Shown: piece by piece, positions 1-37,371 of the stretch
How the letters are laid out: the number at the start of each line of letters is the position of its first letter
Numbering within the stretch: the first letter of the stretch is position 1
Assembly (NCBI GenBank): GCA_030916565.1
Contig: JAUPWL010000005.1
Coordinates: 1 to 37,371 of the forward strand
DNA length: 37,371 nt
Source: Patescibacteria group bacterium
GTDB taxonomy: Bacteria; Patescibacteriota; Saccharimonadia; Saccharimonadales; Saccharimonadaceae
Direction of reading: 5' to 3'
Program-made: the position numbers and the translations under genes
The notes under the pieces: generated by a model
The model's database searches: none
Told to the model about the DNA's origin: nothing
What the model saw: the letters and a program-made list of their open reading frames with translations, nothing else

Positions 1-87
1 GGCGGAGAGGAGAGGATTCGAACCTCCGGTACGTTGTCGCACACTACTTTTCGAGAGTAGCACCTTCAACCACTCAGACACCTCTCC
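1..87 (-). tRNA. tRNA-Ser(CGA), 3' end cut by the window edge
   Basis: On the minus strand the sequence starts GGAGAGGTGTCTGAGTGG and ends CCTCTCCGCC, giving a 7-bp acceptor stem, a D-arm, a T-arm (GGAGGTTCGAATCCTCT) and a long variable arm typical of serine tRNAs. The anticodon stem CTACT/AGTAG closes a loop whose central triplet is CGA, which reads UCG. The final A of a possible encoded CCA lies outside the window. It lies 40 bp downstream of the nitrilase-like gene on the same strand; I see no convincing promoter of its own. Confidence 0.95.
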
Positions 88-127
88 TTGCCTGATTATT
101 TTAACAGATTAACGATGCAAGGTTCGA

Positions 128-901
128 CTAACGAACACGATCAAATACGCTGTTGTACGGTGCAATATCGGGTCTACCACGGTCTGATATGATAACGCGG
201 TCAACTGTTGGTAGGTGTTTTAGTACATATGATCCGACAACATGCTCAAGCTGCTGTCGATAATAATTATCATCACCACCTGCCTCTTGACGGATTTTAT
301 CCATCACACTGTTATCACCTTGCGGAGTTGCCCACATTGTAGGGGTAAATATCTGACGTATATTTTTGCCTTGCAGTACTTTGCTTTTGTTTGCTGAAAA
401 GAACATACCGAATAACTCGGCGCAGATTAACACGGCATTGCCATTTTTGACAGTACGAAGATCACTGACCGGTTCGGTTATGCCGATTACTTCTTCAATA
501 GGTACAAGCGTTGTTTTGTGTGTGACAGATTCAACCTTTCCTCGTCGTATCGATAATACTGAGTTTAGCCATCTGGACCGGCCATAGCGATCGTAAAAAC
601 TGGTTGGTGATCCAAGGTGCAATAGTGCATCTGAATGCTTTGTTGCGTACTTTGCCTCCCGTATACGATCTTCGATCAGTCGAGCGTGGCTGGTAAGTTG
701 CAAGAATTCTTCCGATATGGTCGCATATTCAGGCGTGATGATATTACCACGGGTGGGCATGTTGGTTTTAAGTGCCTGAATTGTTTCGTCCCAGTTAGGA
801 AAAGATGCGATATAGTCATGGCTATCTCTACTTTTGACAGGATGGATACCATATTCACGATAGTATGTAATTTTTGTGGGTGCGGGACCACGCGCTAACA
901 T
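128..901 (-). CDS. Nitrilase-superfamily (carbon-nitrogen hydrolase-like) protein
   Basis: This 257-aa protein carries the order of motifs expected of the nitrilase/CN-hydrolase fold: a Glu after a beta strand (NIITPEYA, E58), a Lys before LVPxEE (HKTTLVPIEEV, K129) and a Cys in a strand-elbow (AVLICAELFG, C160). This is the E-K-C catalytic triad of the family. Length is close to the usual 260-300 residues. The family hydrolyses or condenses amide and nitrile C-N bonds; the substrate cannot be told from sequence. It is divergent, so a non-amidase role is possible. The ATG at 901 sits 6 nt after a good -10 element, so the mRNA is probably leaderless. No signal peptide or membrane segment is seen, so it should be cytoplasmic. 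Confidence 0.6.
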   Translation of the reverse strand: MLARGPAPTKITYYREYGIHPVKSRDSHDYIASFPNWDETIQALKTNMPTRGNIITPEYATISEEFLQLTSHARLIEDRIREAKYATKHSDALLHLGSPTSFYDRYGRSRWLNSVLSIRRGKVESVTHKTTLVPIEEVIGITEPVSDLRTVKNGNAVLICAELFGMFFSANKSKVLQGKNIRQIFTPTMWATPQGDNSVMDKIRQEAGGDDNYYRQQLEHVVGSYVLKHLPTVDRVIISDRGRPDIAPYNSVFDRVR

Positions 902-907
902 GCATGT

Positions 908-936
908 AAAATACCATAAACAATTTAAATTGTCAA
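908..936 (-). promoter_or_regulatory. Promoter of the nitrilase-like gene (leaderless)
   Basis: On the minus strand there is TTGACA (931-936), a 17-bp spacer ending in TGG, and TATTTT (908-913). The ATG follows after 6 nt, so the predicted transcription start coincides with the start codon. Confidence 0.65.
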
Positions 937-944
937 TAATGGGC

Positions 945-950
945 TACAAT
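945..950 (+). promoter_or_regulatory. -10 element of the HIT-rlmH pair (leaderless)
   Basis: TACAAT lies 6 nt before the ATG at 957. No Shine-Dalgarno sequence is present, and no good -35 is visible. It is divergent from the promoter at 908-936. Confidence 0.5.
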
Positions 951-956
951 AAAACT

Positions 957-1376
957 ATGCAAGATTCGATATTTACTAAAATCAGCAACGGCGAGATACC
1001 GGGCGAAATTATTTACCAAGACGACACCTGTTTCGTTATTTTGTCGATTGAACCGTTCACGGACGGCCATATGCTCGTCATACCGTACGAGCAAATCGAT
1101 CACCTCTGGGATTTAGACGAAAAAACCTACCATCATCTGTTTGATGTGGCTAAAAAGATGCAGACAATCATCAAGCGGGCGTATCCAGAATACCCGCGTA
1201 TTGGAATGCTTGTCGAAGGTTTCGGCGTACCGCATGCACATGTCCATGTGTATGGGTACAAATACCCTCTCGAAAAGACCGTTGTGGATCATGTCGAATG
1301 GAAGAAAACGGCTGATAGTCCATTTGCAGCCGCAGATCAACTGCGTGCTGTTGCCGAGAAATTACGTGCCGCATGA
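957..1376 (+). CDS. HIT-family nucleotide hydrolase/transferase
   Basis: This 139-aa protein has the defining histidine triad near the C-terminus: VPHAHVHVYG, with H93, H95 and H97. The N-terminus (SIFTKISNGEIPGEIIYQDD) is typical of the HINT/Fhit-like branch. Such proteins hydrolyse nucleoside phosphoramidates or dinucleoside polyphosphates; the middle His is the nucleophile. I chose the ATG at 957 over an in-frame ATG at 876, because homology begins at MQDSIFTKI and the upstream start would lie inside the divergent promoter region. The stop overlaps the rlmH start (ATGA), so the two are translationally coupled. Confidence 0.9.
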   Translation: MQDSIFTKISNGEIPGEIIYQDDTCFVILSIEPFTDGHMLVIPYEQIDHLWDLDEKTYHHLFDVAKKMQTIIKRAYPEYPRIGMLVEGFGVPHAHVHVYGYKYPLEKTVVDHVEWKKTADSPFAAADQLRAVAEKLRAA

Positions 1377-1828
1377 TTACTATTGTCGCCATCGGTAAAA
1401 AACACGAGTCATGGGTGACGGACGGCATCGAACGCTATGAGAGCCGCCTGAAAAAGCCATTTAATATTGAATGGGTACTTTTGCCACACAGCGCTCTATC
1501 GGACGCTGCAGCGCGTCAGGAAGAGTCAGAGCGCATACTTTCACGTGTTGATGCTCGTACTTTTGTTATATTGCTGGACGAGCGTGGTGATGAACTTGAT
1601 TCACCACAGCTCGCAAAGCTATTCGACACGGCGTTTACTGCCGGCCGCCAGGTGACGCTGGTTATCGGCGGTGCGTACGGTGTTGACGATCGCGTGCATC
1701 AGCGGGCTGACATTGTTTGGTCACTCTCACCTCTCGTATTTCCGCATCAACTCGTCCGTCTTATACTTGCGGAACAGCTCTATCGTGCGCAGCAAATTAC
1801 TGCTGGTCATCCGTATCATCACGACTGA
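1373..1828 (+). CDS. rlmH: 23S rRNA (pseudouridine1915-N3)-methyltransferase RlmH
   Basis: This 151-aa SPOUT-class methyltransferase matches RlmH over its full length. Landmarks are LLDERGDELDS (68-77), the SAM-binding knot glycines VIGGAYGV (97-104) and the C-terminal HPYHHD (146-151), equivalent to the HPYHRE ending usual in the family. It methylates pseudouridine 1915 in helix 69 of 23S rRNA in assembled 70S ribosomes. It overlaps the HIT gene by 4 nt, so it probably shares that promoter. Confidence 0.95.
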   Translation: MITIVAIGKKHESWVTDGIERYESRLKKPFNIEWVLLPHSALSDAAARQEESERILSRVDARTFVILLDERGDELDSPQLAKLFDTAFTAGRQVTLVIGGAYGVDDRVHQRADIVWSLSPLVFPHQLVRLILAEQLYRAQQITAGHPYHHD

Positions 1829-1835
1829 CACATAA

Positions 1836-1864
1836 TTGACAATTAATAAAACTTATGCTAACAT
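1836..1864 (+). promoter_or_regulatory. Promoter, TTGACA-17-TAACAT with extended -10
   Basis: TTGACA (1836-1841), a 17-bp spacer ending in TGC, and TAACAT (1859-1864). It drives the small gene at 1890 with a leader of about 19 nt that has no SD and ends in AAACAAAC. Confidence 0.75.
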
Positions 1865-1889
1865 GTATGTATAAACTTCATAAACAAAC

Positions 1890-2225
1890 ATGGCTAATAA
1901 CAATAATCTACAACAAGCAATGATCGGTCTCGCCATACTGGCGTCTACCGGCACATTGGTTCAAGAAACCAGGGTCAATCGAGCCCTTGCGCTCACCGCA
2001 CCTCTGACGAACCTCAGTGTTAATTTGCCTTCGCATCTTGAAGGATCGCACGAAGCCACGTCTGCCCATACACACGTTGAGCAGCCTGTAGCTAAATTCC
2101 AACTTTTGACAACAGATCCAATGATCCGGGTGCGCAACGACCATCGAAAATACAACATGCTAAAACACACCAGCCGTACAGACTCATTTTCTGGTGGCGC
2201 TCAAGTACTTTTGCCAAACGTGTAA
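1890..2225 (+). CDS. Small hypothetical protein, possibly exported
   Basis: This 111-aa protein is of unknown function. The N-terminus (residues 8-24) is moderately hydrophobic and is followed by NRALA, which could be a weak signal peptide with an Ala-x-Ala site near residue 35. The remainder is polar and rich in His, Thr and Asn, with no Cys and no motif I recognise. It has a strong promoter and an SD-less leader, and lies convergent with valS with only 4 bp between stops. Coding status is supported by the promoter and the clean, single-frame fit to the gap. Export is inference only. Confidence 0.6.
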   Translation: MANNNNLQQAMIGLAILASTGTLVQETRVNRALALTAPLTNLSVNLPSHLEGSHEATSAHTHVEQPVAKFQLLTTDPMIRVRNDHRKYNMLKHTSRTDSFSGGAQVLLPNV

Positions 2226-2229
2226 TTGC

Positions 2230-4776
2230 CTACAAAACTTCGAGTTCGTGTTGTAGCCGTTCGATCAGTGCCATTTTCTCTTCGAGCTGCTGCTGAGTTT
2301 CCTCAACGAGATGCTTTGGCGCTTTTTCGACATAGCGTGGATTTTCGAGACGCGCTTCCAGACCTTTTGCAGTCACTTTTGCATCAGCAAGACGCTTTTC
2401 AAGATTTGTCTGATGTTCGTACAGCGTATCAGCATCAATCTCTAACCATGCTTCACGGTTACTTGACGCCAAGCGCAAACCTTTTGGTTGATCAGTCTTC
2501 TCAACTTTTTCTAGACGCGCCAGCCATGCGATAAGTGTACTGTTATCCTCTATCAACGAATCTGTTTGGTACAGCATTATATATTTTTTGGCAGGTAATT
2601 CTGTCATGACGTAGCGGGCTTCGACCACGAGTGTCTGTAGTTGCTCAAATTCACCAGCGGCAATATCGTCGTATTTCAGAAGTTCTGGCCAGTGACTACT
2701 GATGAGTAGTTCGCCCTTGTGCCACTCTAATGTTTGCCAGATTGCTTCGGTAACAAATGGCGCGAACGGATGTGCGATACGAAGTGACGTATCAAGTACC
2801 CAGCCAAGCAATTGAGGGTTCAACTGTTTTTTGCTGGCTTCAATATACCAATCGGCAACATCGTCCCAGATGGCGTGATACACCGTTTCGGCGGCTTCGG
2901 CAAAACGATAATTTTGCATCTGATCACTGATATCCGCAGCGGCTGCGTTCAATTGACGCACAATCCAGTGGTCCGCTAACGTGTTTGGCGCAGGAGTCGC
3001 GAGGGTGAAATCTTCTGGCAACACATTTTCGATGTATCGAGCGATATTCCATAGTTTGTTGGCAAAGTTGCGACCGGCGACGACCTTGCTGGTAGCAAAG
3101 GCTTGGTTCTGCCCTGCCCCGCGCGATCCGATAATACCGAGACGCAGTGCGTCTGATCCATATTCCTCAATAGCGTCCATTGGGTTAATGACGTTGCCTT
3201 TTGATTTGCTCATCTTTTGGCCGTGTTCGTCGAGCACTAGTCCGTGCAGATAGACGTCTTTGAACGGTACCTGACCAGTAGCATAGAGACCCAGCATAAT
3301 CATGCGGGCAACCCACTGGTAGAGGATGTCAAAGCCTGTTTCGAGAACAGAGTTCGGATAGAACCGACTCAGGTCGCCCTCTGACAAATAATCCGTGGTG
3401 ATGAATGGCCATTGGCCGCTACTGAACCACGTATCAAAGGTATCTTCTTCTCGAGTATATGTTGTGCCATTTACATCGATAGTTGGTTGATCGACGCGGG
3501 TGTCAAAGATCCAGTCGTCGGGGTTGGTCGTGCTCTGGAACGCTGGAATTGGGATGCCCCAAGCGATCTGGCGGCTGATGTTCCAGTCACGAAGATTTTT
3601 ATAGTACTGAATGAGTGCTTTTTTCTTGCTGGCAGGGATGATGCGAACTTCATCGTCCTCGATTGCCTTAATTGCTCGCTCGGCAAGAGGACCAACTTTG
3701 ATAAACCACTGGTCTTTGATCAACGGTTGGATCGGCAGGCCACTCTTGTAGTCGTAGCCGACCGAGTGTTCAATTTCATCTTCGCCACGACGGAAGTCAC
3801 CAATCTCAAGTGCGGCAAGCACACGCTTTCGTGCTTCATCGACTTCGAGTCCCAAGAACTGTTCGGGGACATTCATCATTTTGCCGTCAAAGCCGATTAC
3901 CTGGATGCGTGGCAAATTATGTCGCTCCCCTATCTCAAAGTCATTTGGGTCATGAGCAGGAGTGACCTTGACCGCACCGGTACCATATTCAGGATCGACG
4001 TGTTCATCGGCAATGATAGGAATCTCACGGTCTGTCAGTGGGACAAGTACGCGTGAACCAATGAGGTCTTTGTATCGCGGGTCTTTCGGATGAACGGCAA
4101 TTGCCGTGTCTCCCAGAAGTGTTTCAGGGCGAGTAGTTGCCACGACGATTTCGGCAACCTGGTCCATAACGGGGTATGCGATTCGCCATAGTGTGCCCTT
4201 CTCTACCTTGTGGTTCACTTCAATATCGGCGTAGCTGGTCTGATATTTCGTACTGTAGTTAACGATTCGTTCACCTCTGTAAATAAGACCTTCATCCCAT
4301 AGCTTTTTAAATGTTCCATAGACAGTATTGATGACTTTTTCATCAAGGGTAAATACGAGGCTATCCCAGTCGGCGCTGACGCCGAGTGCGCGCAGTTGCT
4401 TTTCCATATTGCCACGCTGACCATGGACAAAGTCCCACACCTGTTTGTAGAGTTCGTCTCTTCCGAAATCAGTACGACTTTTACCCTGTTCCTGTAGTTT
4501 GCGCTCGTATACTACCCATGTCTCGAATCCGGCATGGTCGGCACCTGGAAGGTATAGTGTATCCCTCCCCTGCATTCGGTAATAACGTACCAAAATATCT
4601 TCGAGGTTTGCCATCAAGGCGTGACCAATATGAAGATTACCATTGGCGTTTGGCGGCGGCATGATAACGCTGTAAGGCTCGCCCTTGCCTGTTGGTTTGA
4701 ACGCACCAGAAGTCTCCCACATCTGATAGATAGTAGGTTCAAATTCTTCGGGGATGTATGCCTTGGATAATTTCAT
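2230..4776 (-). CDS. valS: Valyl-tRNA synthetase
   Basis: This 848-aa class Ia aminoacyl-tRNA synthetase charges tRNA-Val. It shows PPPNANGNLHIGHAL with the HIGH motif at 49-52 and the catalytic loop GQKMSKSKGNVI near residue 520. Between them lies the CP1 editing domain (ATTRPETLLGDTAIAVHP and the TPAHDPNDFEIG stretch). The C-terminal 60-70 residues form the coiled coil typical of ValS, ending in repeated Leu/Glu heptads. The start ATG has an upstream AGGAAA. The predicted transcript leader is about 100 nt and includes a GTGAAAA/TTTTCAC hairpin; I find no T-box sequence in it. Confidence 0.97.
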   Translation of the reverse strand: MKLSKAYIPEEFEPTIYQMWETSGAFKPTGKGEPYSVIMPPPNANGNLHIGHALMANLEDILVRYYRMQGRDTLYLPGADHAGFETWVVYERKLQEQGKSRTDFGRDELYKQVWDFVHGQRGNMEKQLRALGVSADWDSLVFTLDEKVINTVYGTFKKLWDEGLIYRGERIVNYSTKYQTSYADIEVNHKVEKGTLWRIAYPVMDQVAEIVVATTRPETLLGDTAIAVHPKDPRYKDLIGSRVLVPLTDREIPIIADEHVDPEYGTGAVKVTPAHDPNDFEIGERHNLPRIQVIGFDGKMMNVPEQFLGLEVDEARKRVLAALEIGDFRRGEDEIEHSVGYDYKSGLPIQPLIKDQWFIKVGPLAERAIKAIEDDEVRIIPASKKKALIQYYKNLRDWNISRQIAWGIPIPAFQSTTNPDDWIFDTRVDQPTIDVNGTTYTREEDTFDTWFSSGQWPFITTDYLSEGDLSRFYPNSVLETGFDILYQWVARMIMLGLYATGQVPFKDVYLHGLVLDEHGQKMSKSKGNVINPMDAIEEYGSDALRLGIIGSRGAGQNQAFATSKVVAGRNFANKLWNIARYIENVLPEDFTLATPAPNTLADHWIVRQLNAAAADISDQMQNYRFAEAAETVYHAIWDDVADWYIEASKKQLNPQLLGWVLDTSLRIAHPFAPFVTEAIWQTLEWHKGELLISSHWPELLKYDDIAAGEFEQLQTLVVEARYVMTELPAKKYIMLYQTDSLIEDNSTLIAWLARLEKVEKTDQPKGLRLASSNREAWLEIDADTLYEHQTNLEKRLADAKVTAKGLEARLENPRYVEKAPKHLVEETQQQLEEKMALIERLQHELEVL

Positions 4777-4886
4777 ATCTGTTATTTCCTGCCCCCTACT
4801 CTGTTAAGCATGAGGATTTCATGTGAAAAACCGTAACCACAATCATTTGTTTTCACAGTTTTTGCACCACTGTTTATTACCTGACG

Positions 4887-4892
4887 ATTATA
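4887..4892 (-). promoter_or_regulatory. valS extended -10 promoter
   Basis: On the minus strand TGG-TATAAT occupies 4887-4895, about 111 nt before the valS ATG. It lies back to back with the -10 of the divergent FemX gene at 4908-4913. Confidence 0.5.
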
Positions 4893-4907
4893 CCATATCG
4901 AACAGTG

Positions 4908-4913
4908 TATAAT
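4908..4913 (+). promoter_or_regulatory. -10 element of the FemX-like gene (leaderless)
   Basis: TATAAT preceded by TG, with the ATG 7 nt downstream at 4921 and no SD. No clear -35 is seen. Confidence 0.55.
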
Positions 4914-4920
4914 AGCAAGC

Positions 4921-5904
4921 ATGATCTCTTTAGTGAGCTGCGACAACAGAGAAGAGTGGGACGATTACGTCCTTGAAAACGGTGGGCACCCCCTACAGTT
5001 ATGGGGGTGGGGGACCGCCAAAGCAGTTCATGGATGGAGCGTGCAACGATTGTTTGCCTACGATATGGACCAGAACATAACAGGGGCGGCACAGATACTT
5101 ATCCGCCGTTTACCGTGGCTATTTAGGGCGCTAGCGTATGTTCCACGTGGACCAATTGTCGCTCCTGACGCGTCAGTCGCGTTTATGGAAGCACTCGCTA
5201 ATCACGCCAAATCTCAATATGGTGCGGTTTCAATCAGTATCGAGCCTGACTGGACTGAATTGCCACCGCTACCGACCGGATGGGGTAGGGGACAAAACAC
5301 GATTTTGATACCTCAAACATTGATACTGGACCTCACTAAAACAGAAGAAGAACTATTGGCACCAATGAGTAAAAAAACACGCCAATATATCCGTAAATCT
5401 GGGTCGGAACAAGGCGTCGAAATATGCCAGGTGAAAGACAGGGCAGAGTTAGAAAAGTGCATGGGTATTTATCACGAAACAGCAAAACGTGCCGGATTCG
5501 CTCTCCATGACAACCAATATTATTACGATGTGTTTGAGAATTTGGGCGAAGCGTCACCGGTGTTTGCGGCATACAAAGACGGCTGGCCAATTGCGTTTCT
5601 GTGGCTGGCAATCAGTGCGACAACCGCCTTCGAACTTTATGGTGGCATGAACGATGACGGCCAAGAACTACGCGCGAACTACGCGCTGAAATGGCACGCG
5701 ATTACCAAAATGAAAGAGTGGGGTATCGAACGATACGATATGAACGGTCTCGTGTCCGACGGCGTTAGTAACTTCAAACGTGGGTTTGCCGATCACGAAG
5801 ACTTGCTCGTCGGAACCTATGACAAACCGCTTTCGCCACTCTACCCAATATGGACAAGTATCCTTCCTTTGGGTAAGAAATTACTTCGTGCTATTAAGAG
5901 GTAA
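4921..5904 (+). CDS. FemAB/FemX-type peptidoglycan peptidyltransferase
   Basis: This 327-aa protein has the architecture of the Fem family, two GNAT-like domains. Recognisable stretches are the N-terminal HPLQLWGWGTAK, the mid-protein SKKTRQYIRKS, and the C-terminal block ELYGGMND...ANYALKWHAI...YDMNGL, equivalent to the conserved Y-GG...LLW...YDLxG pattern. Family members transfer amino acids from aminoacyl-tRNA to the third residue of the lipid II stem peptide, building the cross-bridge. The C-terminus is basic and hydrophobic (GKKLLRAIKR), suggesting membrane contact. A second FemX lies at 8799-9842, and the MurE-like ligase between them supports a cell-wall role. The amino acid donated is unknown. 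Confidence 0.85.
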   Translation: MISLVSCDNREEWDDYVLENGGHPLQLWGWGTAKAVHGWSVQRLFAYDMDQNITGAAQILIRRLPWLFRALAYVPRGPIVAPDASVAFMEALANHAKSQYGAVSISIEPDWTELPPLPTGWGRGQNTILIPQTLILDLTKTEEELLAPMSKKTRQYIRKSGSEQGVEICQVKDRAELEKCMGIYHETAKRAGFALHDNQYYYDVFENLGEASPVFAAYKDGWPIAFLWLAISATTAFELYGGMNDDGQELRANYALKWHAITKMKEWGIERYDMNGLVSDGVSNFKRGFADHEDLLVGTYDKPLSPLYPIWTSILPLGKKLLRAIKR

Positions 5905-5988
5905 GATCTGTTATTTTTCTGAAAATATGAAATAATAACTACATTGCAGGCAATAGCTTGCGAGTACATTCCTTATAAAGGTGGTAAT

Positions 5989-6267
5989 ATGCTCGGTTTT
6001 GACATGAGAGTTTTTCGTAATGGAGAACTCGTTATGTACAGAGATCATGTAAGAGTAACTGGTGGGGATACGCTATATAGCTTTCCTCCTCATTCCATAA
6101 ATAATCTTCCAGTTGATCCTATCAAGCTTCTCCAGGAAAGTGCTATTGAAGTATATTGTAGGAACGGATACCCTATATTATTTACGATAAGAGCTGGTGA
6201 TTTTCCGCTTTCACTTCAAGTACCAGATGACGAAGTGGTATATATAGAGTCGTGGGACCAGAGCTAA
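5989..6267 (+). CDS. Small hypothetical protein with atypical codon use
   Basis: The protein is 92 aa from the ATG at 5989, chosen because AAAGGTGG lies just upstream; an upstream TTG at 5944 would add 15 residues without support. The sequence reads as a small beta-rich soluble protein, with no signal peptide, membrane segment or motif I recognise. It uses AGA and AGG for several arginines, while the neighbouring genes almost always use CGN. Base composition is also more AT-rich. That fits a recent acquisition or a fast-evolving orphan. It sits between femX and the shared terminator with tsaD. Confidence 0.6.
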   Translation: MLGFDMRVFRNGELVMYRDHVRVTGGDTLYSFPPHSINNLPVDPIKLLQESAIEVYCRNGYPILFTIRAGDFPLSLQVPDDEVVYIESWDQS

Positions 6268-6276
6268 CCTTTGCAC

Positions 6277-6313
6277 AAAACTCGGTAACAATATGTTGCC
6301 GGGTTTTATTTTG
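6277..6313. terminator. Bidirectional intrinsic terminator
   Basis: A 14-bp stem with two G-U pairs (AAAACTCGGTAACA / TGTTGCCGGGTTTT) closes a 3-nt loop and is followed by ATTTTG. It serves the 92-aa gene and overlaps the end of tsaD on the other strand. Confidence 0.8.
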
Positions 6314-7388
6314 CCCACGCTGTCTTTGTCATCGATAGGCTTGGCACGACCTCAAAATCATAGGGACTGACAGGGTCTATTTTTTGTGCGTAGAAATAGC
6401 CAAGTGTTGCAATCATCGCGCCGTTATCTGTACAGAGTTGCATTGGAGCGTATTCGATTTCAATCGGTAAACGTTCGGCCAATTGTCGTCGTAATTCTTG
6501 GTTGGCGGCGACACCGCCTGCGATAACGACGGATTTCGGTGTATGATCGCGGAATGCCTTTTCGGCTTTGTCGACCAGTGTCTCAACAGCTGTTTTTTGG
6601 AAACTGGCAGCAAAATCTGCTCGCTGGACGTCGTCTAAGAGCGCAGGAAGCTCGTGAGAGGGAAATGAGTAGTCATGACCGGTTTCGGCCTGAACGCCCC
6701 TCAGAAGGGCTGTCTTGAGCCCAGAGAAGCTAAAATCATATGGGTTTTGGAGTCTTGCCTTTGGTAAACGATATTTATTGGGATCGCCATTTAATGCAGC
6801 TTTGGCAATCGATGGACCGCCAGGGTAGGGGAGTCCAATGATCTTTGCGACTTTGTCGAATGCTTCACCGACTGCGTCGTCTTGGGTTTGGCCCAGTAGT
6901 TCATAGTTACCATGGTCCTGGAATAAGGCTAGCTGGGAATGTCCGCCACTGACGATGAGCGCGAGCATAGGAAAACTCGGCTGGCGAGAAGGGAGTGATA
7001 GATCAAGATGATCTGATTGATCGGTGATGAAGTTTGCGTATACGTGGGCTTCAACATGATGTATTGGATACAACGGTTTGTTATGGATTGTGGCTAATGT
7101 ACGAGCGGCAAGGGTACCGACTAATAGTGATCCAATCAGCCCCGGGGCATAAGTGACGGCGATTGCATCGATGTCATCCCAGGTCAGTTGAGCATTGGCG
7201 AGGGCCTGGTTGATTGCTGGATTAATTATTTCGATATGGCTACGTGCGGCGACTTCTGGCACAACTCCGCCGTACTGGGCGTGAATATCAATCTGGGTAT
7301 GAACGACATTTGATAGCAAACGGTGGCCGTCTTCGACAATCGCCACGGCCGTTTCGTCACAACTACTTTCGATTCCAAGAATTTTCAT
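6306..7388 (-). CDS. tsaD: tRNA N6-threonylcarbamoyladenosine transferase TsaD
   Basis: This 360-aa ASKHA-fold enzyme transfers the threonylcarbamoyl group to A37 of ANN-decoding tRNAs, working with TsaB, TsaE and TsaC. It begins MKILGIESSCDETA and contains the metal-binding HHVEAHVYAN (H111 and H115), the nucleotide-binding VSGGHSQL and VIAGGVAAN, and the late CTDNGAMIA motif. Length and layout are normal. The partner tsa genes are not in this window. The ATG lies 8 nt after a TGC-TACAGT -10 element, so the message may be leaderless. Confidence 0.97.
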   Translation of the reverse strand: MKILGIESSCDETAVAIVEDGHRLLSNVVHTQIDIHAQYGGVVPEVAARSHIEIINPAINQALANAQLTWDDIDAIAVTYAPGLIGSLLVGTLAARTLATIHNKPLYPIHHVEAHVYANFITDQSDHLDLSLPSRQPSFPMLALIVSGGHSQLALFQDHGNYELLGQTQDDAVGEAFDKVAKIIGLPYPGGPSIAKAALNGDPNKYRLPKARLQNPYDFSFSGLKTALLRGVQAETGHDYSFPSHELPALLDDVQRADFAASFQKTAVETLVDKAEKAFRDHTPKSVVIAGGVAANQELRRQLAERLPIEIEYAPMQLCTDNGAMIATLGYFYAQKIDPVSPYDFEVVPSLSMTKTAWAK

Positions 7389-7396
7389 CTGTTACT

Positions 7397-7402
7397 ACTG
7401 TA
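7397..7402 (-). promoter_or_regulatory. tsaD extended -10 (leaderless)
   Basis: On the minus strand TGC-TACAGT, with the start codon 8 nt downstream and no SD. Confidence 0.45.
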
Positions 7403-7408
7403 GCATGG

Positions 7409-7414
7409 TACACT
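7409..7414 (+). promoter_or_regulatory. MurE-like gene extended -10 (leaderless)
   Basis: TGG-TACACT, with the ATG exactly 6 nt downstream at 7421. The divergent tsaD and murE starts are only 32 bp apart, so two leaderless promoters are packed back to back. Confidence 0.5.
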
Positions 7415-7420
7415 TATTGC

Positions 7421-8710
7421 ATGAAACAGCAGTTGGTGAGGGTTACGCGCAAAGTGCTCCCAAAAGGGACCGTGAAAAAACTTGAAAGTACCTATCGTCG
7501 CAAACGAGTGCAATTAGTGAGTGCTCGGTACGGCAATCCCGCAAAGGGTCAAAAAGTCATCGCCGTGACGGGGACGAATGGCAAAACAACCACGCTGAAC
7601 TACGTCAATGAGATCCTGAAAGAAGCCGGTCACACAACGGCAATGTTCACGACTGCCGTGATCGAAATTGCTGGTGAACGTAAAATTAACGATCTGAATG
7701 CTACCGTTGCATCTGTCGATCGCATGCAGCGGTTTTTTCGTGATGCGAAACGAGCAAAGGTTGACTACACACTATTGGAGGTAACCAGCCATGCCCTGGA
7801 CCAGCACAAACTTGACGGCGTGCCGATCAGAGCAGCAATTATGACCAATCTGACGCAGGATCACCTGGATTATCACGGAACAATGGAAATATACGCCGCA
7901 GCAAAGGCAAAAATGTTCATGAACGAACCAGAGTTTATCATCTTGAATCGTGATGATGAATGGTTCGATTATTACAATGAATTCCCGGCAGCCGCGCAAA
8001 AGATTACGTATGGCAAACATGATGAAGCCGAAGCAAAAATTGAATACACCAAATTATACCGCCGCGGTAGCGAGGCGACACTTGTTATCGATCATCAAAC
8101 AAAACTAGACCTCGCGACTGCGCTACCAGGTGAGTTCAATATCTACAACATGGTGGCCGCAGCGTCGACCGCCTATCTGCTGGGTGTGAACGTTGATGAT
8201 ATTATCGAAGGCATCGCCAATCTAGAGGGTGTCCCCGGTAGGTTTGAACGTGTTCCAACCGGTCGTGATTTTGATGTATTCGTCGACTATGCGCACACAC
8301 CTGACGCGCTGCAAAAGTTTCTTGAGGCAGCCAAAGCGATTACGAAGAATCGTGTTATCTTGGTATTCGGCGCAACGGGTGATCGCGACAAGGGTAAACG
8401 ACCAATTATGGGTGAAATTGCCTCGCGTTTCGCCGATAGGATTCTCCTCACCGATGAAGAAAGCTATAACGAAGATCCAGCCGCAATCCGAAATCAGGTT
8501 ATGGGCGGGATTGAATCTGCTGGCGGTAGTGCTAAAACAACAGAAATCGCCGATCGCCATGAAGCAATCAAAAAAGCTCTCGGTATTGCGACCAAAGGTG
8601 ACGTCGTCGTGATTACCGGCATGGGTCACGAAAAATTCCGCATCATCAACGGCAAACGATTGCCGTGGAACGATGCTGATGTTGTTCGCGAAATCCTCGA
8701 TATAAAGTAA
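7421..8710 (+). CDS. MurE-like UDP-MurNAc-tripeptide synthetase (short form)
   Basis: This 429-aa Mur ligase has the ATP loop GTNGKTTT (51-58), the MurE-type LLEVTSHALDQHKL, TNLTQDHLDYHGTMEIYAAAK with its carbamylated-Lys region, and the C-terminal FVDYAHTPDAL and FGATGDRDKGKRP. MurE adds the third amino acid to UDP-MurNAc-dipeptide. Two oddities: only about 45 residues precede the P-loop, so the usual N-terminal UDP-binding domain is missing or minimal; and the amino-acid-selecting DNPR-type motif is replaced by TDEESYNEDP, so the residue added cannot be called as DAP or Lys. I chose the ATG at 7421, not the longer frame from 7244, which runs through tsaD. A MurT-like or other Mur ligase role is the main alternative. 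Confidence 0.8.
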   Translation: MKQQLVRVTRKVLPKGTVKKLESTYRRKRVQLVSARYGNPAKGQKVIAVTGTNGKTTTLNYVNEILKEAGHTTAMFTTAVIEIAGERKINDLNATVASVDRMQRFFRDAKRAKVDYTLLEVTSHALDQHKLDGVPIRAAIMTNLTQDHLDYHGTMEIYAAAKAKMFMNEPEFIILNRDDEWFDYYNEFPAAAQKITYGKHDEAEAKIEYTKLYRRGSEATLVIDHQTKLDLATALPGEFNIYNMVAAASTAYLLGVNVDDIIEGIANLEGVPGRFERVPTGRDFDVFVDYAHTPDALQKFLEAAKAITKNRVILVFGATGDRDKGKRPIMGEIASRFADRILLTDEESYNEDPAAIRNQVMGGIESAGGSAKTTEIADRHEAIKKALGIATKGDVVVITGMGHEKFRIINGKRLPWNDADVVREILDIK

Positions 8711-8735
8711 AGCCAGGTTCACCTGGCCTTTAGGG
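8710..8735 (+). terminator. Hairpin after the MurE-like gene
   Basis: GCCAGG-TTCA-CCTGGC, flanked by AAA and CTTT, directly after the stop codon. The U-tract is weak, so termination strength is uncertain. Confidence 0.5.
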
Positions 8736-8742
8736 GTTGGAG

Positions 8743-8793
8743 ATCAATAAGCGAATTCATTTCGATTATTGATTGGGAAGGGCGTGCCCTTCC
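8743..8793. repeat. Two adjacent hairpins between convergent genes
   Basis: The first is ATCAATAAgCGAA / TTCGaTTATTGAT (8743-8774), a 12-bp stem with one mismatch. The second is GGAAGGGC-GT-GCCCTTCC (8776-8793). They lie between the stops of the MurE-like gene and the minus-strand FemX. They probably act as terminator or 3'-end stabilising structures; no long U-tract follows on either strand. Confidence 0.6.
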
Positions 8794-8798
8794 TGAAT

Positions 8799-9842
8799 TT
8801 AATACCACGAGTCGCAGTAAACGCGCCACCAAAAACTTTTGACAGTTCTCTCGCCAAGTTTGGTCCACCAAATGTACTGACCGGGACGCACAACAATGTC
8901 GAATGCACCGACATAATCGGTAACTTGTTTATTGAAACTTGTTTTGAATCGACCAACACCATAGTGTGGGTGTGATTCGTCGTTGATACGATCACTTGGC
9001 GGTGCGCCACAAAGGTCGTGTTGTTTCGAACCGGATTCTTTGGCCCATTTGATGACATTCCATTGCAGCAAATGACTGGCACCATAGGCGGTTCGTTCAC
9101 GTATGCTGGCGCCGTCTTTGTAGGTGCTTTTGTCACCAAAGACCATGGCGAATGCTCCTGCCACGATTTTGCCATCAAAATAGGCAAAGAACAGCTGGCC
9201 GTGGCCGCTGCTGGCATATCGTTGCCAGAAAGCCTGGTGGTATTCATAAGAGCGAATAAAAAACTTGTGACCAGCTGCCGTATCAGCGAGGAGGTCATAA
9301 AACATATGACAGTTTTCCTCGTTTGTCTCAACTTGTTTGACCGTGACGCCGTCACGTTCAGCACGACGAATTGCATGGCGACCCTTTTGATTAAGGTTGG
9401 TCATAACGGTATCAAGATCGGGCGAGAGGTCAATTAGAACAGTTGAAGCATTCGGCTGAATAGGTGAAACGGGACGTAGTCCAAACTCATGGAATGCTTT
9501 GAGCGCATCATCAGACTTCTCAATTTCTGGTTCAATCTTGATTGCAAATACACCGTTTTGGTGGGCAAATTTCTGCAGTTCTGGCAGTAGGTTCCCTAAT
9601 TGGACAACGGTTTTGACACCGGGGCCTTTGGGGATGTACCACATTTTTCCGTGTATCGTAATTCGCTTTTCATGGACAGTAATAGCTAGGTCATCCGCGA
9701 CGATATACCGTGGTTTCCACTTGGTCAGTTGTTTTTGTTCGGCGAATTCGCTGCCCTGAAAGACATTGCCACCGTCGGGGTTAGCCAATATCTTGGCGTC
9801 CCAGTTGGCGATTTCATCGTCTGTCGCGAATCGAATACTCAT
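8799..9842 (-). CDS. Second FemAB/FemX-type peptidyltransferase
   Basis: This 347-aa Fem-family protein has family blocks GGNVFQGSEFAEQK near the N-terminus, NLNQKGRHAIRRAERDG (the basic helix seen in many Fem proteins), and GAFAMVFGDKSTYKDGAS...ASHLLQWNVIKWAKESG...HDLCGAPPSD...GVGRFKTSFN at the C-terminus. It should add an amino acid to the lipid II stem peptide or an existing branch. It is clearly divergent from the copy at 4921-5904, so the two probably act at successive positions or with different tRNAs. It ends with an aromatic and basic patch. The ATG is 6 nt after a TATACT -10, so the mRNA is probably leaderless. Confidence 0.85.
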   Translation of the reverse strand: MSIRFATDDEIANWDAKILANPDGGNVFQGSEFAEQKQLTKWKPRYIVADDLAITVHEKRITIHGKMWYIPKGPGVKTVVQLGNLLPELQKFAHQNGVFAIKIEPEIEKSDDALKAFHEFGLRPVSPIQPNASTVLIDLSPDLDTVMTNLNQKGRHAIRRAERDGVTVKQVETNEENCHMFYDLLADTAAGHKFFIRSYEYHQAFWQRYASSGHGQLFFAYFDGKIVAGAFAMVFGDKSTYKDGASIRERTAYGASHLLQWNVIKWAKESGSKQHDLCGAPPSDRINDESHPHYGVGRFKTSFNKQVTDYVGAFDIVVRPGQYIWWTKLGERTVKSFWWRVYCDSWY

Positions 9843-9848
9843 ACCATC

Positions 9849-9854
9849 AGTATA
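9849..9854 (-). promoter_or_regulatory. -10 of the second FemX gene (leaderless)
   Basis: On the minus strand TATACT, with the start codon exactly 6 nt downstream and no SD. Confidence 0.5.
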
Positions 9855-9900
9855 CCCGATGACGACGGGGCGGCTTACATCGATCTAAAACATAAGCTTA

Positions 9901-9928
9901 TTGACAAAAGTACAAATTCATGTATAAT
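9901..9928 (+). promoter_or_regulatory. Promoter TTGACA-16-TATAAT
   Basis: TTGACA (9901-9906) and TATAAT (9923-9928), with TG just before the -10. It gives a leader of about 30 nt without SD that contains AAACAAAC. Confidence 0.75.
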
Positions 9929-9964
9929 TCTAAACATAAACACTGTAAACAAACACCGTAAAAT

Positions 9965-10975
9965 ATGACATTTACTTCAGAACGACCACAACATTCACAC
10001 CAACACGAGCAAACTCGCAACAATAGTGATGTGCGCAATAGGGTAGTTGGCAGTCGCGTTCTCGGCAGCATTGATGTACGACGTCCAGGACAAACAAATG
10101 GTGAACAGCAGTCGCTGACCGATCAGTTGCGTTCTGGTGCTCGCGGTGTCGCTATACGACAATTAAATGCTATTCGTGAAATGACTGAACAAAAGACTGG
10201 ACAGAAGTTTCCCCTGAATGCTGATGTCGTCCGTGCGGCGTATTTGGCACAGCGTGAACGATTGAAAAACGAATCGATAACGGATGATATGACACTTAAA
10301 CAGCGTAAACAACTGGCGAATGAGTTTATTGCCAAAGCGATATTGTTCGCCCCTCAAGCATCAGACGCACTTCGCACGCACAAGCGTCGCGAGAGCAAAA
10401 TAATTCTCTCGCAATATAACGATATTCTCGGAGAAATCATCCGTAGTCTTCCGCCTCATTTGGCGCCAGGATATAAGTCGGCTGTTATGGATACGATCAA
10501 ATTCGAAAGTCTAGCGTTGAACAAGCAGATTGGACATAGCTCTGAGATTTCAGGCAAAGACGACCATGGGCTAGAAGTACTCCGTACGATGGTCAACGGT
10601 GCTAGTTATGAAATCGCACCTGAAAATGCCCTCTATGATGACCCAAATCTCGAGGTGATTATTCCAAAAGACACCGAGTCCGATCTTGAAGGTATAGATA
10701 TGATGGTTCGTCGTATTAGCGACGACAAGATAATTAATATTGATACAAAGGGACACGGCAAGTACTTGTCGACAGTTGCAAAACTACAGGGTCGTGACTG
10801 GGTTGATGAAAGCTCTGTTGGCCCTTACTTTTTCACCAAAATTCATGAGAACGGTTACCCGCATTACCTATTAAACGCTGGTTCTTTCGGAGATATTCCG
10901 GCTGATAATTTCGATTATGACGAAGCGGGCCAAGAAAAGGTCCGCCAAACTGTCAACCGCATGCTTGACGAATAA
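9965..10975 (+). CDS. Hypothetical protein with a possible PD-(D/E)XK nuclease core
   Basis: This 336-aa protein has a polar, disordered, His/Gln-rich N-terminus (1-55) followed by a helical domain (about 56-215). The C-terminal third holds ESDLEGIDMMV (GID at 243-245), then a turn and IINIDTKG (D260-T261-K262). A GxD strand, hairpin and DxK strand is the layout of the PD-(D/E)XK nuclease or Holliday-resolvase fold. If correct, it would be a metal-dependent DNA or RNA phosphodiesterase. I see no methylase or other restriction partner nearby. It is expressed from its own strong promoter with an SD-less leader. The fold call is by motif only. Confidence 0.5.
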   Translation: MTFTSERPQHSHQHEQTRNNSDVRNRVVGSRVLGSIDVRRPGQTNGEQQSLTDQLRSGARGVAIRQLNAIREMTEQKTGQKFPLNADVVRAAYLAQRERLKNESITDDMTLKQRKQLANEFIAKAILFAPQASDALRTHKRRESKIILSQYNDILGEIIRSLPPHLAPGYKSAVMDTIKFESLALNKQIGHSSEISGKDDHGLEVLRTMVNGASYEIAPENALYDDPNLEVIIPKDTESDLEGIDMMVRRISDDKIINIDTKGHGKYLSTVAKLQGRDWVDESSVGPYFFTKIHENGYPHYLLNAGSFGDIPADNFDYDEAGQEKVRQTVNRMLDE

Positions 10976-10977
10976 CA

Positions 10978-11006
10978 TTGCGTTAATATAAATATTGTTA
11001 TATTAT
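10978..11006 (+). promoter_or_regulatory. Promoter TTGCGT-17-TATTAT
   Basis: TTGCGT (10978-10983), a 17-bp AT-rich spacer and TATTAT (11001-11006), about 36 nt before the ATG at 11043. Confidence 0.6.
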
Positions 11007-11042
11007 ATATTTAGCGTTCCTGAATAACCAAGGAGGTGGAGT

Positions 11043-11249
11043 ATGTCTGACGATATTGTATCGTCCGAATTCTTTCCGCCTGTCTGCAATTTCTTTCGTG
11101 CCATTATTGTTGAATCTGATTTCACCGAACACGATCTTAGTCTTGCGATGCGTCACACTGAAGTGTGCAAGAGTTGCGAACATGAGATTGGTCGTTTGAT
11201 ACATGAGAAGATTGACAATAGCGCTCAGGCGGAAACGTCAGGAGCCTAG
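11043..11249 (+). CDS. Tiny Hx3Cx2C protein, possible zinc-binding anti-sigma-like
   Basis: This 68-aa protein follows one of the strongest SD sequences in the window (AAGGAGGTG) with its own promoter. Residues in RHTEVCKSCEHEI give His-x3-Cys-x2-Cys, the core of the ZAS/zf-HC2 motif found in zinc-binding anti-sigma factors. A short helix precedes it and another follows. A separate upstream Cys lies in PPVCNFF. No sigma-factor gene is adjacent, so the role is open; it could simply be a small zinc protein. It ends directly in a strong terminator, so it is monocistronic. Confidence 0.65.
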   Translation: MSDDIVSSEFFPPVCNFFRAIIVESDFTEHDLSLAMRHTEVCKSCEHEIGRLIHEKIDNSAQAETSGA

Positions 11250-11277
11250 GGGCGGCCGTATATCGGCCGCCCCTTTT
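11249..11277 (+). terminator. Strong intrinsic terminator
   Basis: A perfect 10-bp GC-rich stem GGGGCGGCCG / CGGCCGCCCC with a 5-nt loop, followed by TTTT, beginning at the stop codon of the 68-aa gene. Confidence 0.9.
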
Positions 11278-11287
11278 CAATTGCAAA

Positions 11288-11325
11288 TGAAAACCCCGCA
11301 TGTGTCATCGACAAACATGCGGGGT
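11288..11325 (-). terminator. Intrinsic terminator of the small basic protein gene
   Basis: On the minus strand ACCCCGCATGT / ACATGCGGGGT is an 11-bp stem with an 11-nt loop, followed by TTTTC. Confidence 0.8.
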
Positions 11326-11352
11326 GGCCAGGCGGTCTGGCGGTGAGACGAG

Positions 11353-11574
11353 TTACCATTGCTGACTCTTGTCTCGACGTGCGAACTCGCGTTCGCGATT
11401 GGTGCGGGCGGATTTGCCCTTGGTACCGGCTGAACGGGCGCGAGACCGTTGCAGTTCCAGATCCTGTGACGACAACTTTCGTGTCGGTTCCAGGAGGTTC
11501 GCCGGTTTTTCTGACAGCCGTGCATTGTCGCGAGCGGCGCGCAGTCCCTTGTGGACCTTGCCTTTTCGTGCCAT
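11353..11574 (-). CDS. Small highly basic protein
   Basis: This 73-aa protein is about one third Arg plus Lys (starts MARKGKVHKGLRAARDNAR), with no hydrophobic segment and no Cys. Such composition suggests binding to RNA or DNA, for example a ribosome-associated or nucleoid protein, but no family is recognised. The ATG at 11574 is chosen because GAGGAAGG lies 9 nt upstream; longer frames start inside the promoter. It has its own promoter (11608-11636) and terminator. Confidence 0.7.
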   Translation of the reverse strand: MARKGKVHKGLRAARDNARLSEKPANLLEPTRKLSSQDLELQRSRARSAGTKGKSARTNREREFARRDKSQQW

Positions 11575-11607
11575 GCTCCCCATCCTTCCTCGAGTTGGAG
11601 TAATTAT

Positions 11608-11636
11608 ATTATAGCATAAACATTGTAGATAAGCAA
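11608..11636 (-). promoter_or_regulatory. Promoter TTGCTT-17-TATAAT with extended -10
   Basis: On the minus strand TTGCTT (11631-11636), a 17-bp spacer ending TGC, and TATAAT (11608-11613). It is divergent from the promoter at 11647-11674, the two -35 boxes being 10 bp apart. Confidence 0.7.
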
Positions 11637-11646
11637 TAGCAGCATC

Positions 11647-11674
11647 TTGACAAATAAGCAAAAGCGTGTATAAT
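11647..11674 (+). promoter_or_regulatory. Promoter TTGACA-16-TATAAT (leaderless)
   Basis: TTGACA (11647-11652) and TATAAT (11669-11674). The ATG at 11682 follows after 7 nt, so the start codon should be at the 5' end of the mRNA. Confidence 0.7.
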
Positions 11675-11681
11675 GTTAAGT

Positions 11682-12083
11682 ATGACTACAATGTTAGAAA
11701 AACCAACAGTGAACGTACCAACACCAGCAGTAATGGCAAACGTCGACCCGGCCCTTAGCCGTGGCGATATGTATGAACTGCCAAAATTACCAACTGATAA
11801 AATCCAGGCTGAATTAGGCGCAGTTGCAACCCGTGAAGAAAACCAACTAACCGTTATTGAGCAACCGAATTTGCAGGCTTTGAACCCTGAGCAGTTCGTA
11901 AAGGAAGCAGAATTGAATACCGCTGCTGTTGTCGATACAGAAAACGACGACAAAGTCAGCAAAGAACTCGACGGATTTACCGTTGTTGATGGTACGCAAG
12001 AAGTATCTAGCGCAGACGTCGATGAATTGCCAGAAGGTCTCGACCTGGGCGAACCAGATAACGACGAAGTTGTTAATCAATAG
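11682..12083 (+). CDS. Acidic hypothetical protein, N-terminus shared with the next gene
   Basis: This 133-aa acidic, Cys-free protein is of unknown function. It is mostly disordered-looking, with many Glu, Asp, Val and Thr, and ends in DNDEVVNQ. An in-frame ATG at 11673 lies inside the -10 box and cannot be used, so I take the ATG at 11682. The first residues, MTTMLEKP, closely match MTNMMEKP at the start of the following gene, suggesting a common N-terminal signal or binding peptide. It is the first gene of a two-gene unit, with 15 nt between the two genes. Confidence 0.65.
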   Translation: MTTMLEKPTVNVPTPAVMANVDPALSRGDMYELPKLPTDKIQAELGAVATREENQLTVIEQPNLQALNPEQFVKEAELNTAAVVDTENDDKVSKELDGFTVVDGTQEVSSADVDELPEGLDLGEPDNDEVVNQ

Positions 12084-12098
12084 TCAAAGGACACCATA

Positions 12099-12794
12099 AT
12101 GACCAATATGATGGAAAAGCCACAGTCAAAGAAAGCCAAAACGTATAGTCGTTTTTACGGTAAACAGGATCATGGTGATGCTGCAGCCCGAAAGGGTCGT
12201 GTAGAGAAAAAACCAGACTATGGCTATTGGGAACAGAAGTTCGATGAACGCAGCGCAGTGAACATGGCAAAAACAATTCTGAAACAAGATCTTCATGGCG
12301 AATCAGGTGCTCTCGACGATATTCGTGACGACAACTTTGCACTCGACATGGCCAAACAAGACAAAAAGATGGCAGAAGCCTGGGCTGAGCAGATTGATGA
12401 TGAGTTTGATGACGAAATGGAGTATTCGAGTACAACTGGTGATATTTATGCCGAAGACGGCATGGGCCACACCGAGTACCTGAAATTCCTCAATAATAAG
12501 TTGGAAGAACTCCGATCTGAACTGGAATCAGTTCCTCATCTTGATCAAAACGACCCCGACCATACATCAAACGATCAGGCACGTCTGCAACTTGAAGCAG
12601 AACTGCTCGAAGTAGTAGCAGAAATCCGTGAACTGTTGAATCAAAACGATTTTCCAGAGGCTGCTTATGGTGTTGCAAGCAAACGCGAAATCCGCAATCG
12701 TATGGCACGCGCCGCAACACTCGACGATTATAGTGAAGATGACTTTGGCGATACTGAACAAGAATCAGCCATCCATGTTCGCAAAATTCGCTAA
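12099..12794 (+). CDS. Charged helical hypothetical protein
   Basis: This 231-aa protein has a basic first 50 residues and an acidic, helical middle (DDIRDDNFALDMAKQDKK and IDDEFDDEME). A coiled-coil-like stretch (about 125-185, NKLEELRSELE and LQLEAELLEVVAEIREL) precedes a polar C-terminus. It has no Cys, membrane segment or known motif. AAAGGA lies upstream of the ATG. It follows the acidic 133-aa gene by 15 nt and shares its N-terminal MTxM(L/M)EKP peptide, so the two products may work together. The groES control region starts 20 nt after its stop. Confidence 0.65.
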   Translation: MTNMMEKPQSKKAKTYSRFYGKQDHGDAAARKGRVEKKPDYGYWEQKFDERSAVNMAKTILKQDLHGESGALDDIRDDNFALDMAKQDKKMAEAWAEQIDDEFDDEMEYSSTTGDIYAEDGMGHTEYLKFLNNKLEELRSELESVPHLDQNDPDHTSNDQARLQLEAELLEVVAEIRELLNQNDFPEAAYGVASKREIRNRMARAATLDDYSEDDFGDTEQESAIHVRKIR

Positions 12795-12813
12795 CAGTAA
12801 AGTCAAAACAAAA

Positions 12814-12840
12814 TTAGCACTCGCGACTTGCAAGTGCTAA
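12814..12840 (+). promoter_or_regulatory. CIRCE operator (HrcA binding site)
   Basis: TTAGCACTC, 9 nt, AAGTGCTAA. This matches the CIRCE consensus TTAGCACTC-N9-GAGTGCTAA with one mismatch. It overlaps the groES -35 box, so HrcA binding would block transcription until heat shock. hrcA itself is not in the window. Confidence 0.93.
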
Positions 12841-12856
12841 TTTTTTTGTCTAAAAT
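12828..12856 (+). promoter_or_regulatory. groESL promoter
   Basis: TTGCAA (12828-12833), a 17-bp spacer and TAAAAT (12851-12856). The -35 lies within the right part of the CIRCE element. Confidence 0.7.
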
Positions 12857-12887
12857 AGTAATACAAAGTAATAACACGGAGGAAACG

Positions 12888-13151
12888 ATGAGCACACCAA
12901 TTAAACCGCTTGCTGACCGTGTAGTTGTTGTCCGCGAGGAAGCAAAGACTCAGACTGCAAGCGGTATCTATCTCCCCGATACTGCGAGGGAAAAAGCAGC
13001 ACTCTGCGAGGTCAAAGCAGTTGGCCCAGATGTAAAGTCGGTGAAAGTCGGCGACAAGATTGTCTATGGCGGCTATAACGTAACCGAACTCAAAATTGAT
13101 AACGTTGAATACCTAATTCTAAAAGAAGACGATGTCCTAGCGACAGTTTAG
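12888..13151 (+). CDS. groES: Co-chaperonin GroES
   Basis: This 87-aa GroES starts IKPLADRVVV and carries the mobile loop (TQTASGIYLPDTAREK) that docks on GroEL, then VGDKIVYGGYNVTEL and LILKEDDVLATV. It is slightly shorter than the usual 95-100 residues. I use the ATG at 12888, preceded by GGAGGAAA; a longer frame begins inside the operator. groEL follows after 13 nt in the same operon, controlled by CIRCE/HrcA. Confidence 0.96.
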   Translation: MSTPIKPLADRVVVVREEAKTQTASGIYLPDTAREKAALCEVKAVGPDVKSVKVGDKIVYGGYNVTELKIDNVEYLILKEDDVLATV

Positions 13152-13164
13152 GAGGAAGAAACGT

Positions 13165-14814
13165 ATGCCAAAGAAAGTATTTTATGATGATGACGCCCGT
13201 GAACGTGTGTTGGGCGGTGCAAAAGCACTTTATGATGCCGTAAGGGTAACCTACGGGCCAAAAGGCCGCAACGTGGTTATTGCTAAAGGGTACGGTGGTC
13301 CAACGGTGACACATGATGGTGTGACTGTGGCGGAATCGGTCGATTTGCCGGAGAACGATGACGCAACGCTTGGATATAAAGTCGGTGCAGAATTGATTAA
13401 GCAGGCTGCGAGCAAGCTGAACAAGGTTGCTGGTGATGGTACAACAACCGTCACAGTGCTGACCTATAACATCCTGAAAGAGGCAAACCGTCTGATTGCG
13501 GCAGGCCACAATCCAATGGAACTACGCAAAGGTATCGAGGCAGCTGGTGCTGAAGTTGTTGCCGAGCTCGACAAACTTGCTGAAAGCATCGAAGGTAAAA
13601 CTGATCGTGTGGCTGAGGTTGCAACAATTAGTGCCGGTGACGAGCAAATCGGTAAATTGATTGCTGGTGTCATGGAAAAGGTTGGCAAGGACGGTGTGAT
13701 CACCGTCGAAGCATCACAGGGATTAGAACTCGAATCAGAAGTTGTTGAAGGCTTTAGCCTTGATCGCGGCTGGTCATCACCTTTCTTTGTCACTGATGCT
13801 GGACGCCAAGAGGCAGTTTATGAAAAACCAGCAATTGTTATTACAGACAAGAAAATCTCGAATGTCGCTGAATTCTTGCCACTGATCGAAAAGTTGGCCG
13901 CATCTGGTAAAAAAGATGTCGTGTTGTTTGCTGATGAGGTAGAAGGCGAAGCGCTGAGTATTTTGATTCTCAACAAACTCAAGGGAGTATTGAACACAGT
14001 CGCCGTTAAGGCACCTGATTTTGGCGATCGTCGCAAAGAAAAACTGCAAGATATCGCAACACTTACAGGTGGTGTTGTTATCTCTGAAGATCAAGGTATG
14101 ACGTTTGAAAACGTTGGTCTGGACGTCATTGGTAGTGCACGAAAAGTGATTGTTGGCAAAGACAACACCACAATTATTGAAGGTGCAGGCAAACCAAGTG
14201 AAGTAAAATCACGGATTACGCAGATTATTGCTATGGCCGATAACGCGTCATCTGAATATGACAAAGAACAGTACGAAAAACGCGCAGCCGCACTATCAGG
14301 TAAAGTTGCCGTCATCAAAGTCGGTGGTGCAACCGAAACAGAAATCGACGAAAAGAAATTCCGCGTCGATGACGCCGTTGCTGCAACCAAAGCTGCACTA
14401 GCTGAAGGTATTGTTGCCGGTGGTGGCGTTACATTAGTCAATCTCGCTGCTAGTATTCAGGCAGATGGTGCAGATAGTATCAGTGCTGGTCGTCAAATTT
14501 TGAAACAAGCACTACGAGTACCATTCACACTGATTACTGCAAACGCAGGTCTTAATAGTGAAGCACTATTGGCGCAAGTAGAAGCAGGCAAGGCGGGGCA
14601 GGGTATCGATGTGAACAATCCTGATGCGGGACTTGTCGACGTCAAAAAGGTGGGTGTCATTGATCCTGTGAAAGTAACGAAAGAAGCAGTGCAGAATGCT
14701 GTTTCGATTGCTTCGACAGCAGCAACGATGGGTGCGTTGGTTGTTGATATTCCTGAACCGGCAGCACCGGCAGCACCAGCAGGCGGCGGCATGACGGGTG
14801 GCATGGGATTCTAA
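13165..14814 (+). CDS. groEL: Chaperonin GroEL
   Basis: This 549-aa group I chaperonin subunit has the ATP-binding segments TYGPKGRNVVI near the N-terminus and VAGDGTTTVTVL, the late AxxEGIVAGGGVTLVNL and the flexible GGM tail (GGGMTGGMGF). It forms the double heptamer ring that folds client proteins with GroES. It has SD GGAGGAAG and follows groES closely. Length and motifs are normal. Confidence 0.98.
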   Translation: MPKKVFYDDDARERVLGGAKALYDAVRVTYGPKGRNVVIAKGYGGPTVTHDGVTVAESVDLPENDDATLGYKVGAELIKQAASKLNKVAGDGTTTVTVLTYNILKEANRLIAAGHNPMELRKGIEAAGAEVVAELDKLAESIEGKTDRVAEVATISAGDEQIGKLIAGVMEKVGKDGVITVEASQGLELESEVVEGFSLDRGWSSPFFVTDAGRQEAVYEKPAIVITDKKISNVAEFLPLIEKLAASGKKDVVLFADEVEGEALSILILNKLKGVLNTVAVKAPDFGDRRKEKLQDIATLTGGVVISEDQGMTFENVGLDVIGSARKVIVGKDNTTIIEGAGKPSEVKSRITQIIAMADNASSEYDKEQYEKRAAALSGKVAVIKVGGATETEIDEKKFRVDDAVAATKAALAEGIVAGGGVTLVNLAASIQADGADSISAGRQILKQALRVPFTLITANAGLNSEALLAQVEAGKAGQGIDVNNPDAGLVDVKKVGVIDPVKVTKEAVQNAVSIASTAATMGALVVDIPEPAAPAAPAGGGMTGGMGF

Positions 14815-14823
14815 TAATCCCTG

Positions 14824-14864
14824 CATATAATATAAGCCTCCAATCCGGAGGCTTATATTATATG
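14824..14864 (+). terminator. Long perfect hairpin after groEL
   Basis: An 18-bp perfect stem from CATATAATATAAGCCTCC with a 5-nt loop. It lacks a long U-tract, but the AT-rich base can act as one. It lies 10 nt after the groEL stop. Confidence 0.7.
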
Positions 14865-14877
14865 TACCATCCATTGA

Positions 14878-14906
14878 TTGACACCTTACCTGTAATACGG
14901 TAATGT
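14878..14906 (+). promoter_or_regulatory. Promoter TTGACA-17-TAATGT with an inverted repeat in the spacer
   Basis: TTGACA (14878-14883) and TAATGT (14901-14906). TTACC-N8-GGTAA lies across the spacer and the start of the -10 and could be an operator. Confidence 0.6.
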
Positions 14907-14931
14907 TTATAGTGAAAAAGAGAGGAATCGT

Positions 14932-15336
14932 ATGCAGCCAGCAGATAACACTACACCAACACCAGCAGTCGCACCAACACCAACACCACAGCCAGAGAAA
15001 AAACCAGGTTTTTTCGCTCGGCTATTCGGTAAAAAATCAGCGTCTGCAGCGGCGCCAGTAGTGCCGCCGCACGAATCGCACACTCCGCCACCACGACTTG
15101 ACGATGTGCCACAGACTGATGCGTCTGTAGTACCATCTGTAGCACCAGTTAGCGATGTTGCTTCGGCACCTGCTGCACCTGTGGTACCTGTTGCTACGCC
15201 AGAAGTGACCGCTCCTACGGTACCTGTCGTAGAACCGGTTGCCGGTCCTGTCACTGCTGAACCAGTGGTAGCACAGCCAGTGACGCTCGCTCCTGCAGCA
15301 CCAACTCAGACGCCTCCTACAACTCCACAGGTTTAA
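14932..15336 (+). CDS. Pro/Ala/Val-rich low-complexity protein with amphipathic patch
   Basis: In this 134-aa protein almost half of the residues are Pro, Ala or Val, in PxAPVVP-like runs. The one non-repetitive element is KKPGFFARLFGKK (23-35), a basic aromatic patch likely to bind membrane or an acidic partner. There is no classical signal peptide and no transmembrane helix. SD AGAGGAA precedes the ATG, and a promoter and terminator make it monocistronic. It may be a peripheral membrane or envelope-tethered spacer protein; function unknown. Confidence 0.65.
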   Translation: MQPADNTTPTPAVAPTPTPQPEKKPGFFARLFGKKSASAAAPVVPPHESHTPPPRLDDVPQTDASVVPSVAPVSDVASAPAAPVVPVATPEVTAPTVPVVEPVAGPVTAEPVVAQPVTLAPAAPTQTPPTTPQV

Positions 15337-15352
15337 TACGATACTCATGTAC

Positions 15353-15385
15353 TATATGCCCCAACTTTGGGGCATATATTTATTT
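15353..15385 (+). terminator. Intrinsic terminator
   Basis: TATATGCCCCAA / TTGGGGCATATA stem, followed by TTTATTT, 16 nt after the stop of the Pro-rich gene. Confidence 0.85.
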
Positions 15386-15393
15386 ATGATTGT

Positions 15394-15422
15394 TTGACGT
15401 GGTATGCCGTCTATGCTAATAT
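15394..15422 (+). promoter_or_regulatory. Promoter TTGACG-17-TAATAT with extended -10
   Basis: TTGACG (15394-15399), a spacer ending TGC, and TAATAT (15417-15422). It drives the 621-aa membrane protein through an A-rich leader without SD. Confidence 0.7.
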
Positions 15423-15457
15423 CCGGATAGAATTCAAATTAAAACAAAAAAGTACCA

Positions 15458-17323
15458 ATGCCACGCGATCAAGAAAATCCATTTTCGGCGCCGTCACCGA
15501 TGGACGACAACCCAACAGTAGAAACTGTTGTTCCTGTTGTTGAACCTGAACAACGGGTAGAACATTTACCAGAGGCATGGTCAGCAGAAAAAGAACTTGA
15601 TAAAGAAGACATTCTGAGTCGTCAGATGATTATTGACGCGATTGGCCCCACACTCACAGCTAGACTGACTGTGAGTGCGCTCGAAAAACTAGGTAGCGAT
15701 TCGAAATTCAAAGAGGCACGTGCGGTACTTCGCGATATGAAGAACAAAGGACTCGGTGCTGTTATTGATGGCGATGAGTCATTGTCACAAACAATGGTGA
15801 ATGTCCTCCGGAAACATTTTCCGGGTGATTTTGATGTTGAGTCCGGCCACGAATCTGAACAAGATTTTTCGCCAACTGGCTTACCAAGCCAAGAAGAAGC
15901 TGACGTCATGAGCAGGGGGAAGATGAACCTCCGTAATTTTGCCAAAGAAGCATGGGGACTTGCTAAGGACATGGGAACTATGGCTGCAGGCGGTAAGCTA
16001 ACATATTGGTTGAATGGTATAGGTATTGCCAAGCTCGCCGAACGTCAGGAACGACAACGTGAAAAGTATTTGAATATGACAAGGCGTGAGCGTCGACGTG
16101 CAATGTTGGGCTATACATTTGTTGGGCTCGGTAGCGTCGCGATGTATATGTTGGCACGACATTATATTGCAGACGGTCATTCGCATGGCGGTTCTGGTGG
16201 TAATATGCCAAATCCGGATGATAAACCGCAGGCTCCTACGGTTATTGGTGAGCACCATGGTCATGGAGCATTTACGTATATACCAGACGAAGATCCAGCT
16301 CGGTCAAAATTGAAACACGGTAATGACTGGGGACCAGCGGTTGTTGGCACTCCTGACGATCATGGCAAACCTGCCGGATATGCACAGTTCTTTAACGAAC
16401 GATTAAAAAAGAGCCCTGAGCAATTAAGCGCAACGCTGAGCGAATTTGGACTCAATAGTAAAGACGGCGGTGCAATTAATGATTTGGCCGCTAAAATGCG
16501 TGCCGATCCAAAACTGATGGAGCAAAAATACAATCAGTTGATGGATCATGTGCGCGATTGGAAGACGTATGAAACAAGAAATGGTGGCGATGTCGGTAGT
16601 TACTATGAAAAGGTAAATCCTGATGGTAGCCTGACGCTTGCCTATGATGACTATGTGAACGAAGTTGCGAAAAAGGATGTCTATGGAGCGGACTGGGATC
16701 GCTATATTGTCATTGAAGGACCAAATGGTGAAAAGCATTATTTCCACCCTGCATGTGGTATGCAACCGTCACACTTCATACCGCCACGGCCGGTATATCA
16801 ACCACCGGTCTATCACGCGCAACAATACCATTCGACACCACAACCTACGTATCAGCCTCGTCCACGTACACCACAGGCTCCTCCTGTTTATCATGCACCT
16901 CCGCCACCTCAGGCACCACCACCAGAAGTGGCACCACCTCCTCCTCCACCTCCAACACGGCCACCAGAAGTGACGCCACCTCCAACACGGCCACCAGAAG
17001 TGACACCTCCGCCACCTCCACCGCCACCTCCACCTCCGCCACCACCTCCGGTGGAAGTGAAGGGTCCAACGCGTGGTGAATTCACACCGCAAGGTCCAGG
17101 TGATTTTGAGCCTGCTCCAAGACCAGTTGCGCCATCGATTGTTACACGCCCTGCTCCTAATGGCGGTAATATCGTTGATTCCATCTTTGGAGGTAATAGT
17201 GAAACGGGTATAAAGATTAATACACCAAATGCACCCAAGATTGACATACCGAAGATCTCAGGTCCAGTAGGATCGGCTGACGTAGGTAACGGTCCAATCT
17301 CTGGTATGCCAGAATCACCGTAA
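15458..17323 (+). CDS. Single-pass membrane protein with a long polyproline stalk
   Basis: This 621-aa protein has a disordered, acidic start (1-50), a helical, probably cytoplasmic region (50-200), and a basic stretch RRERRRAML (209-217) leading into one transmembrane helix at about 216-236. By the positive-inside rule the C-terminal two thirds lie outside. That part has a His/Gly linker, a folded region (about 290-435, including WDRYIVIEGPNGEKHYFHPACG), and a Pro-rich stalk with a run of 15 prolines and two tandem PPTRPPEVTP units, then a disordered tail. It is probably a surface or adhesion-type protein; no enzymatic motif is seen. Polyproline runs need EF-P for efficient translation. Confidence 0.75.
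   Translation: MPRDQENPFSAPSPMDDNPTVETVVPVVEPEQRVEHLPEAWSAEKELDKEDILSRQMIIDAIGPTLTARLTVSALEKLGSDSKFKEARAVLRDMKNKGLGAVIDGDESLSQTMVNVLRKHFPGDFDVESGHESEQDFSPTGLPSQEEADVMSRGKMNLRNFAKEAWGLAKDMGTMAAGGKLTYWLNGIGIAKLAERQERQREKYLNMTRRERRRAMLGYTFVGLGSVAMYMLARHYIADGHSHGGSGGNMPNPDDKPQAPTVIGEHHGHGAFTYIPDEDPARSKLKHGNDWGPAVVGTPDDHGKPAGYAQFFNERLKKSPEQLSATLSEFGLNSKDGGAINDLAAKMRADPKLMEQKYNQLMDHVRDWKTYETRNGGDVGSYYEKVNPDGSLTLAYDDYVNEVAKKDVYGADWDRYIVIEGPNGEKHYFHPACGMQPSHFIPPRPVYQPPVYHAQQYHSTPQPTYQPRPRTPQAPPVYHAPPPPQAPPPEVAPPPPPPPTRPPEVTPPPTRPPEVTPPPPPPPPPPPPPPPVEVKGPTRGEFTPQGPGDFEPAPRPVAPSIVTRPAPNGGNIVDSIFGGNSETGIKINTPNAPKIDIPKISGPVGSADVGNGPISGMPESP
16946..17005 (+). repeat. 30-bp tandem repeat in the Pro-rich coding region
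   Basis: Two copies of a 30-bp unit differing by one base (16946-16975 and 16976-17005). They are in frame and encode PPPTRPPEVT repeats. Further degenerate Pro codon repeats surround them, so copy number is likely to vary. Confidence 0.85.
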
Positions 17324-17350
17324 TATAGGTTAAAAACAAAAAAAACAAAC

Positions 17351-18649
17351 ATGCGCCAATTTATCAAAAACATCATCACGAGTATTCACATAAGGACCAT
17401 TAGTGTCTGTCTGTTTAGTGTGGCTGTTGTTGGTTTGTTGCCGGCAGCAGTTATGGCGTGGGGACCGGCGCGTGCGACGTTCACGATGCAGAATCCTGCG
17501 ACGTACGTCACATTCAATTCAATTACGAATAACCAGAATTTTGGCGATGAACGTAATTTTTATCGCATCCGCGATGTTGCGTCCAGCGCCGCCATGGATT
17601 TTGGTGACAGCGTTAACCTAACAGCAGGTAAAGAGTACGAAGCAGTCGTTTTCTTTCACAACAACGCGAACGCCAGTCTGAATGCGAACGGTACTGGTAT
17701 TGCTCAGGGTGCGTATGCTCGCGTTGAATTACCTGCGATTGTTCCCGCTGGAGCATCGAATGCCAATTCAGAAGCATTTGTCGGTGCATCGAATGCCAAT
17801 CCGCAACGAGTCTATGACTATATTTCGTTCAACAATACATCCAGTACCGACATGGCGTTACGCTTGGTTGCTGGGTCGGTTAAATATCAAAGCTATGGAC
17901 CGCATGACGGTGAGACATTAGCCGATGCGAACCTGTTCGGAACTACAGGGCAACCATTGGGTTACGATACATTGAACGGGGTGTTACCAGGATGTGACCG
18001 GTATTCGGGATATATCACATATCGGTTCAAGGCAATGCAGCCAAGCTTTACGTTCGCGAAGGATGTACGACTGAGCGGTACGAAGGCATGGCAAGATAAA
18101 TTGTCTGCAATACCAGGATCAACTGTTGAATATCGATTGACGTACAAAAACACTGGTGACACTGTTCAAAACAACGTCATCTTAAAGGATGTGTTACCAA
18201 AGGGCCTGACATATATCGCTGGATCAACCAAACTGTACACAACACTAACGCCTAGTGGTAAAACACTAACAGATGAAATCAGTCAGGGCGGTATGAATAT
18301 CGGATCGTATAATCCGGGCGGTGGAGCGTTTCTGACGTTCGCTGCTAAGGTTGACGGTGCATCGTGTACAACGCTCGTCAATAACGGCTATGCGGTGACT
18401 AATAACGGCGATTTAGGGGATAACTCGACGGTGACCGTGGGCGGTGAATGTACACTCCCGACGACCGGACCGGTTGAAATCGTGACAGGGTTTGTCGGTA
18501 TTGCTGCGATTACCATTGGCGTCGTCTATTACTTCAAGAGTCGTCGAGAGTTAGAAGATACCCTGATGAATGTTCAGGCTCATCATCCATCAAGTGTTCA
18601 GTCCGTGGAGCATCGACACGAACATAATCACGAACATACGAATAAATAA
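17351..18649 (+). CDS. Surface protein with DUF11 domain and LPTTG C-terminal anchor motif
   Basis: This 432-aa protein has an N-terminal signal peptide (basic start, hydrophobic 15-33, likely cut near AVMA, residue 36). Residues from about 230 to 340 resemble a DUF11 beta-sandwich (PGSTVEYRLTYKNTGD, ILKDVLPKGLTYI). Near the end comes LPTTG (369-373), then a transmembrane helix and KSRR, the layout of a sortase substrate. Unusually, about 37 residues follow, ending in a His-rich tail (HRHEHNHEH). In lineages without sortase, this ending may simply anchor by its helix. It directly follows the polyproline protein, with 27 nt between, and may share its transcript. The leader ends AAACAAAC before the ATG and has no SD. 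Confidence 0.8.
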   Translation: MRQFIKNIITSIHIRTISVCLFSVAVVGLLPAAVMAWGPARATFTMQNPATYVTFNSITNNQNFGDERNFYRIRDVASSAAMDFGDSVNLTAGKEYEAVVFFHNNANASLNANGTGIAQGAYARVELPAIVPAGASNANSEAFVGASNANPQRVYDYISFNNTSSTDMALRLVAGSVKYQSYGPHDGETLADANLFGTTGQPLGYDTLNGVLPGCDRYSGYITYRFKAMQPSFTFAKDVRLSGTKAWQDKLSAIPGSTVEYRLTYKNTGDTVQNNVILKDVLPKGLTYIAGSTKLYTTLTPSGKTLTDEISQGGMNIGSYNPGGGAFLTFAAKVDGASCTTLVNNGYAVTNNGDLGDNSTVTVGGECTLPTTGPVEIVTGFVGIAAITIGVVYYFKSRRELEDTLMNVQAHHPSSVQSVEHRHEHNHEHTNK

Positions 18650-18655
18650 TGGAGC

Positions 18656-18686
18656 AAAAAAATAACCCCCGTGGGGGTTATTTTTT
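18656..18686. terminator. Bidirectional intrinsic terminator
   Basis: A stem of AAATAACCCCC / GGGGGTTATTT with a 2-nt GT tip, A-rich on one side and T-rich on the other. It serves the surface protein gene and the convergent gene ending at 18685. Confidence 0.9.
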
Positions 18687-19326
18687 ATTCTTCCGTGGCT
18701 TTTGGTCGAGAAAGATAATCGATTTCTTTGATGATATCAAGCAGCGCTTCGGCACGACGCGCTTCATCCTCGATGGCTTTCGCTGCTTCGTGGGCTGGTG
18801 CAATCAGACTTTCGTCATCAGTAGAACGGATGAGTAACAGATACGTATCAAACTTTTCTTCTGGCGATACTGTGAGTTTATCGACGAGTGGCCGTAGCTC
18901 ATTCAATGCGTCATTTTTAATGTCTGCTAGGGGACCGGTCACAGTGACAGGTCCTGCAGCGCCGTTATCAGATGGTTGAGTGACAATTGGGTCAGAGTTT
19001 GTTTCGATAAAATCTGTGCTGTTATTGCCATCATTCGTTGGTGGTGTGAGAGGTGAGATAACAGGTGAACTATCAGTCGGCTGTGGTCCAACCGGTGAAC
19101 CACCAAACAGCGGAGAAGGTTCTATTGTTGCAGGTGAGATGGTTGCGTACGAAGATGGCGCCACAGGAGAGTTCGGTGGAACAATAGGTGGTAACTCAAT
19201 ACTACTCAGAGGGCCTGTAGTAGCGTCGGATGACGATGCACTTGATGTGTCTCCGCCACTTGCGGCATTAGCGACGCTATCGAGCGCCTTGGCTAAATCC
19301 TGTTCGTCTGCTGCTATTTCGGTCAT
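18685..19326 (-). CDS. Hypothetical protein: Pro/Ser/Thr linker plus helical C-terminal domain
   Basis: The protein is 213 aa from the ATG at 19326, which has AGAGG 5 nt upstream; a GTG two codons earlier is less likely. Residues 1-120 are low complexity, rich in Pro, Ser, Thr and Gly. Residues 125-213 form a compact, probably helical domain (NDALNELRPLVDKLTVSPEEKFDTYL split by short loops, then EAAKAIEDEARRAEALLDIIKEIDYL in two parts). It has no signal peptide and no Cys. Its neighbours suggest an envelope-related or scaffold role, but this is inference. Confidence 0.65.
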   Translation of the reverse strand: MTEIAADEQDLAKALDSVANAASGGDTSSASSSDATTGPLSSIELPPIVPPNSPVAPSSYATISPATIEPSPLFGGSPVGPQPTDSSPVISPLTPPTNDGNNSTDFIETNSDPIVTQPSDNGAAGPVTVTGPLADIKNDALNELRPLVDKLTVSPEEKFDTYLLLIRSTDDESLIAPAHEAAKAIEDEARRAEALLDIIKEIDYLSRPKATEE

Positions 19327-19356
19327 GCCCACCTCTATTTAACTTATGCTTTTAAA

Positions 19357-19386
19357 AGTGTATCATATACATATAAAAGCTCGCAA
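19357..19386 (-). promoter_or_regulatory. Promoter TTGCGA-18-TACACT
   Basis: On the minus strand TTGCGA (19381-19386), an 18-bp spacer ending TGA, and TACACT (19357-19362), upstream of the gene starting at 19326. Confidence 0.5.
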
Positions 19387-19397
19387 CAGGAGAAAGT

Positions 19398-20441
19398 ATG
19401 CTTGACGATACAAATGTACTAAAACAACGTGATCCATCTAATGCACTCGGTGTTGCGGCGGAGCAGTGGAAACAGGTTGAATTTGATGCGGCAGTTGTCG
19501 ATGGCGATTACGACAAACGTCCGATTACCAAGGTCGTTGTTGCTGGAATGGGTGGTAGCGCCCTCGCGGCGCTACTGGCGAAAGCATGGCTAGAGCAGAC
19601 ACTGACGATACCATTTGAGGTAGTGCGCGAGTACGATTTGCCAGCATATGTTGATACGTCAACGTTAGTCATAGCAAGCAGTTATTCTGGCAATACCGAA
19701 GAAACTGTTGGGGCACTGGCTGAGGCTCAGCAACGCGGTGCGCAAGTCGGTGTATTGGCGGCAGGGGGTACATTAGTTGAGGTTGCCGAGCAACAAAATA
19801 TTGCGCGCGTTGTGGTGCCAGCGGGCCTGCAGCCACGCATGGCAGTACTGTTTAACCTCAAGGCGCTCGTGACACTACTGGCACATTTTGAAGTTGTAGA
19901 TGGCTCTCTTGTCGATGAACTGTCTCGATACGGACAATGGTTAAAGGACGAATCAGCAAAGTGGTTACCGGAAGTAACGACAGATAAAAATGAAGCTAAA
20001 CAATGGGCGCTCATGGCGACCGGTAAGACCGGTGTGTTCTACGGTGGGCGTATCACTGGACCAGTTGCATATAAATGGAAGATTAGCTGGAATGAAAACG
20101 CTAAAAATGTTTCGATGTGGAATATCTATCCAGAAACAAATCACAATGAATTCATTGGTTGGTCGTCGCATCCTGTCGATAAGCCATTCGCTGTATTTGA
20201 TTTAAGGAGTTCATTTGAACATCCACGCATCCTCAAAAGGTTCGACGTGAGTGATCGATTACTAAGCGGCCTACGACCAAAGTCTATACCAATTAATTTG
20301 GCGGGCGATTCAGTATTGGCGCAGATGCTTTGGGGAAGTATTTTGGCGGATTTCGTCAGTATTTACCTCGCAATTCTCAATGGCGTTGATCCGACACCGG
20401 TCAATCTGATTGAGTCGTTCAAAGCTGAAATGGCGAAATAA
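19398..20441 (+). CDS. Bifunctional phosphoglucose/phosphomannose isomerase-type SIS protein
   Basis: This 347-aa protein has two SIS (sugar isomerase) domains. The first has VVAGMGGSALAALL and the signature ASSYSGNTEETV; the middle has NENAKNV and NIYPETNHNEFIGW; the end is VNLIESFKAEM. These are hallmarks of the archaeal-type PGI/PMI family, which interconverts glucose-6-P or mannose-6-P with fructose-6-P. It has SD AGGAGAAA. In a reduced genome it may replace the classical pgi gene and would supply glucose-6-P to the zwf product encoded at 31281-32570. Substrate range is not visible from sequence. Confidence 0.88.
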   Translation: MLDDTNVLKQRDPSNALGVAAEQWKQVEFDAAVVDGDYDKRPITKVVVAGMGGSALAALLAKAWLEQTLTIPFEVVREYDLPAYVDTSTLVIASSYSGNTEETVGALAEAQQRGAQVGVLAAGGTLVEVAEQQNIARVVVPAGLQPRMAVLFNLKALVTLLAHFEVVDGSLVDELSRYGQWLKDESAKWLPEVTTDKNEAKQWALMATGKTGVFYGGRITGPVAYKWKISWNENAKNVSMWNIYPETNHNEFIGWSSHPVDKPFAVFDLRSSFEHPRILKRFDVSDRLLSGLRPKSIPINLAGDSVLAQMLWGSILADFVSIYLAILNGVDPTPVNLIESFKAEMAK

Positions 20442-21677
20442 TTAATGGAATTGTCGCAGTGCCTCGATAGGGTTTTTGCGTGCTGCCAAAATCGCAGGAT
20501 AAAGACCAAAAACTATTCCGACAATAAGTGATGTACCCATGGATGCTCCAACAATCGACCATCCGAATACGGGATCGAATGTCAGAAAGCTACGGGCAAT
20601 ACTGAACGCAATAATGTAACCAGCAAAGTAACCAGCGATACCGCCGGCGAGACTCATGACGAGTGATTCGATGAGAAATTGCCAAACGATATGGATGTTG
20701 CTGGCTCCTAATGCTTTGCGGATACCGATTTCGCGTGTTCGCTCGGTGACGCTGACGAGCAAGATATTCATAATACCGATGCCACCAACAATGAGCGAGA
20801 TACTTGCAACGGCCGTGAGGCTGGCTGACACCGTTGAGAATAGTTGTGTTGATGGACGGGCGAGGTCACCATCTGTCAGGATGACAAAATCTTTTTCGCC
20901 ATGATGATTACGGGTGAGTTTTTCGTTTACTTGACGTAATACTTCCGGAAATTTGTCTGTGCTAGTGGCGCGGATGTTGATCTGTTGAATGGTTGCGATA
21001 CCCTGGTTAAAGCCTTTGCCGCTTTGGAGATTGATAATAGCCGCGTGGTCGAAATCGACGTTATTAAAGTTAATCGGGTTGTTTTGGCGCTTGAGGATGC
21101 CGATGACGGTGAATTGGACGCCGTGCGTGGTAAAAGTGCGGCCAACCGATGTGTCGGTGCCAAACAGATCAATTGATAATTGGTGGCCAATAACCGCCGT
21201 GTCGTCATTGGTCACGGTATCGATAAACTGACCTTCGGCCATTGGTATTGTTGCCACATCGGTCATACCGGGAGTTGTTGCGATAATCTGAATATTACGC
21301 GGACGGCTACTATCAGATGATACGGATCCGCCAAGGATCATAATCGGAGCAACTGCAGTGACATGGTCGATGTCTTCAATATCTTTGACGTCTCGCTCGG
21401 TCAGACTACTGGTCATTTCACTTCCGCTAATATTAGCGGTGATTGTATTAATCTGTGATTCACGATCGGGTGTCCCTGGCCGTATGACAGCAATGGTGCC
21501 ACCGAGCTGATCGACTTGGTTGTTCACGATTTGTGCGGCGCCAGCACTGAGCGATAGGATAACAACGATGCTTGAGATACCAATAGTAACACCAAGAATA
21601 GTGAGCGCCGTTCGCATGCGATTGCTACGGAGAGATTCATAGGCATTGGTGAGGTGATGTCCAACGAGCAGGCGCAC
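20442..21677 (-). CDS. MacB-like ABC transporter permease
   Basis: This 411-aa protein has the MacB/FtsX-type topology: one N-terminal transmembrane helix (about 21-47), a large external domain (about 50-285) and three C-terminal helices. The FtsX core VTERTREIGIRKALGAS links helices 2 and 3. The external part is a typical MacB periplasmic-core domain. Such transporters use mechanotransmission to drive efflux or envelope processes. Its start overlaps the ATPase gene by 1 nt, so they form one exporter. Its stop abuts the convergent isomerase with no gap. Confidence 0.92.
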   Translation of the reverse strand: MRLLVGHHLTNAYESLRSNRMRTALTILGVTIGISSIVVILSLSAGAAQIVNNQVDQLGGTIAVIRPGTPDRESQINTITANISGSEMTSSLTERDVKDIEDIDHVTAVAPIMILGGSVSSDSSRPRNIQIIATTPGMTDVATIPMAEGQFIDTVTNDDTAVIGHQLSIDLFGTDTSVGRTFTTHGVQFTVIGILKRQNNPINFNNVDFDHAAIINLQSGKGFNQGIATIQQINIRATSTDKFPEVLRQVNEKLTRNHHGEKDFVILTDGDLARPSTQLFSTVSASLTAVASISLIVGGIGIMNILLVSVTERTREIGIRKALGASNIHIVWQFLIESLVMSLAGGIAGYFAGYIIAFSIARSFLTFDPVFGWSIVGASMGTSLIVGIVFGLYPAILAARKNPIEALRQFH

Positions 21678-22456
21678 TAAGCGGTTTCAACTTTCTGACT
21701 CTTTTTTGATTTTTTGCCAAGTTTTCTTTTGGGTGCGACCGCTGGTTTGGCGGGGCGGGGTAACTGTGTGTCGGTATCGATGCGACCATCAATCATATGA
21801 ATGACGCGACTCGCGTAGCTCGTCAGGGCTGGGTTGTGCGTGACCATAATAATAGTGTTACCGTGACGATGGATGTCTGCTAGTTCTTCCATGATGACAT
21901 GAGAACTACGGCTGTCGAGGTTTCCGGTTGGTTCGTCCGCTAGTACAATTGCTGGATTGTTAACGAGGGCACGGGCGATTGCCACGCGTTGCGTCTGACC
22001 GCCAGATAGCTGCCATGGCATATAATATTCGCGCTCAGATAGATGAAACGTTGCGAGCACTTTGCTGGCCGCCTGGAGACGTTTTGTCGTAGGGTAGCCC
22101 TGGTAGGTGAGGGGTAGGGCGACATTTTCGATAACATTCATGCGCGATACGAGATTGAAGCTTTGGAATACAAATCCAATCTGATCGCTACGGATGCGCG
22201 CTCGATGTGATGACGACATTGTATTAACAGGTATGCCATCCAATAGGTATTCGCCATCATCTGCGTGGTCTAGGAGACCTAGGATGTTCAGGAGCGTTGT
22301 CTTGCCGCAGCCACTCGGACCCATAATGGCAACGAATTCGCCTTTTTGAATTGTCAGATTGATATTGTCGAGTACGGTATGCTCGACTTCACCCATACCA
22401 TACCTTTTTGTAAGGCCATCAAGAGCAATAACCGGTGCGGTTGCATCAATCGTCAT
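21677..22456 (-). CDS. MacB/LolD-type ABC transporter ATPase
   Basis: This 259-aa ATP-binding subunit has Walker A GPSGCGKT (46-53), Q-loop FVFQSFNL, signature LSGGQTQRVAIARAL (from 150; QTQ instead of the usual QQQ) and Walker B IVLADEPTGNLD (170-181), with the H-loop in MVTHNP. It pairs with the permease encoded immediately downstream. The C-terminal 25 residues are basic and Pro-rich (KPAVAPKRKLGKKSKKS), an extension beyond the standard domain. Substrate unknown. Confidence 0.95.
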   Translation of the reverse strand: MTIDATAPVIALDGLTKRYGMGEVEHTVLDNINLTIQKGEFVAIMGPSGCGKTTLLNILGLLDHADDGEYLLDGIPVNTMSSSHRARIRSDQIGFVFQSFNLVSRMNVIENVALPLTYQGYPTTKRLQAASKVLATFHLSEREYYMPWQLSGGQTQRVAIARALVNNPAIVLADEPTGNLDSRSSHVIMEELADIHRHGNTIIMVTHNPALTSYASRVIHMIDGRIDTDTQLPRPAKPAVAPKRKLGKKSKKSQKVETA

Positions 22457-22467
22457 AGGTACTATCT

Positions 22468-22473
22468 ATTATA
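22468..22473 (-). promoter_or_regulatory. -10 element of the ABC transporter pair
   Basis: On the minus strand TATAAT, 11 nt before the ATG at 22456, giving a very short leader. Confidence 0.45.
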
Positions 22474-22573
22474 GGTAGTCTGAATAGAGGTACGCAACCA
22501 CAAGCGCATGTTATTTCGACAACTGAATAAGTTTGAGATGTCTCTGGTAAAATAATGTATGGAAATCCGACAA

Positions 22574-22600
22574 GGAGAGATGTCCGAGTGGTTGAAGGTG
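22574..22600 (+). pseudogene. 5' half of a tRNA-Ser, orphaned
   Basis: The 27 nt beginning GGAGAGATGTCCGAGTGG match the acceptor 5' strand and D-arm of the intact tRNA-Ser at 22717 at 25 positions. No serine anticodon arm, variable arm or T-arm follows; unrelated structured sequence takes over. It looks like a tRNA remnant left by insertion or recombination. Confidence 0.75.
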
Positions 22601-22601
22601 A

Positions 22602-22690
22602 GAACTGCCGGTGGCAGTTCGCAAGGCCACGTCGCGGATAGGCTATGACTATCCGACCGACTGGCGGGGTCGCGGAACGTGACCACGCTT
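22602..22690 (+). other. Hairpin-rich insert between the tRNA half and the intact tRNA
   Basis: Three stems can be drawn: GAACTGCC-GGT-GGCAGTTC (22602-22620), GGATAG/CTATCC in the middle, and GGTCGC-GGAAC-GTGACC close to 22685. It is GC-rich relative to its surroundings and non-coding. After it, CCACGCTTGGAACGC resembles the anticodon arm of the intact tRNA-Ser. I considered a group I intron, but it is too short and has no second exon. Confidence 0.55.
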
Positions 22691-22699
22691 GGAACGCTG

Positions 22700-22705
22700 T
22701 ATAAT
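22700..22705 (+). promoter_or_regulatory. -10 of tRNA-Ser(GGA)
   Basis: TATAAT preceded by TG, 11 nt before the mature tRNA 5' end. No clear -35 is seen. Confidence 0.55.
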
Positions 22706-22716
22706 GGTCAAATCGT

Positions 22717-22806
22717 GGAGAGGTGTCCGAGTGGTTGAAGGAGCACGCTTGGAAAGCGTGTATGGCAGCAATGTTATCGCAGGTTCGAATCCTGTTCTCT
22801 CCGCCA
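22717..22806 (+). tRNA. tRNA-Ser(GGA), CCA encoded
   Basis: This 90-nt class II tRNA has acceptor GGAGAGG/TCTCTCC, anticodon stem CACGC/GCGTG with anticodon GGA (22751-22753), a long variable arm, a T-arm with GGTTCGAATCC, discriminator G and encoded CCA ending at 22806. It reads UCC/UCU codons. Confidence 0.97.
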
Positions 22807-22809
22807 AAA
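22789..22809 (+). repeat. Direct repeat copy 1: tRNA-Ser 3' end
   Basis: 21 nt covering the T-arm 3' side, acceptor 3' strand, CCA and three A's, identical to 22967-22987. Layout resembles an integrase attachment core at a tRNA 3' end. Confidence 0.85.
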
Positions 22810-22843
22810 ATAAAGACCAGACATTTGTCTGGTCTTTATTTTT
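22806..22843 (+). terminator. Terminator of tRNA-Ser(GGA)
   Basis: A near-perfect hairpin with TAAAGACCAGACA on the left arm and its complement on the right, ending in TTTATTTTT. Confidence 0.9.
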
Positions 22844-22966
22844 GCGAACAGGGTTTGAACCTGCGCTTTTGCAAAGCAAAAGTCGCAAGGTTCGGTGTAG
22901 TGAATGCAGCAAAGAAAAGCACGAAGTATTTTTCTGAGCGAATGAACGGAGGAGACGCTAGCCGAT

Positions 22967-22987
22967 ATCCTGTTCTCTCCGCCAAAA
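22967..22987 (+). repeat. Direct repeat copy 2: orphan tRNA-Ser 3' end
   Basis: Identical 21-nt copy of the tRNA 3' end, 178 bp downstream, not attached to a complete tRNA. It is again followed by its own hairpin terminator. Confidence 0.85.
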
Positions 22988-23020
22988 TAAATAACGTCCA
23001 ATGGGATGTTATTTATTTTT
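22984..23020 (+). terminator. Hairpin terminator behind the orphan tRNA 3' end
   Basis: A 16-bp stem (AAAATAAATAACGTCC with GGATGTTATTTATTTT, one G-U pair) followed by T's. Its placement matches the terminator of the intact tRNA. Confidence 0.75.
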
Positions 23021-23128
23021 ATTGCGAGTTAGTAAGCGGGGCAAGAGTTGCAGCGTATCATAGTAAATGGAGTGAGAAATTTATGACAATTAGTGCTTGT
23101 CTGATACTATTCTAGAAGAGATATTATA

Positions 23129-25045
23129 ATGCTAATTACACTTCTTTTTACTGGACTTTCGGTGGCGTTTGGTTGGCAAGTAGTTCGTCAGCTACCTATG
23201 GTGTTTTATCGTTTGGAAGCGATAGCATTCAGCGTTGTGATTGGAATTATCACTGCAACATGGACGGTTTTTATTGCAGCATTGTTGCTAGGTTTTACAA
23301 TAGGTTTGCCCCTAGCTGTAGTATTATTGCTCGTTGCAGCAAGCACTTTACAGTTTTTTGTAAAACCACGCTACACAATAGCCACTAAACCATATTCCAG
23401 GCATTTGCGCTGGTTGGCGCGTATTAGCGCTGGACTGATCTGTTCATTACTAATAGGGCTAACATATTTGAGTTATCAGTTTCCGGCTGCGGACGGTACG
23501 TGGATCACTAACGGGAATGTTTATGGCGATGGTCCACTTCATGTTAGTCTCGCAAATCAATTTGCCATTGGTAATAGTGTTGATCTTGTATCCTCGGTCT
23601 ATCAGAAAGCACCGCTGACATATCCGTTTCTCAGTGATTTTTACAGCGGCGTATTACGTAGACTTGGTGCAGATTGGCAACAGGCGATGGCACTGCCATC
23701 GGCACTCATGATTATTAGTCTGGCACAATTGATATTTTCATTTGGATATCGATTGCTTCGAAGTACTCTTGGTGCATGGCTACAATTTTTGATGCTTATA
23801 GTTGGTGGGTCATTCCATGGTGGAATTGTATTGGGCTGGGTACTGTTCACCCAGGGCATTGCGGCATATCATGAAAGGATTGGTAATTCGATCGTTTTTG
23901 CGACAGGTGACCAGTATCTGAATATCGTTCATTCACATTTCTTGCCACAACGCTCCTATCTGTTCGGTATGGCGTTGTTTATCGTTGCCGCTAGCATAAC
24001 GTCAGAGATTTATCGTGGTTTTGGCAAGAAGGTGTCTCTACGGACGGTCCGAATTACTGCGCTAGTTGCTGGTGTGCTCGTTGGTGTAACGCCAATGGTG
24101 CATATGCATAGCTTTTTGGTAGCGGGTTCCCTATTGGTATTAGCGACGGTTTGGATGATGATTTATCGCCGATTCCCAACAGGTTGGTGGTGGTTGGTGG
24201 TGAGTGCAGGCATCGTGGCAACACCTCAGCTGATCTGGCAATTTGGCCACAGTTTTCGTGGTCATTTCATTTCTTTTATATCGGGCTGGATGATGCAGAA
24301 TTTTTCGCCAATTACTGATATGAATCTTGTATGGTTCTGGCTGGGTCAGTTGGGTGTACTGTTGATTGTCATGTTGGCCGGGTGGTATTGGCTGTATCGC
24401 TATCATGCCGCTGCAGAGATATGGCTGCTGTATGTGGCTGGATTGATTATTTTTGTTCTTTGCAATGTCATATCGTTCCAGCCAAGTCTGTGGGACAACA
24501 TGAAACTATTTAACTATGCGTTTTGGTTTCTTATGATAGTGACAGCGTATATTTTTCTTCAGTGGTACCATCATCGTTTTGGGCGACTTATTGTAGCCGT
24601 GGGGATGGTAAGCCTTTGTTTGTATGGATTAATCACTCTCGGTATTTCGGGGCCACGATTAAACTTTGAGTTACTATCGAAAAACGATGTCGCATTTGGC
24701 GAGCAGTTGCGCACAGAAATACCAGAAAATGCGTATGTTCTGGTGACGGATCGTCATTCGCATCCGGTCACTATGCTCTCTGACCGTAAAGTCCTAGTGT
24801 CGTATTCAGGTTGGTATAACTTGTATGGTGAGGAGTGGGGGCAGATTGTGACAGATCGTGATGCAATGTTACAAGGCGCAGCGAGTGCACCGAGTTTGAT
24901 TGCGAAATACAAGTTGACTCACGCAGTATTTAGCGACAATGAAGTATCACAAAATACTGTAGCATTGCAGTACTTCCTATCGCATTACAAATTGGTTTCC
25001 CATGACAAAGGCTGGTGGGCGTTTGATTTGGGGTCTCGTACATGA
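23129..25045 (+). CDS. Polytopic membrane protein, GT-C-type glycosyltransferase candidate
   Basis: This 638-aa protein has about 12 predicted membrane segments and a soluble C-terminal part (about 530-638). After the third or fourth helix is a large loop with the acidic motif YGDGPLHVSLANQ (Asp near residue 138), the position where GT-C enzymes keep their catalytic acidic residue. GT-C enzymes use polyprenyl-phosphate sugars on the outer face of the membrane. The next gene overlaps by 4 nt and encodes a polyprenyl-phosphate sugar synthase-like GT2, which fits a donor-user pair. No exact family was recognised. The upstream promoter is weak to see (ATGACA-16-TACTAT around 23081-23111). Confidence 0.7.
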   Translation: MLITLLFTGLSVAFGWQVVRQLPMVFYRLEAIAFSVVIGIITATWTVFIAALLLGFTIGLPLAVVLLLVAASTLQFFVKPRYTIATKPYSRHLRWLARISAGLICSLLIGLTYLSYQFPAADGTWITNGNVYGDGPLHVSLANQFAIGNSVDLVSSVYQKAPLTYPFLSDFYSGVLRRLGADWQQAMALPSALMIISLAQLIFSFGYRLLRSTLGAWLQFLMLIVGGSFHGGIVLGWVLFTQGIAAYHERIGNSIVFATGDQYLNIVHSHFLPQRSYLFGMALFIVAASITSEIYRGFGKKVSLRTVRITALVAGVLVGVTPMVHMHSFLVAGSLLVLATVWMMIYRRFPTGWWWLVVSAGIVATPQLIWQFGHSFRGHFISFISGWMMQNFSPITDMNLVWFWLGQLGVLLIVMLAGWYWLYRYHAAAEIWLLYVAGLIIFVLCNVISFQPSLWDNMKLFNYAFWFLMIVTAYIFLQWYHHRFGRLIVAVGMVSLCLYGLITLGISGPRLNFELLSKNDVAFGEQLRTEIPENAYVLVTDRHSHPVTMLSDRKVLVSYSGWYNLYGEEWGQIVTDRDAMLQGAASAPSLIAKYKLTHAVFSDNEVSQNTVALQYFLSHYKLVSHDKGWWAFDLGSRT

Positions 25046-25800
25046 AAATGTATGATCTCATCTGTGTCGTACCGGTGTACAACGAAGAGAAAATAGTACC
25101 TCGTGCTATACCAATGTTGCTACGTTTTTTGCAGGATGCACAGGCAAAGGGTTCCATAAAGGTAGTAATAGCCGATAACGGGTCAACCGATGGTACTGCT
25201 CGAGCATCGCGGCAGCTATTGAAAAAATATTCAAAAATGCTTGCATATGAATATATTGATAAAAAAGGACGTGGCAATGCCCTAAAGTCTGTACTGAGTC
25301 TGTATAAAGCAAAAATCTACCTGTATATCGATGTTGATCTGCCGTGTGAGCCTCAAGATATCCAACGGCTTATTGAAGGAATAGAAGCGGGTAATGATTT
25401 GGTAATAAGTCGCCGTATAGGGGGTCGACCATTGTTACGACGTATCATGACGTTTGGCCTACGTTATATAAATTATTTTGTTTTTAGAATGATGTTTTCC
25501 GATGTGCAGTGTTCGGTCAAGGCGCTTTCTGCGCAGGCAGCCGCGCTTTTAAAAGAAAGTTGCGAACAAGATGGCTGGTATCTCGATACGGAGTTGGTTG
25601 TTCTTTCTCATCAAAGCAATTTTGTCATCCTGGAAACTCCTATCACATGGGTGGAAACACGATTTTCTGACAGGCAGAGCAAAGTACATCCCCTGCGTGA
25701 TATTGTTCAAGGAACGCACGCACTTGTTGCTATAAAACGCAATGCTTTGCGGATGAAACGACATAATTTAATGCTCGTTAGTGAAGACAAGACAACATAA
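25042..25800 (+). CDS. GT2 glycosyltransferase, polyprenyl-phosphate sugar synthase-like
   Basis: This 252-aa GT-A fold protein has LICVVPVYNEEKIV at the N-terminus, VIADNGSTDGT (42-52), the nucleotide-sugar-binding DVD (97-99, in LYIDVDLPCEP) and KKGRGNALKS. These are features of the dolichol-phosphate mannose synthase branch, which loads a sugar from a nucleotide donor onto polyprenyl phosphate. It lacks C-terminal membrane helices, so it should be peripheral. The ATG at 25042 overlaps the stop of the membrane gene (ATGA). Sugar identity is unknown. Confidence 0.85.
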   Translation: MKMYDLICVVPVYNEEKIVPRAIPMLLRFLQDAQAKGSIKVVIADNGSTDGTARASRQLLKKYSKMLAYEYIDKKGRGNALKSVLSLYKAKIYLYIDVDLPCEPQDIQRLIEGIEAGNDLVISRRIGGRPLLRRIMTFGLRYINYFVFRMMFSDVQCSVKALSAQAAALLKESCEQDGWYLDTELVVLSHQSNFVILETPITWVETRFSDRQSKVHPLRDIVQGTHALVAIKRNALRMKRHNLMLVSEDKTT

Positions 25801-25843
25801 TTATTGTTTACACATATTTTCTTTACTAAGAACCAACTGGAAT

Positions 25844-26701
25844 CTATGTTTCGGAAAATACTACGCTATTACGACCATTTTTTTTGGCTTCATACATAGC
25901 TGCATCTGCAGCGGTTACTAACTGAGTAGCATCCATACCTTCGTGCCAGTTGGCAAATCCTATGCTGGCGCTAACTTGGTGTAGATTAGTCCGGTCAATA
26001 TTGACATCTTGGGGGTCAAGTTCAAAAACTTCAGAATTGCCGTCAGGATTTTTTCGGATATATAGACGGTTGATTGCATTGAGCGCCGAGTTAGCAAATT
26101 CTTTAATACGATCAGGGTTAGCGCCGTTGACTCCGATTAAGAATTCATCCCCTGATCGGTGGGCAGCGATCATATCTTCTCCTTTGCGGACGCCGGCACT
26201 TAAGATTTTGCCAATTCGGTGAATTACACTGTCGGCTAGTTCATGCCCATAAGTATCATTGATAGTTTTCAACCTATCCATATCTAGAAATCCGATAGTT
26301 AATTTTGTCGACGGTTTTGAAGCTATTTCCTGGTCAAGCCAGCCTACGAAAGCTTCATGGTTTGGCATGCCAGTAAGTTTACTTGTCAGTCTTTCATGAA
26401 TTTGGCTATCAAGCTCTGTTTGTAACTGTACTTGCTTTTTCTGGGTTTCCTCTACTAATCCACGCAACTCCTCAATATGAGCTCGCGCGATAGCAATGTC
26501 AGACCCCATCATTTCAGGACTAGAGAAGGGTTTGGTTGGCTTGTAGGAATCACTTGTGTCAGTTAACTTTATGTCGCCTGGAAACTCCTGTTGCATGATA
26601 GCTTCAAATGCACGGTCGACCTCGCTATTAGCGATTTTGTTAAATTCCTGCAGCTGTTTTGGATCTATTGATTCAGTCATTTTGGTTTTAGTTCTTAACA
26701 T
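25844..26701 (-). CDS. Diguanylate cyclase-like protein with SGDEF motif
   Basis: This 285-aa protein has an N-terminal helical region with a coiled coil (about 70-108) leading into a GGDEF domain: LTGMPN (109-114), FLDMDRLKTINDTYGHE (138-154) with D140 for metal, and the signature RSGDEFLIG, where the first Gly of GGDEF is Ser (183-187). The inhibitory RxxD site is not intact (R172 and D176 are one residue too far apart). SGDEF variants can be active. There is no membrane segment or sensor domain, so it is cytoplasmic. The alternative start MTES at 26680 is possible; the first ATG lies only 4 nt after the -10. Confidence 0.85.
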   Translation of the reverse strand: MLRTKTKMTESIDPKQLQEFNKIANSEVDRAFEAIMQQEFPGDIKLTDTSDSYKPTKPFSSPEMMGSDIAIARAHIEELRGLVEETQKKQVQLQTELDSQIHERLTSKLTGMPNHEAFVGWLDQEIASKPSTKLTIGFLDMDRLKTINDTYGHELADSVIHRIGKILSAGVRKGEDMIAAHRSGDEFLIGVNGANPDRIKEFANSALNAINRLYIRKNPDGNSEVFELDPQDVNIDRTNLHQVSASIGFANWHEGMDATQLVTAADAAMYEAKKNGRNSVVFSET

Positions 26702-26705
26702 TTTT

Positions 26706-26734
26706 ACATTACCATAAGCTTATTAATAAGTCAA
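26706..26734 (-). promoter_or_regulatory. GGDEF gene promoter TTGACT-17-TAATGT
   Basis: On the minus strand TTGACT (26729-26734), a 17-bp spacer ending TGG, and TAATGT (26706-26711). The ATG at 26701 lies 4 nt from the -10, so translation may start there without leader or at the ATG at 26680. Confidence 0.65.
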
Positions 26735-27012
26735 TACCTCCTACGCTACAACTTCTACTATCGCTGCCGATTGTGCTAGGTGATGACAAGGAGTTTATTA
26801 GAATTTGCCTTGACGAAAACGCACGTAAATGGCACTACAGTGATTGCAGTTAGCGAGTTTGAGTGCCATGATTGGTATCTTTGAATAAGGGGGATTGTTT
26901 GCAGATAGCAGCTTTCATGGGCGTGTTCTGCTAAATTATATCCAGACATGGCGTTATTTTCTCTTATGTACCGGAATCCACGAGAGACATTTTACTTTTT
27001 TACAACTTTTGC
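26735..27012. other. Intergenic stretch with an inverted repeat
   Basis: No convincing gene is seen. It contains an 8-bp inverted repeat, ATGGCACT/AGTGCCAT (26829-26836 and 26862-26869), around 25 nt. A 33-codon frame (26783-26884, starting MTRSLLEF) has no SD and no recognised homology; I do not call it a gene. Confidence 0.4.
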
Positions 27013-27018
27013 TACTAT
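27013..27018 (+). promoter_or_regulatory. Extended -10 of the 62-aa membrane protein gene (leaderless)
   Basis: TGC-TACTAT, with the ATG exactly 6 nt downstream at 27025. Confidence 0.5.
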
Positions 27019-27024
27019 GTGCTT

Positions 27025-27213
27025 ATGAATATACAGTCTTCTCAAATGAGGATAGGGAGAAGGATTATTCTTTCTCTCGTTACTGTAATCTTGTTGTTGG
27101 TGAGTATCGTGGGTATTTTGTTCGTTACAAATATCTCTACCCTCGGTAGCGGTCGTGGATGTGTTCAGTCCTATACAATCGATAAAACGACGCGCGCATA
27201 CTCCTGCTCATAA
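27025..27213 (+). CDS. Small single-pass membrane protein
   Basis: This 62-aa protein has a basic N-terminus (MRIGRR), one transmembrane helix (about 14-35) and a short external tail with two cysteines (GCVQSY and AYSCS) that could form a disulfide. Composition, topology and a well-placed leaderless promoter support it, but no family is recognised and the ORF is short. A GTG at 27019 would add two residues but lies at the end of the -10. Confidence 0.45.
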   Translation: MNIQSSQMRIGRRIILSLVTVILLLVSIVGILFVTNISTLGSGRGCVQSYTIDKTTRAYSCS

Positions 27214-27345
27214 TGGTCGGATCATAACAGGGGTGATAATTTTTATGCTTATACACCATATATAGCGTAATGTTTATTATTTACAACACTATAATCTGTT
27301 AAAATTCCCAAAAATGCTTGTGGTGAAAAAAACATAAAAAAATGC

Positions 27346-27374
27346 TTGAAAACCATACATATAGGGTCTATTAT
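27346..27374 (+). promoter_or_regulatory. nrd operon promoter TTGAAA-17-TATTAT
   Basis: TTGAAA (27346-27351), a 17-bp spacer occupied by NrdR box 1, and TATTAT (27369-27374). The predicted start is near 27381, just before NrdR box 2. Confidence 0.75.
27352..27367 (+). promoter_or_regulatory. NrdR box 1
   Basis: ACCATACATATAGGGT matches the NrdR box consensus ACACTATATATAGTGT at 12 of 16 positions. It lies exactly in the promoter spacer. Confidence 0.7.
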
Positions 27375-27383
27375 TCTACATAG

Positions 27384-27399
27384 ACACTACATATGTAGT
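27384..27399 (+). promoter_or_regulatory. NrdR box 2
   Basis: ACACTACATATGTAGT matches the same consensus at 12 of 16 positions. It starts 32 bp after box 1, the three-helical-turn spacing typical of tandem NrdR boxes. Confidence 0.7.
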
Positions 27400-27578
27400 A
27401 GTTCAACAAAAACACACAATTTGCAAGACGGAGACTAACCACCGCCAGATCACCATTGATATGGCTTCTTCTTGCACCGCCCACAAAACGAGGAGAGACC
27501 GTTGGAGTAGGCGAGGCAGTGTTACAGGTCAAGTAGAGGCCCATATTAATAAATATTTAAAATACAAGGGAGAACCAA
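27400..27578 (+). other. Long nrdA 5' leader
   Basis: Roughly 200 nt separate the predicted start site from the nrdA GTG. The stretch is non-coding by my reading; a 54-codon frame (27461-27625) overlaps the nrdA start but lacks an SD. Parts (ACGAGGAGAGACCG) look vaguely like a riboswitch box, but no full motif can be built. Function unknown. Confidence 0.5.
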
Positions 27579-29984
27579 GTGAGCATACATGTGGTAAAAC
27601 GCGATGGCACCCGCGAGCCATTTGACGCCAACAAGATTAATCTTGCTCTGGTCGAAGCCAGTGAGGGGCTTGTCGATCAAATCCAGAAAGTCGTTCAAGT
27701 AGCGACAGAACTACAACTAACTTTATTTGACGGTATCACAACCGAGCAATTGGATGAGGCACTGATCCACACCGCTTTGCAGAACGTCAAAGACGATCCT
27801 GACTATGACAAGATCGCGTCACGTTTGTTACTGAAAAACCTCTACAAACGTATTTTGGGTCAATATAGTTCACCAGAAGAACTAAAGAAATTACATGCAA
27901 AGGTATTTCCTGAATACCTCAAACAAGGCATCGCCGACGGTTTGTTGGATCCGCGCATGAACAACAAAACCTTTGATTTGAAGAAGCTCGCCGCAGCACT
28001 CGAACCATCACGCGATGGATTGATGCGCTACCTGGGTGTTATCACCAGTCGCAACCGCTATGCGTTGCGCAAAAACAGTGGCGAAGCCGTTGAGGTCCCA
28101 CAGTTTACCGCTATGCGTATTGCAATGGGTCTGAGTTTGCTCGAAAAAGATCCAACCGCAACAGCACTTGAGTTCTACGAATATATTAGTAAGCTCGACG
28201 CCAACCCAGCGGGATCAACACGTATTAATGCTGGTGGTTCGTTCCCACAACTATCTAACTGTTTCTTGTTTGATATTGAAGATGACATGGAATCAATCGC
28301 TCGTGGTATCCGCGACACTATGTGGATCGCAAAGGGTACGGGTGGTATCGGTATCGGTATTACAAAACTCCGCGCAGCTGGTTCACCGGTCAAAACGACG
28401 AACAGCGAATCAACTGGTCCGATTCCATTTATCAAGATGCTCGACACTGCGCTGTTTGCCGTTAGCCGTAAAGGCAAAAAACAAGGTGCTGCAGCAATCT
28501 TCATGGAGAACTGGCACCTAAACTTCCCACAGTTTTTAGATTTGAAACAAAACAGTGGTGACCCATATCTTCGTACTCGCATCGCGAACACTGCCGTTAT
28601 TTTGAGTGACGAATTCATGAAACGTGCCCAAAAAGGCCAGGACTGGTACCTGTTTGATCCAGCTGAAACACCTGATTTGATCGAACTGTACGGTAGTGAA
28701 TTCTCGAAACGCTACAACGAATACGTGAAGTTGGCCAAAGCTGGCAAGATGCGCGACTACGAGGTCGTCAACGCTCGCGAGCAGTATCGACAGATTCTCA
28801 CGATCCTTCAGGCGACCAGCCACCCGTGGCTAACCTGGAAAGACACGATGAACGTCCGTGCGTTGAACAACAACACCGGTACGATTCATCACAGCAACCT
28901 TTGTACCGAAATCACACTACCTCAGGACAAAGACAATACGGCTGTGTGTAACCTTTCAAGCATTAACCTCTCGGTGCACCTCAACCCAGACAAGACTTGG
29001 GACTGGGACCGCCTAGAAAAAGCTGTTCGTGTCTCTGTTCGTCAGCTAGACAACCTCGTTGACCTAACGAACACACCAATTCCACAGGCGATGAACAGTA
29101 ACCAACAGAACCGCGCAATCGGTCTGGGCATCATGGGCTTTAGCGACGTTATTGAAAAACTCGGATTCAGCTATGAATCAGAACAAGCCTACGAATTAAT
29201 GGACCAGCTGACTGAATTCATCAGTTACCACGCGATTGACGCGAGCGCTGATCTAGCCAAAGAACGCGGTAGTTACCCATCATTCAAGGGAAGTGGCTGG
29301 AGCAAGGGTATTCTCCCAATGGACACGCTCGCAAAACTCGACGAAGACCGTGGCGTTAAGGTTGATATCAGCCGCAAAGCTCGTATGGACTGGGACAAAC
29401 TCCGCACCAAAGTCAAAAAGGGTATGCGTAACGCAACATTGATGGCGATTGCACCAACAGCAAACAATGCACACGTATCTGGCACTACTCCTGGCATCGA
29501 CCCACAGTTTGCACAGATATTCAGCCGCGCAACATTGAACGGTAAGTTCCTCGAAGTGAACGTTAACATGATCAATGACCTGAAGGCGCTTGGCCTCTGG
29601 GATCAGGTAAAGACTGACGTATTACGCCTCCAGGGTGATATCCAACAAATCGATGTCATTCCTCAGCACATCAAAGACGTCTACAAGACATGTTTCCAAC
29701 TGAGCCCGCATGCCTTTATCGAAGTCGCTGCACGCGCACAGAAATGGGTTGATCAGGCAATTAGCCGCAACATGTATCTTGAAACTCGTGACATTGATGA
29801 ATACGAAAAGATCTACGCGTCAGCCTGGAAGAAAGGCCTAAAGACAACCTACTATCTCCACGTTAAACCTCGTCACACTGCTGAACAAAGCACCGTGAAA
29901 GTCAACAAAGCTGAGACTCTCGCTGGTAGCGGACCGCGCAAAACAGGATTTGGCTTTGCCAAGAAACAGACGGTAGGATCCTAG
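27579..29984 (+). CDS. nrdA: Ribonucleotide reductase class I large subunit, lacking the C-terminal Cys pair
   Basis: This 801-aa protein starts at a GTG with SD AAGGGAGA. An ATP-cone (about 1-90) precedes the barrel. Catalytic residues are all present: C228 (LSNCFLF), N440-C442-E444 (SNLCTEI, the thiyl radical cysteine) and C457 (AVCNLSS); the radical-transfer tyrosine pair is Y758-Y759 (KTTYYLH). It reduces NDPs to dNDPs with NrdB. Odd: after the Tyr pair come 42 residues, ending AKKQTVGS, without any cysteine. Normal NrdA ends in a CxxC or CxxxxC arm that re-reduces the active-site disulfide. The 57-aa ORF directly downstream ends in exactly such a motif. No frameshift explains it, because that ORF has its own SD and start. 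Confidence 0.96.
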   Translation: MSIHVVKRDGTREPFDANKINLALVEASEGLVDQIQKVVQVATELQLTLFDGITTEQLDEALIHTALQNVKDDPDYDKIASRLLLKNLYKRILGQYSSPEELKKLHAKVFPEYLKQGIADGLLDPRMNNKTFDLKKLAAALEPSRDGLMRYLGVITSRNRYALRKNSGEAVEVPQFTAMRIAMGLSLLEKDPTATALEFYEYISKLDANPAGSTRINAGGSFPQLSNCFLFDIEDDMESIARGIRDTMWIAKGTGGIGIGITKLRAAGSPVKTTNSESTGPIPFIKMLDTALFAVSRKGKKQGAAAIFMENWHLNFPQFLDLKQNSGDPYLRTRIANTAVILSDEFMKRAQKGQDWYLFDPAETPDLIELYGSEFSKRYNEYVKLAKAGKMRDYEVVNAREQYRQILTILQATSHPWLTWKDTMNVRALNNNTGTIHHSNLCTEITLPQDKDNTAVCNLSSINLSVHLNPDKTWDWDRLEKAVRVSVRQLDNLVDLTNTPIPQAMNSNQQNRAIGLGIMGFSDVIEKLGFSYESEQAYELMDQLTEFISYHAIDASADLAKERGSYPSFKGSGWSKGILPMDTLAKLDEDRGVKVDISRKARMDWDKLRTKVKKGMRNATLMAIAPTANNAHVSGTTPGIDPQFAQIFSRATLNGKFLEVNVNMINDLKALGLWDQVKTDVLRLQGDIQQIDVIPQHIKDVYKTCFQLSPHAFIEVAARAQKWVDQAISRNMYLETRDIDEYEKIYASAWKKGLKTTYYLHVKPRHTAEQSTVKVNKAETLAGSGPRKTGFGFAKKQTVGS

Positions 29985-30057
29985 CCTATGCAACAGGAAA
30001 CAATATACTATTCGCGAACACAATAATTAACAAGCAAACAGTATAAGGGGAAAAATC

Positions 30058-30231
30058 ATGAACGTATCACAAATTATCACCGACACAATGACACTACAAG
30101 AAAAACTTGACGCTATCGATGCAGCAATGAAAGCTGCTCAAGAACAGGCTCAAGAAGAGGCAAAGGCAACTGGCGCAATTGTTGCACCACTTGACCCAGC
30201 CAGCCTGACGATTTGCGACGGTTGCGAATAA
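30058..30231 (+). CDS. 57-aa peptide ending CDGCE; candidate trans-acting redox tail of NrdA
   Basis: This small gene lies between nrdA and nrdB with its own SD (AAGGGGA) and ATG. Its residues 10-40 form one charged amphipathic helix (TLQEKLDAIDAAMKAAQ). A flexible linker (AIVAPLDPASL) then leads to the last seven residues, TICDGCE. A CxxC at the extreme C-terminus after a flexible linker is what the swinging arm of NrdA normally looks like, and NrdA here lacks it. I infer that the helix binds NrdA and the CxxC shuttles electrons from thioredoxin or glutaredoxin to the active site. It is not NrdH, which is longer and has CxxC near the N-terminus. A regulatory or metal-binding peptide is the alternative. 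Confidence 0.8.
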   Translation: MNVSQIITDTMTLQEKLDAIDAAMKAAQEQAQEEAKATGAIVAPLDPASLTICDGCE

Positions 30232-30294
30232 CAGGGTACAATATGATGAAAGCACGTTTGTTAGACGTATTAAGGAAAGGATTTGCAAATTACC

Positions 30295-31281
30295 ATGGGA
30301 GGCATTCTCGGCACAGGTATCCAAGACGGATTACTGCTTAAACCAGTTAAATACAAATGGGCAATGGACCTGTATGACCAGGCTGTTGCAAATACATGGT
30401 TCCCGAACGAAGTACAGCTAGGTCAGGATCTTGCTGACTGGAAAAAAATGAGCGACGAAGAACGACACGCGGTGACGTTCTTGATGAGCTACTTTAACCC
30501 AAATGAATTGTTGGTGAACAAGGCACTGGCGTTTGGCGTATACCCCTACGTCAACGCTGCGGAATGCCATTTGTACCTGGCAAAACAGATGTGGGAAGAA
30601 GCCAACCACTGTATGGCGTTCGAATATGTATTAGAAACATTCCCAATCGACCGCGAAGCATCATACGCGGCGCACGTGGAGACGCCGAGTATGGCGCGCA
30701 AAGAAGCGTTTGAGACAAAATTCATCAAGCGCATGACCGAAGACACGTTGGATATCACAACAACTGAAGGTAAAAAGGATTTCATCCGCAACCTCGTTGC
30801 CTACAACATTATTCTTGAAGGCATCTGGTTTTATAGCGGCTTCATGGTGGCGCTATCGTTCCGTCAGCGCAACTTGCTACGTAACTTTGCGTACCTCATT
30901 AACTGGGTTGTTCGTGACGAATCACTACACCTCAAATTTGGTATCAATTTGATTCTCACAACACTCGAAGAGAACGAAGATTTGCAGACCGAAGAATTTG
31001 CAGCAGAAATCAAGCAAATGATTCTTGACGGTGTTGAAATGGAAGAAGAGTACAACAAGGACCTACTGCCAAACGGTATCTTGGGTCTCAATAGCGACTA
31101 TATCAACCAGTACGTGAAGTATTTGGCTGATCGCCGCTTGGAAGAGCTTGGATTTGACGCACATTATAACGTTTCAAACCCTGCGAAATGGATGGCTACT
31201 GCTAACGACACACTTGAGCTCGTCAATTTTTTTGAAGCAACGAACACTTCGTACGAAGTGAACGGTGCGAAAAAAGACTAA
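30295..31281 (+). CDS. nrdB: Ribonucleotide reductase R2, class Ic-like (Phe at the radical site)
   Basis: This 328-aa ferritin-fold protein has the metal ligands E71, E102, H105 (EEANHCMAF), E175 (ILEGIWFYSGF), E209 and H212 (RDESLHLKFG). The residue that carries the tyrosyl radical in class Ia is Phe here (F109). All six ligands and the Phe lie 18 residues before their numbers in Chlamydia trachomatis R2 (E89, E120, H123, F127, E193, E227, H230), the class Ic prototype with a Mn/Fe cofactor. I therefore expect a radical-free metal-cofactor enzyme. The start is uncertain: a TTG at 30283 has better SD spacing (AAGGAAAGG) and would add 4 residues. Its stop overlaps the zwf start. Confidence 0.95.
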   Translation: MGGILGTGIQDGLLLKPVKYKWAMDLYDQAVANTWFPNEVQLGQDLADWKKMSDEERHAVTFLMSYFNPNELLVNKALAFGVYPYVNAAECHLYLAKQMWEEANHCMAFEYVLETFPIDREASYAAHVETPSMARKEAFETKFIKRMTEDTLDITTTEGKKDFIRNLVAYNIILEGIWFYSGFMVALSFRQRNLLRNFAYLINWVVRDESLHLKFGINLILTTLEENEDLQTEEFAAEIKQMILDGVEMEEEYNKDLLPNGILGLNSDYINQYVKYLADRRLEELGFDAHYNVSNPAKWMATANDTLELVNFFEATNTSYEVNGAKKD

Positions 31282-32570
31282 TGAAGACCAAACTTGTCAT
31301 CTTTGGCATCACGGGCGACCTGGCACAGCGAAAGCTGTTGCCAGCGCTTGCGCATATTATCGAAGAGGGCAGGTTTGAAGAACTGAATATCATCGGTGTT
31401 TCACGACACCAGGTAAACCAGGGGCAAGTACTCGGCGATTATTACGATAAACTCAATCATTTGACCTCAGTGTATCAAATGGACCTCGGTAATCCGGAGG
31501 ACTATCACTGCTTGCGAGATTATATTAATCAGCAAGAAGACGAGCAGACGCTGTTTTATTTGTCGGTACCTCCTGATTCCACCAGTCAAATTGTCGAAAA
31601 TCTTGGTCTCGCCGGGCTGAACGGTCCATCAGATAAACTACTACTCGAAAAGCCATTTGGTAGGGACCTCGCGTCGGCACATCAGATGATCGACAATACG
31701 GCTGCGTTTTTCAACGAAGAACAAGTCTATCGTATCGATCATTATCTCGCCAAAGAAATGGCACAGAACATCGTAACATTCCGAGCAAGCAATGCGATTT
31801 TTGCGCATCTATGGAGTAACCAATATATTGAGCGCATTGAGGTTCTCGCGCTTGAGGCAATTGGCGTCGAGGGACGAGCTGCATTCTATGAACAAACCGG
31901 TGCACTTCGTGATATCGCCCAAGGTCATTTACTGCAACTTTTAGCACTGACACTGTTGCCTATTCCAGATGATTTGCACTGGGATAATCTCCCGGCACTG
32001 CGCCTGAAAGCGCTGCGCGCACTTGAAATTGCAGACCCATCCCGATCCGTTCGTGCCCAATACGAAGGCTATCGTGATGAGGTGGGTAATCATGAGAGCA
32101 TGGTTGAAACATTCGTATCGATGGAGCTAAAATCAAACGACCCGAGGTGGGAACGCGTCCCGATGGCACTGACCACCGGCAAGGCACTCGACCGAAAAAA
32201 GACAGAGGTGCGCGTGCATTTTCGTCGTATGAACGAAGCGCAGAGTAATTATCTTGTGTTCCACATCCAGCCTAACGAGGGTATCGCGATTGATCTCCTG
32301 ACCAAAAAACCTGGTTACGATCAGGAAGTTGAGCATCAAAAACTGAGCTATATGTATTCGTCAGACACACGCTTGCCAGATGCGTACGAACAAGTCCTTG
32401 ATGATGCGATCAACAGCCGCAAGAGCCTATTTGCCACCAGTGAAGAGGTGATTCGTGCGTGGGAGATATTAGCGCCAATTCAGGATGCCTGGAATGGTGA
32501 TATGCCGCTGGAATTTTACCCTGTTGGGGGAAGCGCGCGTCCGATCATTCAAAGTGGTATAAAAGCATAA
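31281..32570 (+). CDS. zwf: Glucose-6-phosphate 1-dehydrogenase
   Basis: This 429-aa protein has a Rossmann nucleotide loop FGITGDLAQRKL (8-19), EKPFG (123-127), the G6PD signature RIDHYLAKE (151-159) and the second catalytic His in ALRDIAQGHLLQL (H216; usually QNH, here QGH). It is shorter than the usual 480-500 residues. It oxidises glucose-6-P to 6-phosphogluconolactone and makes NADPH. The ATG shares a base with the nrdB stop (TAATG), so it is translationally coupled to ribonucleotide reductase. NADPH feeds thioredoxin reductase, and the pentose pathway feeds PRPP, both useful for dNTP synthesis. Cofactor preference is not certain from sequence. Confidence 0.92.
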   Translation: MKTKLVIFGITGDLAQRKLLPALAHIIEEGRFEELNIIGVSRHQVNQGQVLGDYYDKLNHLTSVYQMDLGNPEDYHCLRDYINQQEDEQTLFYLSVPPDSTSQIVENLGLAGLNGPSDKLLLEKPFGRDLASAHQMIDNTAAFFNEEQVYRIDHYLAKEMAQNIVTFRASNAIFAHLWSNQYIERIEVLALEAIGVEGRAAFYEQTGALRDIAQGHLLQLLALTLLPIPDDLHWDNLPALRLKALRALEIADPSRSVRAQYEGYRDEVGNHESMVETFVSMELKSNDPRWERVPMALTTGKALDRKKTEVRVHFRRMNEAQSNYLVFHIQPNEGIAIDLLTKKPGYDQEVEHQKLSYMYSSDTRLPDAYEQVLDDAINSRKSLFATSEEVIRAWEILAPIQDAWNGDMPLEFYPVGGSARPIIQSGIKA

Positions 32571-32574
32571 ATAC

Positions 32575-32603
32575 TTGACTTTATAGCAAATATTTGGTAT
32601 TAT
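32575..32603 (+). promoter_or_regulatory. Promoter TTGACT-17-TATTAT with extended -10
   Basis: TTGACT (32575-32580), a spacer ending TGG, and TATTAT (32598-32603), starting just after the zwf stop. Confidence 0.7.
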
Positions 32604-32621
32604 ATTGACATAGGAAATACT

Positions 32622-33134
32622 ATGTCACATAGCCAAGAAACACTGTCATCAAAACAATCAGAAGCAAACGCGCTCATTGCTACTTTTGATGAAAAAATGA
32701 ACGCTGCACAGGATCTGTACGAGCAAGAATTTCTTACGTTTGAACAAGCGTACAACAGATTGAATCATGCGAAAGAGTTGCTCCCCGTCGACGAAGCTGC
32801 GGATGTAAAACGCGCCATGGCTACGGTCATTAGTCGTTTGCGTGCAAAACAAGCACGCGAAATGGATGTAAAGCGACTTGAGGAATTAAATGAAGGCCTC
32901 AATGCACTTGAAGATGCATATAACCGTACAGGTCTCGAAGATTCTCGCTCATACGAGAACGTTGCCCGCAACTACCTCTCACGTATCGAAGGCGAACAAT
33001 CTACTGCTGAAACGTCTGTTGATAAAGACGTCGATATAGCTCGAAACGAATTTTTGATAGCTATTGATCAGATGAACAACGATGCAAAAGCATACATGTA
33101 TCTTGATCACTATTTTGATAGCAACGATAAATAA
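32622..33134 (+). CDS. Helical coiled-coil hypothetical protein
   Basis: This 170-aa, almost entirely alpha-helical and charged protein has no Cys, membrane segment or known motif. Likely coiled-coil segments are at about 20-55 and 75-105 (AREMDVKRLEELNEGLNALE). Length and composition suggest a cytoplasmic structural or adaptor protein. It has its own promoter and a modest SD (AGGAA). No family recognised. Confidence 0.65.
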   Translation: MSHSQETLSSKQSEANALIATFDEKMNAAQDLYEQEFLTFEQAYNRLNHAKELLPVDEAADVKRAMATVISRLRAKQAREMDVKRLEELNEGLNALEDAYNRTGLEDSRSYENVARNYLSRIEGEQSTAETSVDKDVDIARNEFLIAIDQMNNDAKAYMYLDHYFDSNDK

Positions 33135-33183
33135 TTTTTTTGCACCCAGACGTCGGCACCTGTTAGCGGAAGCGGTATAATGC

Positions 33184-33189
33184 TATAAT
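33184..33189 (+). promoter_or_regulatory. pyrG extended -10 (leaderless)
   Basis: TGC-TATAAT, with the ATG at 33198 after 8 nt. No SD. Confidence 0.6.
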
Positions 33190-33197
33190 TGAATTCC

Positions 33198-34796
33198 ATG
33201 GGAATGGCATCACCTGTGGTAAAAAACCAGAAATATATTTTCGTTACCGGCGGAGTCCTATCGGGAGTCGGCAAAGGTATTAGCGCTGCAAGTATCGGCG
33301 CGGTTTTGCAGGCAAAAGGCTTTAATGTTTCGATTCAAAAATGTGATCCGTATCTCAATGTAGATGCGGGTCTTTTAAATCCTGCCGAACATGGTGAATG
33401 CTTTGTGACCATTGACGGTGCAGAAACGGACTTGGACCTTGGACACTACGAGCGCTTTTTGGATTTGGAATTAACACAGAAAAATGCGACCCTATCTGGT
33501 CGGTTATTACAGCAAGTGATCGCCGATGAACGGGCAGGAAAGTTTGGCGGCAAAACGGTACAACTTGTTCCGCACCTGACGAACGCAATCCAAGACGCCA
33601 TACAGTTGGCGGCTGACGGCAGTGATGTACATATTGTTGAGATTGGCGGAACGGTAGGTGATTATGAAGGCCTGAGTTTTGTTGAGGCGATTCGCGAATT
33701 TGCCGGCCGTGTTGGTCGCGAAAATTGTTTGTATGTACACGTTGTCTACGTACCATTTATAGGTACAAGCAAAGAATTTAAGACGAAACCAGCGCAAAAT
33801 GCGCTTGGTGATTTGCGTGGATTTGGTATTGTGCCTGATGCGGTGATAGTTCGTACTGATAGTCCCGCACCAGAGAATGTCGCCCGCAAGATTAGTATGT
33901 TTAGTGGCGTCCGTGAGGATGCGGTCGTCATGCTACCGAATGCATCAACAGTGTTCGAAGTGCCACTATCGATTGCGGCAAGCGGGATTAATGAAGTACT
34001 ATCGCGCTTTACTGGCAACGAAAAAAAGCCAAATCTGAACAAGTGGAAAAAGATTGTTGCGGCACAGATAAAAAAACATAATCGCAAGGTTTCCGTTGGT
34101 CTTGTTGCTAAATATATGGACAATGAGGATACGTATTTGTCTGTTCTTGAAGCTCTCAAAGCCGCCGGATGGGCTGAAGATGTTGGCGTCGATATTGTCT
34201 GGATTAACGCTGAAACGGCGACGGACAAAGATTTTAAAAAGGTTGATGCTTTGTTAGTGCCAGGAGGATTTGGCGGCAGAGGAGTTCCGGGAAAAATTGC
34301 TGCAGCAACTTATGCGCTGAAGTACAAGAAACCATATTTGGGCATTTGTCTGGGTCTGCAGGTGGCAGTTATCGCAGCAGCAAGACGAGCAGGTCTAAAA
34401 GACGCAAACAGTACAGAATTTGATCCAGATACGGAACATAACGTCGTATATATCATGGATGGTCAGCAGGGCAAGGAATCAACTGGCGGAACGCTACGCC
34501 TCGGTAATTATGATGCAAAACTTGCCCCCGGTAGTCTTGTTGCGAAAACCTACGGCAAAAAATCAATCGTTGAACGTCATCGTCACCGCTATGAGGTGAA
34601 CCAAGCGTTTAAAGAAGCAATCGAAAAGGGTGGACTTGTGATTAGCGGTACATCTCCTGATGGCCAGTTGGTTGAATTCATCGAGTCAAATAATGGTTCA
34701 TATTTCGTGGCAACGCAGGCGCATCCAGAATTCAAATCACGGCCGAATCATCCTCACCCATTATTTGCCGGTTTGATTCATGCAGCACTTGAGTAG
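33198..34796 (+). CDS. pyrG: CTP synthase
   Basis: This 532-aa protein has a synthetase domain with FVTGGVLSGVGKGISAASIG (15-34) and DLDLGHYERF, plus a class I glutamine amidotransferase domain with GICLGLQ (nucleophile C384) and a late HPEF. It makes CTP from UTP, ATP and glutamine. The usual VDPGTMSP...HGEV stretch reads VDAGLLNPAEHGECF here, a mild variation. The ATG at 33198 is supported by the TGCTATAAT -10 8 nt upstream; an earlier in-frame TTG lies within that box. It follows the nrd-zwf operon closely, but under its own promoter. Confidence 0.97.
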   Translation: MGMASPVVKNQKYIFVTGGVLSGVGKGISAASIGAVLQAKGFNVSIQKCDPYLNVDAGLLNPAEHGECFVTIDGAETDLDLGHYERFLDLELTQKNATLSGRLLQQVIADERAGKFGGKTVQLVPHLTNAIQDAIQLAADGSDVHIVEIGGTVGDYEGLSFVEAIREFAGRVGRENCLYVHVVYVPFIGTSKEFKTKPAQNALGDLRGFGIVPDAVIVRTDSPAPENVARKISMFSGVREDAVVMLPNASTVFEVPLSIAASGINEVLSRFTGNEKKPNLNKWKKIVAAQIKKHNRKVSVGLVAKYMDNEDTYLSVLEALKAAGWAEDVGVDIVWINAETATDKDFKKVDALLVPGGFGGRGVPGKIAAATYALKYKKPYLGICLGLQVAVIAAARRAGLKDANSTEFDPDTEHNVVYIMDGQQGKESTGGTLRLGNYDAKLAPGSLVAKTYGKKSIVERHRHRYEVNQAFKEAIEKGGLVISGTSPDGQLVEFIESNNGSYFVATQAHPEFKSRPNHPHPLFAGLIHAALE

Positions 34797-34870
34797 TCGC
34801 TGATGAGCAGGGTATATCTGTTGGCGCGACGAAATGACTTATGTGCCGCTGTGTTCGTAAGGAGCAGACA
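34797..34870 (+). other. Intergenic gap after pyrG
   Basis: Nothing convincing is seen: no gene, no clear terminator, only a weak GGCGCGACG stretch. Confidence 0.3.
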
Positions 34871-34899
34871 TTGACATTTATAAGCACAAGTGCTATAGT
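34871..34899 (+). promoter_or_regulatory. Promoter TTGACA-17-TATAGT with extended -10
   Basis: TTGACA (34871-34876), a spacer ending TGC, and TATAGT (34894-34899). Confidence 0.75.
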
Positions 34900-34924
34900 G
34901 AGATTACAAGGATAAATAACAAAT

Positions 34925-35119
34925 ATGCAAAATGATTCAATGGACGAAGTAATTAATTATCATGACGATAACCGCGTGCTTCGTTATCTGTTGCATAACG
35001 TCAAAGGACTCAGCCCTGTTTCAGGTGGCGTGCTAGGCGATGCTCTGGAAGAAGAGTACAAGACCGCCGAAGAAGAATACCGACCAGAACAAGAAATTGA
35101 TTTCGAACTAGAAGTATAA
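34925..35119 (+). CDS. Small acidic hypothetical protein
   Basis: This 64-aa protein is strongly acidic (ends EQEIDFELEV), with a possible helix in RVLRYLLHNVKGL and a Gly-rich turn SPVSGGVLGDAL. It has no Cys or membrane segment. It has a strong promoter and an SD-less, A-rich leader. It lies 21 nt upstream of argS, though argS has its own -10. No family recognised. Confidence 0.6.
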   Translation: MQNDSMDEVINYHDDNRVLRYLLHNVKGLSPVSGGVLGDALEEEYKTAEEEYRPEQEIDFELEV

Positions 35120-35126
35120 CCTCTGT

Positions 35127-35132
35127 TATACT
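35127..35132 (+). promoter_or_regulatory. argS extended -10 (leaderless)
   Basis: TGT-TATACT, with the ATG at 35141 after 8 nt. Confidence 0.5.
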
Positions 35133-35140
35133 AGTGGGTA

Positions 35141-36772
35141 ATGGATAACAAAATTGCTCAGATTGTACACGATACATATAACATCGATGTTGATGTTGCC
35201 GTATCACGCCCTGAACCGCAGTTCGGTGATTACGCGACTAATGTTGCGCTGCAGTTGGCGGGACGGTTGGGTCGTGCACCCCGCGAAATCGCCGATGAAA
35301 TCGCCGAAAAACTTCGCAGTACGAATGAGTTTGCTGATGTAACTGTTGCAGGTCCTGGCTTTATTAATCTCAGACTTTCGAATGAAGCACTGTTAGATCT
35401 GACGAAAAAAGAACCTATTCCTCATCGAGCAGGACAAACGGTTGTTATTGAAACAAATAACCCTAATCCGTTCAAAGCAATGCACATTGGCCATGCCTAC
35501 AACGCGATTCTTGCTGATACAATTGCCAATTTGCTGGCTGTTGATGGCGCGCGCGTTCGTCGTGTGAGTTATCATGGCGATGTTGGTCTGCACGTCGGTA
35601 AAAGTATGTGGGCAATCCTGCGTGAAACTGGCGGTGATATCGAAAAACTGTATGCAATTGAACCTGCGGAACGTAATCGATTCATGAGTAAAATGTATGC
35701 CGAAGGTTCGAACGCTTATAAAGAATCCGAGGATGCCAAAAGAGAAATCGATGAATTGGCTAAACAGTCATTTGTCCTCGATAATCCAACATACAAGGCG
35801 ATTTATGAACTGTGCGCAAAGTGGAGCTATGACGATATCGATCGTATTGTCGCCGAAATAGGCAATGTCCCAATTGAACGTCGGTATGTCGAGAGCGAAA
35901 CTGAACAACCAGGCAAAAAACTCATTATGGATCATACACCCGGTGTGTTTACGCAATCAGATGGTGCATACATCTTTGAGGGTAGTAAATACGGGTCATT
36001 CGACAATGTTTATATCGGATCAAACGGTAATGGGCTGTATGGGGCGCATGACATGGGGCTGGTACGGCTGAAATATGCAGATTATCCTGAGCTGAGTGAG
36101 AGTATTGTCGTGACTGGTGGCGAACAGGGTGCGTATTTTCGTGGCGTTATCGCAGCCAGTGAAATGGCAATTCCAGAACTAAAAGGCAAATTGAAAAACT
36201 TTCCAACCGGATTGGTGAAATTGAGCACAGGCAAAATGAGTTCGCGTACCGGTGATGTGATTGAAATTGGTTGGTTATTTGATCAGTTTAAACAAGCAAT
36301 CGTTGAACGCGGTGGTGAACCAACGAGTGAAATTATTGCGGGTGCGCTGCGTTATCAATTCCTCAAGGTCAAAATAGGAAGCGACGTTGTGTTTGATGTA
36401 AACCAAGCGGTCAGCCTAACGGGGAATACCGGCAGCTATCTGCAATATACACACGCTCGTGCACGGAGGATTCTAGAAAAAGTAGGTGGTAATGTCAGTC
36501 GACCAACAGAGGTGAATGAGGAAGACAAGACGCTCGTACGCAAGCTGGGTGAATACCATGAAATTATTACACTGGCAACACAGACACTCGAGCCGCACTA
36601 TATCTGTAATTACCTATTTGAGCTAGCACAAGAGTTCAACCGCTACTATGAAAAGAACCAAGTTGTTGGTGATGAACATGAACAACACCGTGCCGGGCTG
36701 GTGGCGCTTTATGCGGATACACTCCGCGCTGGGTTACTGACACTTGGCATTGCAGCGCCCGAAAAGATGTAA
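35141..36772 (+). CDS. argS: Arginyl-tRNA synthetase
   Basis: This 543-aa class I synthetase has an N-terminal ArgRS-specific domain (about 1-80), NPNPFKAMHIGHAYN with HIGH at 115-118, a KMS-like loop LSTGKMSSRTGDV and a C-terminal anticodon-binding helical domain (YLQYTHARARRIL; EFNRYYEKN). It charges tRNA-Arg and needs tRNA for activation. Length is normal. Confidence 0.97.
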   Translation: MDNKIAQIVHDTYNIDVDVAVSRPEPQFGDYATNVALQLAGRLGRAPREIADEIAEKLRSTNEFADVTVAGPGFINLRLSNEALLDLTKKEPIPHRAGQTVVIETNNPNPFKAMHIGHAYNAILADTIANLLAVDGARVRRVSYHGDVGLHVGKSMWAILRETGGDIEKLYAIEPAERNRFMSKMYAEGSNAYKESEDAKREIDELAKQSFVLDNPTYKAIYELCAKWSYDDIDRIVAEIGNVPIERRYVESETEQPGKKLIMDHTPGVFTQSDGAYIFEGSKYGSFDNVYIGSNGNGLYGAHDMGLVRLKYADYPELSESIVVTGGEQGAYFRGVIAASEMAIPELKGKLKNFPTGLVKLSTGKMSSRTGDVIEIGWLFDQFKQAIVERGGEPTSEIIAGALRYQFLKVKIGSDVVFDVNQAVSLTGNTGSYLQYTHARARRILEKVGGNVSRPTEVNEEDKTLVRKLGEYHEIITLATQTLEPHYICNYLFELAQEFNRYYEKNQVVGDEHEQHRAGLVALYADTLRAGLLTLGIAAPEKM

Positions 36773-36785
36773 TGCAACCGCACGT

Positions 36786-36814
36786 TTGACCTAGGTCGGG
36801 TGGTGTAGTACATT
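36786..36814 (+). promoter_or_regulatory. Promoter of the leader-peptide/attenuator transcript
   Basis: TTGACC (36786-36791), a 17-bp spacer and TACATT (36809-36814). The ATG of the leader peptide follows after 7 nt, so this mRNA is also leaderless. Confidence 0.65.
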
Positions 36815-36821
36815 AAGTGCT

Positions 36822-36896
36822 ATGGGAACAATCTCTCGGACAAGCACTAGCATTCTCGGTCTTATCGTGATTATTAGTGACGCCTCGGCGAGATAA
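36822..36896 (+). CDS. Ile/Leu/Val-rich leader peptide (24 aa)
   Basis: A 24-codon frame whose residues 11-18 read ILGLIVII, with five Ile in total; the rest is mostly Ser, Thr, Arg and Ala. It begins at the predicted +1 of its own promoter. Its last codons and stop overlap arm 1 of the attenuator. This is the pattern of ilv-type leader peptides, which sense charged tRNA-Ile/Leu/Val through ribosome stalling. The peptide itself probably has no function. Confidence 0.65.
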   Translation: MGTISRTSTSILGLIVIISDASAR

Positions 36897-36943
36897 CCTG
36901 CTTTACACGCAAAACCATCTCGCCGACACAGGCGAGATTTTTT
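36885..36943 (+). promoter_or_regulatory. Transcription attenuator with mutually exclusive hairpins
   Basis: Arm 1 TCGGCGAGAT (36885-36894) pairs perfectly with arm 2 ATCTCGCCGA (36917-36926) to form an antiterminator. Arm 2 pairs instead with arm 3 GGCGAGA (36931-36937), followed by TTTTTT, to form a terminator. A ribosome reaching the leader stop covers arm 1 and permits termination; one stalled at the Ile codons leaves it free. Confidence 0.75.
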
Positions 36944-37078
36944 AGTAAAGTAGACTTCCCAAGACGTCACTGACCGTGGCGCAATGCGGAGTTATACTCC
37001 GAGGTGACACCTGAACAGGGCCGATCACCAAGGTGGCCGAGGAACACACCCATTCCTCGGCCACCGACCAGCAACTTC
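36944..37078 (+). other. Hairpin-rich non-coding stretch after the attenuator
   Basis: It holds GTCAC...GTGAC (36966-37008) enclosing CGGAG-TTATA-CTCCG. It also holds a 13-bp stem GGTGGCCGAGGAA / TTCCTCGGCCACC (37032-37065); the GGTGGCC arm can alternatively pair with an upstream GGCC...CACC (37019-37029). No U-tract follows. It may be a small RNA, an additional attenuator, or a leader element. No gene of normal size is present. Confidence 0.5.
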
Positions 37079-37106
37079 TTTACACCGATAATGAATCATA
37101 TACAAT
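37079..37106 (+). promoter_or_regulatory. Promoter of the MscL-like gene
   Basis: TTTACA (37079-37084), a 16-bp spacer and TACAAT (37101-37106), then a leader with AAAGGGG before the ATG. Confidence 0.55.
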
Positions 37107-37141
37107 AGCAAACAGCGACAGTATCTAATAAAGGGGACTAT

Positions 37142-37371
37142 ATGGCTGATAATAAGAAGACTGTAAAAAAAGCAAAAGTAAAAGCGACCGCTGTCAAAGC
37201 ACGTGCCGTTGAAAAAGCAGTTGCCGTTAAGGAAAAACGCGTCGTTCAACCTATCGCGAAACATTCATCTGGATTCGTTGATTTTATTCGTAATCAAGGC
37301 ATCGTTGGCGTTGCCATCGGTTTGGCTATTGGTAGCGTTGCGGCCGGTGCGGTGAAGACAATTGTTGAAGG
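37142..37371 (+). CDS. MscL-like mechanosensitive channel, 3' end outside the window
   Basis: The first 76 codons are visible. A basic, low-complexity N-terminus (about 1-42, rich in Lys, Ala and Val) is followed by GFVDFIRNQGIVGVAIGLAIGS and AAGAVKTIV. That matches the start of an MscL first helix: amphipathic FxxFIR, then the small-residue pore helix with GxAIG. MscL opens under membrane tension to release solutes. The 40-residue basic extension before the domain is longer than in E. coli MscL. Good SD AAAGGGG. Confidence 0.7.
   Translation, partial: MADNKKTVKKAKVKATAVKARAVEKAVAVKEKRVVQPIAKHSSGFVDFIRNQGIVGVAIGLAIGSVAAGAVKTIVE

Follow-up and report, generated by a model that had tools for sequence, protein, structure and literature searches.

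A probable branched-chain amino acid attenuator between argS and mscL in Saccharimonadaceae and its varying downstream products

Introduction

Between argS and an mscL-like gene of a Saccharimonadaceae bacterium lies a short isoleucine-rich reading frame, followed by two competing RNA stems that resemble a transcription attenuator. What does such an element sense, and what does it control? The preliminary description of the locus proposed that it senses isoleucine, perhaps as supplied by a host, and that it may control an RNA or a channel. We analysed the locus in what we call the window, the entire 37,371-nucleotide stretch (contig JAUPWL010000005.1 of GenBank assembly GCA_030916565.1, positions 1 to 37,371), which forms contig C29 in a draft genome of 0.95 Mb that is 87% complete, and compared it with related genomes. 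These relatives are almost all metagenome assemblies, and kinship among them was handled only through counting genera. All features are on the + strand and all coordinates are those of the window.

Results

The gene upstream of the element is argS, encoding arginyl-tRNA synthetase (35,141-36,772; Pfam DALR_1 1.8e-28, Arg_tRNA_synt_N 1.1e-22), which holds this position in nearly all related loci. Further upstream, the best promoter-like site of the region (34,871-34,899; TTGACA-17-TATAGT, preceded by TG) is followed by an uncharacterised ORF of 64 amino acids (34,925-35,119) just before argS. The next ORF after the leader is homologous to MscL (37,142-37,371) and is cut by the contig end, in keeping with the earlier observation that no branched-chain gene follows. 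Taken by itself, the truncated copy in the window gave no match in a Pfam search; the full-length relative matched PF01741 (E=2.9e-9). The genes beyond position 37,371, which the preliminary description had proposed to identify, are the C-terminal part of mscL, found on contig C50 of the same assembly, and then msrB. Across the family argS and mscL remain neighbours; the space between them is either closed or occupied by an insert of 300-1700 nt, and it resembles a hotspot for insertions. In several other genera (loci L052, L061, L096, L105) it is filled by an unrelated gene of approximately 350-390 amino acids, apparently one family with a common motif around NCYGYTIVASECLD; in L097 and L112 it holds a membrane protein of about 210 amino acids, and in L115 (G135) a protein resembling type IV pilins, which has a prepilin-type N-terminus (TGFTIVELLVVIVVIGIL) and whose C-terminal part is long.

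Inspection of the sequence placed the promoter, the leaderless leader ORF, the 10-bp antiterminator and the six-T terminator where they had originally been described. The promoter consists of TTGACC (36,786-36,791), a 17-nt spacer and TACATT (36,809-36,814). A box scan of the window alone performs at chance level, and conservation is thus the real test of the promoter. All nine genus members that carry the element have a TAnnnT -10 box 6-8 nt upstream of the leader start codon, and in most of them this box runs into the end of argS. They have no conserved -35 box. Compared with sister species, the window has approximately 30 extra bases (36,773-36,808) between the argS stop and the leader -10 box. 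These bases provide the -35 box TTGACC and shift the promoter off the argS stop codon. The leader ATG at 36,822 is only 7 nt past the -10 element, so transcription is expected to start at or within about a base of the ATG, and the proposal of leaderless initiation is supported by the nine-genome comparison. The leader ORF (36,822-36,896) has 24 codons and would encode MGTISRTSTSILGLIVIISDASAR followed by a stop codon; homologues are present in nine of ten genus members and in many other genera. Its predicted translation contains a run of putative control codons, ATT CTC GGT CTT ATC GTG ATT ATT (ILGLIVII; 36,852-36,875), supported by the positional enrichment of Ile, Leu and Val described below. 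The antiterminator 5' arm TCGGCGAGAT (36,885-36,894) spans the final codons of the leader and reaches one base into the stop codon. It is complementary in all 10 bp to the 3' arm ATCTCGCCGA (36,917-36,926), which is shared with the 5' arm of the intrinsic terminator (36,917-36,943), an 8-bp stem (36,917-36,924/36,931-36,938) with a 6-nt loop and TTTTTT at 36,938-36,943. The antiterminator and the terminator are thus mutually exclusive through one common arm. No membership in a curated Rfam leader, T-box or riboswitch family was found: at the gathering threshold Rfam returned only tRNAs, and at a relaxed threshold nothing better than chance at the locus.

When 41 relatives were searched at the DNA level, three other genus members matched at the position of the element. 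When the regions were fetched, the leader and attenuator were found upstream of mscL in nine of ten genus members; the exception, G002, has an argS-mscL distance of 105 nt. The same anatomy was present in 19 of 48 argS-mscL inserts (a count that includes one genome twice) compared with 1 of 960 dinucleotide shuffles, as judged by a detector that requires a short ORF with its stop codon at an arm able to pair with the 5' arm of a terminator, requires nothing else, and is blind to amino-acid content. A covariance model recovered the locus in nine of the ten genus genomes with E-values of 1e-11 to 1e-15, these nine being its own training set. An independent model, built only from other genera with a different stem type, matched several genus members outside its training set (for example G004, E=9e-5; G006, E=4.4e-4). 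In the family as a whole it reached E<=0.1 in 50 of 394 genomes, with E-values under 1e-3 in about 30 of these. Searches outside the family gave no convincing match to the element. Among 17 loci that were read, 15 have argS on the upstream side and 13 have mscL on the downstream side, and in two of the four loci lacking an adjacent mscL the gene is known further on. Leaderless starts recur in other genera (g51, G051, G124, G121), and other leaders, g34 and g52 among them, have a longer 5' end and a Shine-Dalgarno-like AGGA or AAGGA.

Both the reading frame and the stems are therefore conserved, within the genus in nine of ten members and beyond it in many genera of the same family, as the preliminary description would predict. 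It had also proposed to look for covariation. Between genera the stem type switches from CGGCGAG to CCTCGGC with complementarity kept, whereas within the genus the stems are almost invariant and carry no information on antiterminator covariation. A codon-position substitution test within the genus likewise revealed no coding bias.

The view that the element has no obvious target gene holds for the window species and four sisters but not for most relatives, in which a winged-helix gene stands right after the terminator. This cargo gene is small (mostly 70-120 amino acids), begins 50-100 nt past the terminator and is preceded by a Shine-Dalgarno sequence, often ACAATTnGGAGGAGAA. Its Pfam matches are below cut-off and point to winged helices; PADLOC and PHROGs searches with the cargo proteins returned nothing useful. 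AlphaFold models of two unrelated cargo groups (pLDDT 87 and 78) both display the H-E-H-H-E-E topology of a winged helix. The first model has weak PDB matches, mostly to winged-helix DNA-binding proteins (RTP, PadR, MarR; best E 4e-3), and the fold matches of the second are weaker still. All-against-all comparison of 39 cargo sequences sorted them into three components (20, 10 and 4 members) plus five singletons, a grouping that cuts across genera. In this set G215 and G233, of the same genus, have differing cargo, and that of G233 matches the cargo of G176 from another genus at 1e-18. The constancy of the attenuator under a changing product is the most unusual feature of the element. The G+C content of cargo genes often exceeds that of the surrounding DNA (markedly so in L010, L092 and L099, at 60-67% with neighbours at about 48-55%), which may reflect exchange from elsewhere. 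In L118 (G071; gap 267-1016, with a short stretch masked as N) two consecutive small genes follow the attenuator, the first of them related to the winged-helix cargo of other genera.

In five genus members, the window species, G004, G007, G008 and G009, no winged-helix gene is present at the locus. The space between the terminator and the mscL promoter is occupied instead by 100-150 nt of structured sequence. In the window this contains a candidate non-coding RNA of three hairpins (36,986-37,066; fold z-score -6.7), a layout common to the window, G007, G008 and G009. The middle hairpin (37,003-37,029) is a 5-bp stem around the conserved loop CACCTGAACAGGG. The loop CACCTRAACAGGG is kept in all four species, all 20 stem cells are paired, and four of the five pairs have changes on both sides; none of 500 shuffles was as good on paired cells or on covariation score. 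An alternative register that was considered first fails, and the 5-bp register holds. Within 198 family genomes the motif occurs only at this locus and in four genomes. The unit probably ends at a long terminal hairpin (37,032-37,065), whose arms form a perfect 13-bp stem; all nine element-bearing genus members have a long hairpin of differing sequence at this place, including G004, which lacks the middle-hairpin motif. Reading by eye for a conserved short ORF in this region of the window and its sisters yielded only unrelated peptides of 9-14 amino acids. The structured RNA at 36,986-37,066 is the likeliest regulated output in the window genome, which favors the initial guess that the element may control an RNA. 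Our reading, which rests on four species, is that a non-coding RNA would have taken the place of the protein in this lineage.

The same region could instead be what remains after loss of the winged-helix gene, with the attenuator a relic and the RNA functionless debris plus a terminator hairpin. The main winged-helix group has no member elsewhere in the window genome, where at 87% completeness a moved gene could be missed, and G004 lacks both the winged-helix gene and the RNA motif; both observations would fit such a loss. Decay is at odds with the leader and stems, which are intact in all five species without the winged-helix gene, and with a middle hairpin whose loop is conserved, and whose stem covaries, in four species. 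We therefore regard a relic as unlikely, although it fares better than the explanations considered below.

As the gene that comes next, in a synteny found throughout the family, mscL might also be thought to be controlled by read-through, together with msrB behind it; mscL would be the channel of the original proposal. The mscL gene has a separate promoter (37,079-37,106; TTTACA-16-TACAAT) predicted from a box scan and conservation, and its -10 box, TACAAT or TAGAAT, is kept just upstream of mscL in all nine element-bearing genus members, which agrees with the separate promoter first suggested for this gene. A long, strong hairpin separates the two units, and in many family members argS-mscL is kept without the element. 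These observations do not support control of the channel, which we consider improbable.

To characterize the signal we counted codons in the 18 leaders found by the detector. At codons -7 to -12 before the stop, 84 of 108 (78%) encode Ile, Leu or Val, compared with 49 of 295 (17%) elsewhere, and the other reading frames of the same leaders contain 6-11%. Leaders beyond these 18 were picked partly by hydrophobic runs or sequence models, which makes the codon statistics of the full set of 26 somewhat biased. In that set CTC accounts for 66% of leader Leu codons (13% in argS/mscL of the same loci), GTG for 56% of Val (32%) and ATT for 68% of Ile (52%). The unbiased 18 leaders agree, with CTC at 31 of 44 Leu codons, and in nine of ten genera CTC makes up at least half of the Leu codons of the run. 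As CTC persists in genera with the CCTCGGC stem, to which it could no longer pair, the codon rather than base pairing seems to be selected. A general branched-chain signal would follow from the Ile/Leu/Val enrichment together with the CTC bias, and we infer that the leader responds to charged branched-chain tRNAs, Leu-CTC foremost. The earlier idea of isoleucine sensing is corrected in this respect: the signal would be branched-chain amino acids in general rather than isoleucine alone, and Leu-CTC is the most biased codon. The run in the window is an Ile-rich version of the branched-chain theme.

A hydrophobic stretch at a fixed position is also what might be expected if the nascent chain itself (..LILVII..) stalled the ribosome when a drug or another ligand is present, as in the arrest peptide ErmCL with its IFVI motif. 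The attenuator would then sense that ligand instead of tRNA charging, and some leaders do have Met, Phe or Cys in place of Ile, Leu or Val. Residues in the stretch interchange freely (I, L, V, M, F) while the Leu codon is strongly biased to CTC, a pattern that fits tRNA sensing, and no resistance gene is found downstream. We consider an arrest peptide an improbable explanation of the leader.

A search for ketol-acid reductoisomerase (KARI) did not find it in the window genome, with 14 of 14 control genomes positive and marginal matches in two incomplete sister genomes. This makes it plausible that the element senses amino-acid supply from a host.

Folding with a ribosome footprint on the window RNA gave opposite structures for the two positions of interest. 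With the ribosome at codon -8 the antiterminator fold was obtained (-18.4 kcal/mol), and moving the ribosome to the stop codon gave the terminator fold (-13.8 kcal/mol). Across 26 loci, the terminator forms in 25 when the ribosome is at the stop and is absent in 13 when it is stalled. The remaining half keep the terminator in the equilibrium fold, and there the antiterminator would have to form first, co-transcriptionally. Ribosome-mediated attenuation that responds to branched-chain amino acids is very probably how the element works. In the mechanism we propose, transcription would start at the leader ATG, so that a ribosome loads at once. When Leu, Ile and Val tRNAs are charged, it would reach the stop codon and mask the overlapping first antiterminator arm; the terminator would then form and a short RNA of about 120 nt be released. 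When these charged tRNAs are scarce, the ribosome would stall, allowing the antiterminator to form and transcription to read through. That the terminated RNA, of a length predicted from sequence, is itself a small regulatory RNA with an incidental antiterminator is very improbable, given that the attenuator of the relatives precedes a gene with a strong ribosome binding site and that the codon run of the leader seems to be under selection.

Discussion

Taken as an attenuator, the element probably lets a shortage of charged branched-chain tRNAs open transcription into a winged-helix gene in most relatives, or into a structured RNA here and in three sisters, with mscL separate. The analysis shows the anatomy, its conservation, the codon enrichment, the predicted folds, the covariation of the RNA hairpin and the cargo families shared between genera; what we infer is the actual stalling, its signal, the read-through and whatever role the RNA or the protein has.

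Multivalent branched-chain leaders are familiar from ivbL and ilvL of E. coli, ivbL having a valine-rich run shortly before its stop. The present leader is likewise multivalent; unlike it, those of E. coli have a Shine-Dalgarno start and biosynthetic targets. In its output the element resembles whiB7, which belongs to a different regulator family and responds to a different signal. For whiB7 of actinobacteria, as cited in PMC13236596, attenuation at a uORF governs a transcriptional regulator rather than an enzyme, a precedent for the leader ORF and attenuator that precede a putative regulator in the relatives.

Three further counterparts come from Corynebacterium and Mycobacterium. The ilvBNC leader of C. 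glutamicum, MTIIRLVVVTARRLP, is rich in Ile/Leu/Val codons and has its start codon one nucleotide from the transcription start (PMC11857589); it shares with the element a near-leaderless start and a translation-dependent choice between antiterminator and terminator. Its target is biosynthesis, in contrast to the regulator or RNA here, where the layout is simpler and has no evident anti-antiterminator hairpin. The M. tuberculosis ilvB1NC leader uses the same type of codons (LVVI), and a ribosome at its stop codon masks the antiterminator (PMC13236596); it differs in its 166-nt leader sequence and in preceding a biosynthetic operon. Mycobacterial leaderless polycysteine short ORFs (Canestrari et al. 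2020, as cited in PMC13236596) are described as controlling cysteine biosynthetic genes by translation attenuation, and are similar in being leaderless short ORFs that sense an amino acid, which is cysteine in that case. By its target the element falls outside the class of ilv/leu biosynthetic operon leaders, with no branched-chain biosynthesis gene downstream. Our literature search, which reached few subscription journals, found no relevant paper on such elements in Saccharibacteria or CPR. The mechanism is familiar from ilv operons. What is new to us is the wiring, with a regulator or RNA as output and no KARI gene found.

More tentatively, and at slightly less than even confidence, we suggest that the attenuator is a fixed regulatory socket into which fast-changing DNA-binding proteins are swapped, and that in the window lineage the output would have changed to a structured RNA induced by starvation in cells unable to make these amino acids. 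Parasitic Saccharibacteria may in this way sense their food supply without the ability to make Leu, Ile and Val. Gene regulation in Saccharibacteria is little known, and a conserved attenuator offers a testable handle on how an epibiont senses the nutrients of its host, and on what it switches on. If true, the swapping of products under a constant attenuator, together with the substitution of an RNA for the protein, would be unusual as a pattern of evolution.
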